Below are positions 1-64,000 of a stretch of DNA of 64,000 bases, piece after piece. The stretch comes from Cyclobacteriaceae bacterium (GTDB lineage: Bacteria > Bacteroidota > Bacteroidia > Cytophagales > Cyclobacteriaceae), in the NCBI GenBank assembly GCA_019638255.1, contig JAHBUD010000001.1:124001-188000 (forward strand), written 5' to 3'. The notes under the pieces were generated by a model. The model worked only from the letters and a program-made list of their open reading frames with translations, searched no databases and had not been told where the DNA came from. Positions within the stretch are counted from its first letter, which is position 1. Each line of letters starts with the position of its first letter. A program made the translations under genes and the position numbers.

Positions 1-1
1 A

Positions 2-232
2 TTGCTGTTCTTACAGGCACTAAAGCTACTGGCCGATAAAAATCATATCCATTGGCAACCCGGTAAAACCAACCATGAGTACGTGGAGGAGCTAACGGCA
101 AACAACTTAAAAACAGGTTTTAATGAGCTGAGCTTTTATTTTGAATACAGCTGGTATGGAAACTTCAGCGTAAACGAAAATCTGTATCAAAAGGTAGATG
201 CCATTTACAAGGAATGGAAAGCTAACATCTGA
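2..232 (+). CDS. DUF4129 domain protein, C-terminal part (partial)
   Basis: This is the last 76 or so residues of a protein whose start lies left of the window, so the first codon seen is not a real start. The tail has the pattern usual at the end of DUF4129 domains in Bacteroidota: a helix LQALKLLADKNHIHWQPGKT, then NHEYVEEL, then FEYSWYGNFSVNENLY. These proteins are membrane-anchored with a cytoplasmic tail. They sit beside MoxR and DUF58 genes, and their biochemical role is unknown. The TGA stop overlaps the ATG of the next gene by one base, which implies translational coupling within one operon. The family call rests on the tail pattern plus the neighbours. Confidence 0.7.
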   Translation: MLFLQALKLLADKNHIHWQPGKTNHEYVEELTANNLKTGFNELSFYFEYSWYGNFSVNENLYQKVDAIYKEWKANI

Positions 233-1422
233 TGCTACGCAAAGACTGGAAATATATTCTCTATCTCTCGGTGGCTTTAGTGATTTACCTGGCCCTGAAA
301 ATGCTATCCCCCCGCAACATCGACTGGACCATAACATACCATAGGAAAGACAAAAATCCATACGGAACCTATGCGCTTGATCAATTGATTGAATCAGTTT
401 TTTCGAAGGGCTCATTATTTCAAAGTAACTATACACTTTACGAGCTATACGACACGCTTCAAAAGCCAGCAAACTTTTTGAGTTTGTCAACCACCTTTGC
501 ACCCGGCAATGAAGATACTAAAGCTTTGCTTAAAAATATTGAGAAGGGCGGTACTGCATTTATTGCGGCTCAGTATTTCTGGGGCGACTTTGCCGATACC
601 CTTTCTGTTGCTACTTCCGATTACTTTTTTGACAGTTCGTTCAGTGAACTGTTCAACCGGAACGACTCAACCACTATGTACTACGTTAATCCGCTTATTA
701 ACCACAACACTAAATACTTTTTTCCCAGAAAAAACATCCACAACTATTTCAACAACGTTGACAGTGCCCGCACTACGATTGTTGCGGTTAATGATTTGAA
801 TTTACCTGTTATTGTAAAAATCACATGGGGTAAAGGATTTTTATACCTCAGCTCCGCACCATTAACCCTTACAAATGTGTACCTGTTGCATCAGCAAAAT
901 GCCGGGTTTGTATCAACCGCATTGTCGCATTTGCCTGACCGTACTACGTATTGGATCGAGTTTTATCATTTAGGCCGATTGGAAGCTCGAACACCCCTTC
1001 GGTTTATACTTTCCAACGAGCCGTTGCGTTGGGCTTACTTCATTTCCCTTTTTAGCATTCTTGTATTTATGATTTTTGAATCACGCAGAAGGCAGCGAAT
1101 AATTCCAATTTTGAAACCACTGACGAACTCCTCACTTGAGTTTATTCGAACCATTGGCAATCTGTACTTTCAGTCATCTGATCATAAAAACATTGCTGAA
1201 AAGCGAATTGCGTTTTTTCAGGAACAGTTACGTACGAAATATGGAATTCAACTTCACGGGCTGAATGATGCCGGAATAAAAGTCCTATCGAACAAAACCG
1301 GAAATAGTGAAATTGAAGTGAAGAAGCTGCTGGAGCTAATGAATAGGATTCATGAAAAAAAGCAGATTACTGAAAATGAACTTAAACTATTTAACGATAC
1401 ATTAGACCGATTTAAGTATTAG
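232..1422 (+). CDS. DUF4350 domain-containing membrane protein
   Basis: The protein has 396 residues. An N-terminal membrane anchor (about residues 8-26) is followed by an extracytoplasmic domain of the DUF4350 type, recognisable by YGTYALDQLIESVF at about 44-57 and the glutamine amidotransferase-like core around 90-210. A second membrane segment lies at about 268-284, directly followed by basic ESRRRQR. A helical cytoplasmic tail follows. In Bacteroidota this family lies between DUF4129 and MoxR genes, as here; the function is not known. The start ATG overlaps the preceding TGA by one base. The next gene begins 36 bases downstream, so the four genes 2-3776 look like one transcription unit. 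Confidence 0.8.
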   Translation: MLRKDWKYILYLSVALVIYLALKMLSPRNIDWTITYHRKDKNPYGTYALDQLIESVFSKGSLFQSNYTLYELYDTLQKPANFLSLSTTFAPGNEDTKALLKNIEKGGTAFIAAQYFWGDFADTLSVATSDYFFDSSFSELFNRNDSTTMYYVNPLINHNTKYFFPRKNIHNYFNNVDSARTTIVAVNDLNLPVIVKITWGKGFLYLSSAPLTLTNVYLLHQQNAGFVSTALSHLPDRTTYWIEFYHLGRLEARTPLRFILSNEPLRWAYFISLFSILVFMIFESRRRQRIIPILKPLTNSSLEFIRTIGNLYFQSSDHKNIAEKRIAFFQEQLRTKYGIQLHGLNDAGIKVLSNKTGNSEIEVKKLLELMNRIHEKKQITENELKLFNDTLDRFKY

Positions 1423-1458
1423 AAATTATCCTCTTAAAATTTTTACGAAATAAAAAAT

Positions 1459-2436
1459 ATGGAAGAAGGAATATTTGAAAGCCGCGTTGACTTGAGCAAC
1501 CTGAACGAAAGCGTAAAAAAAATTCGCGAAGAAATAAGCCATGTAATTGTTGGTCAGCAGGAAATGATTGATTTGCTAATCACCTCCATTCTGGCCGATG
1601 GGCATGCGCTTATTGAAGGTGTGCCGGGAGTGGCCAAAACACTTACTGCCAAATTACTTTCAAGAATAATTGATGTTGAATTCAACCGTATTCAGTTCAC
1701 CCCTGACCTGATGCCCTCGGATATCATTGGTACCTCGGTATTCAACATGAAAAATTCAGAATTCGAATTCAAAGCCGGGCCGGTGTTCTCCAATATTGTG
1801 TTGATTGATGAAATCAATCGTGCCCCTGCCAAAACACAAGCTGCACTTTTTGAAGTAATGGAGGAGCGCCAGATTACCGCAGATGGCACAACGTATAGCA
1901 TGGAGCATCCATATATGGTGGTGGCTACTCAAAATCCTATTGAACACGAAGGCACCTACCGGTTGCCAGAAGCCCAATTGGATCGCTTTCTTTTTAAAAT
2001 CCAGGTTCATTACCCTTCCTTGGATCAGGAGTTCTCAATCATCAACGGCCATCACCAGCGCAAAGGTCATCCGCCCATTGAAGATGTTAAGCCGGTGTTA
2101 ACTGCCGAAAAGATTAAACAATATCGGAATGCTGTTCAGCACGTACATGTTGAAGAAAACCTAATTAAATACATGGCCCAAATTATCCATGAAACGCGAA
2201 ACAACCCTTCGCTTTTTCTAGGAGCCTCGCCACGCGCTTCGGTTGCGCTGCTCAACAGCTCGAAAGCCTATGCTGCCATCAACGGCCGTGATTTTATTAC
2301 ACCTGAAGACATAAAATTTGTGGCTACACCTGTGTTAAGACATCGTATCATGCTAACGCCTGAAAAAGAAATGGAAGGCATTACAGCCGATGAAGTAATT
2401 CAGCAGATTGTAGAAAAGGTTGAGGTGCCTCGTTAA
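1459..2436 (+). CDS. MoxR-family AAA+ ATPase
   Basis: A cytoplasmic ATPase of 325 residues, the normal length for the MoxR/RavA group. The Walker A motif is GVPGVAKT at residues 54-61, and Walker B is LIDE at 115-118 followed by [18 protein letters not shown]. The sensor region [12 protein letters not shown] follows, and the C-terminal helical lid contains [11 protein letters not shown]. MoxR ATPases act as chaperone-like remodellers, usually for VWA or DUF58 partners encoded beside them. Here the partner gene begins 8 bases downstream. A second, separately located MoxR paralogue is at 60240-61208. The substrate cannot be read from the sequence. Confidence 0.93.
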
Positions 2437-2444
2437 CTACACTT

Positions 2445-3776
2445 ATGAAGCTTGTTAAAAATCTTTATTTGAACAACAGGCTGTTCATTTCCCTTACCGG
2501 GGTAGTAGTTTGCTTTATTTTAAGTTTTATTATCGATGGATTTGTATGGATACCACAGGTTTTATTCTTTGGCTTGTTGGCTTTTATATTGGCCGATGTG
2601 CTACTGCTCTTCAGAACGAGAAAAGGTATTCATGGACATCGTTTCACACCCGAGAAACTTTCCAATGGCGATGAAAACGAGATCAGAATTTATCTTGAGA
2701 ATTTCTATCCCTTTGTAGCTGCCGTTGAAGTGATTGACGAAATCCCTCATCAATTTCAAAGACGCGATTTAGCGTTTAGGATTAAACTATCTACCCTTGA
2801 AAGTAAAACCATAACCTATTCTTTACGTCCTGTAAAACGTGGTGAATATTCATTCGGTGCGGTGAATGTGTTTGTCAACTCTCCGCTCGGCTTGCTGAAA
2901 CGAAAATTCAGCTTTTCGCAGGATGCGTTGGTGCCGGTTTATCCATCCTACATACAAATGCGCAAGTACGAGTTGCTTGCCATCTCCAACCGGCTTACCG
3001 ACAGTGGGATTAAAAAGATCAGGCGCATCGGACAGAATACAGAGTTTGAATTGATCAAGGAGTACGTACAAGGAGATGATATTCGAACCATAAACTGGAA
3101 AGCCACCGCCAGAAAATCGCAGTTGATGGTTAATCATTATCAGGACGAGCGGTCGCAACAGGTTTATTCCCTCATCGACAAAAGCAGGGTAATGCAAATG
3201 CCCTTTAATGGCCTAAGCCTTATGGACTACGCCATTAATGCTTGCCTGGTCATCAGCAACATCGCCATAAAAAAATCGGACAAAGCCGGATTGATCACTT
3301 TTCAGGATAGCGTTGGAACTACGTTGGCCGCAAGCCGGGGGAACCGTCAAATGGCTCAACTGCAGGAAGTGCTCTACAACCAAAAAACCGGATATCGGGA
3401 ATCGGATATTTCTGTTCTCTACAGTCACATCCGAAGAAAAGTAACCCAACGAAGCTTGCTTTTGCTGTTTACTAATTTTGAATCACTGTATGGTATGCAA
3501 CGTCAGCTTCCCTTCCTGAAGAGCCTGGCAAACCAGCACTTATTGGTGGTGATTTTCTTTGAAAACACTGAGCTACGAACCTTCATTGACAACCCGGCTA
3601 AAAACCTGAAGGAAATTTATCACAAAGCAATAGCCGAGAAATTTGCCTACGACAAAAAGCTAATTGTAAAAGAACTGCAAAAAAACGGCATTCAAACGAT
3701 TCTAACCCCACCAGAGCAGCTCACCGTTAACACTATAAATAAATACCTTGAGCTGAAGGCACGAAACATGATTTAA
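2445..3776 (+). CDS. DUF58 domain-containing protein
   Basis: The protein has 443 residues. Two membrane helices lie near the N terminus (about residues 12-30 and 35-53). A beta-rich region with GEYSFGAVNVFVNSPLGLLKR follows, and then the DUF58 signature around residues 208-226, GDDIRTINWKATARKSQLMV. DUF58 includes a vWA-like fold, and the proteins are the usual partners of MoxR ATPases. It follows the MoxR gene by 8 bases and closes the operon that begins left of the window. A 111-base gap then separates it from the secreted protein gene. The role, possibly in cell-envelope maintenance or stress survival, is only inferred from other MoxR/DUF58 systems. Confidence 0.88.
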   Translation: MKLVKNLYLNNRLFISLTGVVVCFILSFIIDGFVWIPQVLFFGLLAFILADVLLLFRTRKGIHGHRFTPEKLSNGDENEIRIYLENFYPFVAAVEVIDEIPHQFQRRDLAFRIKLSTLESKTITYSLRPVKRGEYSFGAVNVFVNSPLGLLKRKFSFSQDALVPVYPSYIQMRKYELLAISNRLTDSGIKKIRRIGQNTEFELIKEYVQGDDIRTINWKATARKSQLMVNHYQDERSQQVYSLIDKSRVMQMPFNGLSLMDYAINACLVISNIAIKKSDKAGLITFQDSVGTTLAASRGNRQMAQLQEVLYNQKTGYRESDISVLYSHIRRKVTQRSLLLLFTNFESLYGMQRQLPFLKSLANQHLLVVIFFENTELRTFIDNPAKNLKEIYHKAIAEKFAYDKKLIVKELQKNGIQTILTPPEQLTVNTINKYLELKARNMI

Positions 3777-3887
3777 TCTGACGTCTTACAAAGAGTCAAA
3801 CTTTTTTTATCTTTCATTTCTCAAATCAGATAAGCAGGGACAGATACCGCCCATTGAACGATTTGAAAGCACTATAAACTTATACTC

Positions 3888-6800
3888 ATGGTTAGACTCT
3901 ACAGTTATTTCGGGCTTTGCTGCCTTCTTTTACTAAGCGCGCTAAGTGCTGAAGCCCAGCGATTAATGGGAATAAAGGTTACCACCCCTACCATTTGCTA
4001 TGCTCACACTGAGGACAATCCGTGCACAATTCCTCCGCCTGAAGAATTTATGAAAATGCTGGGGGGTAATCGCACCAAAACAGCAACCATTGAAATTAAC
4101 TATAATCCGGGCTTTACTCCTGCTGCTACTGCTGCTTTCGATTATGCCATTGGTATCTGGGAATCTCTGATCGATTCACCCGTTCCGATAAAAATCGATG
4201 CATATTGGTCATCCCTTAACCCTGGAGTATTGGGAGGTGCCTTGTACACTGCTGCCTATGCCAACTTTGATGGCGCACAGAAACTTAATGTATTCTATCC
4301 TGTTGCAATGGCCGAAAAGATTGCCGGACGGAACTTAAACGGTGACAATCCCGATATTTTTATTCAGTTTAACAATACTGCTGCATGGCACTATGATCCA
4401 ACCACAACTCCCTTTCCAGGTCTTTATGACTTGGCCACCGTTGTTCTTCATGAAATTGGTCATGGTCTTGGCTTTGCAGGCACTTTTAACGCAACCGGTA
4501 GCCAAGGATCGGTTGGATTACAATCAACAGGTGTTCCTATTATTTATGATGTTCCGGTAGAAAACTTCAGTGGCGAAAATCTTATTCAAAATTTTGCATC
4601 TCCTTCAACAGCACTGGGCAGCCAACTCGTGAGTTCCGATATTTTTTTCAACTCCGCATCTGCTCCTCGAGCAAAACTATATGCGCCCTTTGAATTCAAC
4701 AGAGGGTCTAGTATCAGTCATCTTGACGAGTCAACTTTTAATGGCACACCAAATGCACTCATGACACCCCAGGTTGCACCTCAGGAACAAATCCATTCTC
4801 CCGGGCTGGCCTGGGAAATGTTGAAAGACCTCGGGTGGGAAATTGTAAAAATTAATCACCAGCGATTAACCGACACCGAAGATCTGGTGGGACCGTATGA
4901 AGTTACCGCTACTATTTTTGCCGACAACGGCTTTGATGCATCAAGCCTGAAACTGAATTACACGACCAATGGTACTGATTTTACTGAAGTTGACATGACC
5001 CCTACCGGAGTTCCCAACGAATTCTCTGCATCGATTCCGTCTAGCGGAGCCACCCAGGAGTATGGATACTTTATATCAGTAGATGATACCAATGGAAGAC
5101 AATTTGTAAATCCTGGCAAGATTGTCCGAAAACTTAACACCGAACTTCAGAATATCTTTGTTTTCTCTGCCGGCCCCGATACTAAACCACCTGTGATTAC
5201 ACACTCAGCCAAGCCATTCATGCTCGAAGGTGAAACATCACTTCCACTTGAGGCAAGGGTAACAGACAATATTGGTATAGCTTCAGTTGTACTTGAATAT
5301 TCCGTTAACGGAGTTTCGCAAACCAACCAGAATTTCGTTCTGCAAGCTCCTGAGGTTGATTCGATTTATTTGACAACAATCAATTTTGGCGCAGGGGTAT
5401 CCAACGGTGATGTGATTGCTTATCGAATAGTAGCCACCGATAATTCATCCAACAGCAACGCTCGTACAGTGCCTGCCACCGGTTTCTTTACCCTCAATGT
5501 AGTAGGCCTCGAACCAACACAAGATTCGTACGCTAATGATTTCAACACACCATCAAACGACTTCTTCGGAAACGGATTCAGCATAACACAACCTGCAGAA
5601 TTCAATGATGGGGCCATTCATTCTGATCACCCCTATCCGGAAGGTAATACTTTTCCAAACCAGGAGATCAATTTAATCTATCAGTTAAAAATTCCTATTC
5701 GGGTAAAAGCCAGCGAAGCAACCGTTGTATTCGATGAAATAGTGTTGGTGGAACCCGGTGAACCCGGAACGGTTTTTGGAAATCAGGAGTTCTGGGACTA
5801 CGTAATCGTTGAAGGCTCTAAAGATGGTGGACTAACCTGGATTCCTATTGCAAATGGCTACGATTCACGTGACAATAGTGCCTGGCTTGCCCGGTACAAC
5901 AGCGCCATATCCGGAAATAATTCTACTGCTGTGGGGGATCCAACATTATACAGAACCCGAACACTTGACTTGCGGACTAAATTTAGTACTAATGATGAGG
6001 TTGTTCTTCGCTTCCGTTTGTACAGCGATCCCTTCGCTGCCGGGTGGGGATGGGCCATAGACAATTTGAAAATTCAAATTGATGACAATCCTCCAACCGT
6101 GCTGCATGATCATATTGACTACCTGACTGACAATGCAGACGAGTTAAAAATTATTGCCAAAGCAACGGATGCCAGCGGAATTGAGGCGTTGAAAATAGAA
6201 TACAAGGTGAATGGGGGCACCGTTGAAGAAGTGAACTTTATTGTTAACCCACCCGCAAGCCAATATGAATTCTCGTTAACTGGCTTGGCCGTATTATCAC
6301 CGGGCGATCGAATTGAATACCGGATCGTTGCCCTCGATAGTGTTGGCAATGAAGGTTTCTTTCCCCCTTCCGGAGATTTTATTCTAGTGCCCATCGTGGC
6401 ATTTGGCTCCCCAATTGGAACTTACGCGAACAATTTCAATTCGTCATCCTCCGATTTCGTTGGCAACTTTTTCAGCATTGCACAACCCAGTGGATTCAAC
6501 AATGGCGCTATCCATTCTGCACACTTCTATCCAAACGGAATTGGTCTGGATAAAACCTCCTCGTTCAGTTATACACTCACCAAACCCATAACCATCTCAG
6601 CTTCCAACTCACTCATTCGCTTTGATGAAATCGTAATTGTTGAGGGGCATGGATCCGGTGTTGTGTTCGGCAACCCAGCTTTTAAAGATTATGTCATCGT
6701 TGAAGGCTCAAAAGATGGTGGAGCAACCTGGAGCAGGCTTTTGGATGGCTACGACATTGTTGGAGGTTTGCAAGTGTGGAGCAATACCTTTTTTTCAGGA

Positions 6801-7244
6801 GGTAATGGAAATTCGGAAATGTTTCGTACGCGAACTTTTGACTTGAAAGCGAATGGAAACTTCCAATCTGGCAATCAGGTTATTCTACGGTTCAGACTAT
6901 TTGCCGATGAATCCATTAATGGGTGGGGATGGGCGATTGATAATCTGTTTATACAAGATCCGGTAACATCCATTGAAGTTGCTTCATCCTCCTTCAGTAT
7001 TTATCCTAACCCCTTAACGGGACAATTCCTTACCCTAAAAGCAGAGCAGATAAGCTTCAGTTCAGCGGAGGTTGAATTGATTTCCCCGCATGGCCAATCC
7101 CTTATTCAAACTTCACTGAACATATCGGATGGAAAAATTAACCAGCAGATTGATTTACAGGAACTTCCTCCCGGCATGTACCTGATGCGGGTCATAACCG
7201 ATAGAGGTGATAAGATTCTCCGGAAAATCATCAAAACCAACTAA
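3888..7244 (+). CDS. Secreted HExxH metallopeptidase-like protein with T9SS sorting domain
   Basis: The precursor has 1118 residues with a Sec signal peptide ending near SAEAQ (residue 23). The catalytic-like region holds HEIGHGLGF at 188-196, followed by PNALMTPQVAPQ and a DLGWEI ending typical of secreted HEIGHGLGF peptidases. The matrixin consensus HExxHxxGxxH would place a third His at position 198, but Gly is found there. Ig-like segments follow at about 327-425 and 430-540. A jelly-roll-like module covers about 544-730, another Ig-like segment about 733-840, and a second copy of the module about 842-1023. The C terminus (about 1035-1118) is a type A Por/T9SS sorting domain with FSIYPNPLTG and PPGMYLMRV. 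The protein should therefore be exported and anchored or released at the surface. It is transcribed alone and followed by a strong terminator. The substrate is unknown. Confidence 0.85.
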   Translation: MVRLYSYFGLCCLLLLSALSAEAQRLMGIKVTTPTICYAHTEDNPCTIPPPEEFMKMLGGNRTKTATIEINYNPGFTPAATAAFDYAIGIWESLIDSPVPIKIDAYWSSLNPGVLGGALYTAAYANFDGAQKLNVFYPVAMAEKIAGRNLNGDNPDIFIQFNNTAAWHYDPTTTPFPGLYDLATVVLHEIGHGLGFAGTFNATGSQGSVGLQSTGVPIIYDVPVENFSGENLIQNFASPSTALGSQLVSSDIFFNSASAPRAKLYAPFEFNRGSSISHLDESTFNGTPNALMTPQVAPQEQIHSPGLAWEMLKDLGWEIVKINHQRLTDTEDLVGPYEVTATIFADNGFDASSLKLNYTTNGTDFTEVDMTPTGVPNEFSASIPSSGATQEYGYFISVDDTNGRQFVNPGKIVRKLNTELQNIFVFSAGPDTKPPVITHSAKPFMLEGETSLPLEARVTDNIGIASVVLEYSVNGVSQTNQNFVLQAPEVDSIYLTTINFGAGVSNGDVIAYRIVATDNSSNSNARTVPATGFFTLNVVGLEPTQDSYANDFNTPSNDFFGNGFSITQPAEFNDGAIHSDHPYPEGNTFPNQEINLIYQLKIPIRVKASEATVVFDEIVLVEPGEPGTVFGNQEFWDYVIVEGSKDGGLTWIPIANGYDSRDNSAWLARYNSAISGNNSTAVGDPTLYRTRTLDLRTKFSTNDEVVLRFRLYSDPFAAGWGWAIDNLKIQIDDNPPTVLHDHIDYLTDNADELKIIAKATDASGIEALKIEYKVNGGTVEEVNFIVNPPASQYEFSLTGLAVLSPGDRIEYRIVALDSVGNEGFFPPSGDFILVPIVAFGSPIGTYANNFNSSSSDFVGNFFSIAQPSGFNNGAIHSAHFYPNGIGLDKTSSFSYTLTKPITISASNSLIRFDEIVIVEGHGSGVVFGNPAFKDYVIVEGSKDGGATWSRLLDGYDIVGGLQVWSNTFFSGGNGNSEMFRTRTFDLKANGNFQSGNQVILRFRLFADESINGWGWAIDNLFIQDPVTSIEVASSSFSIYPNPLTGQFLTLKAEQISFSSAEVELISPHGQSLIQTSLNISDGKINQQIDLQELPPGMYLMRVITDRGDKILRKIIKTN

Positions 7245-7247
7245 ATC

Positions 7248-7277
7248 AAAAACCCTGACCAATCGTCAGGGTTTTTT
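7248..7277 (+). terminator. Rho-independent terminator after the T9SS peptidase gene
   Basis: The stem is AAACCCTGAC paired with GTCAGGGTTT around a short CAATC loop, and the right arm runs directly into a T tract. It starts a few bases after the TAA stop and lies just upstream of the carB promoter. Confidence 0.9.
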
Positions 7278-7288
7278 AATTCAATCCC

Positions 7289-7319
7289 TTTGTGCCTTAC
7301 GGGGCGCGTCCTATTTTTG
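7289..7319 (+). promoter_or_regulatory. Bacteroidota-type promoter for carB (TTTG-N19-TATTTTTG)
   Basis: TTTG at 7289-7292 and TATTTTTG at 7312-7319 are separated by exactly 19 bases. This matches the -33/-7 consensus TTTG-N19-TAnnTTTG of the primary sigma factor in Bacteroidota. The leader to the chosen carB ATG is about 25-30 bases. This is the only promoter in the window for which both elements match perfectly. Confidence 0.75.
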
Positions 7320-7348
7320 CGACAATTTATCCATACCCATCCACTAAC

Positions 7349-10162
7349 ATGCCAAGAGATAGAAGTATTCGTTCGGTTCTGATCATCGGTAGCGGTCCAA
7401 TCATAATCGGACAAGCTTGTGAATTTGACTATTCAGGGTCGCAGGCTTCACGTTCGCTGCGCGAAGAAGGAATTGAAGTGGTGTTGATTAACTCCAATCC
7501 GGCCACCATCATGACCGACAAGGTGACAGCCGATCATGTTTACCTCAAGCCCTTGACAAAAAAGTCGATACGCGAAATATTAGAGAAACATAATATCGAT
7601 GCCGTACTGCCTACCATGGGTGGTCAAACTGCGCTAAACCTGTGCATCGAATGCGATAAAGCAGGTATCTGGCAACACTTTGGCGTTCGGATAATTGGGG
7701 TAGACATTAAAGCCATTGAAACCACGGAAGACCGTGAAAAATTCAGGCTTAAAATGCTGGAACTTGGTGTTGGAGTTTGCAAGGGTTCAACGGCCACATC
7801 GTTTTTACAAGGAAAAGAAATTGCTCAGGAAATAGGATTCCCGCTGGTGATTCGTCCTTCCTTTACCTTGGGCGGAACCGGGGGCGGATTTGTGAATAAA
7901 CCGGAAGAGTTTGATGAAGCGCTCAATCGTGGGCTACATGCGTCCCCTATTCACGAAGTATTGGTGGAGCAAAGCATTATGGGGTGGAAAGAATATGAGT
8001 TGGAATTGCTCCGCGATGGTAAAGGCAACGTCATCATCATCTGTTCCATTGAGAACTTCGACCCGATGGGTGTACACACCGGTGACTCGATAACCGTTGC
8101 CCCCGCAATGACGCTACCGGATACAGTCTATCAGCACATGCGCGACCTGGCCATTAAAATGATGAATGGTATCGGGCAGTTTGCCGGAGGCTGTAATGTG
8201 CAGTTTGCTGTTAATCCTGAGAATGATGATATCATCGGAATTGAGATAAACCCGCGCGTTTCGCGCTCATCAGCATTAGCTTCAAAAGCTACAGGTTACC
8301 CGATTGCTAAAGTAGCCGCAAAGCTTGCCATCGGTTATAATCTCGATGAACTGAAAAACGCCATTACCGGAACAACTACCGCTTATTTCGAGCCTGCCTT
8401 GGATTATGTTATCGTGAAAATTCCACGGTGGAACTTTGATAAATTTCAAGGCGCCAACCGCAAGCTTGGCCTTCAGATGAAATCGGTTGGTGAAGTAATG
8501 GGCATCGGAAGAAATTTTCAGGAAGCGTTACAAAAAGCATGTCAATCGCTGGAGATAAGACGTAATGGCCTGGGTGCCGATGGAAAAGAAAATACTAACC
8601 GGGATGAATTGATGTATAGCCTGGAAAACCCGAGCTGGAACCGTCTCTTTCATCTTTACGATGCCATGAAACTTGGCATTTCGATGAAAACTATCCTAAA
8701 CCTCACAAAAATTGACAAATGGTTTTTGGAGCAAATCTGGGAGCTGGTAGAAACTGAACGCGAAATCGAAAAATACGAGCTGGATAAATTACCGGTTGAT
8801 TTAATGCGCAAAGCCAAAGAAAAAGGTTTTGCCGACCGCCAGATTGCGCACATACTGAATTGCCTAGAGAGTGAAGTGCATGAGAAGCGGAAAGAAATGG
8901 GCATCAAACGGGTGTACAAACTGGTTGACACGTGTGCTGCAGAGTTTGAAGCCAATACGCCATACTACTACTCTACTTTTGATACAGAAAACGAGTCCAT
9001 CGTTTCTGATAAAAAGAAAATCATAGTGTTGGGATCGGGGCCGAATCGTATCGGCCAAGGTATTGAGTTCGACTATTCATGTGTACACGGTGTGCTGGCC
9101 ACAAAAGAATGCGGCTATGAGGCCATCATGATAAATTGTAACCCTGAGACCGTATCCACTGATTTTGATATTGCGAACAAACTATATTTTGAGCCGGTAT
9201 TTTGGGAGCATCTTTGGGATATTATCCAACACGAAAAGCCCGAAGGCGTGATCGTTCAACTGGGGGGACAAACCGCGTTGAAGCTTGCAGAGAAACTGCA
9301 CAAGTATGGTGTAAAAATTATCGGAACCTCATTCGAAGCACTTGACCTGGCAGAGGATCGCGGAAGTTTCTCAACACTTTTAAAAGAACTGAACATCCCT
9401 TACCCGGAGTTTGGTGTGGCTACCAATGCCGATGAAGCACTTGAGGTTTCAAAAACCATCGGCTTTCCATTGCTTGTACGTCCTTCCTATGTATTGGGCG
9501 GACAAAGCATGAAAATCGTAATCAACGAAAAAGAACTTGAAAATCATGTGATTGATATCTGGAAGAACCTTCCGGAAAATAAAGTGCTCCTCGACCATTT
9601 CCTTGACGGAGCCATAGAAGCCGAAGCCGATGCCATTTGCGATGGCGAAGATGTTTACATCATCGGAGTAATGCAGCACATCGAGCCAGCCGGTATTCAT
9701 TCAGGAGATTCGTATGCCGTATTGCCGCCCTACAACTTGGGTGATTTTGTGATGAAGCAAATTGAAACCTATACCCACCGGATTGCCCTGGCATTGAAAA
9801 CCGTTGGATTGATAAACATTCAATTTGCCGTGAAGAATGACAAGGTGTATATCATTGAAGCCAATCCGCGCGCATCACGCACTGTGCCTTTCATCTGTAA
9901 AGCGTATGACGAGCCGTATGTAAACTACGCTACAAAAGTTATGTTGGGCGAAAAGAAAATAAAAGACTTCAAGTTTCGTCCTACCAAAAAAGGATATGCC
10001 ATAAAAGAACCCGTGTTTTCATTTAGCAAGTTCCCAGATGTAAATAAAGAACTCGGGCCTGAAATGAAATCGACCGGAGAGGCAATTTATTTCATTGACG
10101 ACCTGATGGATGACTATTTTCTGAAGATTTACAGTGAACGTAATTTGTATCTTAGCCGTTAA
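7349..10162 (+). CDS. carB: Carbamoyl-phosphate synthase large subunit, short form
   Basis: This is the ammonia-using synthetase subunit that makes carbamoyl phosphate from bicarbonate, ammonia and two ATP for pyrimidine and arginine synthesis. Two homologous ATP-grasp halves are visible. The first begins SVLIIGSGPIIIGQACEFDY, and the second begins IIVLGSGPNRIGQGIEFDYS (about residue 555). Each has an ATP-grasp core with INPRVSRSSALASKATGYPI or the equivalent EANPRASRTVPF. The protein ends about 50 residues after the second ATP-grasp domain, giving 937 residues against 1073 in E. coli, so the C-terminal MGS-like allosteric domain is absent. An in-frame upstream TTG at 7292 lies inside the promoter, so the ATG at 7349 (MPRDRSIRSV) is the start. 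carA is not in the window. Confidence 0.95.
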   Translation: MPRDRSIRSVLIIGSGPIIIGQACEFDYSGSQASRSLREEGIEVVLINSNPATIMTDKVTADHVYLKPLTKKSIREILEKHNIDAVLPTMGGQTALNLCIECDKAGIWQHFGVRIIGVDIKAIETTEDREKFRLKMLELGVGVCKGSTATSFLQGKEIAQEIGFPLVIRPSFTLGGTGGGFVNKPEEFDEALNRGLHASPIHEVLVEQSIMGWKEYELELLRDGKGNVIIICSIENFDPMGVHTGDSITVAPAMTLPDTVYQHMRDLAIKMMNGIGQFAGGCNVQFAVNPENDDIIGIEINPRVSRSSALASKATGYPIAKVAAKLAIGYNLDELKNAITGTTTAYFEPALDYVIVKIPRWNFDKFQGANRKLGLQMKSVGEVMGIGRNFQEALQKACQSLEIRRNGLGADGKENTNRDELMYSLENPSWNRLFHLYDAMKLGISMKTILNLTKIDKWFLEQIWELVETEREIEKYELDKLPVDLMRKAKEKGFADRQIAHILNCLESEVHEKRKEMGIKRVYKLVDTCAAEFEANTPYYYSTFDTENESIVSDKKKIIVLGSGPNRIGQGIEFDYSCVHGVLATKECGYEAIMINCNPETVSTDFDIANKLYFEPVFWEHLWDIIQHEKPEGVIVQLGGQTALKLAEKLHKYGVKIIGTSFEALDLAEDRGSFSTLLKELNIPYPEFGVATNADEALEVSKTIGFPLLVRPSYVLGGQSMKIVINEKELENHVIDIWKNLPENKVLLDHFLDGAIEAEADAICDGEDVYIIGVMQHIEPAGIHSGDSYAVLPPYNLGDFVMKQIETYTHRIALALKTVGLINIQFAVKNDKVYIIEANPRASRTVPFICKAYDEPYVNYATKVMLGEKKIKDFKFRPTKKGYAIKEPVFSFSKFPDVNKELGPEMKSTGEAIYFIDDLMDDYFLKIYSERNLYLSR

Positions 10163-10183
10163 TAGAAGCATTAATCCCATTGC

Positions 10184-10402
10184 ATGTTCAGAATTATCCT
10201 CCTGTTTGTTCTGATTTTCTATGTCCTGTACAAATTGGGGCTATTCCGCATTTTTATTGCCGGTGCGCGTCAGGGGTATGAAAACCCCGAATCGATAAAC
10301 CGTAAACCCCCGGGCAGTAATGTGAACATCGACAACCCTCCCCCTAAGCGAAAAGGGGACTTCAAGGGCGGAGAATATGTGGATTATGAGGAGGTGAAAT
10401 AA
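10184..10402 (+). CDS. DUF4834 family small membrane protein
   Basis: A 72-residue protein with one N-terminal transmembrane helix (about residues 2-19, rich in Ile, Leu and Phe) followed by a short basic, proline-rich soluble tail. The tail has NPPPKRKGDFKGGEYVDYEE, a pattern usual for DUF4834 proteins of Bacteroidota. Function is unknown. It lies 21 bases after carB and 2 bases before dapF, so it is probably co-transcribed with both. Confidence 0.75.
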   Translation: MFRIILLFVLIFYVLYKLGLFRIFIAGARQGYENPESINRKPPGSNVNIDNPPPKRKGDFKGGEYVDYEEVK

Positions 10403-10404
10403 CT

Positions 10405-11181
10405 GTGAACATTCATTTTTATAAATACCAGGCTACGGGCAACGATTTCATTCTGATTGATAATCGTGATGGAGAACTTTCACTAAACACGGATCAGATT
10501 AAAAAACTATGCGACCGGAGGTTTGGTATCGGTGCCGATGGGCTCATCCTGATTGAAAAAGATCCCGCTGAAACATTTAACCTTATCTACTACAACAGCG
10601 ATGGATCGCAAAGCTTGTGTGGCAATGGCAGTCGGGCAGCAACCAATTTTGCGGCTTACCTGGGCATGTTCAAATCAAAAGCCAGCTTTATGGCCTACGA
10701 TGGTGTGCATGATGCTGAATTGCTCAATGCCGATGTTGTTCGGTTACGCATGAACAACGTCAACAGCATTCAATCTTTTGATCAGGATATTTATTTGAAT
10801 ACCGGGTCACCTCACTTTATACGCTACGTCAACAATCTCGATCACCATCCTGTAGTTGAAGAAGGAAGAAAAATCCGCTACAGCGAACAGTTTGCTTCAC
10901 AAAACGGCACGAATGTAAATTTCGTTGAACGGTTGCCCGATAACACCATTTACGTTCGAACCTATGAACGTGGAGTAGAAAACGAAACCCTATCGTGTGG
11001 GACCGGGGTTACTGCCGCAGCATTAGCCGCCTCACGTGCAGGCTATACGTCACCGGTTAAAGTGAAAACCCTTGGCGGAGAGCTTTCCGTTGAATTCAAA
11101 TCCGGACAGGCAGGCGCATTTACCGACATTTACCTCATCGGACCTGCCAAAATGGTATTTCAGGGCGATTTGGTGCTATAA
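10405..11181 (+). CDS. dapF: Diaminopimelate epimerase
   Basis: The 258-residue enzyme interconverts LL- and meso-diaminopimelate for lysine and peptidoglycan synthesis in the cytoplasm. The two catalytic cysteines are in their expected settings: C72 in SLCGNGSRAA and C198 in LSCGTGVTAAA. The N terminus FYKYQATGNDFILID is also typical. The gene starts with GTG at 10405, two bases after the stop of the DUF4834 gene; no ATG fits the family start better. It is probably expressed from the carB promoter. A weak inverted repeat without a T tract follows the stop, so read-through to secA is possible, although secA also has its own promoter candidate. Confidence 0.94.
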   Translation: MNIHFYKYQATGNDFILIDNRDGELSLNTDQIKKLCDRRFGIGADGLILIEKDPAETFNLIYYNSDGSQSLCGNGSRAATNFAAYLGMFKSKASFMAYDGVHDAELLNADVVRLRMNNVNSIQSFDQDIYLNTGSPHFIRYVNNLDHHPVVEEGRKIRYSEQFASQNGTNVNFVERLPDNTIYVRTYERGVENETLSCGTGVTAAALAASRAGYTSPVKVKTLGGELSVEFKSGQAGAFTDIYLIGPAKMVFQGDLVL

Positions 11182-11229
11182 TTGCGTTCCCCCCGGCACC
11201 TGTCGGGTAGACATGTCTGAAAAACAAAT

Positions 11230-11237
11230 TAACTTTG
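11230..11237 (+). promoter_or_regulatory. Candidate -7 element for secA
   Basis: TAACTTTG matches TAnnTTTG and lies 51 bases before the secA ATG in the 107-base gap after dapF. No TTTG or TTG is found at the ideal upstream spacing, so only half of the promoter is supported. Confidence 0.4.
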
Positions 11238-11288
11238 ACGCTCTTTTGTTCATCGGGTGATTCCGTGAACACGAACTATTGATTTTCT

Positions 11289-14200
11289 ATGCTACAATTC
11301 ATCGCTAAAATTTTCGGTACCAAGTCAGAAAAGGATATAAAGCGCATTATGCCCCTGGTGGAGCAAACCAAGCTGGAGGAAAGTAAGCTTGGCACACTTA
11401 CCCACGATCAATTGCGCCAACAAACCCAGAAAGTACAACAAACGATCAATGAATTTCTTAAAGCCATTGATGATAACCTGGCTTCGCTCCACCATCAAAT
11501 TGAATCCAATCCGGAACTGGACATAACTGAAAAAGAATCCATCTTCAGCCAGATTGATAAACTGGAAGAAGATCGCAATAAGGAATTAGAGAAAGTGCTG
11601 CTAAATGTTCTACCGAAAGCTTTTGCCATTATTCGTGAAACTGCCAGGCGATTTAAGGAGAACAACATCATTGAAGTAACTGCCAACGACATCGATCGTG
11701 AATTTGCTGCCCGGTTTCAACATGTAAAAATTGAAGGCGATAAGGCGTTATGGCACAACCAATGGATAGCGGCCGGCAACCTCATTACCTGGGATATGGT
11801 GCATTACGATGTACAGATTATCGGTGGTATTGTGTTGCACGAAGGTAAAATTTCCGAAATGGCTACCGGTGAAGGAAAAACATTGGTGGCAACTTTTCCG
11901 GCATTCCTCAACGCACTTGCCCGAAGAGGTGTGCATATAGTGACGGTAAATAATTACCTGTCTGTTCGCGACAGCGAATGGATGGGGCCACTTTTTCAAT
12001 TCCATGGTCTGCGGGTAGACTGTGTTGATAAACACGAACCAAATTCCATCGCCAGGAGAAATGCTTACCTGGCCGATATTACTTACGGAACCAACAACGA
12101 ATTTGGCTTCGACTACCTGCGCGATAATATGGCGCGCGATCCGCATGAACTCGTGCAACGCGGCCACCACTATGCTATGGTGGATGAGGTGGACAGTGTG
12201 TTGATTGATGAAGCACGTACGCCATTAATTATCTCCGGCCCAATTCCAAAAGGCGATGAACACGAGTTTTATGATTTGAAGCCCCGGATTTTTAAACTGG
12301 TTGAAGCCCAGAAAAAATTAGTGGGCGAATACCTGATTCAAGCGAAAAAACAAATTGCTGAAGGCAACGATAAAGATGGTGGCCTCGCATTATTTCGTGC
12401 CTTCCGGGGATTGCCGAAAAGCAAACCCCTCATTAAATACCTGAGTGAAACGGGCATCAAAGGCATCCTGCAAAAAACTGAAAACTTTTACCTGCAGGAC
12501 AACAAGCGCAACATGCCCGAGGCCGACAAGCCGTTGTTTTTTATTATCGATGAAAAAGATAACAGTGTTGATCTGACTGAAAAAGGAATTGATTTGATTA
12601 CCAAAGAAGGTGAGGATTCAAAATTTTTCATCCTGCCTGAAATCGGAACCGAGTTAACTAAAATTGAAAATGACACTTCACTTAGCGAAGTCGATCTTTT
12701 CCAGAAAAAAGAAGAAGTTATCCGCGATTATCGTACCAAATCGCAACGCATTCACAGCGTAAACCAATTATTAAAAGCGTACACACTTTTTGAGAAGGAT
12801 ACTGAATACATCATTGTTGATGGCAAAGTAAAAATTGTTGATGAACAAACCGGCCGGGTACTGGATGGCAGGCGTTACTCCGATGGTTTGCACCAAGCCA
12901 TTGAAGCCAAGGAAAATGTGAAGGTTGAAGATGCAACCCAAACCTACGCTACCATCACCTTGCAAAATTATTTTCGGATGTACCACAAGCTGGCCGGTAT
13001 GACGGGTACTGCAGAGACTGAGGCGGGCGAATTCTGGGACATCTACAAACTCGATGTTGTATCCATACCCACCAACAAGGCTGTAACCCGTAAGGATGAT
13101 GATGACCTTGTATACAAAACCGTACGTGAAAAGTTCAATGCTGTTGCGGATGAGATTGTGAAACTTACCCAGCAAGGCAGACCGGTATTGGTGGGAACAA
13201 CCTCTGTTGAAATTTCAGAATTGATGAGTCGTATGCTCCAGATACGGAAAATTAATCACCAGGTACTTAACGCCAAGCAACACCAGCGCGAAGCCGATAT
13301 TGTTGCCGAAGCCGGTAAGCCGGGCACGGTTACCATTGCCACCAACATGGCTGGTCGTGGTACGGATATTAAGCTTACGCCCGAATCACGGGCAGCCGGT
13401 GGATTGGCCATCATTGGTACGGAGCGTCATGAATCGCGAAGGGTTGACCGCCAGTTGCGTGGACGTTCTGGTCGTCAGGGCGATCCAGGTACTTCACAAT
13501 TCTACGTTTCGTTGGAAGATAACCTGATGCGCTTGTTCATGCCGGAACGCATTGCGCGCATTATGGACCGGCTGGGCTTGAAAGAGGGTGAAGTGATTCA
13601 GCATTCCATGGTAACAAGCTCTATTGAGCGTGCCCAGAAAAAAGTTGAAGAAAATAACTTTGGCATACGCAAGCGCTTGCTGGAGTACGACAACGTAATG
13701 AACTCACAGCGTGAGGTTATTTACAAACGCAGAAAAAATGCCCTGTTTGGTGAACGTCTGGAATTGGACATCCTGAATATGCTTAACGACACCAGCGAAG
13801 ACCTGGTAGCCAATGCAAAAAATGCCAATGACTACGAGAGCCTTCGGTTGAATGCCTTGGGCATTCTGGGTCTTGATTATGAAATTTCAAAAGACGACTT
13901 CGAAAAGCTTGATGAAGGCAAACTTGCATACGATCTGTATAACAAAGCATTGGATCATTATCGCAAGAAAAACAAAATGGTAGCCGAAAAAGCTTTTCCG
14001 GTTATTAAAGAAATTTACAAAACACGGGGGGCTACAATTGAAAACATACTGGTTCCTTTTACCGATGGAAGCAAAAACATAGGTGTGGTTGCCAACCTGA
14101 AAAAATCGGTTGAAACACAAAATTCGGAGTTGGTTAAATCCATGGAAAAGATGATCACCCTGGCAATTATTGATCAGTTGTGGAAGGAGCATCTTCGCGA

Positions 14201-14636
14201 TATGGACGACTTAAAGCAATCGGTGCAAACCGCAGTGTATGAACAGAAGGATCCATTATTAATTTATAAGTTTGAGGGATTCGAGCTGTTTAAGCGGTTT
14301 ATCGCAAAAGTGAATGAAGAGACTATTTCATTTTTGATGAAGGCTGATATTCCATCACAGGATCCGAATCAGGTGGAAGAAGCCCGTAGCCGCGGAAGAC
14401 AACGCTTCAACGAGCAAAAAGATGAATCGCGCTCATTACTCAGTGGCGAAGGTCAGCAGGCCAATCCTACCGGCAGGCCACCGCAGGAAAAAGTAATGCC
14501 GGTACGGTCAGAAAAAGTAGCCAACCGGAATGATAAAGTTTCGGTACAATATACTGATGGGCGCGTTTTGCGCGATGTGAAATACAAGAAGGTTGAGGAT
14601 GATGTTTTAAATAACCGTTGTATAATTATTGACTGA
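11289..14636 (+). CDS. secA: Preprotein translocase ATPase SecA
   Basis: SecA drives Sec-dependent export through SecYEG by ATP hydrolysis at the inner membrane. The protein has 1115 residues, longer than the roughly 900 of E. coli SecA, as is usual in Bacteroidota. The extra length includes an inserted segment of about 150 residues around 330-480. Walker A MATGEGKT is at 191-198. The DEAD-type box DEVDSVLIDEART, the GMTGTAETE motif and the GRSGRQGDPG helicase motif are present. The extreme C terminus (RCIIID) lacks the Cys/His zinc-binding segment found in E. coli SecA. The TGA stop overlaps the ATG of the next gene by one base. Confidence 0.96.
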   Translation: MLQFIAKIFGTKSEKDIKRIMPLVEQTKLEESKLGTLTHDQLRQQTQKVQQTINEFLKAIDDNLASLHHQIESNPELDITEKESIFSQIDKLEEDRNKELEKVLLNVLPKAFAIIRETARRFKENNIIEVTANDIDREFAARFQHVKIEGDKALWHNQWIAAGNLITWDMVHYDVQIIGGIVLHEGKISEMATGEGKTLVATFPAFLNALARRGVHIVTVNNYLSVRDSEWMGPLFQFHGLRVDCVDKHEPNSIARRNAYLADITYGTNNEFGFDYLRDNMARDPHELVQRGHHYAMVDEVDSVLIDEARTPLIISGPIPKGDEHEFYDLKPRIFKLVEAQKKLVGEYLIQAKKQIAEGNDKDGGLALFRAFRGLPKSKPLIKYLSETGIKGILQKTENFYLQDNKRNMPEADKPLFFIIDEKDNSVDLTEKGIDLITKEGEDSKFFILPEIGTELTKIENDTSLSEVDLFQKKEEVIRDYRTKSQRIHSVNQLLKAYTLFEKDTEYIIVDGKVKIVDEQTGRVLDGRRYSDGLHQAIEAKENVKVEDATQTYATITLQNYFRMYHKLAGMTGTAETEAGEFWDIYKLDVVSIPTNKAVTRKDDDDLVYKTVREKFNAVADEIVKLTQQGRPVLVGTTSVEISELMSRMLQIRKINHQVLNAKQHQREADIVAEAGKPGTVTIATNMAGRGTDIKLTPESRAAGGLAIIGTERHESRRVDRQLRGRSGRQGDPGTSQFYVSLEDNLMRLFMPERIARIMDRLGLKEGEVIQHSMVTSSIERAQKKVEENNFGIRKRLLEYDNVMNSQREVIYKRRKNALFGERLELDILNMLNDTSEDLVANAKNANDYESLRLNALGILGLDYEISKDDFEKLDEGKLAYDLYNKALDHYRKKNKMVAEKAFPVIKEIYKTRGATIENILVPFTDGSKNIGVVANLKKSVETQNSELVKSMEKMITLAIIDQLWKEHLRDMDDLKQSVQTAVYEQKDPLLIYKFEGFELFKRFIAKVNEETISFLMKADIPSQDPNQVEEARSRGRQRFNEQKDESRSLLSGEGQQANPTGRPPQEKVMPVRSEKVANRNDKVSVQYTDGRVLRDVKYKKVEDDVLNNRCIIID

Positions 14637-15154
14637 TGATAAGAATACTGCTTCCGGTTTTGTTGGTGATGATTGTTGTGATGGAAAGTTGCAAGCCTGC
14701 ACAAACAACAACATCGCGCTCGCAAGGTGGTAAATACCATGAAGATCTTTCATCGTTACGCCCGGCTGTAAAAGAATCGGGTTCAGTTGATTCATCCAAA
14801 AACAATTTCACGCCACGCGATCCGAAGGCCTACATGGAACCCCGCTATACTGTGAATGCCCAGCTTGATGCCGTGCTCGACAGTATTGATCGCATTAACC
14901 TTACCCGCAGGTTTGTTGAAGGCTTTACCATCCAGGTTTATGCCGGGCAAAAACGTGAAGATGCCTTAAGCGTGAGAAAAGATATGACTATCTACCTGCC
15001 CAAAATAGACAGTGAAGTGCAGTATGTTCAACCCAATTTCAGGGTAAAAGCCGGGCGTTATCTCAATCGGCTGGAAGCTCAAAAAGACTACCACCTGATC
15101 CGTCAGTATTTCCCTAACGCGATCATTATTCCGGATAAAATTGCGATTAATTGA
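14636..15154 (+). CDS. SPOR-domain lipoprotein
   Basis: A 172-residue precursor. A signal peptide ends in a lipobox-like VMESC with Cys19, so it is probably a lipoprotein. A low-complexity Ser/Thr/Pro linker is followed by a C-terminal SPOR-like domain (about 98-168) that includes FTIQVYAGQKREDALSVRKD and YLNRLEAQKDYHLIRQYFPNA. SPOR domains bind denuded peptidoglycan glycans, often at the division site. The start codon overlaps the secA stop by one base, so translation is probably coupled, although a functional link to SecA is not shown. The domain call rests on the pattern of the beta strand and following helix, which is typical of Bacteroidota SPOR proteins. Confidence 0.72.
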   Translation: MIRILLPVLLVMIVVMESCKPAQTTTSRSQGGKYHEDLSSLRPAVKESGSVDSSKNNFTPRDPKAYMEPRYTVNAQLDAVLDSIDRINLTRRFVEGFTIQVYAGQKREDALSVRKDMTIYLPKIDSEVQYVQPNFRVKAGRYLNRLEAQKDYHLIRQYFPNAIIIPDKIAIN

Positions 15155-15210
15155 TTCCTAAGTTTTGCCAGCGGGGACAAGCCTGATCATTTATCTTACT
15201 GGCTTATTTG

Positions 15211-15218
15211 TATTTTTG
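15211..15218 (+). promoter_or_regulatory. Candidate -7 element abutting the M20 amidohydrolase start
   Basis: TATTTTTG matches TAnnTTTG perfectly but ends only four bases before the first ATG (15223). If it is functional, the transcript would be leaderless or nearly so. No good upstream TTTG is present at 19 bases. Confidence 0.4.
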
Positions 15219-15222
15219 ATTC

Positions 15223-16416
15223 ATGATGGATCTTCTTGCAAAAATCAAAACCCTTTCTGAACAGTATGCCCCGGAAGTGGTGAACATGCGCAGGCATATT
15301 CACTCCAACCCGGAATTGTCGTATGAAGAATACAACACCGCCAGCTATGTTGCTGCGCAATTGAAATCCTTTGGATTAAATCCAACCGAAAAAATTGCAA
15401 CCACCGGACTTGTGGTTGAAATAAAAGGCAGAAATCCAGGCAAAAAAATTATCGCCTTGCGCGCGGATATGGATGCTCTTCCCATTGAAGAAGCGAACGA
15501 TGTTCCCTACCGGTCAAAAAATCCGGGTGTTATGCATGCCTGCGGACACGATGTACACACGTCATCGTTGTTGGGCACTGCGAAAATACTGCATCAAATT
15601 GCCGATGAATTTGAAGGCACCGTTCGCCTGATCTTTCAACCGGGTGAAGAGAAAAACCCGGGAGGCGCATCGTACATGATAAAAGATGGTGTGTTGAAAA
15701 ATCCGGAGCCCAGTTCCATTATCGGGCAACATGTATTCCCGCTTCTACCAGTAGGCAAAATCGGTTTCCGTGAAGGCATGTATATGGCCAGCAGTGATGA
15801 AATTTTTTTACGGGTTATCGGAAAGGGTGGTCATGGTGCTGCACCTGAACTCTGTATTGATCCGGTGGTTATCGCCTCTCACATCATCCTTGCATTGCAG
15901 CAGATTGTTAGCCGCAATGCATCACCACGACAACCTACCGTACTAACTTTTGGTAAAATTTCGGGAGAAGGCGCCACCAACATTATACCTAACGAAGTAA
16001 ACATTTCCGGTACCTTTCGCGCCATGGATGAAAACTGGCGAAAAGATGGGTTAAACAAAATCAAGAAAATGGCCGAAACGCTGGCCGAAAGCATGGGTGG
16101 AAAGTGTGAAGTAGAAATATCACACGGTTACCCCTGCCTGCTGAACGATGCTGCTGTAACTCAACGCATTCGCAAAGCGGCCGAAGCATATGTTGGAAAG
16201 GAAAATGTAGTTGACCTTGATATTACGTTAGGCAGCGAAGACTTTGCTTACTACTCACAAGTTGTGCCCGCATCTTTTTACCGGTTAGGCACCCGCAATG
16301 AAAGCAAAGGAATAACCTCATACGTGCATACGCCCACTTTTAATATCGATGAAGATGCCTTGGCCATCGGCCCCGGACTGATGGCGTGGATGGCTGTACA
16401 AGAGTTAAGTTATTAG
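15223..16416 (+). CDS. M20 family metallo-amidohydrolase (N-acyl amino acid/peptide)
   Basis: A cytoplasmic zinc-type hydrolase of 397 residues. It resembles the amidohydrolases that cleave N-acyl-L-amino acids, hippurate or IAA-amino acid conjugates. Metal-ligand and catalytic motifs are MRRHIHSNPELSYEE near the N terminus, HACGHDVH at 105-112, FQPGEEKNPGG, and near the C terminus GSEDFAYYSQ. The lid (dimerisation) domain begins near GKGGHGAAPELCIDPV. Two adjacent ATGs start the frame (MMDLL); either could serve. The gene is flanked by a 68-base and a 48-base gap and may be monocistronic. The precise substrate is not deducible. Confidence 0.9.
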   Translation: MMDLLAKIKTLSEQYAPEVVNMRRHIHSNPELSYEEYNTASYVAAQLKSFGLNPTEKIATTGLVVEIKGRNPGKKIIALRADMDALPIEEANDVPYRSKNPGVMHACGHDVHTSSLLGTAKILHQIADEFEGTVRLIFQPGEEKNPGGASYMIKDGVLKNPEPSSIIGQHVFPLLPVGKIGFREGMYMASSDEIFLRVIGKGGHGAAPELCIDPVVIASHIILALQQIVSRNASPRQPTVLTFGKISGEGATNIIPNEVNISGTFRAMDENWRKDGLNKIKKMAETLAESMGGKCEVEISHGYPCLLNDAAVTQRIRKAAEAYVGKENVVDLDITLGSEDFAYYSQVVPASFYRLGTRNESKGITSYVHTPTFNIDEDALAIGPGLMAWMAVQELSY

Positions 16417-16464
16417 CTTTCATAATTAAGATTTTGCTGCATACATTTAGGTAAAAGCCTTCCA

Positions 16465-18081
16465 ATGTTGGAGCCGAACACACCTTCACCAGAACATTCT
16501 CCATCGCACACGGTAAACTGGAGCCGAGTGAGAACAGTTCTCTATATCATCGGCACACTGGTTCTTTTTGTGTTTGCGCTGGATTTAATGATCACCTCGC
16601 TGCAAAACCTAAGTGGAACGGCCGCTGAAGCTATTTTACTGGCAACCTCCAATCCGTTCACTGCGCTATTTATTGGGCTGCTCATCACAGCCATGATTCA
16701 AAGCAGTTCAACGGCCACCAGCATGGTTGTTGCGCTGGTTGCTTCCGGCTCAGTTACCTTCGAAAGCGCCATCCCCATGATTATGGGGGCCAATGTAGGC
16801 ACCACCATTACCAGCACCATTGTATCGCTCGGCTTCATCAACAAGAAAAAAGAATTCAGGCGTGCTATCGCTGCCGGTACTTATCACGACTTTTTCAATA
16901 TCCTTACTGTGTCTATTCTCTTTCCATTAGAATATTTCAATGGGTTTCTTTCCAATCTTGCGTTATGGCTTTCGCAAAACTTTTTTTCATTCGAACCAAC
17001 TTCATCGTCAACCAGACTTTCACCCCTTTGGACTGGCGCAAATCCAATCATTAATTTTCTGGTCGAGTCCATACCCAGCGGATTTCTGCTTGCATTGATT
17101 TCGTTTGCACTGTTGTTCATTTCCATTCTGCTTTTCAGGCGGTTGATTTCCGGTTTGCTCATGGCCAGTTCTCCTGAAAAATTCAGCCGGTTTTTTTTCA
17201 AAAGCACATTGAAATCCTTCTTCTGGGGGTTAATCACAACAGGCGCCATCCGCTCAAGCACCATTACCACATCCGTGGTTGTTCCGATTGTTGCGCAAAA
17301 AATTATCAGCCTGCGCAAAGCAGTGCCCTTTATTCTAGGAGCTAACATGGGCACCACGGTTACTGCCATCATTGCCGCTACACTAGGCACCAATTCTTCG
17401 AGCGCTATTAATATTGCACTTGCTCATTTTCTGTTTAACCTTATCGGTGTCCTGGTTTTCTATCCGGTTCCAATACTTCGTAGTGTACCCATGGCCATGG
17501 CCAATGGTTTGGGCAGGCTTACCATTCGTTACCGGTTGGCCGGATTTGTTTACATTCTCGTGATTTTCTTCTTCATTCCTTTTTCGCTGATCTACTTGAA
17601 TAAAGATTCAACGGAAGTACTGGAGCTAAACTATCAGAAAAAAGATTTCACAACCGGTGATGAAACTTCGTACCGCATTGTTTCAAAACAACAGATAAGG
17701 AGTCAGAGTGGGCAGTGGCTGGTGTACAGACGCAACACCATTGATCCGGATGAAATTTTTCCGGTGTACAAAAAGAATAACGTGCTGTTCATCAATAAGG
17801 AAATGGTTATGTTCAAAGACCCAGGATTTTGCTGGGATGGCGAAAACAAAGAAGGCAAGTATCAGCTTTGCGTAAAAGAAGTACTTCCGACCTTTACGGT
17901 AAACGAGGCGTTACAATTTGACTCCGTGTATGTTTACACGCAGCGTTACTACAATAATCCCGATTCGGTAGAAAGTACCCTCTACGTGAGTTCTATTTAC
18001 CCCATTGTGCTGCAAACCACCCGGCAGGAAAAAAGCGTTGTGGTAGAAACCCGAAAAATTAGCGCTTTCACGCGGAAATAA
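16465..18081 (+). CDS. Na/Pi cotransporter family protein
   Basis: An integral membrane protein of 538 residues with the inverted-repeat architecture of type II Na/phosphate cotransporters. The first repeat has IQSSSTATS (Q79-S82) and GANVGTT. The second has the corresponding GAIRSSTITTS (R263-T266) and GANMGTT. In most members the second site is also QSSS-like, so the Arg and Thr are departures that may change ion or substrate coupling. A C-terminal non-membrane part of about 150 residues (about 390-538) is rich in beta-type sequence and is likely periplasmic or cytoplasmic. The start follows a short gap after the M20 gene. No PhoU-like domain is evident. Confidence 0.85.
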   Translation: MLEPNTPSPEHSPSHTVNWSRVRTVLYIIGTLVLFVFALDLMITSLQNLSGTAAEAILLATSNPFTALFIGLLITAMIQSSSTATSMVVALVASGSVTFESAIPMIMGANVGTTITSTIVSLGFINKKKEFRRAIAAGTYHDFFNILTVSILFPLEYFNGFLSNLALWLSQNFFSFEPTSSSTRLSPLWTGANPIINFLVESIPSGFLLALISFALLFISILLFRRLISGLLMASSPEKFSRFFFKSTLKSFFWGLITTGAIRSSTITTSVVVPIVAQKIISLRKAVPFILGANMGTTVTAIIAATLGTNSSSAINIALAHFLFNLIGVLVFYPVPILRSVPMAMANGLGRLTIRYRLAGFVYILVIFFFIPFSLIYLNKDSTEVLELNYQKKDFTTGDETSYRIVSKQQIRSQSGQWLVYRRNTIDPDEIFPVYKKNNVLFINKEMVMFKDPGFCWDGENKEGKYQLCVKEVLPTFTVNEALQFDSVYVYTQRYYNNPDSVESTLYVSSIYPIVLQTTRQEKSVVVETRKISAFTRK

Positions 18082-18144
18082 GCATTTTTTCCATGCATTT
18101 AAAGTTGCCATCTTTGGCTAACTTTCGGTTAATTATAGTGTGTA

Positions 18145-18525
18145 ATGATTAAAGAGACGTTGCTAAGATTCTTCAAGTTGGATGGGTTCATCAACCATCT
18201 TTCGGAGTACGTTGAAACCCGCATTGAACTGCTCAAATATGAGTTGAAGGAAGACATAGCGCGTGCTATGGCTAAAATTGCCATTGCCGCACTGATTGTA
18301 CTTTTTCTTACGCTGTTCATCATCTTCATCAGCGTTGCCGTGGCGTATGTGCTGGCGGAGTCTGTAGGAACCTACGGAGGCTTTGGAATAGTCGGTGGGG
18401 TTTACTTTTTACTGATGTTACTCATCATCATTTTTCGCGATAACATTAGCGCAAAACTGGAATCGGAAATAAAAAAATCATTTAAGCATAAACATCAAAA
18501 CCATGAAGGGGATGGAAACGGATGA
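18145..18525 (+). CDS. Phage holin-like (DUF1469-type) membrane protein
   Basis: The protein has 126 residues. An amphipathic N-terminal region (HLSEYVETRIELLKYELKED) is followed by two hydrophobic helices (about residues 46-75 and 80-102) and a short charged tail. This is the layout of the 'putative holin' or DUF1469 family common in non-phage loci. The label does not imply lysis: no endolysin or phage gene is nearby. The last 23 bases overlap the next gene, so the three genes 18145-19673 form a tightly packed unit. The function is unknown; a membrane-shaping or stress role is only speculation. Confidence 0.7.
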   Translation: MIKETLLRFFKLDGFINHLSEYVETRIELLKYELKEDIARAMAKIAIAALIVLFLTLFIIFISVAVAYVLAESVGTYGGFGIVGGVYFLLMLLIIIFRDNISAKLESEIKKSFKHKHQNHEGDGNG

Positions 18526-18919
18526 TCTGATCAAAAGTCAACTGAAACAAAAAGCAGATCAACAGCGGCAGGAAATTGAAACTGAACTGCACGAAATTAC
18601 TGACCGCACCGAAAAAGCGATCACCAATGCATTGGTTATTGGAGGGGCTCTTGCCCTAACCTATTTCCTGGTGCGTGGATTGTCTTCATCCAAAAAAAGC
18701 AAAACCCGTAAAACAAAAGCGAAGGCCAAGGCCGCACAGGATGTTGAAGGAGAGGAAGAAGATGTGGTGTATGAAGAAAGTGGATCTTCAAAAATATTCA
18801 GCCAGATAGGAACCGCCATCGCCACCCAAGCCACCGTAGTGCTGCTCGACCTGGCTAAAGAAAAACTGATGGAATATTTACAGGCGCAGGCTCAAAAGAA
18901 AGCAGATGAGAATTCTTGA
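18503..18919 (+). CDS. Hypothetical single-span membrane protein
   Basis: Unrecognised protein of 138 residues. It begins with a charged coiled-coil-like helix (about 6-40). One membrane segment lies at about 44-61 (NALVIGGALALTYFLVRGL), followed by a Lys-rich stretch (SKKSKTRKTKAKAKA) and then an acidic stretch (EGEEEDVVYEE). The C-terminal amphipathic helix covers about 95-135. It overlaps the holin-like gene upstream and the GGGPS-like gene downstream. An internal ATG at 18512 (METDD) is an equally plausible start. The strict juxtaposition suggests co-translation with its neighbours. Confidence 0.65.
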   Translation: MKGMETDDLIKSQLKQKADQQRQEIETELHEITDRTEKAITNALVIGGALALTYFLVRGLSSSKKSKTRKTKAKAKAAQDVEGEEEDVVYEESGSSKIFSQIGTAIATQATVVLLDLAKEKLMEYLQAQAQKKADENS

Positions 18920-19673
18920 TGCACTGAAAGAAAACCAACAGCAAGGCAAAAAATCCATCGCGGTTTTGATCGATCCGGATAAAGTGGGCGATGCCACTGC
19001 CTTGCAACACCTTATTAACCTAGCCAGTGAAAATTGCATTGATTATTTTTTTGTGGGCGGTAGCCTGGTTACAACCACCAACCTTTCAGAAATTGTTCAA
19101 CAGATCAAACAAAGTGTAAACCTGCCGGTGATTTTGTTTCCCGGTAACTCCATACAAATTGAACCTTCAGCCGATGGCATTTTGTTTTTATCACTCATCT
19201 CCGGGCGCAACCCTGAGTTGCTGATCGGTCAGCATGTGGTAGCCGCACCCATTGTGCGCAACACCCGGCTGGAAGTGCTGCCTACCGGGTATATGCTCAT
19301 CAGCTCAGGCCGCACCACTTCGGTGGCCTACATCAGCAATACTACACCCATTCCAGATGATAAATATTCCCTGGCCGCCTGCACAGCCATGGCCGGTGAA
19401 ATGCTTGGCCTGCAACTGATGTACCTCGATGCCGGCAGCGGTGCTGAAAAGGAAATCAGCGCCCGCATGATCAGCGCGGTGCGCAAGGCTATACACACAC
19501 CGTTAATTGTTGGCGGGGGCATCAACACCCCGTTAAAAGCACTGACAGCATTGGAGGCCGGTGCCGACATGATTGTGATTGGCAACGCCTTGGAGAAAGA
19601 TCCCAACCTGCTCATTGAAATTACCGATAAGGTGTATGAGTGGAACCAGAGTGTGGCGGGGGGTGGTAGGTAA
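18906..19673 (+). CDS. Geranylgeranylglyceryl phosphate synthase-like prenyltransferase (GGGPS/PcrB family)
   Basis: A TIM-barrel protein of 255 residues. Family features are the N-terminal AVLIDPDKVGD, the FVGGSLVTT turn, VILFPGNSIQIEPSADGILFLSLISGRNPE, and the phosphate-binding end IVGGGINTPLKA with ADMIVIGNALE. Members join a polyprenyl diphosphate to sn-glycerol-1-phosphate, making the first ether bond of archaeal-type lipids. Bacteroidota homologues are known, but their physiological product is uncertain. The ATG overlaps the end of the preceding membrane-protein gene by 14 bases. The adjacent membrane proteins fit a lipid or envelope role, but that is inference. Confidence 0.87.
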   Translation: MRILDALKENQQQGKKSIAVLIDPDKVGDATALQHLINLASENCIDYFFVGGSLVTTTNLSEIVQQIKQSVNLPVILFPGNSIQIEPSADGILFLSLISGRNPELLIGQHVVAAPIVRNTRLEVLPTGYMLISSGRTTSVAYISNTTPIPDDKYSLAACTAMAGEMLGLQLMYLDAGSGAEKEISARMISAVRKAIHTPLIVGGGINTPLKALTALEAGADMIVIGNALEKDPNLLIEITDKVYEWNQSVAGGGR

Positions 19674-19697
19674 AAATATGGTCAAGAATGCAACTAA

Positions 19698-19865
19698 ATG
19701 GATATTCCAAAATTTGACGAGACATTTATCCCAATCCTTGAAGTCTTAAAATCTGGTAAAGTTTATAAGACAAGAGAACCGATTGAGGAGGTGAAGTCAA
19801 AATTCCATTCTCAGCCGTTGCTGGTTTTTTTCACCAACAACGCATTTGAAACATACTCATTGTAA
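19698..19865 (+). pseudogene. Fragment of a restriction-endonuclease-like (Mrr) N-terminal domain
   Basis: A 55-codon open frame starts MDIPKFDETFIPILEVL, followed by a KVYKTREPIEEVK segment. This is the look of the N-terminal winged-helix (Mrr_N) segment of Mrr-type restriction proteins, which normally leads into a nuclease domain of some 200 more residues. Here the frame stops after LLVFFTNNAFETYSL and no nuclease domain follows. It is best explained as the remnant of a deleted restriction gene. Family assignment is from the motif pattern only. Confidence 0.5.
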
Positions 19866-19980
19866 GCGGTCCCAAAATTATTGGCGGTGCATCAAGTGGT
19901 GTCGATGAAATGGTTCGGGTTGGTAGGGAAAAGGGCAAACTTATCTTTTCGGATATTTCAGAAATTTCCACCATGCTGTA
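19842..19980 (+). pseudogene. Unrecognised C-terminal gene remnant
   Basis: In a different frame from the Mrr-like fragment, the segment following an in-frame TGA reads NILIVSGPKIIGGASSGVD, then EMVRVGREKGKLIFSDISE and a TAA at 19978-19980. It is protein-like in composition and has no proper start, so it looks like the 3' end of another broken gene fused to the Mrr fragment by a deletion. I do not recognise the family. Confidence 0.35.
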
Positions 19981-20081
19981 AAAAACCAAAGCAATGGTCA
20001 GTTGTTTTTACGCATGATCTAAAATAAAAATTACCAGAATGCGACTTTAACGATAAATCATCCCCAATACGTACCCTACAG

Positions 20082-21224
20082 TTGAAAACACTTAAAAAAA
20101 CACTTATCGTGACCGTTTTACTCATAGCAAGCCTGGTGGTAGTTCTGGTATTAACTGCCTTTCTGTTCATTCGTTTCAGTCCGCAGTTTGGGGGTAAACC
20201 CACGGCCGAACAGGTTCAGGTATTTGAAAATTCAGGCCACTATGAAAATGGAATTTTCGTAAATGAAATTCCTACATCCATGGAAATGGGGTTTGGCAAA
20301 GTCATGTCGATCTTAAAAGATTATGTAGTGGGTGTTCCCAATCAAACACCAAAAACGCCACTGCCGGTTTTGCCGGTTGATTCACTAACGATCGCACACA
20401 AACCCGATACGCTTACCCGACTAACCTGGTTTGGGCACTCCTCTTTCCTGTTGGAAATCAATGGAAAAAATATTCTAATTGATCCGATGTTTGGTCCAAC
20501 GCCATCACCGCACCCTTGGTTAGGCAAAAGTCGTTTTACGCAGGGCTTGCCCATTGCCATTGAAAAGCTTCCGCACATTGATGCCGTTATTTATTCGCAC
20601 GATCATTATGATCACCTGGATTATGAATCGGTGCAAAAACTCAAGGAAAAAGTAGGTAAATTTTACACACCACTTGGGGTTGGCGCTCATCTTCGTGAGT
20701 GGGGAGTTTCTCCAACTCATATTCATGAACTCAATTGGTGGGAAGAAATAAAACACGAGGAACTGACATTTGTGTGCGCACCCGCCCGTCACTTTTCAGG
20801 TAGAGCATTTGGCGATCGGTTCGCCACGTTGTGGGCATCGTGGATCATTCAAAGCAACCACCAAAATATTTTCTTCAGTGGCGACAGCGGGTATGGCCCT
20901 CACTTTAAAACCATTGGTGAGAAGTATGGTCCGTTTGATTTTGCCATGATGGAGTGCGGACAATATGATGCCCGCTGGGCCAACATTCACATGATGCCGG
21001 AGGAAACGGCCCAGGCAGCGGTTGATGTGAAGGCTAACGTAATGATGCCCATTCACTGGGGTACCTTTGTGCTGGCACTTCATACCTGGAAAGATCCGAT
21101 TGAACGGGTGACCAGAAAAGCAGCGGAACTCAACATGCCGGTTGCCACACCCCGCATTGGTGAACCCATTGTACTCAATCACCCGGAAATGCCCTCAAGA
21201 AAATGGTGGGAAGAAATTGAATAG
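20082..21224 (+). CDS. MBL-fold metallo-hydrolase (UlaG/NAPE-PLD-like)
   Basis: The protein has 380 residues. A single N-terminal hydrophobic segment (about 7-30) probably anchors or exports it. The metallo-beta-lactamase core follows: LTRLTWFGHSSFLLEI, ILIDPMFGPTPSPHPW, the metal motif HDHYDH at 173-178, the later ARHFSGRAFGDRF, FFSGDSGYGPHF and PIHWGTF. This arrangement matches the L-ascorbate-6-phosphate lactonase/NAPE-PLD-like subgroup. The substrate is not known. The start is TTG at 20082 (MKTLKKTLIV); there is no suitable ATG, and the debris region lies just upstream. The GyrI-like gene follows 15 bases downstream. Confidence 0.85.
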   Translation: MKTLKKTLIVTVLLIASLVVVLVLTAFLFIRFSPQFGGKPTAEQVQVFENSGHYENGIFVNEIPTSMEMGFGKVMSILKDYVVGVPNQTPKTPLPVLPVDSLTIAHKPDTLTRLTWFGHSSFLLEINGKNILIDPMFGPTPSPHPWLGKSRFTQGLPIAIEKLPHIDAVIYSHDHYDHLDYESVQKLKEKVGKFYTPLGVGAHLREWGVSPTHIHELNWWEEIKHEELTFVCAPARHFSGRAFGDRFATLWASWIIQSNHQNIFFSGDSGYGPHFKTIGEKYGPFDFAMMECGQYDARWANIHMMPEETAQAAVDVKANVMMPIHWGTFVLALHTWKDPIERVTRKAAELNMPVATPRIGEPIVLNHPEMPSRKWWEEIE

Positions 21225-21239
21225 TTCATAGATTGTAAT

Positions 21240-21725
21240 ATGAACCAACAGCCCCGCATTGTAACCCTTAGCGAAAAGAAACTGATCGGCACGCACATCA
21301 CCACCAGTTTGGTGAACAACCGAATCGGTGAACTCTGGCGCAGCTTCATGCCACAGCGGAAACACATTAGCAACTCCGTTTCTGCTGATCTCTTTTCACT
21401 TTCGGTATACGATCCCGAATATTTTAAAGCCTTTAATCCCGCACGTGAATTTGAGAAATGGGCGTTAATGGAAGTAACTGATTTCAGCAATGTTCCATCA
21501 GGTATGGAAACCTTTACGCTACCCGGTGGTGCATATGCTGTTTTTGTGCACAAAGGTTCGCACGAAGATGTGCGCACATTTCAATACATTTTCTCCATGT
21601 GGCTTCCGCAAGCGTCTTATCTGTTGGATAATCGGCCGCACTTTGAATTACTTGGCAGTAAATACAAACAAGGTTCACCGGATTCAGAAGAAGAAATCTG
21701 GGTTCCGGTAAAACCTAAAAGGTAA
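21240..21725 (+). CDS. GyrI-like/AraC effector-binding domain protein
   Basis: A 161-residue soluble protein consisting of a single GyrI-like (SOUL/AraC effector-binding) fold. The N-terminal strand is PRIVTLSEKKLIGTHITTSL, the central part has FEKWALMEVTDF, and the C-terminal strands are TLPGGAYAVFVHKGSHEDV and EEIWVPVK. No DNA-binding domain is attached, so it is a stand-alone ligand-binding module. Such proteins bind or hydrolyse small hydrophobic molecules. It lies 15 bases after the MBL-fold gene and probably shares its transcript. The gene ends 15 bases from the convergent DUF2520 gene. Confidence 0.8.
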   Translation: MNQQPRIVTLSEKKLIGTHITTSLVNNRIGELWRSFMPQRKHISNSVSADLFSLSVYDPEYFKAFNPAREFEKWALMEVTDFSNVPSGMETFTLPGGAYAVFVHKGSHEDVRTFQYIFSMWLPQASYLLDNRPHFELLGSKYKQGSPDSEEEIWVPVKPKR

Positions 21726-21740
21726 AACCGAGTCAAATCA

Positions 21741-22532
21741 TTATTCTTTATCATCATAATACCGATCCACAATATGCTGACTGATCATCCGGTAAAGTTC
21801 AGCCAGCTTCGGATCATCCTCTAAAAATTGCATATGATTATCCAGCGTTTCAAAATCACCACGTCTCGCGGGGCCGGTTTGTGCCAGTGCAGGTCCAATT
21901 GTTAGACTCTTGTTGATGGTTTCGGCAATCAAGGGTTTTAGCCAAACGAAATCCAGGTCGTGCTGCCCAGCAATATCGGTGGAAAGCCGTAACATATGAT
22001 TGGTGAAATTGGAGGCAAACACGGCTGCCACATGCAACGCCCTGCGCGAAGATGAATCAATGGTGTGTACGTGCTTGCTAATGGCCTTTCCCATTTTGTA
22101 GAGCATGTTCTCCACCATCTTCAACTCACTTTCAATAAAAACAGGTATCTCCCTGAAATCCACCTTTCGGCTTTTGCTAAACGTTTGTAACGGATAAAAC
22201 ACACCGGTATCGGGTGTAGCGGCATAACCCAACCGGCTTAAGGGCTGGCTGCCGGAAGTGTGTACCAGGATTGCAGCATCGGGCAGAATGATCTCACGGG
22301 CAATATCTTCAATGGCATCATCCGCAACGGCTATAATAAAAATGGTGGATGTGCTGGTGGAAAAATCAAGTGAGGCTTTTACCTCCGCTTCATACAATCG
22401 CTCAACCAACGCAGCGGCAGGTGCTGGATTTCGGCTGTACACTTCACGCACCGGGTAACCGGCATTATCCAACGCAGGCGCCAGGTGCCACGCCAGATTT
22501 CCTGCTCCTGCAAACGATACCGAAACGCTCAT
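21741..22532 (-). CDS. DUF2520 Rossmann-fold protein (ProC-like)
   Basis: The protein has 263 residues. The N-terminal NAD(P)-binding Rossmann domain starts VSFAGAGNLAWHLAPALDNAGY. A helical DUF2520 domain begins around residue 130 with SSRRALHVAAVFASNFTNHM. The family is related to pyrroline-5-carboxylate reductase and 6-phosphogluconate dehydrogenase but has no assigned reaction. It is divergent from the CoA-transferase gene, with an 88-base gap between them. Confidence 0.85.
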   Translation of the reverse strand: MSVSVSFAGAGNLAWHLAPALDNAGYPVREVYSRNPAPAAALVERLYEAEVKASLDFSTSTSTIFIIAVADDAIEDIAREIILPDAAILVHTSGSQPLSRLGYAATPDTGVFYPLQTFSKSRKVDFREIPVFIESELKMVENMLYKMGKAISKHVHTIDSSSRRALHVAAVFASNFTNHMLRLSTDIAGQHDLDFVWLKPLIAETINKSLTIGPALAQTGPARRGDFETLDNHMQFLEDDPKLAELYRMISQHIVDRYYDDKE

Positions 22533-22620
22533 GAAGATTAAAATTATACAATTACCTGATGTAAATCATCAGATCGCTGCTAACTTGTTCTTTACTTTGA
22601 AGTAATTAAACACTACTAAA

Positions 22621-23916
22621 ATGTATCCCAAAATTTTATCTGCCCGCGATGCTGTTAAAGTGATTGAATCGGGAAATCGTGTATTCGTTCATGGCAGCGC
22701 GGCTACTCCTCAATTTCTTTTAAATGCACTGGCGAAACGTGCTCATGAACTTAAAAATGTAGAATTGGTTGCCGTGAGTACACTGGGCAACCTGGAACTG
22801 GCCAAGCCGGAGTATGCCGAGAGCTTCTACATCAACTCACTATTCGTTTCAGAAAATATACGGGCTGCGATTAACGATGGCCGCGGAAATTACATTCCGA
22901 TTTTTCTAAGTGAAATCTCAAAACTGTTTGAAAAGAATATCCTTCCGTTGGATGTTGCCCTATTGCATGTTTCCCCTCCCGATAAGCACGGCTTGTGCTC
23001 GTTGGGTGTTTCGGTAGATGTGGCGCGGGCTGCCGCCAAGCATGCCAAATACATCATCGCCCAGGTTAACCCCAATATGCCGCGTACCCATGGCGATGGA
23101 TTTATCAACATTCATCAAATCAACGCACTGGTTGAAACGGATGATAACCTGCCGGAAGTAAATTACGCTTCACAAATTACCGAGTGCGACCGCACCATTG
23201 GAAAATATGTTGCCGAACTGGTGGAAGACCGAAGCACGCTTCAAATGGGCATTGGTGCCATTCCGGATGCGGTGCTGGAGAGCCTCACACACTGCAAGGA
23301 TTTAGGGGTGCATACAGAAATGTTCTCGAACGGGGTAATCGATCTGATGAAGAAGGGTGTGATCACCAACAAATACAAAAAGAAGCACCGCGGCAAAACC
23401 GTTACATCATTTGCCATCGGCTCACGCGATTTGTACACCTTTGTTGATGACAACCCCCAGTTTGCCTTCCTGGAAGCAGAGTATGTGAACGATGGGCGCA
23501 TCATCCGCACAAACCCTAAAGTAGTAGCCATTAACAGCGCTATCGAAATTGACCTAACTGGTCAGGTGTGCGCAGATTCTATTGGAACTTACCAATACTC
23601 CGGTGTAGGCGGACAAATGGATTTCATTCGGGGGGCTTCCCTCTCCGAGGGTGGCAAACCCATTATTGCCATGGGTTCAGCAACCAAAAAGGGAGGTTCC
23701 AAAATTGTTCCCTTCCTGAAACAAGGTGCCGGTGTGGTAACTACCCGTGCGCACATGCATTATGTTGTAACTGAATATGGTGTTGCGTACTTGTACGGAA
23801 AGAATTTACGGCAGCGTGCGTATGAGTTGATGCGAATTGCCCATCCCGACCATCGGGAAGCACTGGAACAGGAAATCATTAAGCGATTCGGCAGTAACGT
23901 TTACGCCATGCAGTAA
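22621..23916 (+). CDS. Acetyl-CoA hydrolase/CoA-transferase family protein
   Basis: The 431-residue protein belongs to the 4-hydroxybutyrate/acetate CoA-transferase group. Features include VFVHGSAATPQFLLNALAKR, LLHVSPPDKHGLCSLGVSVD, LQMGIGAIPDAVL, the SGVGGQMDFIRGASLSEGGK segment near residue 330, and the C-terminal VVTEYGVAYLYGKNLRQRA with HPDHREALE. It probably moves CoA between acetate and another acyl group in the cytoplasm. The exact substrate is uncertain. The stop codon abuts the stop of the convergent cysteine desulfurase gene with no base between them. Confidence 0.88.
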   Translation: MYPKILSARDAVKVIESGNRVFVHGSAATPQFLLNALAKRAHELKNVELVAVSTLGNLELAKPEYAESFYINSLFVSENIRAAINDGRGNYIPIFLSEISKLFEKNILPLDVALLHVSPPDKHGLCSLGVSVDVARAAAKHAKYIIAQVNPNMPRTHGDGFINIHQINALVETDDNLPEVNYASQITECDRTIGKYVAELVEDRSTLQMGIGAIPDAVLESLTHCKDLGVHTEMFSNGVIDLMKKGVITNKYKKKHRGKTVTSFAIGSRDLYTFVDDNPQFAFLEAEYVNDGRIIRTNPKVVAINSAIEIDLTGQVCADSIGTYQYSGVGGQMDFIRGASLSEGGKPIIAMGSATKKGGSKIVPFLKQGAGVVTTRAHMHYVVTEYGVAYLYGKNLRQRAYELMRIAHPDHREALEQEIIKRFGSNVYAMQ

Positions 23917-25056
23917 TCAGGCTTCTACTTTGTAAAACTCAGCTAATTTCTCTACTGCAAAATCGATTTCTTCGGCAGTATTGTATTTACTGAAGGAGAA
24001 CCGTACTGCTGCACGCATTGACTGTGGATACAATGCCCCTAATACATGCGAGCCCGTTGATGCTCCACTGGAACATGCGCTGCCCCCGGAAGCCGAGATG
24101 CCCTGCAGGTCTAGGTTAAACAATAACATGCTGCTGTCATCAGATTCCGGAAGGCTTACGTTCAACACGGTATAGAGGCTTCGATCAAGATTGGCTGAGT
24201 CGCCATTGAACAAAACGCCCGGAATATTTTCCTTGAGCTTCTCAATCATCCTTGACTTTAACGCTGTGACATAGCGTGTGTGCTCATCCATATCACGATA
24301 GGCAATTTCCAATGCCTTAGCCAAGCCAATAATGCCGTAAACATTTTCGGTTCCCCCCCGCATGTTACGTTCCTGCGCACCACCATGAATAAAGGAATGA
24401 ATTTTTTTGTCCTTACGGATGTACATAAAACCAGTGCCTTTCGGACCGTGAAATTTATGCGCCCCTGCTGTCATTCCACACACGTTGAGTGATCGCATAT
24501 CGTGGCGATAATGCCCGATGGTTTGTACCGTGTCGGAATGAAAAAATGCGCCATATGCAGTACACAATTCACCAACGCGCTGAATGTCGAGTAGATTTCC
24601 GATTTCATTGTTCGCATGCATCAATGAAACCAATGCATTCGGATATTTTGTCAACAAGGCCTCAAGATCGTTCAGGTCAGCATGGCCGTTTTCATCCAAC
24701 TTCACCATGTGCAATTCTGCTTTCTGTTGAGTTGCAAGATTCGACAGTGTATGCGTTACTGCATGATGCTCGATTGGGGAAGAGATAATGTGCTTGACTG
24801 AATACGTAGCAACCGCACATGCCAGGATGGCATTATCCGCTTCAGTACCTCCCGAAGTGAAAATGATCTCTCCTGGAGAACAATGCAGAAGTTCAGAAAC
24901 CTTTTTACGGGCGGATTCAATGGCTGCCCGCACTTTGCGCCCATGGGCATGCGTAGATGAAGGGTTGCCAAAATCTTCAAGCATGAAAGGCTTCATGGAC
25001 CCGAATACTTCGGGATCAAGGGGGGTAGTGGCCGCGTTATCAAGGTAAATGCGCAT
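23917..25056 (-). CDS. Cysteine desulfurase family protein (NifS/IscS-like)
   Basis: A 379-residue PLP enzyme expected to release sulfur from cysteine for Fe-S clusters or tRNA thiolation. It starts MRIYLDNAATTPLDPEV. The PLP lysine is K201 in AGAHKFHGPKGTGF, and the persulfide cysteine is C328 in SGGSACSSGASTGSH, in the longer flexible-loop context of group I enzymes. The extended IscS C-terminal tail is absent. No Fe-S scaffold genes are beside it. A candidate -7 box lies about 18 bases upstream on the minus strand. Its stop codon is adjacent to that of the convergent CoA-transferase gene. Confidence 0.92.
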   Translation of the reverse strand: MRIYLDNAATTPLDPEVFGSMKPFMLEDFGNPSSTHAHGRKVRAAIESARKKVSELLHCSPGEIIFTSGGTEADNAILACAVATYSVKHIISSPIEHHAVTHTLSNLATQQKAELHMVKLDENGHADLNDLEALLTKYPNALVSLMHANNEIGNLLDIQRVGELCTAYGAFFHSDTVQTIGHYRHDMRSLNVCGMTAGAHKFHGPKGTGFMYIRKDKKIHSFIHGGAQERNMRGGTENVYGIIGLAKALEIAYRDMDEHTRYVTALKSRMIEKLKENIPGVLFNGDSANLDRSLYTVLNVSLPESDDSSMLLFNLDLQGISASGGSACSSGASTGSHVLGALYPQSMRAAVRFSFSKYNTAEEIDFAVEKLAEFYKVEA

Positions 25057-25074
25057 GATTCAATGATTCTGAGG

Positions 25075-25082
25075 CAAAAATA
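25075..25082 (-). promoter_or_regulatory. Candidate -7 element for cysteine desulfurase
   Basis: On the minus strand this reads TATTTTTG, a perfect TAnnTTTG match 18 bases before the ATG. No convincing -33 TTTG is found. Confidence 0.4.
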
Positions 25083-25153
25083 ACATTCTTTTATGGATAT
25101 AGATCGAGGAAGAAAGGTCACTCAACCTACTCACAGTAGTCCGAATTTTTGGC

Positions 25154-26542
25154 TTAATGGCCGATCACACTTTGTATATCTTCAATAATCCGTTTAGCCA
25201 ACGCATCGGCCTTTTTTGCATTCTGCGATTCAGCATAAATGCGGATGATGGGCTCGGTATTGGACTTCCGCAAATGCACCCATTCCTTGCTGGCTTCAAA
25301 ATCAATTTTCGCACCATCGGCCGTATTGATTTTTTCATGCGCGTACTTCTGCTTTATGGTTTCCAGCACAGCATCAACATCAATATCGGGTGTGAGCTCG
25401 ATTTTATTCTTTGATATATGATACTCTGGATATGTCTTGCGCAACGCAGATACTTTCATGCCTGACTTGGCAAGATGGGTTAAGAACAATGCAATGCCCA
25501 TCAGCGCATCGCGGCCATAGTGCAACTCCGGAAAGATCACGCCCCCATTACCCTCACCGCCAATAATGGCTTTAGTCTCTTTCATGACATTTACCACATT
25601 TACTTCACCCACCGAAGCGGCTGTGTAGGTGCCACCGGCCTGTTCGGTTACATCGCGCAAAGCTCGTGTAGAAGACAGGTTCGATACGGTGTTACCTTTC
25701 TTACTCTTTAAAATATAATCGGCTACAGCCACCAGGGTATACTCTTCGCCAAATGGCTTTCCATCCTCTTGAATCAACGCCAGCCTGTCAACATCCGGAT
25801 CGACAACGATGCCTAAATCGCATTTATATTTTCTTACAGCTGCGCCAATGGCTTTTATGTTTTCGGGTAGCGGTTCAGGGTTGTGGGGAAATTTTCCGGT
25901 AGGCTCGCAATACAATTCAACAACCTTTTTCACACCAAGCTTCTTCAATAGTGGTGGAACCGTAAGGCCACCCGTTGAATTTACCGCATCAACGGCTACC
26001 GTTAGTTTTGCCTTTTTTATGGCTTTTATATCCACCCATTTACTTTTCAATATCAGGTCAATGTGCTTTTTGATGTATGAATCATTGCGAATATATTTGC
26101 CCAGCTTGTTTACTTCAGCAAAAGTAAAAGCTTCAGCTTCTGCAATCCGCAATACTTCTGCGCCATCGGCAGCAGAAATAAATTCTCCCTTCTCGTTCAG
26201 TAACTTCAAGGCATTCCATTGAATCGGATTATGACTGGCCGTAAGAATAATTCCTCCCCCAGCCCTTTCAAGCGGTACTGCAATTTCTACCGTTGGCGTG
26301 GTTGATAATCCCAGATCAATTACATCCAGCCCTAAACCTTGCAGTGTTGAACAAACCAGGGTGCTCACCATCTCACCCGAAATCCGTGCATCCCGCCCGA
26401 TAACTACTTTCTTTCCCCTTCGGGCGAGAATCCATGTGCCGTAGGCGGCTGCAAATTTTACAACATCAACAGGGGTAAGGTTATCACCGGGCTTACCACC
26501 AATGGTACCGCGTATGCCGGAGATGGATTTTATGAGTGACAC
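25154..26542 (-). CDS. glmM: Phosphoglucosamine mutase (phosphohexomutase family)
   Basis: The 462-residue enzyme interconverts hexosamine 6- and 1-phosphates; GlmM supplies UDP-GlcNAc for peptidoglycan and lipopolysaccharide. The four-domain alpha-D-phosphohexomutase pattern is clear. The phosphoserine is S103 in LTASHNPIQWN, the metal loop is DPDVDR at 248-253, the sugar loop is GEGNGGV, and the phosphate loop near the C terminus is RKSNTEPIIRIYAE. The start motif SGIRGTIGGKPGD is typical. In Bacteroidota this family is normally annotated GlmM, but phosphomannomutase activity cannot be excluded from sequence alone. Confidence 0.88.
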   Translation of the reverse strand: MSLIKSISGIRGTIGGKPGDNLTPVDVVKFAAAYGTWILARRGKKVVIGRDARISGEMVSTLVCSTLQGLGLDVIDLGLSTTPTVEIAVPLERAGGGIILTASHNPIQWNALKLLNEKGEFISAADGAEVLRIAEAEAFTFAEVNKLGKYIRNDSYIKKHIDLILKSKWVDIKAIKKAKLTVAVDAVNSTGGLTVPPLLKKLGVKKVVELYCEPTGKFPHNPEPLPENIKAIGAAVRKYKCDLGIVVDPDVDRLALIQEDGKPFGEEYTLVAVADYILKSKKGNTVSNLSSTRALRDVTEQAGGTYTAASVGEVNVVNVMKETKAIIGGEGNGGVIFPELHYGRDALMGIALFLTHLAKSGMKVSALRKTYPEYHISKNKIELTPDIDVDAVLETIKQKYAHEKINTADGAKIDFEASKEWVHLRKSNTEPIIRIYAESQNAKKADALAKRIIEDIQSVIGH

Positions 26543-26567
26543 AGCTTAAGATTAATTATAAGGATTT

Positions 26568-26575
26568 CAAAGATA
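26568..26575 (-). promoter_or_regulatory. Candidate -7 element for glmM
   Basis: The minus strand reads TATCTTTG, matching TAnnTTTG, with a leader of about 25 bases to the glmM ATG. The -33 element is not recognisable. Confidence 0.35.
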
Positions 26576-26603
26576 GAGAATTCAAAATCACAGGCAGGAA
26601 ATG

Positions 26604-26840
26604 TCAAGCCTTCTTCACTTCAGCGAATGCCTCGGTATGCGCCTTAGGGTCACCGCAAGCCTGATCGGCTGCCGTAAGTGTTTTTCCGCAAAAACCGCAG
26701 GTCTCTCCTTCTTTATTAAGAAAAGGGCTTTGCGAAGCGCAGGTGCCCTTAAACTCACCATTTTTCAAAAAAATCAACCGCACCGACATCAGGATGAAAA
26801 AAAGTGCCAACACTCCGATCGTAAGAAAAAGAACCGCCAT
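26604..26840 (-). CDS. Small membrane protein with Cys-rich C-terminal segment
   Basis: A 78-residue protein. One N-terminal membrane helix (about 2-24) is followed by a soluble part with cysteines in the order GTCASQSP, ETCGFCGKTL and QACGDPKAH. The CxxC plus two further Cys could bind a metal or form disulfides. Similar small proteins occur widely in Bacteroidota without assigned function. It lies 61 bases upstream of glmM on the same strand. A TAACTTTG candidate -7 box is at 26883-26890 on the minus strand. Existence as a gene is supported by the clear start, composition and conserved-looking Cys pattern. Confidence 0.65.
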   Translation of the reverse strand: MAVLFLTIGVLALFFILMSVRLIFLKNGEFKGTCASQSPFLNKEGETCGFCGKTLTAADQACGDPKAHTEAFAEVKKA

Positions 26841-26938
26841 ACCTGGATTAAAGATTTACAACTTCTGATTAATAACTTGCAGCAAAGTTACTGATCAACC
26901 TCCTATTAACAGCCACAAAAACCAATTAGTTCTTTCGT

Positions 26939-27751
26939 ATGAAAAAACCGCTTTCAGCACCCGATCCTACGCGCGAAGCCAAACTTAAAGCTTTCGACCG
27001 ACTGCTCACCATTATGAACGAGTTGCGTGAAAATTGTCCGTGGGATAAAAAACAAACCCTGGAAAGCCTGCGCCACTTAACCATTGAAGAAACGTATGAG
27101 CTTTCTGATTCCATTTTGGATGGCAACCTGATGGAAATAAAAAAGGAGTTGGGCGACCTGATGCTACACAATGTTTTTTATGCGCGCATCGCTTCAGAAC
27201 AAGGCGCGTTTGATATTGCCGATGTAATGAATGCCATCTGCGACAAATTGATTGAGCGACATCCGCATGTTTATGGTGATGTGGTGGCCAATGATGAACA
27301 AACCGTAAAAGAGAATTGGGAAAAAATAAAACTGAAAACGGGCAACAAATCGGTGCTGGAAGGTGTGCCGAAATCATTGCCCGCCATGGTGAAAGCGATC
27401 CGCATACAAGATAAGGCCCGGGGGGTTGGTTTTGACTGGGAAAAGAAGGAACAGGTTTGGGAAAAAGTTGAAGAAGAGATGCGCGAATTCAAACACGAAT
27501 TCAATGCACTTGATGCTGAAAAAATTGACAAAGGAAAAGCTACTGCTGAATTTGGTGATCTTTTATTTTCGCTGGTGAATTATGCCCGGTTCATTAATAT
27601 CGATCCGGAAGAAGCACTGGAGCGTACGAATAAAAAATTCATTAAACGCTTTCAGTTTTTAGAAACCGAGTCGGCTAAGGATGGTAAAGCACTTGGCGAG
27701 ATGACGCTGGAGGAAATGGATGTTTATTGGGAACGGGCTAAATCAATTTAA
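26939..27751 (+). CDS. mazG: Nucleoside triphosphate pyrophosphohydrolase MazG
   Basis: The 270-residue, all-alpha NTP pyrophosphatase has two MazG repeats. The first begins RLLTIMNELRENCPWDKKQT and carries the metal-binding IEETYELSDSI and KKELGDLMLHNVFYA. The second includes WEKVEEEMREFKHEF and EFGDLLFSLVNYAR. The enzyme clears non-canonical or excess NTPs in the cytoplasm. It is the full-length double-domain form, like E. coli MazG (263 residues), and not the single-domain phage form. The SdpI gene follows after 12 bases. Confidence 0.94.
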   Translation: MKKPLSAPDPTREAKLKAFDRLLTIMNELRENCPWDKKQTLESLRHLTIEETYELSDSILDGNLMEIKKELGDLMLHNVFYARIASEQGAFDIADVMNAICDKLIERHPHVYGDVVANDEQTVKENWEKIKLKTGNKSVLEGVPKSLPAMVKAIRIQDKARGVGFDWEKKEQVWEKVEEEMREFKHEFNALDAEKIDKGKATAEFGDLLFSLVNYARFINIDPEEALERTNKKFIKRFQFLETESAKDGKALGEMTLEEMDVYWERAKSI

Positions 27752-27763
27752 ATACTTTCAACA

Positions 27764-28096
27764 ATGAAGTTGGTCTATATCCATCTTATGCTGGGGCCGT
27801 TGATGGTCGTACTGTCCTATATTTTCATGCGTTTCCCACCAAAGAAAATAAATCACATTTACGGTTACCGAACGCCACGCTCCATGCGTAGTCAGGAAGC
27901 ATGGGTTTGTGCCAATCTCTATTGTCCGCAAGCTTTTCTTATCGTTTCTGGACTTACTTGTATTGTTCAACTGGTAACCTATTCGTTTATGCCCTCTGCC
28001 CACGCTATAATGTGGTCATCTGGATTTTTAGTTGTGGGCCTGGTGGCAGTGATTCCGCTCACCGAGATGCATCTGAAAAAAAACGGCTTTAACTAA
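27764..28096 (+). CDS. SdpI family membrane protein
   Basis: A 110-residue protein with three hydrophobic segments (about 5-22, 47-71 and 78-98). The family signature NHIYGYRTPRSMRSQEAW is followed by the Cys-containing second helix. SdpI of Bacillus gives immunity to the SdpC toxin, but in Bacteroidota this small form is common without any toxin gene, so immunity should not be assumed. It is probably co-transcribed with mazG and ends seven bases from the convergent antiporter gene. Confidence 0.78.
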   Translation: MKLVYIHLMLGPLMVVLSYIFMRFPPKKINHIYGYRTPRSMRSQEAWVCANLYCPQAFLIVSGLTCIVQLVTYSFMPSAHAIMWSSGFLVVGLVAVIPLTEMHLKKNGFN

Positions 28097-28103
28097 AGGA
28101 GGT

Positions 28104-29345
28104 TCACGTTTTCCATTTTCGACTCAGGCTCCATTTCATCAATGGTCCACTGGTCATGCTGGTGACTAACGCCATAATAACCAACGAAACAAAAACTGTC
28201 TCGTTAATCAACCCGGCCTCCAGCGCAATTAGGCCAAGAATAATTTCCATAGCGCCACGGGCATTCATGCCAAATCCAACGGCCATTGATTCCTTCCAAT
28301 TGAATCCGCCCAAGCGTGCACCAAAACCACTGCCGATAATTTTACCGGCAAAGGCAATGAAAAGAATCGCCAGGGTTAGCCACAAATCGAAGTTGGCAAT
28401 AAAATTTACCTTAAGTCCGATGGACACAAAAAACAAGGGCGCAAAAATATTATTGATAAACTGATGGATGATTTCCTTTGCCCGCTCGCTCATGTGCTGT
28501 GAATCGCCAAGCGCCACGCCCAAAATAAATGCTCCGAAAATGGCGTGTATGCCGATGTACTCCGTAAACGCAGCAGCCATAAAACACATGGCTAAAGAAA
28601 TGGATAAAAGGCCACCGGGCCAGGCGAGTTTTTTATTAATCCATGGAAGGATACGGTTGATAACACCTCTGCCAAGTGTAAGCATAATCAAGGTAAATCC
28701 CAGGGTGAGAATTATGGTATTGGTTAACGACATATTCTGATGTCCTTTTCCTATCATGCCCAACACCATTGAAAAAATCAGCCATCCTATTAAGTCGTTA
28801 ATCATAGCCGATGACACCACCAACATACTCATTCTCGATTTGAAAATGTTGAGGTCCATGAGTATGCGTACAATCACCGGCAAGGCAGTTATCGCCATGG
28901 ATGTTCCCATAAACAAAGCGAAAGCCAGGCGTTTTCCATCATCAGCATATCCGAAGAAGTCGGGGAAAAGAAATGGAAGCGCAAACCCTAATGCAAAAGG
29001 AACCACCAACCCCAATGTGCTGGTCAGTACTGCTTGTCGACCTTGTTGCCAAACTACATGTAAATCCACTTCAAGTCCGGCTATAAACAACAACATCACT
29101 ACAGCTACCTGAACAAATCCATCGAGCACCAACGAAGACGGCCCTTCCGGAAATATGAGTTGAAATGTGTCGGGAGAGATTAGTCCCAACACAGTAGGAC
29201 CCAGCAGAAGGCCAGCTATAATCTCACCCACTACTGCCGGTTGTTTTAGTTTTCGGGCTACCTCGGCAAGCATTCTGCCGGCAAACAGCATAATGGCCAA
29301 CTGAATAAGCAGGCCCATTAACTCTTGTTGCCCCATCTTAAGCAT
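28104..29345 (-). CDS. Kef-type cation:proton antiporter
   Basis: An integral membrane protein of about 413 residues with a CPA2-type Na+/H+ exchanger domain of about 12 helices. Recognisable segments are AGLLLGPTVLGLISPDTF near the N terminus, LLFIAGLEVDL, GTSMAITALPVIVRILMDL, GAFILGVALGDS, and FGMNARGAMEIILGLIALEAG near the C terminus. No RCK/TrkA domain is attached. The open frame extends to 29381, but ATG at 29345 (MLKMGQQE) overlaps the upstream stress-protein stop in an ATGCTTAA arrangement and is the better start; ATG at 29336 is an alternative. The overlap suggests that the upstream USP gene and this gene are translationally coupled. Confidence 0.88.
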   Translation of the reverse strand: MLKMGQQELMGLLIQLAIMLFAGRMLAEVARKLKQPAVVGEIIAGLLLGPTVLGLISPDTFQLIFPEGPSSLVLDGFVQVAVVMLLFIAGLEVDLHVVWQQGRQAVLTSTLGLVVPFALGFALPFLFPDFFGYADDGKRLAFALFMGTSMAITALPVIVRILMDLNIFKSRMSMLVVSSAMINDLIGWLIFSMVLGMIGKGHQNMSLTNTIILTLGFTLIMLTLGRGVINRILPWINKKLAWPGGLLSISLAMCFMAAAFTEYIGIHAIFGAFILGVALGDSQHMSERAKEIIHQFINNIFAPLFFVSIGLKVNFIANFDLWLTLAILFIAFAGKIIGSGFGARLGGFNWKESMAVGFGMNARGAMEIILGLIALEAGLINETVFVSLVIMALVTSMTSGPLMKWSLSRKWKT

Positions 29346-30204
29346 GGTCCTCCTCCTTTCCGGAAGAACCTGCATGAACAATCAGCAGGTTACAAGGTAA
29401 ATCAGCAAAAATGTATTCGAGGTCGTGCGGAAAAATCCTGTCGAGTAATTTCAGTCTTCGGGGCGGGGCAGGAACAACCAATAAATCCGCCTGCTTGCGT
29501 TTTGCAAATTGTGCTGTTTCAAATCCCGATTTACCGGCCAGTATCTTAATGTTGATTTTTAAATCATCATGATTGATTTTACTCAACAGTTGTTGAACGG
29601 TATCAATCTCAGTTTCCACCAAAGTATTTTTCAACTTGGAATATTCTTCCTCCGTTGCCTGATCGGCCGAAGACATCGAAAGGCCGAAGAGCTTAACCTC
29701 GCGTGCAACGTGAAGCCATTTTGATTTTTCACGCATAGCCAGGTTGCAAGCGACTGTGAGTGTATTGTGTATGGTGCGGTGATCATCCGCGCTAACCACT
29801 ATTTGGTCAAACGGTTTGGGGCTAATGCTTGGGTGAATTAACATTAGTACCGAGCAATTTGCCTTTCTTAAAATTCTGCGTGCTATTGAGCCAACATAAT
29901 GCTGCACCAGGCCTTCTTGCTGAAGCGCTCCGGCAACCAGTAAATCAATATTCTCTTCCCGGCAAGCGTCAAGAATTTCTTCGCTGGGGTTTCCTTGCCG
30001 CCAACAGATCGTTACCTGATTAAGGTTTAGCCTGTGCTTCTCTAAAAGCTTTCCCAAAATCTGTTCCTCCTTTTCGGCATGCTTACCTACATGAATGAGT
30101 ACCAATTCGGCACCGAATAAATTTTTAAGGCGGATGGTTTCCGCCAGCATGGCCTCAGCCCGGGGAGAAAAGGCAATCGCAAAACCTATTTTTTTGAACA
30201 GCAT
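29338..30204 (-). CDS. Universal stress protein, two-domain
   Basis: The 288-residue protein has two UspA-like domains: about 1-140, starting FKKIGFAIAFSPRAEAML, and about 145-280. The first has VAGALQQEGLVQHYVGSIARRIL and the NCSVLMLIHP end typical of nucleotide-binding USPs. The second retains ILAGKSGFETAQFAKRKQ and NLLIVHAG but has less obvious ATP-loop glycines. Tandem USPs beside Kef-type antiporters are thought to act as cytoplasmic regulators of the transporter, and the overlapping ATGCTTAA junction supports such a pairing here. A 77-base gap separates it from the divergent histidine kinase gene. Confidence 0.82.
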   Translation of the reverse strand: MLFKKIGFAIAFSPRAEAMLAETIRLKNLFGAELVLIHVGKHAEKEEQILGKLLEKHRLNLNQVTICWRQGNPSEEILDACREENIDLLVAGALQQEGLVQHYVGSIARRILRKANCSVLMLIHPSISPKPFDQIVVSADDHRTIHNTLTVACNLAMREKSKWLHVAREVKLFGLSMSSADQATEEEYSKLKNTLVETEIDTVQQLLSKINHDDLKINIKILAGKSGFETAQFAKRKQADLLVVPAPPRRLKLLDRIFPHDLEYIFADLPCNLLIVHAGSSGKEEDHA

Positions 30205-30281
30205 AGTTAATGAGCCAATAAGTTATCTATTTTTATTGAAATGAAATTCCATTTTATGGATCTCATGAGTGAAACAACTCT

Positions 30282-31577
30282 ATGCGGACTGGATTTTTTC
30301 GGCAGTTAATTATAGGGAAAGAGGTTATTCCGTCCCGTAAGCTTTACAAGCAAGCCATGCTTCGCGGAGCGATGGCGCTGATATTGGTTTCAGTGGGGGT
30401 ATTGTACATCATCATTGACATTGTATACGAAATCTATCGAAACATTCCCATGTATTCGGCTATAGCAATAGTAGGCTTAACAACACTATTGCTCAATCGT
30501 TCAAAGCGCTATCGAATAGCAACGTTCACTATAATTCTTTCCTCCAATCTGCTGATTTATCTCAATGCATCATCCGAACCTCCGGACAGTGGCGTTTATG
30601 TCTTTTTCCTGCCCATAGCACTTGCTGCCATGGCGTTATTTACCTATTCCGATTGGTACTATGGACTGGCTTGCATCCTGGTAAGTATGACGCTCTTTTT
30701 ATTATCCTATTTATCCGATTTTTCTATACTTCCCAAAGTTGAATTTTCGGGTGCAATCGATGAGCTTTACTTAATCATTAACTTCTCGGTGGCCTTAACG
30801 GTATCTGTGCTTATCGTGTACTTCCTCATCAATCTTAATCATCATTCCGAAAAAACATTGCTGGAAAATGAGAGCCGCCTGTTACACACTGCAGAAGAAC
30901 TAAAGCAAAGCAATGCCGAACTCGACCGGTTTGTTTACAGTGTTTCCCACGATTTACGTGCACCACTCAGCTCGGTAGTCGGGCTTATCGGATTAACTGA
31001 AATGGCTAATAGTCCGGAGGAAATAAAAACTTATCTAAGCATGATGCGAAACCGCATTGATGCGCTTGAAAAGTTTATTCGCGACATCATCGATTATTCG
31101 CGCAATGCACGACTGGAAACAGCTAACGAAGTAATTTACATGCAGGAACTGATTCAGGAAGTAATGGACAGCTTGCGCTTTGCCGATGAAGTTTCATCTG
31201 TTAAAATAAAAACCGATATCCCGGATGGTTTACAAATCAAGTCTGATAGAGTAAGGCTAAGGGTAATTCTCAATAACCTGATTGCCAATGCGCTGAAGTA
31301 TCACGATCGGCATAAGCCGGAACGCTATGTAAGCGTAGCGGTACAACAGTTAAGTAATCAGTATCAAATAACCGTTGAGGATAACGGCATTGGCATAACC
31401 ACCAATCACTTACCCCGTGTATTTGATATGTTTTACCGGGGCTCCGAAAATTCAAAAGGGTCGGGCTTGGGCTTGTATATTGCCCGCGAAACCATCAAAA
31501 AAATGAATGGAACTATTTCCATTGAATCTGAGCTTGGTAAAGGAACACTTTTCCGGATCAATTTACCGGTTAACTAA
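30282..31577 (+). CDS. Membrane sensor histidine kinase (paralogue 1)
   Basis: The 431-residue protein has an N-terminal membrane domain of about six hydrophobic segments (residues about 28-185), with the shared signature FSILPKVEFSGAIDELYLI. A short coiled coil follows. The dimerisation/phosphoacceptor box is DRFVYSVSHDLRAPLSS with H223, and the HATPase domain has NNLIANALKYH, VEDNGIGI, FYRGSENSKGSGLGLYI. No HAMP or PAS domain is visible and no response regulator gene is adjacent, so it is an orphan kinase. The neighbouring downstream gene is a close paralogue in the same orientation, giving a tandem duplication. Confidence 0.9.
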   Translation: MRTGFFRQLIIGKEVIPSRKLYKQAMLRGAMALILVSVGVLYIIIDIVYEIYRNIPMYSAIAIVGLTTLLLNRSKRYRIATFTIILSSNLLIYLNASSEPPDSGVYVFFLPIALAAMALFTYSDWYYGLACILVSMTLFLLSYLSDFSILPKVEFSGAIDELYLIINFSVALTVSVLIVYFLINLNHHSEKTLLENESRLLHTAEELKQSNAELDRFVYSVSHDLRAPLSSVVGLIGLTEMANSPEEIKTYLSMMRNRIDALEKFIRDIIDYSRNARLETANEVIYMQELIQEVMDSLRFADEVSSVKIKTDIPDGLQIKSDRVRLRVILNNLIANALKYHDRHKPERYVSVAVQQLSNQYQITVEDNGIGITTNHLPRVFDMFYRGSENSKGSGLGLYIARETIKKMNGTISIESELGKGTLFRINLPVN

Positions 31578-31700
31578 CCCTTTAACCCTTCAATAAATCG
31601 AAATTTCCACTTATCACAATAGAAATTCCAAAATCTCATTAAAATCTTGCATCTATAATTTCCAATTCAATTCGGATAAATAGCCTCCTTCAACAAGCAA

Positions 31701-31708
31701 TACTTTTG
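31701..31708 (+). promoter_or_regulatory. Candidate -7 element for histidine kinase 2
   Basis: TACTTTTG matches TAnnTTTG and lies 20 bases before the ATG at 31729. It overlaps an alternative upstream GTG codon at 31708, arguing that translation starts at the ATG. Confidence 0.4.
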
Positions 31709-31728
31709 TGGGTCGAAATACAGTTGGA

Positions 31729-33006
31729 ATGAAAAGGTTTATTCGGGATTTAATCATTGGAAAGAATAACTACATAGAGTCCTGGACGGAATACCGACAG
31801 GTTATTCTTTCGGGGCAGTTTGCGTGGTTGGCCATTCTGGTCTGCCTGATGTACGCTGTACTGGATTTTAGCTGGAGTGTTCTTCCCTCAACGCTGGTAT
31901 ATGCCCTTTGCATTCTTATGCTTTCCGTGGCCTTGGTTATGCTTCGAAAAGGCAAGCATTGCACAGCCCATTCCATCATATTTATAACGTTGAATGTTGT
32001 TGTTTACCTCTTTGCTTCAAGCGAATCTCCCAACACCGGTGCATTTATTCTGTTTATACCCGTTGCGTTGGGTGCTTTTGCCGTCTTCAACTACAAGCAA
32101 CGGGTTATTGCCGTAAACCTGGCTTGCTTTACCTATACTTTGTTTGTACTGGCATACTTTGCAGACTTTTCTATTTTACCGAGGCGATTATACAATGAGC
32201 ATCAACTCATGGCCAACTTTATGATAAACTTCGCTGTAGCGTTGCCAACATCTATTCTGGCGCTATACCTGCTCATCAGCTTAAACCATCATAATGGGCG
32301 CGAGTTAGTGAACAGCAATCGCATGCTCAAAAAACTTAATGAAGAACTCGACCGGTTTGTTTACAGTACCTCGCATGATTTGCGCGCTCCATTATCCTCC
32401 ATTGCCGGCCTTATCAACCTTGCCAAAAATAACCCTAAGCCCGATGAGGTAAACCGTTACCTGAATATGATGGGGCAACGGGTTAGCGCGCTGGATAAAT
32501 TCATTAAGGATATTACAGACTATTCAAGGAATAACCGGCTGGAGATAACCAAAGACCGAGTAAACGTTTACGAACTGGCTCAGAACATTTGGGAATCGCT
32601 GATGTATTGTGCTGAAGCTCAGTCCATCAATTTTATCAATGAAATACCACAGGATCTGATCATCGAAAATGACAGCAAAAGGCTTCACATTGTATTGGCT
32701 AACCTGATATCAAATGCTATCCGCTATCATGACAACCGTAAGGAAAACAAATACATCCGGGTGTTTCACCATGACATCGGATCATCCTTTTCCCTACATA
32801 TTGAAGACAACGGCCAGGGTATAGCCCCTGAAATTCAAAAGAAAGTGTTCGACATGTTTTACCGTGGAAATGAAACTTCGCAAGGCTCGGGGCTGGGCTT
32901 ATACATTGTAAAAGAAACCATCAATAAGCTGGCGGGTACAGTTCACCTCTACTCGCAACCACGCAAAGGCAGTACTTTTATTATTACGTTGCCTTTGGCC
33001 AGCTAA
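31729..33006 (+). CDS. Membrane sensor histidine kinase (paralogue 2)
   Basis: A 425-residue paralogue of the preceding kinase with the same domain order. Shared details include the opening FIRDLIIGK (FFRQLIIGK in the first copy), the phrase ADFSILPRRLYNEHQ, the box DRFVYSTSHDLRAPLSS with H216, and FYRGNETSQGSGLGLYI. The open frame can be read from a GTG at 31708, but the alignment with its paralogue and the -7 box there favour ATG 31729. The N-terminal membrane half is more divergent than the kinase half, which would fit different signals. It is separated from the first copy by about 150 bases and probably has its own promoter. Confidence 0.9.
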   Translation: MKRFIRDLIIGKNNYIESWTEYRQVILSGQFAWLAILVCLMYAVLDFSWSVLPSTLVYALCILMLSVALVMLRKGKHCTAHSIIFITLNVVVYLFASSESPNTGAFILFIPVALGAFAVFNYKQRVIAVNLACFTYTLFVLAYFADFSILPRRLYNEHQLMANFMINFAVALPTSILALYLLISLNHHNGRELVNSNRMLKKLNEELDRFVYSTSHDLRAPLSSIAGLINLAKNNPKPDEVNRYLNMMGQRVSALDKFIKDITDYSRNNRLEITKDRVNVYELAQNIWESLMYCAEAQSINFINEIPQDLIIENDSKRLHIVLANLISNAIRYHDNRKENKYIRVFHHDIGSSFSLHIEDNGQGIAPEIQKKVFDMFYRGNETSQGSGLGLYIVKETINKLAGTVHLYSQPRKGSTFIITLPLAS

Positions 33007-33034
33007 GCCAACCTTTTAATCATTCAGTAAGTCT

Positions 33035-33042
33035 TATATTTG
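33035..33042 (+). promoter_or_regulatory. Candidate -7 element immediately before glyS
   Basis: TATATTTG matches TAnnTTTG and ends six bases before the ATG at 33049. Transcription from it would give a leaderless or nearly leaderless mRNA. No strong -33 TTTG is visible. Confidence 0.4.
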
Positions 33043-33048
33043 CGCCTT

Positions 33049-34590
33049 ATGGCGAATCAAGAGGACAACCTGTTTAAGAATGTGATCGCCCATGCCAAGG
33101 AGTATGGGTTTATTTTTCCTTCCAGCGAAATTTATGACGGGCTCAGCGCGGTTTACGACTATGGCCAAAACGGAGCCGAGCTAAAGAATAATATCAAAGA
33201 ATATTGGTGGAAGTTTATGACCATGCTCCATGAAAACATTGTGGGCATTGATGCTGCCATTTTTATGCACCCTACCACCTGGAAGGCCTCCGGCCATGTG
33301 GATGCATTCAACGATCCGATGATTGATAACAAGGATTCCAAAAAACGTTACCGGGCTGATCAGCTGGTTGAGGGATATATTGAAAAACTTGAGGAGAAAA
33401 TCGAAAAAGAGGTTGAAAAAGCTGCTAAACGGTTCGATAACTTTGATCGCACCATGTTTGTAAGCACCAATGCCCGCGTGCTTGAATACCAAAGGAAGAT
33501 TGATGACATCAACGAAAAGCTGAAAGAAGCTATGGGCTCCGGAAACATGGAGGCCATGAAACAACTCATTATTGACCTGGAGATTGCCGACCCCATATCG
33601 GGTTCACGCAACTGGACAGACGTGCGCCAGTTCAACCTGATGTTCTCCACCGAAATGGGTTCAGTTGCCGATGATGCCAATAAAATTTACCTGCGGCCTG
33701 AAACTGCACAAGGCATTTTCGTCAACTTTTTAAATGTGCAGAAAACAGGGCGAATGAAAATACCTTTTGGTATTGCTCAAATTGGTAAAGCTTTTCGCAA
33801 TGAAATCGTTGCCCGGCAGTTCATCTTCCGCATGCGTGAATTTGAACAAATGGAGATGCAGTTTTTCGTGAAGCCAGGAGAAGAAATGCAGTGGTATGAA
33901 TCCTGGAAAGAAAAAAGGATGAAATGGCACAAGGCGCTTGGCCTTGGCGATGAAAACTATCGCTTCCACGATCACCTGAACCTGGCACACTATGCCAACG
34001 CTGCGTGCGACATTCAGTTTAATTTCCCAATGGGCTTCCGCGAACTGGAAGGCATTCACTCGCGCACCGACTTTGATTTGAAGAGTCACGAAAAGTACTC
34101 CGGCAAAAAACTTCAATACTTCGATCCGGAAGACAATCAAAATTATATTCCTTATGTCGTGGAAACATCCATCGGTCTCGACCGCATGTTTTTGGCTGTT
34201 CTTTCCTCCGCCTATAAGGAAGAAAAACTACCCGATGGAAGCGAACGCGTGGTGCTGCGCATACCCGCACCCCTGGCACCAAACAAAGTGGCCATTCTTC
34301 CGCTCACCAAAAAAGACGGGTTGCCTGAAAAGGCGATGGAAATAATGAATGAACTAAAATTCCATGTGCGTTGCTTCTACGAGGAAAAAGATGCCATCGG
34401 AAAACGTTACCGCAGGCAGGATGCCATCGGCACACCCTATTGCGTTACGGTTGACCATCAAACCTTACAAGACAATACCGTAACCATACGCCACCGCGAC
34501 ACGATGGAACAGGAACGGGTAGTCATTGCTTCACTCAAAGCAACCTTGATTGAGGCATGCTCCATCAACAACATCCTGAAGAAAATTTAG
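33049..34590 (+). CDS. glyS: Glycyl-tRNA synthetase (alpha2, class II)
   Basis: A 513-residue single-chain class II synthetase of the eukaryote-like/Bacteroidota homodimeric type, charging tRNA-Gly in the cytoplasm. Motif 2 region includes RPETAQGIFVNF and FRNEIVARQFIFRMREFEQMEM. The catalytic domain continues with PYVVETSIGLDRMFLAVL, and the C-terminal anticodon-binding domain starts around residue 410 with LAPNKVAILPLTKKDGL. An upstream TTG at 33040 would add three residues but overlaps the candidate promoter, so ATG 33049 (MANQED) is chosen. The MtfA-like gene begins three bases after its stop and is probably co-transcribed. Confidence 0.95.
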   Translation: MANQEDNLFKNVIAHAKEYGFIFPSSEIYDGLSAVYDYGQNGAELKNNIKEYWWKFMTMLHENIVGIDAAIFMHPTTWKASGHVDAFNDPMIDNKDSKKRYRADQLVEGYIEKLEEKIEKEVEKAAKRFDNFDRTMFVSTNARVLEYQRKIDDINEKLKEAMGSGNMEAMKQLIIDLEIADPISGSRNWTDVRQFNLMFSTEMGSVADDANKIYLRPETAQGIFVNFLNVQKTGRMKIPFGIAQIGKAFRNEIVARQFIFRMREFEQMEMQFFVKPGEEMQWYESWKEKRMKWHKALGLGDENYRFHDHLNLAHYANAACDIQFNFPMGFRELEGIHSRTDFDLKSHEKYSGKKLQYFDPEDNQNYIPYVVETSIGLDRMFLAVLSSAYKEEKLPDGSERVVLRIPAPLAPNKVAILPLTKKDGLPEKAMEIMNELKFHVRCFYEEKDAIGKRYRRQDAIGTPYCVTVDHQTLQDNTVTIRHRDTMEQERVVIASLKATLIEACSINNILKKI

Positions 34591-34593
34591 GTT

Positions 34594-35394
34594 ATGGCTT
34601 TGTTCATAGTGGCGGTCGTTTTTGTTATTACGGCAGCCATCTATCGCCACCAGCTTGAGGCAGCATACGAAGAAGCAGGCAGAAGAGCCGCACCCGTTCG
34701 CTCGGCTGTTTTACCATTCCCCCAACACTACCGCGAAATATTATTAAAGTACTTTCCCTATTATCAACGCTTAAGCCGCGAACATCAAAATAAGTTTGAG
34801 CATAAGCTGATGCACTTCATCTTGTCGAAGAAATTTATTCCGCGACAGTTTGATGCCGTTACGGATGAAATGAAGTTGATGATTGGTGCCTGTGCTGTAC
34901 AACTAACCTTTGGCTTACCGCAGGTGTACCTCAGGCATTTCAATAAAATACTGATTTACCCCACCGACTATTACTCATCCATTAGCAAGCGCTTTCATAA
35001 AGGAGAGGTAAACCCAGCATTTGGCGCCATTGTGCTGAGCTGGAAAAGTTTCGTGGATGGATACATTTACCCTACCGACTCCGTAAACCTTGGGCTTCAC
35101 GAAATGGCTCATGCCTTGCGCCTGGAAAACATCATTCACAACGATGAATACGACTTTTTTGATGATGACTTGGTTGAAAAGTTTGACTCCTATGCCTACC
35201 AGCTATGCCATCTGCCAACAAACGATGGCAACCCCTTTTTGCGGCCGTATGCCTGCGCCAATGAACATGAATTTTTTGCTGTATCCGTTGAGAATTTTTT
35301 TGAGCGGCCCGCTGAATTTAAGATGGCTTTACCCGGCCTTTATGAAATCCTTTCCAAACTTCTTCGGCAGGATCCTTTAATCCTAAATCCATAA
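34594..35394 (+). CDS. M90-family zinc peptidase (MtfA-like)
   Basis: The 266-residue protein has an N-terminal hydrophobic helix (about 2-15) that may anchor it. The peptidase domain contains PQHYREILLKYFPYYQRL, the zinc motif HEMAH (H169, E170, H173), and a later NEHEFFAVSVENFFERP containing further conserved acidic residues. This is the layout of E. coli MtfA, which binds the Mlc repressor and regulates glucose PTS. Bacteroidota lack that PTS control, so the target here is unknown. It follows glyS by three bases. Confidence 0.85.
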   Translation: MALFIVAVVFVITAAIYRHQLEAAYEEAGRRAAPVRSAVLPFPQHYREILLKYFPYYQRLSREHQNKFEHKLMHFILSKKFIPRQFDAVTDEMKLMIGACAVQLTFGLPQVYLRHFNKILIYPTDYYSSISKRFHKGEVNPAFGAIVLSWKSFVDGYIYPTDSVNLGLHEMAHALRLENIIHNDEYDFFDDDLVEKFDSYAYQLCHLPTNDGNPFLRPYACANEHEFFAVSVENFFERPAEFKMALPGLYEILSKLLRQDPLILNP

Positions 35395-35414
35395 CGAATT
35401 TCCATTCAAATCAT

Positions 35415-35422
35415 TAGTTTTG
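35415..35422 (+). promoter_or_regulatory. Candidate -7 element for the MMPL transporter
   Basis: TAGTTTTG fits TAnnTTTG and lies 34 bases before the ATG of the transporter gene in a 62-base gap. No upstream TTTG at 19 bases is evident. Confidence 0.35.
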
Positions 35423-35456
35423 AATCCTTGGCCAATCGGGCTATCCGGATTTAATT

Positions 35457-37874
35457 ATGTGGACATCACTAGCACATTTTATCATCAACTACAGGCTGCC
35501 ATTGTTTATCGCGATTGCATTAATCACGGTGTTTATGGGATACCACGGCCAAAAGGTGGAGATGAGCTACGACTTTCGTGGCACCGTACCGGCCAACGAT
35601 CCGGAACAAATTTTCTTCACTGAATTTAGAGAACAGTTTGGTGAAGACGGTGGCATTGTTGCCATCGGGTTGAAAGACAGCAGCATTTATCAGTACAAAA
35701 ATTTTGAAAAACTAAGGGAGCTCTGCATTTCCCTTAAACAAATCCCCGGTGTGAACGATGTGATTTCTCTCCCTCAAATTAAAATGATGGAGAAGGATAC
35801 CGCCCGCAAACAGTTTAAACTGGTGGATATTTTTCCGGGTAAAGTGCGAAGTCAGCGTGAGTTGGATAGTTTGCTCAAAGAAGCAGCAAAACAAAAGTTT
35901 TACCTGGGGCAAATCACCAATCAGCAAAATGGTGCTATAGCAATTCTGATATCCATCAACAAGGATTATCTCAACTCCTCCCAACGCATTGAAGTTACCA
36001 ATGAAATCATTAAACGCGGTGGACACTTTACCAATAGCACCAACATCCAGTTACACTATGCCGGCCTTCCTTTCGTGCGTTCGGTTATTGCCGCCCGGGT
36101 AAGTGCCGAGCTTAAAACCTTTCTGGGGCTATCCGTTTTAGTAACGGGCATTATCCTGTTGATCTTCTTTCGGTCGTTCAGGGCCATGATCTTCCCGCTG
36201 ATTGTAATCGGCATTGTGGTGGTGTGGGTCATTGGCTCCATTGTGCTGCTCGGTTTTAAAATAACATTGTTGAGCGGAATGATCCCGCCCATCATTGTGG
36301 TAATTGGCATACCCAACGCCATTTACCTGACTAACAAATACCACAGCGAATACAATTCGCACGGCAATAAAATGCTTGCTATCACCCGGGTTATCCGAAA
36401 AGTTGGCGTGGCTACCTTCTTAACTAACCTAACCACAGCCATCGGCTTCCTGGTATTGCTCACAGCCGACATTACTATTCTGCGTGAATTTGGTATTGTA
36501 GCCGGGCTAAATGTAATGGCCACTTTTGTGGTGAGCCTTATTTTAATTCCAGGTGTATTCTCCTGGATGCCCCCGCCTTCGCCCAAGCACCTGCGCCACC
36601 TGAATTTTAAACTCATCGATAAACTGCTTACCGGCATTGACCTTACCGTGCATCGCCACCGGGCAATGATTTATTCCGTTACGCTGGTATTCATTGCCTT
36701 TGCCTTTATCGGCATATACAAAATACATACGGTATCCTTCATGGTTGATGACCTTCCGGAAAACAGTACAGAAAAAAAAGACCTGAAGTTTTTTGAGGAG
36801 CACTTCAGCGGAGTTATGCCACTTGAAATTGTGGTGAACACCGGAAAGAGAAGAGGAGTGATTGAAGTAAAAAATCTTCAGAAGATTGATGAGTTTGAAC
36901 AGTTTCTTGATTCCCTGCGGAATATTTCAAAGCCAGTGTCTATCGTAAGCTTTGTTAAGGCAGCCAAACAGGCTTTTTACAACAACAACCCGGCACGCTA
37001 TACGCTGCCCGACAACCGTGAACGAAATTTCATTCTACCTTACTTGAAAGGTCAATCCGATGCCTCCGGACTTTTCAATGCTTTTGTTGATTCTACCCTG
37101 CAAACCATGCGCATTTCTTTGCAGGTAGCCGATATTGGCTCCGATAAAATGGATTCACTTATCAATCAGGTAATACAACCAAAAATAGACACCTTGTTTG
37201 GTGGCACCGATATCAGCGTAAAGATTACCGGTACAACTCCGTTATTCATCAAAGGAAATTCATTTCTCATTTCAAACCTGAAGGGGAGCTTGATGCTTGC
37301 CTTTGGGTTGATTGCCATCACTATGGGCTTTTTGTTTGCCAATGTCCGCATGATTGTCATCGCCTTAATTCCTAACGTTATTCCCATGATGATCACGGCT
37401 TCGTTAATGGGTTACTTTGGTGTGCCACTGAAGCCGAGCACCGTACTCATCTTCAGCATTGCCTTTGGTATCTCGGTTGATTATTCCATCCACTTCCTTG
37501 CCAAGTACCGCCAGGAACTTCACGCAAAAAAATTCTTTATTCCTATTGCCGTAAGCGCCACCATACTGGAAGTAGGGAAAAGTATGGTGTACACCTCCAT
37601 CGTGCTGCTGGCCGGGTTCATCATTTTTGCATTCTCTTCCTTTGGCGGAACCATTGCCTTGGGTATACTTACGTCCATCACGCTTTTCATTTCCATGTTT
37701 ACCAATCTTATCCTCCTCCCTTCGCTGATCATGACATTCGATCGTGCTAAGCATCAAAAAGAGGGTCGCATGCTGATTGAAGAGGTTGATCCGGGCTTTT
37801 ACTCGGAAACCGAAGATGAAGAAATTGACCTGAACAAAATCCGGATCAGCAACCGGCACCCGGCAGCGGAGTAG
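35457..37874 (+). CDS. RND/MMPL family exporter
   Basis: An 805-residue inner-membrane protein with two similar halves, each with one helix, a large extracytoplasmic loop, then five helices. The first helix is at about 9-27. The first helix block lies at about 220-385 and contains FLTNLTTAIGFLVLLTADI. The second loop spans about 430-625, and the last helix block contains SIAFGISVDYSIHFLAKYRQE. This is the MMPL/HAE3 type, typically moving lipids, hopanoids or hydrophobic compounds. No membrane-fusion or outer-membrane factor gene lies nearby. It ends three bases from the convergent vsr gene, the left edge of the restriction-modification island. Confidence 0.88.
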   Translation: MWTSLAHFIINYRLPLFIAIALITVFMGYHGQKVEMSYDFRGTVPANDPEQIFFTEFREQFGEDGGIVAIGLKDSSIYQYKNFEKLRELCISLKQIPGVNDVISLPQIKMMEKDTARKQFKLVDIFPGKVRSQRELDSLLKEAAKQKFYLGQITNQQNGAIAILISINKDYLNSSQRIEVTNEIIKRGGHFTNSTNIQLHYAGLPFVRSVIAARVSAELKTFLGLSVLVTGIILLIFFRSFRAMIFPLIVIGIVVVWVIGSIVLLGFKITLLSGMIPPIIVVIGIPNAIYLTNKYHSEYNSHGNKMLAITRVIRKVGVATFLTNLTTAIGFLVLLTADITILREFGIVAGLNVMATFVVSLILIPGVFSWMPPPSPKHLRHLNFKLIDKLLTGIDLTVHRHRAMIYSVTLVFIAFAFIGIYKIHTVSFMVDDLPENSTEKKDLKFFEEHFSGVMPLEIVVNTGKRRGVIEVKNLQKIDEFEQFLDSLRNISKPVSIVSFVKAAKQAFYNNNPARYTLPDNRERNFILPYLKGQSDASGLFNAFVDSTLQTMRISLQVADIGSDKMDSLINQVIQPKIDTLFGGTDISVKITGTTPLFIKGNSFLISNLKGSLMLAFGLIAITMGFLFANVRMIVIALIPNVIPMMITASLMGYFGVPLKPSTVLIFSIAFGISVDYSIHFLAKYRQELHAKKFFIPIAVSATILEVGKSMVYTSIVLLAGFIIFAFSSFGGTIALGILTSITLFISMFTNLILLPSLIMTFDRAKHQKEGRMLIEEVDPGFYSETEDEEIDLNKIRISNRHPAAE

Positions 37875-37877
37875 TTG

Positions 37878-38366
37878 CTATTTCTTTGTTTGATCATCAG
37901 CAAGAAAATCCAACACCTGTTTTAAACAAGCGCCTAATTCTCCCTTGACCTGAAAATCCCAAAATCGAAAGACTTTAAAACCCATGGACTCAAGTTGCTT
38001 GTTGGTCTGTTTATCGCGCTGAATATTCCTTTCAATTTTCGGTATCCAAAAGCCGGTATTCGATTTTAGTCTTTTCTTTTTTTGCTTCCAATCATGACCA
38101 TGCCAAAACGACCCATCAACAAACACGACAAACTTTAGCGCTTTGTTAGATATATCGGGCTTGCCTGGCAAAGACTTACAATGTATCCTGTAACGGACGC
38201 CAGCGTTCCACAGGGCCTTTCTGAAGATACGTTCTGGCTTAGTGTCCTTGCCCGAAATATTTGCCATCATTTTACTGCGCAGCTTGGTGGTGTAAAAGCC
38301 TTCGGCCTCTTCAAACCGCGGGACTTTGATCGGCAGCTCTATATAACTTTTGGGTTTTGGTTGCAT
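37878..38366 (-). CDS. vsr: Very short patch repair (Vsr) endonuclease
   Basis: The 162-residue strand-specific T:G mismatch nicking enzyme repairs deaminated 5-methylcytosine beside a C5 methyltransferase. Conserved features are TKPERIFRKALWNAG, the catalytic D71 in LPGKPDISN, and FVDGSFWHGHDW at 82-93. Only about 37 residues precede the conserved region, normal for Vsr. It is divergent from the methyltransferase gene with a 64-base shared promoter region. The restriction system predicts that it acts at methylated GGNCC-like sites instead of Dcm sites, which is inference. The sequence is more A-rich than its flanks. Confidence 0.92.
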   Translation of the reverse strand: MQPKPKSYIELPIKVPRFEEAEGFYTTKLRSKMMANISGKDTKPERIFRKALWNAGVRYRIHCKSLPGKPDISNKALKFVVFVDGSFWHGHDWKQKKKRLKSNTGFWIPKIERNIQRDKQTNKQLESMGFKVFRFWDFQVKGELGACLKQVLDFLADDQTKK

Positions 38367-38383
38367 CCTGTTTCTGTTCTGAT

Positions 38384-38391
38384 CAACAATA
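38384..38391 (-). promoter_or_regulatory. Possible vsr -7 element
   Basis: On the minus strand this reads TATTGTTG, one mismatch to TAnnTTTG, 17 bases before the vsr ATG. It lies one base from the methyltransferase -7 candidate on the other strand, so the two divergent promoters would overlap. Confidence 0.25.
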
Positions 38392-38392
38392 C

Positions 38393-38400
38393 TATATTTG
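38393..38400 (+). promoter_or_regulatory. Methyltransferase -7 element
   Basis: TATATTTG fits TAnnTTTG perfectly. A TTTC at 38371-38374 sits 18 bases upstream, one base off TTTG. The leader to the methyltransferase ATG is about 30 bases and contains the repeated TAAGCT sites. Confidence 0.45.
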
Positions 38401-38410
38401 TAACCATGTG

Positions 38411-38426
38411 TAAGCTTTACTAAGCT
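38411..38426 (+). repeat. TAAGCT direct repeat and AGCTT-N4-AAGCT inverted repeat (possible operator)
   Basis: TAAGCT occurs at 38411-38416 and again at 38421-38426, one helical turn apart. The same bases also contain arms AGCTT (38413-38417) and AAGCT (38422-38426) around TACT. The site lies between the -7 box and the ATG of a methyltransferase with its own HTH domain, where a repressor would block expression. Function is inferred from position only. Confidence 0.4.
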
Positions 38427-38430
38427 GGTT

Positions 38431-39678
38431 ATGAAAGAGTACTATTCCTTATCCGAAGTTGCCGATATGTTGGGAAAAAGTAAAGAGACCCTCAGAAGGT
38501 GGGACAACAGCGGCAAACTCGCTGCAGTGCGCGAGCCTATGAGTAATTATCGTGTTTACAAAAGAGAACAACTAAAAATATTCGATGAACTAGGGTTTCT
38601 ATTCAACACACCAAAAGCAACCAACAACGAAGTTACTGCTGATCATGAATATACTGTTTTGGAATTATTCGCGGGCGCAGGAGGACTGGCCATTGGATTG
38701 GAAAATGCTGGCCTCAAGTGTGTCGCATTAAATGAGATTGATCATTGGGCAGCCGAAACCTTGAGACAAAACAGGCCGCAGTGGAATGTTATTGAAGACG
38801 ACATCCGAAACCTTAGTTTCAAGCATTTAAAGGGAAAAGTAGACGTTGTAACCGGAGGGTTTCCCTGCCAGGCATTTAGTTATGCTGGCAAAAAACTAGG
38901 CTTTAAAGATGCCCGGGGAACTTTGTTTTATGAATTCGCCAGGGTTGTCAACGAGGTTAAACCACTTTTATGTGTCGGGGAAAATGTGCGAGGCCTATTG
39001 AATCACGATCGGGGCAGGACACTCCAGGGAATGAAATCCATTCTGGATGAAATAGGTTACAAACCACTCGATGAGAAAATATTGAAAGCCATATTTTACA
39101 AAGTTCCCCAAAAAAGAGAACGCTTGATTCTAATTGGAATTAGAAAAGACATAGAGATCACTTTCAACTTCCCCAAACCCCATAACAAAATTTATAACCT
39201 CAAAGATGCATTAAAAGCTGGTGAGCTTTTCACAACAGATGTACCAAAATCGAATGGATCAGCTTATCCAAAACACAAAAAAGAAATTCTAGCTAAAGTA
39301 CCCCCAGGTGGTTATTGGCGGGATCTCCCGCTTAAACTTCAAAAAAAGTACATGCAAAAAAGTTTCTACCTGGGCGGAGGCAAAACAGGCATGGCCAGAA
39401 GAATGAGTTGGGACGAACCTAGTTTAACATTAACATGCAGTCCTGCGCAAAAACAAACTGAACGCTGCCATCCTGATGAAACGCGTCCATTTACCGTTCG
39501 GGAATACGCCAGAATCCAAACTTTCCCTGACAATTGGGCTTTTGCCGGCTCGGTTTCTCAACAATACAAGCAGATTGGAAATGCAGTGCCCGTAAACCTG
39601 GCCACTGAATTAGGTTACTCCATAGTCGATTTTTTAAACAACGTTTATAAACACGATGTACTTAAAAAGCGCCCATAA
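38431..39678 (+). CDS. DNA (cytosine-5)-methyltransferase with N-terminal MerR/excisionase-like HTH
   Basis: The protein has 415 residues. Residues 1-54 form a helix-turn-helix of the MerR/excisionase kind (YSLSEVADMLGKSKETLRRW). The C5 methyltransferase starts near residue 75: motif I LELFAGAGGLAIGL (F80-G84), motif IV GGFPCQAFS with catalytic C146, motif VI GENVRGLL, motif VIII KRERLILIGI, and motif X QIGNAVPVNLATELG. The target-recognition region is about 290-350. It protects host DNA from the nuclease gene that follows 64 bases downstream. N-terminal HTH extensions of methyltransferases such as M.SsoII repress their own promoters, so autoregulation is plausible. The A-rich base use suggests transfer. 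Confidence 0.94.
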   Translation: MKEYYSLSEVADMLGKSKETLRRWDNSGKLAAVREPMSNYRVYKREQLKIFDELGFLFNTPKATNNEVTADHEYTVLELFAGAGGLAIGLENAGLKCVALNEIDHWAAETLRQNRPQWNVIEDDIRNLSFKHLKGKVDVVTGGFPCQAFSYAGKKLGFKDARGTLFYEFARVVNEVKPLLCVGENVRGLLNHDRGRTLQGMKSILDEIGYKPLDEKILKAIFYKVPQKRERLILIGIRKDIEITFNFPKPHNKIYNLKDALKAGELFTTDVPKSNGSAYPKHKKEILAKVPPGGYWRDLPLKLQKKYMQKSFYLGGGKTGMARRMSWDEPSLTLTCSPAQKQTERCHPDETRPFTVREYARIQTFPDNWAFAGSVSQQYKQIGNAVPVNLATELGYSIVDFLNNVYKHDVLKKRP

Positions 39679-39731
39679 ACCTAGTCGTTTTAATAGGTCG
39701 CTTGGGTTAACCTTTCTTTCTTTGTACAAAG
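39679..39731 (+). promoter_or_regulatory. Inverted-repeat cluster upstream of the endonuclease gene
   Basis: Three inverted repeats lie in the 64-base gap. ACCTA at 39679-39683 pairs with TAGGT at 39694-39698. GGTTAACC at 39705-39712 is a perfect 8-base palindrome. CTTTGTACAAAG at 39720-39731 is a perfect 12-base palindrome ending 11 bases before the endonuclease ATG. They could be operators timing nuclease expression after methylation; this is inferred from position. Confidence 0.4.
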
Positions 39732-39742
39732 CGTAATTAAAA

Positions 39743-40450
39743 ATGCCGTTTCTCAGTTGGATTGATGATGCAAGCCTGAAAGATGCCGTTAGCCTTATCT
39801 TAAAAAAAGCTAAAGAGGCTAAAGAAAATGCTGAGGGTAATTTTGGCAAAAATGTTGTCGACCCGTTTTCTGCATTATTTGAAATAGCAGGTTTCTCACT
39901 CGATTTTGAAACATGGCATAAAAGTGAAACCACACGACAAGCCCAAAAAACGTTGCAAAACCATGTAGGTGACTTTCACCAGAATATACTTGGAGCAGTT
40001 AATGGCTGGGAAAACATGAAGAAGGGTCAGGTGATAGACCTTGTTTCGTCAGAGAAAAAAATTATTGCCGAGATCAAGAATAAGTACAACACAATATCAG
40101 GAGGTAAACTCTCTGACCTTTATTATTCTTTGAACAATCTCGTCATGCCCAAGTCAAGCATCTATAAAAACTTCACAGCTTACTATGTTGCTATAATACC
40201 AAAAAGTCCTGATCGGTACGATAAGCCCTTTACCCCATCTAACAAAGACAAGGGGGAAAAATGTGCAGCAAATGAAAATATTAGGGAAATAGACGGAGCA
40301 AGTTTTTACACATTGGTTACCGGAGATCCAAACGGACTGGAGAATCTTTTTGACGTGCTTCCCGATGTCATCAAAATATGCTCCGATAACAAATACATCA
40401 TTAAAGATAAACGTAAGCTAAAAGCCTTTTTCAGTACCGCTTTCGGATAG
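39743..40450 (+). CDS. Eco47II-family type II restriction endonuclease (predicted GGNCC)
   Basis: The 235-residue protein matches the Eco47II/Sau96I-like endonuclease family: NVVDPFSALFEIAGFSLDFE near the N terminus, NHVGDFHQNILGAVNGWE, and the nuclease core VIDLVSSEKKIIAEIKNKYN. In the core, D99, E110 and K112 form a PD-(D/E)xK-like set. Eco47II recognises GGNCC, so the same target is predicted here, although specificity can drift within a family. It lies 64 bases downstream of the methyltransferase on the same strand and is AT-rich like it. The end of the gene is 111 bases from ileS, the right edge of the island. Confidence 0.88.
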   Translation: MPFLSWIDDASLKDAVSLILKKAKEAKENAEGNFGKNVVDPFSALFEIAGFSLDFETWHKSETTRQAQKTLQNHVGDFHQNILGAVNGWENMKKGQVIDLVSSEKKIIAEIKNKYNTISGGKLSDLYYSLNNLVMPKSSIYKNFTAYYVAIIPKSPDRYDKPFTPSNKDKGEKCAANENIREIDGASFYTLVTGDPNGLENLFDVLPDVIKICSDNKYIIKDKRKLKAFFSTAFG

Positions 40451-40561
40451 TTCTTTTTCGCGAGAAAGTCACCGATCACGATTATCCGTAATTCGCATTT
40501 CGTACCTATCTTTACGCCCTTATTTAATTGAAAATCAACGTCTACAGGCTGTTTTTAAGTG

Positions 40562-43500
40562 ATGAGCGAAAAGTATAAAGAACCCCACACCGTTAACTAC
40601 GCACAACTGGCATCCGAAATTCTCGATTTCTGGAAGCGCGAAAAAATCTTTGAAAAATCTGTCTCCAACCGGGACGGTGCCTCAGCTTTTACCTTTTACG
40701 AGGGACCCCCCTCCGCTAACGGAACGCCCGGCATTCACCACGTCATGGCGCGCACGGTTAAGGATATATTCTGTCGGTTTAAAACCTTGCAAGGATACCA
40801 GGTTAAGCGCAAAGGCGGCTGGGATACACACGGACTGCCCGTTGAACTTCAGGTAGAAAAGCAACTGGGCATTACCAAAGACGACATCGGAAAAAAAATC
40901 TCCATTGAAGAATACAATCAAAAGTGCCGTGAAACAGTAATGATGTACAAAGATCAGTGGGATGACCTGACCATGAAAATGGGCTACTGGGTTGACCTGA
41001 ACGATCCCTACATCACGTACGACTCCAACTACATTGAGAGCCTGTGGTGGATACTCAAACAATTGCACGAGAAAGGATTGTTGTACAAAGGCTACTCCAT
41101 TCAGCCTTATTCACCGGCTGCAGGCACGGGCCTAAGTTCGCACGAATTGAATTTACCGGGTTGCTATAAAGATGTGAAGGATACATCGATCGTGGCGCAG
41201 TTCAAGGTAACGCGAAATGAAAAGTCTGACTTTTTATTTAATGCTACCCCGGGTGAAGTTTACATTCTCGCGTGGACCACTACGCCCTGGACACTTCCTT
41301 CCAACACTGCATTAGCCGTAGGCGAAAAAATAACCTACGTACAGGTTAACACATTCAATGTGTATACCTATCAGCCGGTTAGCGTAATCCTGGCGAAAGA
41401 TCTGTTTGGAAAGTATTTCCCGGAAAAAAATAAAGACCTCAAGCTTGAAGATTATAAACCCGGTGACAAAGCCATTCCGTTTGAAGTTGTTCAGGAGTTT
41501 AACGGAAAACAATTGGTTGGCATCCGCTACGAACAGCTTATGCCGTACGTACAACCATTATACGATGTTGATAAAGCCTTCCGGGTGGTTGCAGGGGATT
41601 TTGTTACCACCGAGGATGGAACAGGTGTAGTGCACACCTCACCTACCTTTGGTGCCGATGACTTCCGGGTAGCAAAACAAAACGGCATCCCTGCGCTTAC
41701 GGTGAAAGATGAAGCAGACAATGAAGTGCCTACAGTTGATCGCAAGGGAAAATTCGTAAACGAAATTGGTGCTCAGTTAAAAGCAGGCGTTGATAAATTC
41801 AACATTAAAACACACAAACCCCTAACCGAAAACGACTTCTACGTAAAAAACTATACCGATGAAAATGAATCTCATCCGGATTACAAATCAACGGATGTGA
41901 TCATCTCCATCATTTTGAAAGAAGAAAACAAAGCTTTTAAAGTAGAAAAATATGAACACACCTATCCGCATTGCTGGCGAACGGATAAACCCGTGTTGTA
42001 TTATCCGCTCGACTCATGGTTTATCAAAACCACTGCGTTGAAAGACCGCATGGTTGAGCTGAACAAAACCATTAACTGGAAACCTGAATCGACCGGATCA
42101 GGCCGTTTTGGCAACTGGCTTGAAAACCTGGTCGATTGGAACCTGTCGCGTTCACGCTATTGGGGAACTCCGCTACCGATTTGGAGAACAAAAGATGGAA
42201 AAGAAGAAATCTGCATTGGTTCGGTTGAGCAATTACAAAACGAAATTGCGAAAGCCAGGCAAGCAGGAATCTCAAACCCGGAACACGCAACACGCAACAC
42301 GAAACTTGATCTACATCGTCCCTATGTCGATGAAATTGTTCTGGTTAGCGATTCCGGCCAGCCCATGTATCGCGAAACCGATTTAATTGATGTGTGGTTC
42401 GACAGTGGCGCCATGCCTTATGCACAGTGGCATTACCCATTCGAAAATAAAAACATCTTCAAAAACAGTTATCCTGCAGATTTTATTGCCGAGGGTGTTG
42501 ATCAAACTCGTGGGTGGTTTTTTACGCTGCATGCAATCGCCACCATGCTGTTCGATAGTGTTGCCTTTAAAAATGTAATTTCCAACGGCCTTGTACTCGA
42601 CAAAAACGGAAACAAGATGTCGAAGAGCAAAGGCAATGTGGTAAACCCGTTCGAGACGATTGATAAGTTCGGCCCCGATTTGGTGCGCTGGTACATGATT
42701 GAAAATGCACCCCCTTGGGATAACCTTAAATTCGACTTTGATGGCATTTCCGAAGTTCAGCGCAGGTTCTTTGGAACATTAATCAATACGTACTCCTTTT
42801 TCGCGCTGTATGCTAACATTGATGGCTACGTGAAAGATGAGATGAATAATTCGTTACAAAGCGATCTTACCCATCTTGACCGATGGATTATTTCGAAACT
42901 TCAAACGCTAATCATAGAAGTAACAAAAGCATACGAAGAGTATGAGCCTACCCGCGCAGCACGCGCCATACAGGAATTTGTTAACGATCATCTTTCCAAC
43001 TGGTATGTGCGCCTGAATCGGAAACGCTTCTGGCAACCTTCGCAACGCGGTGAATTGTTTGTCGATAAAAAAGCCGCTTACGATACCCTCTATGAATGTT
43101 TGATGGTAACAACGCAACTGATGTCGCCTGTTGCACCGTTTATTTCGGAGTGGTTGTATAAAAGCCTTACCGATAACATCCGCAACAGCGCAAAAGCCAA
43201 CAACACCCCATTGCAGCATGAATCCGTGCACCTTACCAATTTGGTAAAAGCAGAAGTCAATCGCATGGATGCTGACCTGGAACAATCCATGGATTACGCT
43301 CAACGCATTTGTTCGTTGACGCATGCGCTGCGTAAAAACAGCAAAATCAAAGTGCGCACACCGCTGCAACGGATACTTTTACCAGTGTTGGATGAAAAAT
43401 TTGCCGCACGCATCCGTGGTGTTGAGGAAATCATTAAAGCTGAAGTGAACATCAAGTCTGTTGAATACATTGATGACACTTCCGGATTGCTGGTGAAAAA

Positions 43501-44008
43501 AGTAAAACCCAATTTCGCCAAACTGGGCAAACAGTACGGTCCGAAAATGAAAGATGTATCTGCGGTAATCAATTCCTTTAATCAGGACGACATCAATAGT
43601 ATTGAAAAGAATGGCACGCTTACCAAAGGTGGCTTTGATATCGAGCTGGGAGATGTATTGATATCCTCGGAAGATATTCCCGGCTGGTCGGTAGCCAGCG
43701 AAGGGGGAATAACTGTAGCGCTTGATGTTACGCTTACGGATGATCTTAAGCGTGAAGGCATTGCACGCGACTTTGTTAACCGTATTCAAAATCTTCGGAA
43801 GGACATGGGCCTGGATGTGTTGGATAAAATCGCCATTGAGGTAGAACGCAACGGTGAATCCATGACTTCAGCCATTTCTGAATTTAAGCAATATATTAGC
43901 ACCGAAACACAGGCGGTAAGTCTTGAAATACGGGACAGCGTTAATCATGCAGCAGAAGTTGACATGGATGAGAGTATACTAAAAGTGTTGATACGGGTTA
44001 TTAAATAA
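40562..44008 (+). CDS. ileS: Isoleucyl-tRNA synthetase
   Basis: A class Ia synthetase of 1148 residues, in the long (eukaryote-like) size class. The HIGH motif appears as GIHH in NGTPGIHHVMAR, and the KMSKS loop is KMSKSKGN. Editing-domain features include AWTTTPWTLPSNTALAV, and the anticodon domain follows RWYMIENAPPWDNLKFDFDG. In-frame GTG at 40559 and ATG at 40562 are adjacent; the ATG is preferred. A short variable linker between the catalytic blocks is encoded by a 7-nt tandem repeat (42282-42302) giving HATRNT. lspA begins ten bases downstream. Confidence 0.96.
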   Translation: MSEKYKEPHTVNYAQLASEILDFWKREKIFEKSVSNRDGASAFTFYEGPPSANGTPGIHHVMARTVKDIFCRFKTLQGYQVKRKGGWDTHGLPVELQVEKQLGITKDDIGKKISIEEYNQKCRETVMMYKDQWDDLTMKMGYWVDLNDPYITYDSNYIESLWWILKQLHEKGLLYKGYSIQPYSPAAGTGLSSHELNLPGCYKDVKDTSIVAQFKVTRNEKSDFLFNATPGEVYILAWTTTPWTLPSNTALAVGEKITYVQVNTFNVYTYQPVSVILAKDLFGKYFPEKNKDLKLEDYKPGDKAIPFEVVQEFNGKQLVGIRYEQLMPYVQPLYDVDKAFRVVAGDFVTTEDGTGVVHTSPTFGADDFRVAKQNGIPALTVKDEADNEVPTVDRKGKFVNEIGAQLKAGVDKFNIKTHKPLTENDFYVKNYTDENESHPDYKSTDVIISIILKEENKAFKVEKYEHTYPHCWRTDKPVLYYPLDSWFIKTTALKDRMVELNKTINWKPESTGSGRFGNWLENLVDWNLSRSRYWGTPLPIWRTKDGKEEICIGSVEQLQNEIAKARQAGISNPEHATRNTKLDLHRPYVDEIVLVSDSGQPMYRETDLIDVWFDSGAMPYAQWHYPFENKNIFKNSYPADFIAEGVDQTRGWFFTLHAIATMLFDSVAFKNVISNGLVLDKNGNKMSKSKGNVVNPFETIDKFGPDLVRWYMIENAPPWDNLKFDFDGISEVQRRFFGTLINTYSFFALYANIDGYVKDEMNNSLQSDLTHLDRWIISKLQTLIIEVTKAYEEYEPTRAARAIQEFVNDHLSNWYVRLNRKRFWQPSQRGELFVDKKAAYDTLYECLMVTTQLMSPVAPFISEWLYKSLTDNIRNSAKANNTPLQHESVHLTNLVKAEVNRMDADLEQSMDYAQRICSLTHALRKNSKIKVRTPLQRILLPVLDEKFAARIRGVEEIIKAEVNIKSVEYIDDTSGLLVKKVKPNFAKLGKQYGPKMKDVSAVINSFNQDDINSIEKNGTLTKGGFDIELGDVLISSEDIPGWSVASEGGITVALDVTLTDDLKREGIARDFVNRIQNLRKDMGLDVLDKIAIEVERNGESMTSAISEFKQYISTETQAVSLEIRDSVNHAAEVDMDESILKVLIRVIK
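42282..42302 (+). repeat. 7-nt tandem repeat inside ileS
   Basis: Three consecutive copies of AACACGC (the last ends in A) lie in frame in ileS and encode the residues EHATRNT in a linker. The unit is not a multiple of three, so gain or loss of one copy would frameshift an essential gene. Confidence 0.8.
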
Positions 44009-44018
44009 AGATTACTGC

Positions 44019-44669
44019 ATGAACGCCTTGCGCTATTTTCTTCTTGCCTTTATGGTGGTGGTTATCGATCAGTCATCCAAAATGTTGGTGTTTAATAACA
44101 TGTACCTCCACGAAGAGATCAATGTTATCGGAACGTGGTTTCGCATTCATTACCTGCTCAATCCGGGCATGGCCTTTGGTATTAAGTGGGACAATGAATT
44201 TGGCAAACTGGCCTTAACCATCTTCCGGATCGGGGCGATGTTCGGCATCTCCTGGTACTTGATAAAAATGAATGCACGAGGCATGCATACCGGCTTTTTA
44301 TGGTGTCTGGGCCTGATATTGGGTGGTGCAGTTGGTAACGTAATTGATAGTACATTTTATGGGGTGCTGCTGAACAATGCTCCCATTGATACCCCCACAC
44401 CTTGGTTTCATGGCCAGGTAATCGATATGCTCTACTTCCCGATTTTTGATTTCGTGTGGCCGGAGTGGGTTCCATTTTTTGGAGGGCGCTACTTCGAGTT
44501 CTTCAGCCCCGTGTTTAACATAGCCGACTCCTCAATATTTCTCGGAGTCGTTATCATATTGATTTTTCAGAAAAAGTTTTTCCACGAAAAATTGCATGAG
44601 CCGGTCGAATCTCCGGTGAGCATGGATCAGCCTGCAGAAAAACCTTCAGAAGAAGGCGCATCGCTTTAG
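44019..44669 (+). CDS. lspA: Lipoprotein signal peptidase (signal peptidase II)
   Basis: A 216-residue inner-membrane aspartic protease that removes signal peptides from lipidated prolipoproteins. It has four hydrophobic helices. The conserved motifs are NPGMAFGIKW, GGAVGNVIDS (D110), VIDMLYF with catalytic D136, and FNIADSS with catalytic D170. It is longer than E. coli LspA (164 residues) through an inserted loop of about 25 residues (FVWPEWVPFFGGRYFEFF) and a C-terminal Pro/Glu-rich tail, both usual in Bacteroidota. It starts ten bases after ileS, so the two are probably co-transcribed, as in many bacteria. Confidence 0.95.
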   Translation: MNALRYFLLAFMVVVIDQSSKMLVFNNMYLHEEINVIGTWFRIHYLLNPGMAFGIKWDNEFGKLALTIFRIGAMFGISWYLIKMNARGMHTGFLWCLGLILGGAVGNVIDSTFYGVLLNNAPIDTPTPWFHGQVIDMLYFPIFDFVWPEWVPFFGGRYFEFFSPVFNIADSSIFLGVVIILIFQKKFFHEKLHEPVESPVSMDQPAEKPSEEGASL

Positions 44670-44713
44670 GTTGTTTATTATTTTTAGGTGATAATTATTT
44701 CCAATCTATTTGC

Positions 44714-44744
44714 AGAGGCCCGAAGAATTTCGGGCCTCTAATTT
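44714..44744. terminator. Bidirectional terminator between lspA and the permease gene
   Basis: AGAGGCCCGAA (44714-44724) and TTCGGGCCTCT (44729-44739) form an 11-bp stem with a four-base loop, followed on the plus strand by AATTTTT. Its position between convergent stop codons fits a shared terminator. Confidence 0.85.
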
Positions 44745-44746
44745 TT

Positions 44747-47155
44747 CTATTCATACCGCAGCGACTTGGCGGGATTAATCCGTGCAGTGCGTAACGCCTG
44801 AAACACAACACAGAGCAGTGCAATAAATAAAGAAGTTGCCCCGGCCCCAACAAAGATCCAAACACTTAACTCTACCCGGAAGGCAAAGCCTTGCAACCAC
44901 TGCGAGGCAAAGTACCACGCGGGGAAAACGGCCAGCACCAGGGCAATCAGAACTAATTTTGTAAATTCCATTGAGAGCAGGTTTACCAGGCTAAACTCCG
45001 ATGCGCCCAACACTTTGCGGATTCCCAGTTCTTTCGTCCGCTTCTCAGCCGTAAAGGCCGCTAATCCGATTAAACCAAGTGAAGCAATTAAAATTGCCAG
45101 CACGGTAAACGTAGTGAACAAGTTCCCAAGACGTTGTTCACTTCGAAACAACGCATCAAAATTCTGATCGAGAAACGAATACTCAAATGGTTCATTACCG
45201 GCATATTGCTTCCACAAATCTTCTAATGCGACTACAGCCTCACGGGGGTTGCCATTAATTCGCACTGTCAGATAATTTGCATCATCCTGGTTCAGAAACA
45301 TGGCCAGCGGGCGAACATTATTCCGTAGCGACTCAAAATGAAAATCCTTTACCACGCCAATAATCCGGAAAGGAATACGACCTCCACCATTGAAGCCAAA
45401 TAAATCTTTTCCGACAGCTTCCTTCCACCCTAACTCATTCATGAGTGCTTCGTTTATGATGATCGATGCCGTATCGGATGGGAAATCATGTGAAAAAAAT
45501 CTACCCTCTACCACAGAATAACCCATAGTCTCCACCTGATCATAATCAGCAAAGTACCTTACCACAAGGTGATCTTCCTCCGATCCTTCAATGCGGAACG
45601 GGCTCGCCCCTTCAATATTCATCGAAGGAACTGAATTGGTATAACTTGCTGCTACAACTCCGCTCTGTCGGGTAATAGCTTGTTTTAGTGGTTGTGCACT
45701 TGAGTTTAATTGTCCTGTGTTCGACAATACCAGCACATTATCGCGATTGAGTCCAAGATTTTTATTTTGCACATACTGCATCTGTTTAAAGATTACCGTA
45801 GTAGCAATAATCAATACGATAGAAACCGTAAACTGAAACACTACCAGCCCACTGCGAATAGAGCCGCCCTTCATGCCTTCGCGCACTTTCCCCTTCAGTA
45901 CTTCCGTTACTCGGAAAGAGGTAAGGTAAAAGGCTGGGTAGCTTCCGGCCAGCAAACCCACCACAACAACCACAACCAATAACATGATTAACAACTCTGT
46001 GCTGAGCAAGCTCTGAAATAAAAGCTCTTTACCTGCCAGTACGTTGAAAAAAGGAAGCAAGGCATATACCAGGCCAAGAGCCAACACGGCCGCAATTGCA
46101 CTAAACATAAACGACTCAGCCAAAAACTGTGCAATCAGGTGCCCACTCAATGAACCCAATGTTTTTCGTAACCCCACTTCTTTCGCGCGACCTGCAGAAC
46201 GGGCAGTGGCCAGGTTCATGAAATTGATACAGGCAATAATCAAAATAAAAATGGCGATCACGGAAAATAAGTACACATACTGAATATCACCTTGAGGCTC
46301 AATTTCTGCCTGATAGTTGGAGTGTAAATGAATGTCTGTTAACGGGATGAGTGTATAGCCAAATTTGCTGCCCTGTTGCTTGAACTGTTCAAGCGACATG
46401 CCCATGAAACGCTCTACTTCAGGGCCTATGTATTTAATGGTAAGGTCATCCAGTTTTTCCTTTACTACCGATGTCGATGCACCTTGATGTACTTTGAAAT
46501 AGGTAGCGATGTAGTTGTTCATCCAGATGGGATCGTCAAAAACCGGAGCCGAAACCCCGGTGAGAATAACATCAAATTTAAAATGTGCGTTTGACGGAGG
46601 ATCTTTGGCAATGCCTGTTACCACATACGTAGTTGTGTCGTTACGAACCGTGATAAGCTTGCCGAGTGCTTTTTCGTCTCTGAAAAATTTCTTTGCAATG
46701 CGTTCCGTAAGCACTAAGGTGTTAGGCTCGCGCAATACAAATTTCGGATTCCCCTCAAGGAGCGGAAAATTGAAGAAGGTGAAAAAGTTTGAGTCAGCCA
46801 GAAACACATTGTCTTGCGTAAAGGCTTTCTCACCGTACTTCATTACAATGCCACTGTTTTGTAGAACACGCAATGCACTTTCAACTTCCGGCACTTCGTT
46901 GATTAAGGCTCCGGCCATGGGAGGGCAAGAAACGGCAACGGCTATTTCCTGCGCAGAAAGTTTAGCATCCAGGTTTACCCTATAGGTTCGGTCAGCATCG
47001 GGGTGAAAGCGGTCGTAGCTCAGTTCATCCTGTACATAGAGGGTTATAAACAGGCATGAGGCAATGCCGACTGTTAGCCCCAGAACATTCAAAAAAGCAT
47101 AAAACCGCTGACGGCTGATGTTGCGAAACGCAACCAATAGGTAGTTTTTTAGCAT
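44747..47155 (-). CDS. FtsX/MacB-like ABC transporter permease
   Basis: The 802-residue membrane protein has two MacB-type periplasmic domains and eight or so helices. It starts with FRNISRQRFYAFLNVLGLTVGIAS, and each half has an FtsX-like block. The first block has INFMNLATARSAGRAKEVGLRKTLG, and the second has FTAEKRTKELGIRKVLGASEFSL. This is the large duplicated permease form common in Bacteroidota, associated with lipoprotein or antimicrobial peptide export. No ATPase gene lies beside it in the window, so its energy partner is unknown. It converges on lspA across a terminator. Confidence 0.87.
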   Translation of the reverse strand: MLKNYLLVAFRNISRQRFYAFLNVLGLTVGIASCLFITLYVQDELSYDRFHPDADRTYRVNLDAKLSAQEIAVAVSCPPMAGALINEVPEVESALRVLQNSGIVMKYGEKAFTQDNVFLADSNFFTFFNFPLLEGNPKFVLREPNTLVLTERIAKKFFRDEKALGKLITVRNDTTTYVVTGIAKDPPSNAHFKFDVILTGVSAPVFDDPIWMNNYIATYFKVHQGASTSVVKEKLDDLTIKYIGPEVERFMGMSLEQFKQQGSKFGYTLIPLTDIHLHSNYQAEIEPQGDIQYVYLFSVIAIFILIIACINFMNLATARSAGRAKEVGLRKTLGSLSGHLIAQFLAESFMFSAIAAVLALGLVYALLPFFNVLAGKELLFQSLLSTELLIMLLVVVVVVGLLAGSYPAFYLTSFRVTEVLKGKVREGMKGGSIRSGLVVFQFTVSIVLIIATTVIFKQMQYVQNKNLGLNRDNVLVLSNTGQLNSSAQPLKQAITRQSGVVAASYTNSVPSMNIEGASPFRIEGSEEDHLVVRYFADYDQVETMGYSVVEGRFFSHDFPSDTASIIINEALMNELGWKEAVGKDLFGFNGGGRIPFRIIGVVKDFHFESLRNNVRPLAMFLNQDDANYLTVRINGNPREAVVALEDLWKQYAGNEPFEYSFLDQNFDALFRSEQRLGNLFTTFTVLAILIASLGLIGLAAFTAEKRTKELGIRKVLGASEFSLVNLLSMEFTKLVLIALVLAVFPAWYFASQWLQGFAFRVELSVWIFVGAGATSLFIALLCVVFQALRTARINPAKSLRYE

Positions 47156-47301
47156 AAGGATTTGGGGTTTCCCTTACGGGTTATAGGCTCTGAAACGGAG
47201 CTTTGGGGTTAAGGTTTCGGAATTAAGAAATCTTGAACAGGACTCTGCGGCTCGCTGCGCCAAACTCAGCGTTCTCTGAAGTTCATTGTTCTGCTAACGA
47301 A

Positions 47302-49839
47302 TTACTCCTGGCCCTTCGCCTTCATCAGCGAGAACTCACGGAACCTTCTGTACATGGCCAGGCCAAAGCCTGTCATCAACACTACCGTGCCGATCCACAG
47401 CACATTTACAAAAGGCTTCTCCAACGCTTTAATCACCACCCAATCCTTTTGGCGTGTAAAAATATTCAACGTGAGCTCATCGGTTTCCGGATGGACATTC
47501 ATCAATGAAATCTTCAACCCGAGCTCAGGAATAACGCCCGGTATAATTCCTCCGCGTGATTGTGTTCCGATAATTAAAACAGGCTCAGCAACATAATCCT
47601 GCTTTTCGCCCCGCACGAGCACTTCAGTCTTTATCGCCACAAACGATGAATCAATTTGTTGGCCGGCCAGTTCATAGATCCTTGAAATGTTTTCAATGGT
47701 GGCCACATAGTCATTGGCAAAAAACTGTGCGGTTCGCCTGAGGGTGAGTTCTTCCGGTTCGCTCCAATCGTCCTTGGCCTCCTCCATCATCGGTGCCGAA
47801 ACGTATGTGTACAAATCAAGTGTTGCTTTCCGGTTAATATCGGGTGAAGCCATGTTGCCAAAACGCGGGTTTACCTGCAAGCGAGGGTACTGAACGAAGA
47901 CCACCTTTCCGTTCTTCCGGAACTCGATCTCATAAAAAGTATTTTCCGTAGAAATTTCAAAACGTTCACCTGCCTTGTACAAAAGTTTGTCCCTAAAGGT
48001 GATGTCCTTTTTGGCAATGACCGTGTAGGGATCATCGGTATACTCTATGTCTGATTTCTTTATGTATCCACTTTTATGTCGTGGTTCAAGGCGCTCTCCG
48101 ATGTACTCAATTTCATACCCGGCCATTTCGCGTGGCTCATGAACAAACAGCAGCAGGTTCTCGCGGTTAAATTCATCGCTGAGTTGGCGCGAAATCAACA
48201 TGCCTGTATTGTTGAGTGAAACCACCTTCGAATAGCCGGACGAAAACAAAATGCCCACCAACATAAGCCCCACACCAATGTGGGCAATGGCTCCACCGGA
48301 AAGTGCTGGATTGGATTTTAAAACAGACAACAAAATTTTACCATTCGAAAAAACAGTGAATAAACCAGCCAATAATAAAAGCACGTAACCCACATGATAA
48401 ACACGGGCGATGTTTACGATGATTACCGTTCCCACCGTGGCCATGACAAATGGGACAAACAGTTGATTCGCTAATTCCTTTCTGTCAATTTTCTTCCACC
48501 AGAAAAACTGACCGACTGCCGACAAAAGCCCTACGGCTATGGCAAACCACAATTGAAACTTCGAGAAGTACTCAACCTGATCACCCGGCAGGGCCAAATT
48601 TGAAACACCCCCAAACGATTCGATTAACTGGTTCCATGCGGGGAATGAGGTGGGCACCAACACCTGAAATCCCATTAAACACAACACCGTAGCGCCAATG
48701 AAAATCCAGAACTCTCGCGAGTAGGTTGAAATTTCCTTTTCGGATGAGGGTATCTCCTTCCAGCGCACAATAGCCAAAGCAATGGCGGCCACCATAAAAA
48801 ATAACATGTAAAGCAACAGCTGACCCGATAAACCCAGATCAGTAAACGAGTGCACCGAAGCATCACCCAGCACTCCGCTACGGGTTAAAAATGTTGAGTA
48901 GAGGATGAGAATAAAAACTGCTATAACTAAAATGATGGAAGCTTTAAGCGCGGTTTCACTGTTCTTATAAGTGATCATCGTATGGATGGATGCCACGAGT
49001 ATCAGCCAGGGGACATATACGGCATTCTCCACCGGATCCCAGTTCCAATAGCCTCCAAAGTTTAGTGTTTCGTACGCCCAGTAGCCACCCATTAAAATTC
49101 CCAGGCCCAGCACAGCCCCGGCAAATAACGACCACGGCAACGCAGGGCGCACCCATTCGCGGTAACGCTTTAACCAAAGCCCGGCAATACAAAACGAAAA
49201 CGGAACCAACGTGGCTGCAAAACCCAAAAACAACGTGGGCGGATGGATAACCATCCAGTAATTCTGTAAGAGCGGGTTTAAACCAGCACCATCACGCGGA
49301 ATAAAATCGGGTTGAACCGTGAAGATCGGATCGGGCATGGCATCGCGCAGCAGAATAAAAGGAGAGCTGCCAAACTTCATTTCAAGGCCGGGTATTACCA
49401 CGCCTAAGATCATCGAACCAAGGAATGCCTGAACAGCTGTAAAGACCGTCATAACAGGCCCTTCCCAAAACTTATTGGTGATGATGATTACGATGCCCAG
49501 CACAGCATGCCAGGACATCCACAACAAAAAACTTCCTTCCTGGCCGTTCCAAAAGGTAGATATTAAATAATGCGTGGGAAGTTTTTTATCGGAATGGCTA
49601 TACGCGTAATGATATTCGAAGTAGTGATTCTTGATGATGATGAACAAGGTTACCACAATACCCAGCACCGCTGCGGCATGCACATAGAATCCGATTCGTC
49701 CGTTGAGTAACCATCCTTCTTTCTTGTCGATTTCCTGAACGACCGATGCTTTGAAGTAGGAAAAGAATGAAACCAGCGCAGTGATAAATGAAGTGATGAC
49801 AAAAAAATGACCGAGGTTACCGATGAAATAGTGAATCAT
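47302..49839 (-). CDS. ccmF: Cytochrome c maturation heme lyase CcmF-like
   Basis: A polytopic membrane protein of 845 residues; it probably attaches heme to apocytochrome c with CcmE as donor. The first 560 residues carry about 15 helices. The WWD-type heme-handling motif is GGYWNWDPVENAVYVPW, and further parts are MVIHPPTLFLGFAATLVPF and AHIGVGLMLVGILFSSGYS. A large periplasmic domain follows at about 560-790. A final helix lies at about 805-825. It is the last gene of the minus-strand ccm operon, 86 bases downstream of ccmE. The length exceeds E. coli CcmF (647), as expected in Bacteroidota. Confidence 0.9.
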   Translation of the reverse strand: MIHYFIGNLGHFFVITSFITALVSFFSYFKASVVQEIDKKEGWLLNGRIGFYVHAAAVLGIVVTLFIIIKNHYFEYHYAYSHSDKKLPTHYLISTFWNGQEGSFLLWMSWHAVLGIVIIITNKFWEGPVMTVFTAVQAFLGSMILGVVIPGLEMKFGSSPFILLRDAMPDPIFTVQPDFIPRDGAGLNPLLQNYWMVIHPPTLFLGFAATLVPFSFCIAGLWLKRYREWVRPALPWSLFAGAVLGLGILMGGYWAYETLNFGGYWNWDPVENAVYVPWLILVASIHTMITYKNSETALKASIILVIAVFILILYSTFLTRSGVLGDASVHSFTDLGLSGQLLLYMLFFMVAAIALAIVRWKEIPSSEKEISTYSREFWIFIGATVLCLMGFQVLVPTSFPAWNQLIESFGGVSNLALPGDQVEYFSKFQLWFAIAVGLLSAVGQFFWWKKIDRKELANQLFVPFVMATVGTVIIVNIARVYHVGYVLLLLAGLFTVFSNGKILLSVLKSNPALSGGAIAHIGVGLMLVGILFSSGYSKVVSLNNTGMLISRQLSDEFNRENLLLFVHEPREMAGYEIEYIGERLEPRHKSGYIKKSDIEYTDDPYTVIAKKDITFRDKLLYKAGERFEISTENTFYEIEFRKNGKVVFVQYPRLQVNPRFGNMASPDINRKATLDLYTYVSAPMMEEAKDDWSEPEELTLRRTAQFFANDYVATIENISRIYELAGQQIDSSFVAIKTEVLVRGEKQDYVAEPVLIIGTQSRGGIIPGVIPELGLKISLMNVHPETDELTLNIFTRQKDWVVIKALEKPFVNVLWIGTVVLMTGFGLAMYRRFREFSLMKAKGQE

Positions 49840-49925
49840 GTTGGATTTAGTTGTTCCTGATGCTATAGACTTTTACGATCTATAGTTTTAAATTTAAAAG
49901 ACCCCGAAAGTCTGATGGATAAAAA

Positions 49926-50336
49926 TTAAACACCAGCATTAAGACTTTGTTCCTGGTATTTCGAAGGGCACTTCAGCAGGATTTTCTCAGCATAAAAATC
50001 TTCACCCTTATAACTGCCCACTACCACAACTTTTTCGGAGCGTGTAAAATCCTGTGGCATCGGTTGATTGTAAAATACCTTTTGTTCCTTGCCCCCCTCA
50101 TCGACCATGATGAACGAGAAAGAAACCTTATCCTCGCCCGGCTCAATGCCGATCACTTTACCAGATGAATTTTTTTTCAAATCACCAACAACATGAATAC
50201 TTTTTGATTTCCCAGAAGACGCCATTTGATAAGCCTCTGTAAAGGTTACATAGGTGCTTGCATCATTGGTTGACGATACGATAATGGCTACTGCAACCGC
50301 GATGACAACAATGATAAAGATGTGTGATTTTTTCAT
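49926..50336 (-). CDS. ccmE: Heme chaperone CcmE (CxxxY type)
   Basis: A 136-residue protein with one N-terminal membrane anchor (about 4-20) and a periplasmic OB-fold domain. It carries heme from CcmC to CcmF. The heme-attachment site in E. coli is HxxxY; here the corresponding C-terminal motif is C123-P-S-K-Y127 in LLKCPSKYQEQ, so Cys replaces His. This CxxxY variant is known from archaea and some bacteria and may go with a different heme-handling mode. The gap to the ccmD gene upstream is 91 bases. Confidence 0.9.
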   Translation of the reverse strand: MKKSHIFIIVVIAVAVAIIVSSTNDASTYVTFTEAYQMASSGKSKSIHVVGDLKKNSSGKVIGIEPGEDKVSFSFIMVDEGGKEQKVFYNQPMPQDFTRSEKVVVVGSYKGEDFYAEKILLKCPSKYQEQSLNAGV

Positions 50337-50427
50337 GCCTCTCCCCTGCTTTAATCAGCCTCAAAATTAACCCAAAAAGCATTTAAATCCAGTTACTTTA
50401 ATCACTAGTGATAGGTGCAAAAGAGGG

Positions 50428-50643
50428 CTATTTCAGTCGATTTTCAAGGTGTTTTACTTTTCTGTCGAGTGTAAACAGGTAAACCACTAATCCGGTGAGG
50501 ATGATCAGCACAATGGCAACTATCACATAGATTTTACCTTCCGCACGCATCCCATCAGCCATGGGTACTTCTTGTTGGGCATTCGCGCCATGTCCTAAAA
50601 GAAATAGCAACAATGCAACACTATTTAGCTTCCAGTTTTTCAT
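50428..50643 (-). CDS. ccmD: CcmD family protein
   Basis: A 71-residue protein with a cleavable-like N-terminal hydrophobic stretch (about 6-22, followed by AQQEVPM). A second membrane helix at about 36-57 (IYVIVAIVLIILTGLVVYLF) is followed by a basic tail DRKVKHLENRLK, the usual CcmD pattern. CcmD helps release holo-CcmE. The open frame extends to 50721, but ATG at 50643 overlaps the TGA of ccmC (ATGA), so this is taken as the start. Confidence 0.75.
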   Translation of the reverse strand: MKNWKLNSVALLLFLLGHGANAQQEVPMADGMRAEGKIYVIVAIVLIILTGLVVYLFTLDRKVKHLENRLK

Positions 50644-51314
50644 TCTATTTCTAAGATTTTTTCTTCCAGTTTTTTGATGCGCACACGTAGCGACACAATC
50701 CACAGTCCGATTAAAAACCAACCGATAACGGCCGGATAGAAAACCAGGCGCATTCGGCTATCCAGGTCATAAGCGTTAAAACCTGGATTACCACCGCTGC
50801 CCGGATGCACACTGCTGGTAAGGCGAGGTATGATAAAGATAAGGGGTACCATGGCCGCAAATGCAAAAATGTTGTACACCGCACTTAGCCGGGCTCGTTG
50901 TTCCTCATTATCCAACGATCCGCGCAACACAAAATACGCCAGGTAAACCAGCAACGCTATGGCTGCTCCGTTCTGCTTCGGATCTCCGTGCCACGGAGAG
51001 CCCCACGTGTAGTTCGCCCATAACATTCCCGTTACCATTCCCAATATTCCGAAGGCTGTACCAACATGCGCGTAGCTAACCGACTTCACGTCATCATCGT
51101 GTAGTGGATTCCGCAAGTACCGTATTGCATAGTAAAGCGACATAAGATAAAGCAGCACCATTCCAAACCACATGGGCACATGAAAGTACAACGCACGAAC
51201 AGTTTCATTCAGAATATTTAGCCGCGGTACATCCATCAACAGACCTGCTGTGTGTACATACACCAGTAAAACAACAGCAACTATTTTTAACCAGGTCTTC
51301 ATTCTTAGTTTCAT
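50640..51314 (-). CDS. ccmC: Cytochrome c assembly protein CcmC
   Basis: A 224-residue membrane protein with six helices. The WWD-type motif is ANYTWGSPWHGDPKQNGAA, flanked by His-containing loops (ALYFHVPMWFG and RLTSSVHPGSG), as expected for heme delivery to CcmE. The start at 51314 (MKLRMKTW) has an alternative four codons in (51302). Its stop overlaps the ccmD start, suggesting coupling. ccmB lies 41 bases upstream. Confidence 0.9.
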   Translation of the reverse strand: MKLRMKTWLKIVAVVLLVYVHTAGLLMDVPRLNILNETVRALYFHVPMWFGMVLLYLMSLYYAIRYLRNPLHDDDVKSVSYAHVGTAFGILGMVTGMLWANYTWGSPWHGDPKQNGAAIALLVYLAYFVLRGSLDNEEQRARLSAVYNIFAFAAMVPLIFIIPRLTSSVHPGSGGNPGFNAYDLDSRMRLVFYPAVIGWFLIGLWIVSLRVRIKKLEEKILEIE

Positions 51315-51355
51315 GAGCAGTGGGCAAAATTATTATTGCCTATTGCTTAGTGATT

Positions 51356-52024
51356 TTAACTGCGCCAAATATACGGGAACAGAATATACCCTAACACCCC
51401 TGCAATACAATTTATGGCCAGCAGGTTCAGAAGTTCATCGGTACTCGCTGAACGGTCAATACCATCCAATGCATTTTTGGTTACGCGAACAGCCATCAAC
51501 AAAATGGAAATTACTACTGGAAAACTCAGTACTGCCATCAGCACGTTGCTGTTACTGGCCTTGGCGGCAATGCCCGATATTAAACTCAGGGAAGTTGAAA
51601 AGCCGATAGATGCCAATACCAACACCGATAGAAAAATCACACGATCCTGAACGGGATCAAAAATAAAAACTGAAAACAAGAGGTAGCCAACAAAAGCAAT
51701 GAGCCAACACAACAAAATATTATAAACGGTTTTGGCAATGATAATTTCCTGGGCGCTGGCTATTGTGTACAAGTAAATGAAAACGCCTTTCTTTTCACCG
51801 ATAAAACTTTTTGCTACGCTGTTGACAACCGAAAATAAAATGGTTAGCCAAAACAAAGCGGACCAGGTATAGGCACTGATGGAATTTTCCCGCAGGTTAA
51901 AGGTGAGATAACAAATGAAAATGAGGCTGAACAAATACAGGCCCAGACCTGCAATAACCGACTTGCGTCTAAGCTCAAGAATAAACTCCTTTCGGATAAG
52001 CTGAATAATAATTTTCGTGCTCAA
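51356..52024 (-). CDS. ccmB: Heme exporter permease CcmB
   Basis: The 222-residue, six-helix protein resembles CcmB, the membrane subunit of the CcmAB heme/holo-CcmE transporter. It begins with LIRKEFILELRRKSVIAGLGLY and has the FIGEKKGVFIYLYTIASAQEI loop typical for the family. CcmA, its ATPase, is not found next to it here. It heads the minus-strand ccm operon, 101 bases from the divergent sugar operon. Confidence 0.88.
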   Translation of the reverse strand: MSTKIIIQLIRKEFILELRRKSVIAGLGLYLFSLIFICYLTFNLRENSISAYTWSALFWLTILFSVVNSVAKSFIGEKKGVFIYLYTIASAQEIIIAKTVYNILLCWLIAFVGYLLFSVFIFDPVQDRVIFLSVLVLASIGFSTSLSLISGIAAKASNSNVLMAVLSFPVVISILLMAVRVTKNALDGIDRSASTDELLNLLAINCIAGVLGYILFPYIWRS

Positions 52025-52096
52025 AATGCTGATTTTCCGGATGGTGCAAGTTTATTGAAAATCAGCCCAAAATAACGGTCTCACTGCATAAATTGT

Positions 52097-52104
52097 TAGT
52101 TTTG
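52097..52104 (+). promoter_or_regulatory. Candidate -7 element for the nucleotide-sugar operon
   Basis: TAGTTTTG fits TAnnTTTG and lies 21 bases before the ATG at 52126. It overlaps the upstream TTG that opens the longest reading frame, supporting the ATG start. Confidence 0.4.
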
Positions 52105-52125
52105 CACTCCATTTTAGCGCACTTC

Positions 52126-53151
52126 ATGAGCAACAAAAAGACAGTATTGGTTACCGGTTCGGCAGGCTTTATTGGGTTCCACCTGAGTAAACGGCTCTGT
52201 GCGGAAGGTTACCAGGTTACCGGAACCGACAACCTGAATGATTACTATGATGTGCGCCTGAAATACTCCCGTTTGGAGATTTTAAAACAAACGGAAGGGT
52301 TCACTTTTATTGAAGCGGAGCTTACGGATAAAAAAGCAATTGATTCAATATTCTCTTCCGGCAATTTCAACTACGTTATAAACCTGGCCGCGCAAGCCGG
52401 TGTTCGGTATTCCCTTACCAACCCATACGCTTACCTGGAAAGCAACATGCATGGGTTTCTTAATATTCTCGAGGCGTGCCGGCACAACAACGTTGAACAC
52501 CTTGTGTATGCATCTTCCAGCTCGGTATATGGCGCCAATAAAAAAATGCCTTTCTCGGTACACCATAATGTGGATCATCCCATTTCGCTTTACGCAGCAT
52601 CTAAAAAATCAAATGAGCTGATGGCCCACACCTATTCAGCGCTATACAATTTGCCCACTACCGGGCTTCGTTTTTTTACAGTGTATGGCCCTTACGGCAG
52701 ACCGGACATGGCCTTGTTCATTTTCACCAAAGCTATTGTTGAGGGTAACCCGATTGATGTTTATAATCACGGGAAGATGAGGCGCGATTTCACCTATATC
52801 GATGATATTGTTGAGGGCATTACACGGCTACTTCCCTTAACACCTAAACCAAACGCACAGTGGGATAGCCATCAGCCGGACCCTGCTTCCAGCTTTGCAC
52901 CTTATAAAATTTACAACATCGGGAATAATAAGCCGGTTGAATTGCTCCGGTTTATTGAAGTGATAGAAGAAAAGCTTGAAAAAAAAGCGATAAAGAATTT
53001 AATGCCTATTCAGGATGGTGATGTACCAGAAACCTATGCAGATGTTGATGACCTGATGCGCGATGCAGGATTTAAGCCGGCAACAGCAATAGAAGATGGC
53101 ATCGGCAAATTTATTGAATGGTATACGGAGTATTACAACATTAAGAAATAA
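52126..53151 (+). CDS. UDP-glucuronate 4-epimerase-like NAD-dependent epimerase
   Basis: A 341-residue extended SDR protein. The NAD loop is [15 protein letters not shown], the active-site Tyr-Lys is in [14 protein letters not shown], and the family features [12 protein letters not shown] and [14 protein letters not shown] identify the UDP-glucuronate epimerase group. It would produce UDP-galacturonate for surface polysaccharides. The longer frame to 52093 is rejected because it runs through the -7 box. It is followed after eight bases by the nucleotide-sugar dehydrogenase gene. Confidence 0.88.
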
Positions 53152-53159
53152 GAAGATAG

Positions 53160-54410
53160 ATGGAGAAAATTGGCATAATCGGATTGGGATACGTAGGACT
53201 TCCTTTAGCCGTAGAGTTTGGTAAAGTGGTAGATGTAGTTGGCTTCGACATCAACACGGATCGGATAAATGAACTAAAGAAAGGGCATGATCGCACGCGC
53301 GAAGTGGAGGATGAAGAATTAAAGCTGGCCACTAAACTTACCTATTCCAGCAATCCCGATGACTTGAAAAGCGCAAACTATTTCATCGTTACCGTTCCAA
53401 CCCCTGTAGATGAATACCGTAAGCCTGATTTGCGTCCGCTTCAAAGTGCCAGCAAAACATTAGGGTCAGTTATAAAAAGGGGTGACACCGTTATCTACGA
53501 ATCAACCGTATACCCGGGATGCACCGAAGAAGATTGTATTCCGATTATTGAAAAGATAAGCGGTCTGAAGTACAACGTAGATTTCTTCGCAGGTTATTCA
53601 CCCGAGCGGATTAACCCGGGCGACAAGCATCACCGGGTTACAACCATTAAAAAAGTAACCAGCGGCAGCACCCCTGAAGTTGCGGAAAAAGTAGATCAGC
53701 TTTATCGCAAAATTATTACTGCCGGTACACACAAAGCCTCTTCTATTCGCGTTGCTGAAGCCGCCAAAGTAATTGAAAATGCTCAGCGCGATATCAACAT
53801 CGCATTTGTGAATGAGCTCGCGTTGATTTTTGATAAGATGGGAATTGATACCCACGAAGTACTGGAAGCTGCCGGCACAAAATGGAATTTCCTTCCGTTT
53901 AAACCCGGCCTGGTGGGTGGCCATTGCATTGGTGTGGATCCCTATTATCTGACGTATAAAGCCGAAAGTCTGGGGTACCATCCGGAAGTAATTCTGGCTG
54001 GCCGAAGAATAAACGATAATATGGGAGCGTACATTGCCGGTAATGTGATCAAACTTATGGCACAAAACCAACTGCCCGTTTACGGAGCCGATGTTTTGGT
54101 GCTAGGCATAACCTTCAAAGAGAATTGCCCCGACATTCGAAACAGCAAGGTGGTGGACGTGATACAGGAGCTGAAAAACTACAGCACCAATGTTGACATT
54201 TTTGATCCCTGGGCTGAAAACGATGAGGTGAAGCACGAGTACGGGTTATCCCTCATCAGTAAACCATCCAAAAAATATCATGCAATTCTGTTGGCTGTAG
54301 GCCATGAAGAATTTAAATCATTGGATTGGAGTATTGTGAAGCAGGAGAATACCGTTGTGTATGATGTAAAAGGATTCCTTGATCCCGGTGTTGCAACATC
54401 GCGTTTATAA
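53160..54410 (+). CDS. Nucleotide sugar dehydrogenase (UDP-GlcNAc/GalNAc-type)
   Basis: A 416-residue enzyme of the UDP-glucose/GDP-mannose dehydrogenase family, subgroup WbpO/VipA-like. The Rossmann motif is [17 protein letters not shown], the mid-region has [13 protein letters not shown], and the catalytic cysteine is C256 in [13 protein letters not shown]. The C-terminal domain contains [18 protein letters not shown]. It oxidises a UDP-hexose or N-acetylhexosamine at C6 to the uronic acid. Sequence alone does not fix the sugar. It sits between two epimerase genes, the downstream one only three bases away. Confidence 0.88.
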
Positions 54411-54413
54411 ATC

Positions 54414-55442
54414 ATGAGCACATCAAAAAAAATTCTGGTTACAGGCGGTGCAGGCTACATTGGCGCACACACCGTTGTTGAATTGATTGCAGCCGGTTAC
54501 GAACCCGTAATTGTAGATAATTTATCAGCTAGCGACAAAACATTGTTGAGGGGCGTTCAGCAACTCACCGGAAAGACATTGAATTTTCACCAGGGAGATT
54601 GCCGCGATAAAAATTTCCTGAACTTCGTTTTTAAAACGCAAGGCCCGATTAATTGCGTCATGCATTTTGCGGCTTTTAAATCGGTAGGAGAATCTGTTCA
54701 AAAGCCCTTGCTTTACCATCATAACAACGTGGGCTCAGTGCTTACCCTGCTGGAAGTGATGAGTGAGCATGCAGTTACGGATTTCGTTTTCTCCTCATCC
54801 TGCACGGTGTATGGCCAGCCCGACAAAATACCAGTGGATGAAAAGGCTCCGTTCAAACGCGCTGAATCACCCTATGGTGCAACCAAGCAGTTGTGTGAAC
54901 GAATACTGGAAGATGTGCACACTACAGGGTTTCGCATTATTTCACTACGCTATTTCAATCCAATTGGGGCACACCCCAGTGGTTTGATTGGCGAACTTCC
55001 TATTGGCATACCCAACAACTTGGTTCCGTTCATCACCCAAACGGCAGCAGGCTTACGCAAAAAACTCACTGTATTCGGCAATAACTATAACACGCCCGAT
55101 GGCTCCTGCATTCGTGACTTTATTCATGTAGGAGACCTGGCCGATGTGCACGTGAAGGCATTGGCCTACCTGGAAAAAGATACCCGAAAAAACGTGTACG
55201 ATGTATTCAATGTGGGCACAGGAAAAGGTGCTTCTGTACTAGAACTGGTAAACTTGTTTATTCGTACCACCGGGGCACCTCTTCCTTTTGTAATCGGGCC
55301 CCGAAGACCGGGCGATGTAGAAAAAGTTTATGCCGATCCAACCCGTGTAAATACAGTATTGCGTTGGTCTTCACGATATTCAATGGAAGATGCCCTGAAA
55401 CACGCCTGGGCATGGGAACAAAAGCTTCATAAAAGCCACTAA
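54414..55442 (+). CDS. galE: UDP-glucose 4-epimerase
   Basis: A 342-residue SDR enzyme. The NAD loop is TGGAGYIGAHTVVEL, the active site is SPYGATKQLCERI, and the GalE segments DGSCIRDFIHVGDLADVHV and GTGKGASVLEL are in place. It interconverts UDP-Glc/UDP-Gal or the N-acetyl forms for polysaccharide synthesis. It starts three bases after the dehydrogenase and is nine bases from the aminotransferase, so it is within the same operon. Confidence 0.93.
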   Translation: MSTSKKILVTGGAGYIGAHTVVELIAAGYEPVIVDNLSASDKTLLRGVQQLTGKTLNFHQGDCRDKNFLNFVFKTQGPINCVMHFAAFKSVGESVQKPLLYHHNNVGSVLTLLEVMSEHAVTDFVFSSSCTVYGQPDKIPVDEKAPFKRAESPYGATKQLCERILEDVHTTGFRIISLRYFNPIGAHPSGLIGELPIGIPNNLVPFITQTAAGLRKKLTVFGNNYNTPDGSCIRDFIHVGDLADVHVKALAYLEKDTRKNVYDVFNVGTGKGASVLELVNLFIRTTGAPLPFVIGPRRPGDVEKVYADPTRVNTVLRWSSRYSMEDALKHAWAWEQKLHKSH

Positions 55443-55451
55443 CTTTAACGT

Positions 55452-56558
55452 GTGGATATTCCATTCGTCAACCTCCGCTTACAATACGAATCGCTGCGTG
55501 CTGAAATTGATGAAGCTATTCAAAACGTTTTGCATGAAGCCCGCTTTATTGGTGGTGGTGCCGTAAAAGTTTTTGAAAAGCAGTTTGCTTCGTTGTTTGA
55601 TGTTCCCCACTGCATCAGTACCGGTAATGGAACAGACTCACTTTTTATTATTCTAAAAGCCTTAGGTATTCAGGCAGGCGATGAAGTAATCACACCTGCT
55701 TTTGGTTGCATGCCCTCTGCTGAGGTGATTTCGTTAGCCGGTGCGAAGCCAGTCTTCTGCGATGTTGACCCGGAATTTTATACCCTTGATCCGGAGAAGC
55801 TACTCGAAAAAATCAATGCCAAAACAAAAGCTGTTATTGCCGTGCACCTTTACGGGCAAGCGGCACCCCTGCAAGCATTGAAAAAAATTTGTGACGATAA
55901 GAAAACCTTCCTGATTGAAGATTGTGCGCAAGCACACCTTACACAAGAAAATAATCACATAGCAGGAACAGTAGGGATTGCCTCTGCCTTTAGTTTTTAC
56001 CCCACTAAAAACCTGGGTGCATTCGGTGATGCCGGCTGCATTCTAACGCGCGATCTACACCTGGCGGAAAAAATGAGAAGACTTCGCAACCACGGTGCAC
56101 TGGTTAAAGATGATCATGAACTGGAAGGGACCAACAGCCGGTTGGATACACTTCAGGCAGCTATCTTATCGGTTAAGTTGAAGTACCTGACGCAATGGAA
56201 TACTGCACGCGTGGCTTTGGCACAACATTACAAATCCTTGCTTATAAACATTCCGGAAATTGTGCTGCCCAAAGAACGGCCGGGCTCAACGCATAGTTTT
56301 CATCTCTTCTGCATCCAAACTGCCCATCGCGATTTGCTGAAAAAATATTTGGCCGATTGTGGTGTTGAGACCATTATTCATTATCCAAAAGGGTTGCCAT
56401 TTACACCTGCTTACCAACACTTAAATCATTCAGAAGCCGACTTTCCGGTAACTGCCCATCTGCAAAACCATATTCTTTCGCTGCCGCTTTATCCTGAACT
56501 TAAGGCTGAGGCTGTTGCACAAGTGGCTGAAAGTATCCGTCAATATTTTAAAAAATGA
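55452..56558 (+). CDS. DegT/DnrJ/EryC1/StrS-type sugar aminotransferase
   Basis: A 368-residue PLP enzyme that aminates a keto sugar nucleotide. The start is PFVNLRLQYESLRAEID, the cofactor motifs are GNGTDSLFIILKALG and EDCAQAHLT, and the PLP lysine is K186 in SFYPTKNLGAFGDAG. The RNHG motif appears as LRNHGALVKDDHE. The start codon is GTG, nine bases after galE, with no better ATG. The keto-sugar substrate would have to come from a dehydratase or dehydrogenase that the visible operon does not clearly supply. Confidence 0.9.
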   Translation: MDIPFVNLRLQYESLRAEIDEAIQNVLHEARFIGGGAVKVFEKQFASLFDVPHCISTGNGTDSLFIILKALGIQAGDEVITPAFGCMPSAEVISLAGAKPVFCDVDPEFYTLDPEKLLEKINAKTKAVIAVHLYGQAAPLQALKKICDDKKTFLIEDCAQAHLTQENNHIAGTVGIASAFSFYPTKNLGAFGDAGCILTRDLHLAEKMRRLRNHGALVKDDHELEGTNSRLDTLQAAILSVKLKYLTQWNTARVALAQHYKSLLINIPEIVLPKERPGSTHSFHLFCIQTAHRDLLKKYLADCGVETIIHYPKGLPFTPAYQHLNHSEADFPVTAHLQNHILSLPLYPELKAEAVAQVAESIRQYFKK

Positions 56559-56668
56559 CCTCCTACGTATCTTGTATAATCCTAATCCCTTCGCGTTCAA
56601 TTATCCCCGCAACCTTTAAACATGTCTAATGACATTTTAGGTTAATTTTACGCACTATAACTAATCTC

Positions 56669-57733
56669 ATGGCTACCCCTCTTGCGGCTGCTGTTACCTC
56701 GTTTTTGATCTCCTTTCTGATCATCCCGGTGATCATTAAATACTCGTTGGAAAAAAACCTGGTAGATATTCCCGGCCGTAGGAAAATTCATAAAAAAGTA
56801 ACGCCCTCCATGGGCGGTATCGCCATCTTTATTGCATTCTTTATCGGGTCGCTGATCTGGACGGATATCAATTATTGGAAGGACATCCGCATGATTCTAA
56901 TCGCTTTGTTTATGGTGTTCTTTATTGGTGTGCGCGATGACCTGGTGCCGTTAAAGCCCTACATGAAACTCATCGGACAACTGGTGGCTGCAACCATACT
57001 TATTCTGTTGTTCGATCTCCGGTTAAAATCGATGTATGGCATTTTAGGCATTTATGATATTCCACTTGGGTTAAGTTTTTCGCTCACACTTTTTACCATC
57101 ATCGTAATCACCAATTCTTTCAACCTTATTGATGGGCTGGATGGATTGGCTGCAACCCTGGCGAGTATTTCATTACTCGCCTTCGGCATATGGTTTGTCC
57201 TTGCCGGTGATGGGGTGTTTGCCGTACTCTGCTTTGCCATGCTCGGAGCATTGATAGCATTTTTGATTTTCAATTGGGAGCCATCGAAAATTTTTATGGG
57301 CGACACCGGAGCGTTAGTCGTGGGCATGATGCTTGCCATTACCGCTATTCACTTCATCAATTATAACTACAACCTCCCGGTTGATCATACCGCCCGGTTT
57401 ACAGGGTCGGTGGCACCCGCCATTTGCATGATAATCGTGCCCCTGGTGGATACCATGCGGATATTTGTTTTACGTCTGGCGCGAAAGCAATCGCCTTTTA
57501 CACCCGACAAAAGCCACATTCACCACAGCATTATGCGCCTGGGCTTTTCACATAGCAAAACAGCGTTGTTGTTGGGCGCTGTGCAGGTGTTATATATCAG
57601 TTTGGTTATTTTGATGCTTCCTGTTAATGATAATTATATACTGCTCATAGTGATTTTGTTATCGGTTGTATTAAGTGTAATACTTGACCGGCTTATCCTT
57701 ACCCGGTTAAGCAAGGAAGACCAAACTGTTTAG
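56669..57733 (+). CDS. Undecaprenyl-phosphate GlcNAc-1-phosphate transferase-like (MraY/WecA family)
   Basis: The 354-residue, roughly ten-helix membrane enzyme transfers a sugar 1-phosphate from a UDP-sugar to undecaprenyl phosphate, initiating O-antigen or capsule. The signatures are KVTPSMGGIAIF, GVRDDLVPLKPYMKL, NSFNLIDGLDGLAATLA, WEPSKIFMGDTGALVVG, and the His motif KSHIHHSIMRLGFSH. It belongs to the WecA-like group and is not the cell-wall MraY. It completes the glycan cluster. A 110-base gap with no clear hairpin separates it from the aminotransferase gene. Confidence 0.9.
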   Translation: MATPLAAAVTSFLISFLIIPVIIKYSLEKNLVDIPGRRKIHKKVTPSMGGIAIFIAFFIGSLIWTDINYWKDIRMILIALFMVFFIGVRDDLVPLKPYMKLIGQLVAATILILLFDLRLKSMYGILGIYDIPLGLSFSLTLFTIIVITNSFNLIDGLDGLAATLASISLLAFGIWFVLAGDGVFAVLCFAMLGALIAFLIFNWEPSKIFMGDTGALVVGMMLAITAIHFINYNYNLPVDHTARFTGSVAPAICMIIVPLVDTMRIFVLRLARKQSPFTPDKSHIHHSIMRLGFSHSKTALLLGAVQVLYISLVILMLPVNDNYILLIVILLSVVLSVILDRLILTRLSKEDQTV

Positions 57734-57744
57734 CTGTAATATTG

Positions 57745-57752
57745 TATTTTTG
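57745..57752 (+). promoter_or_regulatory. Candidate -7 element for pheS
   Basis: TATTTTTG fits TAnnTTTG, 14 bases before the pheS ATG in the 33-base gap. No TTTG at the ideal spacing. Confidence 0.4.
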
Positions 57753-57766
57753 AAAGATTTATAATT

Positions 57767-58786
57767 ATGGAAGACCGCATTAAGGCACTGGCAATAGAAG
57801 TTGAATCCTACACCGCATCCGACATGCAAGGTGTTGAAAACTATCGTTTAAAATACATCAGCAAAAAAGGAGTGATCAGCGAATTGTTTGAAACCCTCAA
57901 AACGTTATCGCCTGATGAGAAAAAGAAATCCGGTAAAATACTGAATGAACTAAAACAAGCTGCTGAGCAAAAGCTGAAAGCATTAACAGAAATGCTGGAA
58001 AACAATTCCTCCGCTACAGTTGATATTGACTTGACATTGCCACCCATTCCGAATAAAATTGGCAATCAACATCCGCTTACACTAACCCGTAACCGGATCA
58101 TCGAAATTTTTGAGCGGTTAGGCTTTAATGTTGCCGATGGTCCTGAGATCGAAGACGACTGGCATAATTTCTCAGCGTTGAATTTTCCGGAGAATCACCC
58201 CGCACGCGAAATGCAGGACACATTCTTTGTCGAAAAAAATCCCGATATGCTGTTGCGTACGCACACTTCCAACGTGCAAATCAGGTTAATGACGAAACAG
58301 AAGCCACCACTGCGTGCCATTATGCCCGGTCGTGTCTATCGTAATGAAGCGATTTCTGCAAGGGCGCATTGCTTCTTTCATCAGGTAGAGGGGCTATACG
58401 TTGATCGAAACGTTGGCTTTGCTGATCTGAAACAAACGCTCTATCATTTTGCTAAAGAGATGTATGGAAAGGATATCAAAATCAGGTTTCGTCCATCCTT
58501 TTTTCCATTTACTGAACCAAGCGCTGAAATTGATATTTCGTGCCTGATCTGCAAAGGTGATGGTTGCAACATCTGCAAGCAAACCGGTTGGGTTGAAATT
58601 GCAGGCTCTGGAATGGTTCATCCCAACGTGCTAAAAAACTGTGGTATTGATCCGGAAGAATTTACCGGCTTTGCCTTCGGCATGGGCATTGAACGGGTCA
58701 CCATGCTGCGTTACCAGGTGAATGATTTACGGTTGTATTCAGAGAATGATATCAGGTTCTTGAAACAGTTTCATTCCGTTATTTAA
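57767..58786 (+). CDS. pheS: Phenylalanyl-tRNA synthetase alpha subunit
   Basis: A 339-residue class II synthetase subunit. The N-terminal coiled coil is KYISKKGVISELFETLKTL. Motif 2 is in PGRVYRNEAISARAHCFFHQVEGLYVD. A zinc-type Cys cluster CLICKGDGCNICKQTGW precedes GSGMVHPNVL, and motif 3 is GFAFGMGIERVTMLRYQ. It needs PheT as partner; pheT is not adjacent in the window. The TAA stop overlaps the ATG of the next gene by one base. Confidence 0.95.
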   Translation: MEDRIKALAIEVESYTASDMQGVENYRLKYISKKGVISELFETLKTLSPDEKKKSGKILNELKQAAEQKLKALTEMLENNSSATVDIDLTLPPIPNKIGNQHPLTLTRNRIIEIFERLGFNVADGPEIEDDWHNFSALNFPENHPAREMQDTFFVEKNPDMLLRTHTSNVQIRLMTKQKPPLRAIMPGRVYRNEAISARAHCFFHQVEGLYVDRNVGFADLKQTLYHFAKEMYGKDIKIRFRPSFFPFTEPSAEIDISCLICKGDGCNICKQTGWVEIAGSGMVHPNVLKNCGIDPEEFTGFAFGMGIERVTMLRYQVNDLRLYSENDIRFLKQFHSVI

Positions 58787-59652
58787 TGGTGCTTTCGGAT
58801 AACATAAAAACCATTGGAGTTGCCGGTGCCGGAACGATGGGGCAAGGGATAGCCCAAGTGTGTGCAACTGCAGGCTATCAGGTTATCCTCTATGATGTTG
58901 CTGAACCTCAACTGGGCAATGCAAAAACACTGATTCATAAATCGCTACAGATTGCTGTAGAGAAAGGAAAACTAAAAACCGATGAATCAAATCAAATTCT
59001 TTCGCGCATACAATTTCAGCCCGACATTAATCAACTGCAAGCGGATTTGATTATTGAGGCAGCGTTAGAAAACCTTGATGTTAAGAAAAAGCTCTTCAGC
59101 AAACTGGAATCCATCAACACGGAATCGTGTATACTCACTACAAACACCTCTTCTATACCAGTAACTCAAATTGCATCGGCTTTGAAGCATCCTCATCGGT
59201 TTGCCGGACTGCACTTTTTCAATCCTGCGCACATCATGAAGCTGGTCGAGATTATCTCAGGAGTGAATACCACAACTGAAACTGTTGATACCTTAAAAGT
59301 ATTTTGTGAAAAAATTGGAAAAATTGCCGTGCTGACAAAAGATTCCCCCGGATTTATCGTTAACCGGGTAGCACGGCATTATTACGTAGAAGCCTTGAAG
59401 TTACTGGAAGAAAATGTTTCTGATATTCATACAATCGATGCCTTAATGAAGGCATCCGGATTTAAAATGGGACCGTTTGAATTAATGGATTTAATTGGCG
59501 TGGATACAAATTTTTCGGTTACCACCTCCATTTACAATGCGTTTCATCAGGAACCTAAATTCAGGCCAAGCCGTATTCAGCAGCAAAAAGTTGATGCGGG
59601 ACACAATGGAAGAAAAAGCGGAAAAGGATTCTATGATTACTCCAACGGGTAA
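58786..59652 (+). CDS. 3-hydroxybutyryl-CoA dehydrogenase (3-hydroxyacyl-CoA dehydrogenase)
   Basis: The 288-residue enzyme oxidises 3-hydroxyacyl-CoA with NAD. The Rossmann motif is GVAGAGTMGQGIAQVCA. The signature NTSSIPVTQIASALKHPHRFAGLHFFNPAH includes the catalytic His of the HFFNP motif. The C-terminal domain has SPGFIVNRVARHYYVEALKLL and GFKMGPFELMDLIGVD. It starts on the last base of the pheS stop codon. No other beta-oxidation gene is present in the window, so the pairing with pheS is likely only positional. Confidence 0.93.
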   Translation: MVLSDNIKTIGVAGAGTMGQGIAQVCATAGYQVILYDVAEPQLGNAKTLIHKSLQIAVEKGKLKTDESNQILSRIQFQPDINQLQADLIIEAALENLDVKKKLFSKLESINTESCILTTNTSSIPVTQIASALKHPHRFAGLHFFNPAHIMKLVEIISGVNTTTETVDTLKVFCEKIGKIAVLTKDSPGFIVNRVARHYYVEALKLLEENVSDIHTIDALMKASGFKMGPFELMDLIGVDTNFSVTTSIYNAFHQEPKFRPSRIQQQKVDAGHNGRKSGKGFYDYSNG

Positions 59653-59698
59653 CACGGTTTACACAACAACGCGAAGCTCAGCAACAGGAAAAGCCAAA

Positions 59699-60148
59699 AT
59701 GAAAATCCGGTTTAAACTTGTGGGATTTTCGTTTGCCGTTTTCTTATCGCTTGTCCTTTCCTGCACCCCCGATGAATTTGATGATCCCATACCCATAATC
59801 TTCTTTCAGCCAATAGAAATAAACATAGCCTTACCCCAATATGCAAACCTCAATACACTGGGCTATGTTTACATTGATGATAATGCGGGAGTACGCGGGA
59901 TTATATTGCACAAAAAAAATCCGTTTACATACCTGGCCATCGAACGTAACTGCTCCTTTCAGCCAAACCAGGCATGTGCAACCGTTGAAGTTCATACCTC
60001 AACATTGTTTCTACAAGATGCTTGTTGTGGCTCAATGTTTAATTGGGATGGCGTGCCGACAGCCGGAGTGGCCTGGCGACCATTAAGGCAGTATAAAACA
60101 AGCCTCAATGGTACGCTGCTTACCATTACAGATGAGATCATAAACTAA
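59699..60148 (+). CDS. Rieske-fold-like lipoprotein with altered ligand positions
   Basis: A 149-residue precursor. The N-terminal signal peptide ends SLVLSC, a lipobox. The mature part reads like a Rieske ferredoxin fold: GVRGIILHKKNPFTYLAIER, then NCSFQPNQAC, later DACCGSMFNWDG, and finally PLRQYKTSLNG. In normal Rieske proteins the two cluster loops are CxH and CxxHG. Here the first loop is CSF and the second is CCGS, with no His at either position, so a 2Fe-2S cluster with the usual Cys2-His2 ligands is unlikely. The frame extends upstream to 59495, but the ATG at 59699 is the only start giving a signal peptide. It converges on the MoxR gene. Confidence 0.65.
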   Translation: MKIRFKLVGFSFAVFLSLVLSCTPDEFDDPIPIIFFQPIEINIALPQYANLNTLGYVYIDDNAGVRGIILHKKNPFTYLAIERNCSFQPNQACATVEVHTSTLFLQDACCGSMFNWDGVPTAGVAWRPLRQYKTSLNGTLLTITDEIIN

Positions 60149-60239
60149 ATTCACATTATGTCTTTGCAGCAGGTAGGCTTGAGTCGGTATCTAAGAGATC
60201 ACGGTTCAAGCCCGCGATGACACTGAATTGTTGGAGGGA

Positions 60240-61208
60240 TTAATCCATCATTCGCTCAACCAGCCCGTCAATGGTAATGCCTTCGGCTTCGGCCTTAAAA
60301 TTCCTTACCATTCGATGATGAAGCACAGGTTTAGCAATAGCACGTACATCTTCAATATCGGGCGAGTATTTTCCGTTTAACAACGCATTACACTTCGCAC
60401 CTAAAATCAAAAACTGTGATGCCCGGGGGCCTGCTCCCCACTCCAGGTAATCGTTGGCTACCGGTGATGATCCGGCAGTATTCGGACGTGTTTTATTCGC
60501 CAACCGAACAGCATATTCAATTACATTGTCAGGTACCGGAACTCTCCGAACAAGGTGTTGATAATCCGTTATTTCTTCAGCAGTAAGAATTCTGTTTACT
60601 GTACGTGGCTCATCCGTAGTTGTGCTTTTAACTACCTCTACCTCATCAGCAAAAGAAGGGTAAGTTAATTGAATGTCGAACATAAAACGGTCGAGCTGAG
60701 CTTCTGGCAGTGGATAAGTTCCTTCCTGTTCAATTGGGTTTTGTGTTGCCAATACGAAGAAAGGCCGTGGCAAATCGTAGCGAACACCGGCAATAGTAAC
60801 GGCATACTCCTGCATGGACTCGAGCAATGCTGCCTGTGTTTTAGGTGGTGTACGGTTTATTTCATCGGCCAGTACTATGTTGGCAAACACAGGGCCTTTA
60901 ACAAATTTAAAATTACGTTCCTTATCCATGGTTTCTGCACCGATGATGTCGGATGGCATCAGGTCCGGTGTAAACTGAATTCGCTTAAACTGAAGATCAA
61001 GTGCAGTAGCAATGGTGTTGACCAACAGCGTTTTGGCCAGTCCGGGAACGCCTACCAGCAACGAGTGTCCCTGACAAAAAATACCCGTGAGCACAAAACG
61101 AACGACCTCATCCTGACCGATAATTACTTTCGATATCTCCTTTGCGAGATTTTTATAAGTTATAGCCAGCGAATCGGCCGCTTCAACATCTGATGCAAAT
61201 TTTGCCAT
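60240..61208 (-). CDS. MoxR-family AAA+ ATPase (second copy)
   Basis: A 322-residue paralogue of the ATPase at 1459-2436. Walker A is GVPGLAKTLLVNTIA, Walker B is VLADEINRTPPKTQAALLESMQE, and the [22 protein letters not shown] segment is present. It is the last gene of the PPIase operon on the minus strand. Unlike the first copy it is not followed by a DUF58 gene; the next gene is a convergent lipoprotein gene. A TAGGTTTG box lies at 61233-61240 on the minus strand. Confidence 0.93.
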   Translation of the reverse strand: MAKFASDVEAADSLAITYKNLAKEISKVIIGQDEVVRFVLTGIFCQGHSLLVGVPGLAKTLLVNTIATALDLQFKRIQFTPDLMPSDIIGAETMDKERNFKFVKGPVFANIVLADEINRTPPKTQAALLESMQEYAVTIAGVRYDLPRPFFVLATQNPIEQEGTYPLPEAQLDRFMFDIQLTYPSFADEVEVVKSTTTDEPRTVNRILTAEEITDYQHLVRRVPVPDNVIEYAVRLANKTRPNTAGSSPVANDYLEWGAGPRASQFLILGAKCNALLNGKYSPDIEDVRAIAKPVLHHRMVRNFKAEAEGITIDGLVERMMD

Positions 61209-61232
61209 GGTTTACCTTTAGCCTTTATATAA

Positions 61233-61240
61233 CAAACCTA
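61233..61240 (-). promoter_or_regulatory. Possible internal -7 element before the second MoxR gene
   Basis: The minus strand reads TAGGTTTG, matching TAnnTTTG, 24 bases before the ATG. A TTTG is found 16 bases upstream, three short of the ideal spacing. An internal promoter is therefore possible. Confidence 0.3.
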
Positions 61241-61283
61241 ACGCATATGCGCTTAACAAAGCTTATATTTTATACGAACAGCA

Positions 61284-62633
61284 TCAATTATCCAGAATGC
61301 CACAATGGTTATAGGCTGGATCAATACTGATAAAAACATCGTTACGTGCTTTATCGAACCATTTTTCGAGGGCCCGATTTTGCTTTTGGTTGAGGGTGGC
61401 ATTCTGTATGCGCTGCCAGTCATCCTTCAATGATGCCAGGTGAGGTGGAACACGTGATTTATAAAAGATAATCCGAACCGCTTCTTTACCCATTTCTGTA
61501 CGATAAACCAAAGGCGATGAAATGCTCCCTACTTTCATGGAGTCGATGGCAAAGAATACAACCGGATCAAGCTCATCAACAGGGATGCGGGAACCACCAT
61601 CTTCATCAATAAAAAATCCACCTACTCCTTTAGTTTCAATATCATCAGAATATTCCTTTGCTGCCTTTTGAAAAGTAATCTTTTCTTCTACTACAAGTGT
61701 TCGTATGCTGTCGAGGTACTTCCGGGCATCTTCAAGGTCTTCCGGTGAAGGCGTAGGTGACATCAGGATGTGACGCGAATGATACTCATTACCCCTGCGT
61801 TCCATCAACTGTATAATATGAAACCCAAACAAGGTTTCAACGGGCATCGATATCTCACCTTGTTTTAACTTGAATGAAGCCGCTTCAAATTCCGGCACCA
61901 TCATTCCCCGGCCAACAAACCCCATATCGCCACCATTAATAGCAACTGAAGGATCAGCAGAATACTTTTTTGCCAGGGTAGCAAAGTCTTCACCGGCCAT
62001 AATCCTGTCACGGATTTCCATGAGTTCCCTTCGCGTAACATCCTTTTGTGCTTCACTTACTTTTGCAACCCTAACAATCTGTGCCACCTCTGCTTCGGCT
62101 GAAAAGAACGGAAGGCTATCCTTTGGTATCCTATTGAAAAACTTTCGTATCTCTGCTGGAGTAACCGAAATATCTTGAGTGATGTTGCGCTGCATTTCGT
62201 TCACCACCATTTGCTCGCGTATCTGATCGCGAAGCTCAGTCCTGATCTGCTCCAGCGTTTTTCCAAACTTATTTTCAAGATCAACCGGAGAACCACCGTA
62301 TTGAGCAAGGATCATTTCCATTCTTCGTTGTGTATTGGCATCCACTTCCGAATCACCCACCACCACAGAATCCATTTCCGCTTTTGCCATCATGAGTTTG
62401 TTACGCAGCAGCATGGCTAAAAACTGACAACGCATTTCAGCTGTAGGATTGCCTCCGTTGGAAACATATTCCTGAAAAGCCTTGTCGAGCTCGGACTTTA
62501 ATACAATGTAATTATCAACCTTGCCAATAATTTTATCCACAATAAAACCTGTAGGTTCCTCCTGTGCATAAAGCTTAGCAACACCCGAAAGGATGAACAG
62601 AATACTAAAAATGAAATAACTGTACTTTTTCAC
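61284..62633 (-). CDS. Periplasmic peptidyl-prolyl isomerase, SurA-like
   Basis: A 449-residue precursor with a signal peptide (about 1-23, ending KLYAQ). SurA N-terminal helices come first (VDKIIGKVDNYIVLKSELDKA). Two parvulin-type PPIase domains follow at about 182-275 (FFSAEAEVAQIVRVAKVSE, YSADPSVAINGGDMGFVGRG) and 285-390 (SRHILMSPTPSPEDLEDARK, GGFFIDEDGG). It should assist folding of outer-membrane proteins. It is eight bases from the upstream PPIase-like lipoprotein gene and 75 bases from the MoxR gene. Confidence 0.9.
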   Translation of the reverse strand: MKKYSYFIFSILFILSGVAKLYAQEEPTGFIVDKIIGKVDNYIVLKSELDKAFQEYVSNGGNPTAEMRCQFLAMLLRNKLMMAKAEMDSVVVGDSEVDANTQRRMEMILAQYGGSPVDLENKFGKTLEQIRTELRDQIREQMVVNEMQRNITQDISVTPAEIRKFFNRIPKDSLPFFSAEAEVAQIVRVAKVSEAQKDVTRRELMEIRDRIMAGEDFATLAKKYSADPSVAINGGDMGFVGRGMMVPEFEAASFKLKQGEISMPVETLFGFHIIQLMERRGNEYHSRHILMSPTPSPEDLEDARKYLDSIRTLVVEEKITFQKAAKEYSDDIETKGVGGFFIDEDGGSRIPVDELDPVVFFAIDSMKVGSISSPLVYRTEMGKEAVRIIFYKSRVPPHLASLKDDWQRIQNATLNQKQNRALEKWFDKARNDVFISIDPAYNHCGILDN

Positions 62634-62641
62634 AACCTCGT

Positions 62642-63547
62642 TTACTTAAAAATTTCAAATTCCTGATCACGAACAGCCGATTTATAAACATCGTCCTCCA
62701 ATTGCTTGGCCAAAGCAACTTTGCGTTTGTTCAAAATTATTGTCCGGATATCATCACGAACAAATTCCAGCGGAGAGATATTATCAGATATGCGATATTC
62801 TATAACACGCAGAAAATAAAGATAAGTGTCATCGGAAGTTTCATAATATGGATTAGCTTTTAAAAACTGAATTTTGTTGGGGATTTCCGCCAGTGGAGAA
62901 TTTTTCACCAACTCATCAAACACCATCCATGTTGAATCCACCAAATGGTAGGCGGTTGAGAAGCTTAAACAATAGGTTTTTAACTCTTCAGAGTCTTTAT
63001 CCTTTTTAGAAAAGATCAGCTCTTTTATTTTATTGGTTCGCGGGGCTGATTTCGGTACCTTAATAAAGGTCGCCCGAACAATATTTTGCTTAAGAATAAA
63101 ATTATCAATGTTGTCCTTATAGTACCGTTCAATTTCTGATGAAGCAATAGCGGTATCCAGGTTTTGTTTTATGTAAACTGCCTGATATTCATAGGCAATA
63201 AGGCTGTATCGGTAGTCCAATATTTTGCGCTCGACTTCAGCTTCATTAATGTTTATTTTTCTGGCTGCTTCCTGAAGAAGCAACTGCTTTCGGATCCAAC
63301 TGTTCGCGTAAGCCTCAACCCTTATAGCACTATCCTCTTTTGCGGTGCCCGGGGGTACGATTCCGCTCAGTTCATCCTTATATAAAAAAGCACGGTTAAC
63401 CCTGGCCACCGGAATTCTGCCCGAATCGGCTGCCGGAGCTTCCTGTTTCATTTTGATCAGGTCGCAGGAAACCAACAGCAGCAACATGCCTAACCAGCTG
63501 CTACGCTTTAACCAATTGCTTATAAACGTATTGTTTCCCTTTCTCAT
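62642..63547 (-). CDS. SurA-like periplasmic lipoprotein lacking an evident parvulin domain
   Basis: A 301-residue lipoprotein with lipobox LLLVSC. The mature protein is a helical SurA/PrsA-type chaperone: PVARVNRAFLYKDELSGIVP near the N terminus, then SWIRKQLLLQEAARKININE and a long helical region. No clear PPIase domain with the GGDLG-type signature is visible, so it may act as a chaperone only. The ATG at 63547 overlaps the end of the upstream PPIase gene by 47 bases. A later ATG at 63487 would remove the overlap but leave almost no charged n-region, so the longer form is preferred. Confidence 0.72.
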   Translation of the reverse strand: MRKGNNTFISNWLKRSSWLGMLLLLVSCDLIKMKQEAPAADSGRIPVARVNRAFLYKDELSGIVPPGTAKEDSAIRVEAYANSWIRKQLLLQEAARKININEAEVERKILDYRYSLIAYEYQAVYIKQNLDTAIASSEIERYYKDNIDNFILKQNIVRATFIKVPKSAPRTNKIKELIFSKKDKDSEELKTYCLSFSTAYHLVDSTWMVFDELVKNSPLAEIPNKIQFLKANPYYETSDDTYLYFLRVIEYRISDNISPLEFVRDDIRTIILNKRKVALAKQLEDDVYKSAVRDQEFEIFK

Positions 63548-64000
63548 TAACCTTTACTGTATACTTGCTTTTGAGCTGATCAACCCACCTTTTCTCAAGA
63601 TAAGTTTGATACGCTGATATTACTGCTGCCCGGGCCTCCTCAAACGACAGCGGACCAGGTTCAAGTACTTCAAAAATCCGCACAAGGTAATACATTCCGC
63701 TATTTTCTGCCGTATGAATACCCGGAGTCAACGCTATGGAGGATAATACCGGTTTTTCGTCCTTTTGATAGGCTCTTTTTTCCATGCGTATTTTCCGTGC
63801 TGCCAGATTATCCTGGATCATCACAGAGTCATTTTTAAGCAACGCCAGTTTAAGGGCGGCAATGTCATCGGGTGAACCGGCTATATATATTTCAGCCTGA
63901 ATACGTTCCCCAGCCATAAAATTCCCAGTATGCTCATCATAATACTTTCGTTGTCCGATTGAATCTGCGCTTGCACGGTTCCATACCTCACGCTCCATAA
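63501..64000 (-). CDS. Peptidyl-prolyl isomerase-like protein, C-terminal part (partial)
   Basis: At least 165 residues; the start is beyond the right edge of the window. The visible part is a helical and strand mix ending LSFEEARAAVISAYQTYLEK, RWVDQLKSKYTVKV and a KG-rich tail, the pattern found at the C terminus of Bacteroidota multi-domain parvulin-type PPIases in front of SurA-like genes. The segment TPGIHTAENSGMYYLVRIFEVLEPGP resembles the end of a parvulin domain. It is the first gene in sight of a minus-strand operon of three PPIase/SurA-like genes and MoxR. Confidence 0.65.
   Translation of the reverse strand, partial: MEREVWNRASADSIGQRKYYDEHTGNFMAGERIQAEIYIAGSPDDIAALKLALLKNDSVMIQDNLAARKIRMEKRAYQKDEKPVLSSIALTPGIHTAENSGMYYLVRIFEVLEPGPLSFEEARAAVISAYQTYLEKRWVDQLKSKYTVKVNEKGKQYVYKQLVKA

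Follow-up and report, generated by a model that had tools for sequence, protein, structure and literature searches.

A Vsr-bearing Type II restriction–modification island, probably directed at GGNCC, between an MMPL transporter gene and ileS in a Cyclobacteriaceae bacterium

Three genes lodged between an MMPL transporter gene and ileS in a Cyclobacteriaceae genome very probably constitute a chromosomal Type II restriction–modification (R–M) system for GGNCC: one that is old in its lineage, was inherited or exchanged at this single site, and comes with its own Vsr repair and autoregulation. They occur in ‘the window’, by which we mean the whole 64,000-nucleotide stretch of DNA analysed here; the genome it comes from is termed G000, and other G and L numbers designate the genomes and loci with which it was compared. 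As we picture the system, the methyltransferase would place 5-methylcytosine (5mC) in the GGNCC sequences of the host, on the inner C by analogy with characterized GGNCC enzymes, and the Eco47II-family nuclease would cleave the unmethylated GGNCC of incoming DNA. Deamination of 5mC would give rise to T:G mismatches, beside the T of which the divergent Vsr would nick, with Pol I then restoring C:G. The MerR-like HTH domain of the methyltransferase probably binds a 29-bp AACC/GGTT element that overlaps the gene's own likely transcription start, and this binding would limit expression of the methyltransferase, and perhaps of the divergent vsr as well.

The island begins right at the stop codon of the MMPL transporter gene (35457-37874; left junction, 37875-37877), as seen when G000 and G004 are aligned with congeners in which the site is empty. 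In an alignment with G004 and the empty-site congeners, homology with the empty site returns at about 40483-40488, upstream of ileS (40559-44008), and the right junction is assigned to 40451-40488. The vsr gene, on the minus strand (37878-38366), encodes a very short patch repair endonuclease of 162 aa belonging to the V.NgoAXIII class (TIGR00632, PF03852). On the plus strand follow a C5 methyltransferase gene (38431-39678; PF00145), the product of which has an N-terminal MerR/HTH_17 domain in codons 4-51 (PF12728, PF00376), and the gene for a 235-aa Type II restriction endonuclease of the Eco47II family (39743-40450; PF09553). The intergenic spaces on either side of the methyltransferase gene measure 64 bp each, and all three genes are intact. 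A sequence-only reading had already recognized here a complete Type II unit with a Vsr of its own, flanked by the MMPL transporter gene and ileS; family searches bear out both flanks and all three island genes, whose matches lie far above curated cut-offs. The island contains no transposase or integrase, and scans for sigma-70 promoters and terminators returned signals at chance level only.

The nuclease matches PF09553 (RE_Eco47II) with 188.7 bits against a cut-off of 25.9. Its active site is PD-(D/E)xK-like: Asp99 and Lys112 are invariant among 30 homologues, and Glu110 is invariant in a six-row alignment. No solved relative was found by sequence in a search of the PDB. The predicted structure (pLDDT 90, pTM 0.86) finds its best PDB structure match in EcoO109I (E 4e-5, probability 1.00) and then, more weakly, in AvaII (E 0.1-0.4). 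Both are alike to the island nuclease in modelled fold, and both have targets built on GG-N-CC, AvaII recognizing GGWCC. EcoO109I differs from the island enzyme in its longer target, RGGNCCY, and in forming a family of its own (PF14511). The fold match to EcoO109I is supportive of cleavage at GGNCC by the island nuclease; on membership of PF09553 alone, GGNCC is a label. The known Eco47II (PF09553) systems resemble the island in nuclease family, in the adjacent C5 methyltransferase and in the predicted GGNCC target; unlike them, the island also has a Vsr, and its methyltransferase is fused to an HTH and accompanied by a conserved, operator-like element. The nuclease was not found in phage records, and a scan of the genome contigs with the nuclease alone gave no matches.

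Further evidence on the target comes from the methyltransferase, which matches PF00145 (residues 74-398; 283 bits) and, above cut-off, HTH_17/MerR (residues 4-51). Its target recognition region, located by alignment with Eco47II-linked methyltransferases, spans about codons 262-350 on the plus strand. When 84,980 species genomes were scanned with an alignment of the methyltransferase and the best 80 loci were kept, nearly all proved to be from Bacteroidota, with 68-82% identity. The neighbouring nuclease belongs to the Eco47II family in 40 of these loci, to the EcoO109I family in 31 and to the TdeIII family in 3, or 74 of the 80 altogether. Eco47II and TdeIII cut GGNCC and EcoO109I cuts RGGNCCY, and across these pairings the target-recognition region is 74-91% identical to that of the window in the examples compared. 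From the interchangeability of the three nuclease families we infer that methyltransferase and nuclease probably have a common target. The literature offers parallels: in 14 tested cases the motif of a 5mC methylase was the site of its partner nuclease (PMC8112702), and in Mycoplasma hominis a homologue of MAGa3950, an M. agalactiae methylase with measured 5mC activity at GGNCC (PMC9465063), is paired with an Eco47II homologue (PMC10305163). A Mycoplasmopsis cynos methyltransferase that is linked to an Eco47II-family nuclease is 54% identical to the window's. The earlier proposal of GGNCC as the target is in this way supported from three directions, the nuclease family, its interchange with two other families whose targets contain GGNCC, and the modelled fold.

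A related but different target, e.g. RGGNCCY or GGWCC, is an unlikely alternative that deserves to be weighed. The EcoO109I-family nucleases found beside close relatives of the methyltransferase would be accounted for if the methylase preferred RGGNCCY, and the resemblance of the modelled nuclease to AvaII points towards GGWCC. Against this, the window nuclease is a strong member of PF09553, a family that takes its name from Eco47II, an enzyme that cuts GGNCC; the relatives paired with Eco47II-family nucleases have target-recognition regions that are equally similar to the window's; and a mycoplasma methylase of this kind, MAGa3950, was measured to be a 5mC methylase of GGNCC (PMC9465063). We also considered depletion of GGNCC as a footprint of the system and rejected it: the observed/expected ratio is 0.65-0.66 in G000, G004 and G008, the sequence being equally under-represented with the island and without it.

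Expression of the GGNCC methyltransferase would be governed by its own upstream DNA. The operator-like element, AACCATGTGTAAGCTTTACTAAGCTGGTT (38402-38430, plus strand), abuts the methyltransferase ATG and contains an outer inverted repeat, AACC...GGTT. Just before it on the same strand, and read from the sequence, lies TATATTTG (38393-38400), which we take to be the −7 box of the gene, the Bacteroidota form being TAnnTTTG. The middle half-site of the element is GCTT in the window and GGTT in most relatives, and the general form is AACC-N9-GGTT-N8/9-GGTT, 29-30 bp in length and abutting the methyltransferase start. The outer repeat occupies this position in 82 of the 88 loci, compared with 0.6% in shuffled sequence, and when the DNA upstream of the methyltransferase is aligned among distant loci, conservation is confined to the stretch that abuts the start codon. 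Psychrobacter and Vibrio plasmid methyltransferases, the HTH regions of which are only 27-31% identical, lack the element. On the simplest reading it is probably an autoregulatory operator bound by the fused HTH, although a leader or a signal for translation might in part explain why sequence so close to the start codon is conserved. Autoregulated C5 methyltransferases with an N-terminal HTH are familiar (e.g. M.SsoII, M.MspI and M.ScrFI), and the island enzyme resembles them in the fusion of HTH to methyltransferase and in the operator-like repeat at its own promoter. It differs in that its HTH is of the MerR/HTH_17 type, its half-sites are about 13 bp apart and its regulation is predicted. 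The conserved element at the methyltransferase start is what is new here.

The Vsr protein matches TIGR00632 with 134.6 bits (cut-off 97.85) and PF03852 with 96.1 bits, and its structural model matches the crystal structures of E. coli Vsr, 1cw0 and 1vsr. Met34, Glu45, Asp71, Asp84, Trp88, His89, Trp107 and Asp118 are invariant. In alignment, the catalytic residues of the E. coli enzyme (Asp51, His69 and Glu25) correspond to Asp71, His89 and Glu45, and its intercalating residues (Met14, Phe67, Trp68 and Trp86) to Met34, Phe87, Trp88 and Trp107; the zinc-site residues Cys66, Cys73 and Cys117 correspond to Ser, Trp and Asp. The gonococcal Vsr of this class lacks these cysteines as well, which makes the zinc site a mark of the E. 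coli class and not of the whole family. The island Vsr is of the Cys-less form and has Asp at the position of His64, and a gonococcal Vsr with the same two features is 45% identical to it. That protein is probably V.NgoAXIII, an identification made from the Cys-less/Asp signature rather than from annotation. V.NgoAXIII, for which Asp at the His64 position is stated in the literature, recognizes T:G in all contexts (PMC6116569). The island Vsr thus resembles the V.NgoAXIII class of Neisseria gonorrhoeae in this Asp, in its lack of zinc cysteines and in the catalytic and intercalating residues that are kept. It differs in adjoining its genome's only C5 methyltransferase match, whereas the V.NgoAXIII class serves several. 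The sequence-only reading had supposed that, were GGNCC the target, Vsr would have to act at T:G mismatches in GGNCC sites, unlike the Dcm context of E. coli Vsr; because the protein belongs to the class of V.NgoAXIII, which takes T:G in any context, a new specialization of this kind is probably unnecessary.

PF00145 and PF03852 each have a single match in G000 and in G004, and neither has any in G008. In G000 the sole matches are the island methyltransferase and the island Vsr, which would make deaminated GGNCC the natural substrate of this Vsr, and the linkage of the two genes argues that the one serves the other. Vsr occurs beside Eco47II, EcoO109I and TdeIII systems among the best 80 loci, and another relative adjoins a HaeIII-family system. 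It is improbable that the Vsr homologue is instead an extra nuclease, e.g. one that damages DNA upon loss of methylation and so stabilizes the methyltransferase gene. Such a role has been proposed for Caulobacter VsrA, which damages DNA once its methylase is lost (PMC12907096), and the absent zinc-binding cysteines and a DUF559-like match at the C-terminus would be in keeping with it. The island protein nevertheless passes the Vsr-specific TIGR00632 and keeps the intercalating aromatic and catalytic residues, and its Cys-less form with Asp at the His64 position is common to the 45% identical gonococcal Vsr, which is probably the active V.NgoAXIII. In ortholog alignments, C-to-T changes in G000 at 166 GGNCC sites numbered 2 at the inner and 12 at the outer position. 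These counts are small, and with no inner excess, directional C-to-T decay at GGNCC was rejected. The lack of an inner excess fits working repair, and absent methylation would give the same result.

Comparison with relatives bears on the age of the putative GGNCC system. In 11 congeners (G008, G016, G007, G001, G010, G013, G015, G006, G003, G014 and G005) the MMPL gene is followed directly by ileS, with a gap of roughly 70-140 bp. G004 carries the same island in the same place. In G012 and G002, the MMPL–ileS gap holds other or extra DNA; that of G012 (L051, about 1973-4867) contains unrelated genes, including one for a 135-aa protein resembling a PIN-domain nuclease, and the site may acquire DNA repeatedly. 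The G004 copy is intact, its three proteins are 83, 93 and 88% identical to those of G000, and its DNA is about 80% identical, matching the flanking genes. A recent arrival private to G000 is ruled out by this copy, at the same site and with about flank-level divergence; the island is therefore old, and was either lost later in some lineages or transferred long ago. Of the acquisition suggested earlier, then, insertion stands, given the 11 empty sites, and recent or private arrival does not.

Judged by genome-sample identity, G004 goes with G008 and G016 (82-86%) and G000 is more distant (76-77%). Either the island is ancestral and both G008 and G016 have lost it, or it was exchanged long ago through its flanks; the ileS tree, in which G000 does not stand beside G004, is compatible with lineage loss and with old exchange alike. 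As a separate observation, the MMPL protein of G000 is closest to those of G004, G008 and G016 (92-93% identity) and its ileS groups with G001 and G007, a discordance that may point to recombination in the neighbourhood of the island. The A-rich base use by which the island had been set apart from its neighbours holds, and is mild. With a GC content of 40.9% the island lies at the 5.5th percentile of the genome, for which the mean is 43.75% (sd 1.8), and A on the coding strand lies in the 96th-99th percentile in all three genes; GC3 is low in the methyltransferase and nuclease genes (6th percentile), not in vsr (73rd).

The exact order Vsr–methylase–Eco47II nuclease recurs in L152 (Shiella aurantiaca LB-30), L155, L156, L159, L161 and L162, and since the cassette is found in other Bacteroidota, the system belongs to an already known kind. 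G019, which belongs to the same family, has a second copy (L056, 5500-8079) with frameshifts in the methyltransferase and nuclease genes and an intact vsr. That the window's island is itself degenerating, with nuclease or methyltransferase inactive, is very unlikely: the frameshifted G019 copy and the lack of a footprint in GGNCC statistics would fit such decay, but the three window genes are intact and retain their catalytic residues, and the G004 copy is intact with proteins 83-93% identical.

We lean, by a little, towards a wider view in which a chassis common to the Bacteroidota combines a self-controlling, HTH-fused GGNCC methyltransferase, its operator at the start codon, with swappable nucleases of the Eco47II, EcoO109I and TdeIII families and an optional Vsr of broad specificity. 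The three nuclease families that serve one methyltransferase type would make a natural case for study, and the element is a candidate operator that can be put to the test across a large family of Bacteroidota methyltransferases. With one C5 methyltransferase adjoining one Vsr by family search, and close relatives that have neither, the island could also be a clean setting in which to study very short patch repair in bacteria other than E. coli.

A second feature of this DNA is far stranger than the island, and may deserve its own study more. Against an expectation of 149 (sd 12), the window has no CGNCG at all, and 464 kb of G000 contain a single one against an expectation of about 716. We found no report of this void in the literature searched. 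Whole-genome counts of WWCGNCGWW are 0-7 for 12 of the 17 congeners (control, about 800-1,400) and 50-180 for the other five (G002, G009, G012, G005 and G014); G000, G004, G008, G016 and G015 are among the avoiders. In the wider family, about a dozen scattered genomes have 0-13, and the rest about 190-2,200. In the ileS tree G002 and G012 are nested among the avoiders, as though these lineages no longer had the selecting agent and were regaining sites. A nuclease that cuts unmethylated CGNCG is the obvious idea. PF02945, PF01844, PF13391, PF14279, PF04480 and PF03852 were rejected as the agent, since their occurrence does not track the void, and 5mC decay is excluded as the cause in G008, a genome that shows the void but lacks a C5 methyltransferase. 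The residual sites inspected were CGSCG in five cases of five, and CGWCG in none. In Cytophagales/Flammeovirgaceae-type loci (L152, L153, L187, L194, L215, L217 and L224) CGNCG is likewise absent and CGNNCG present, and the void may extend beyond the genus.
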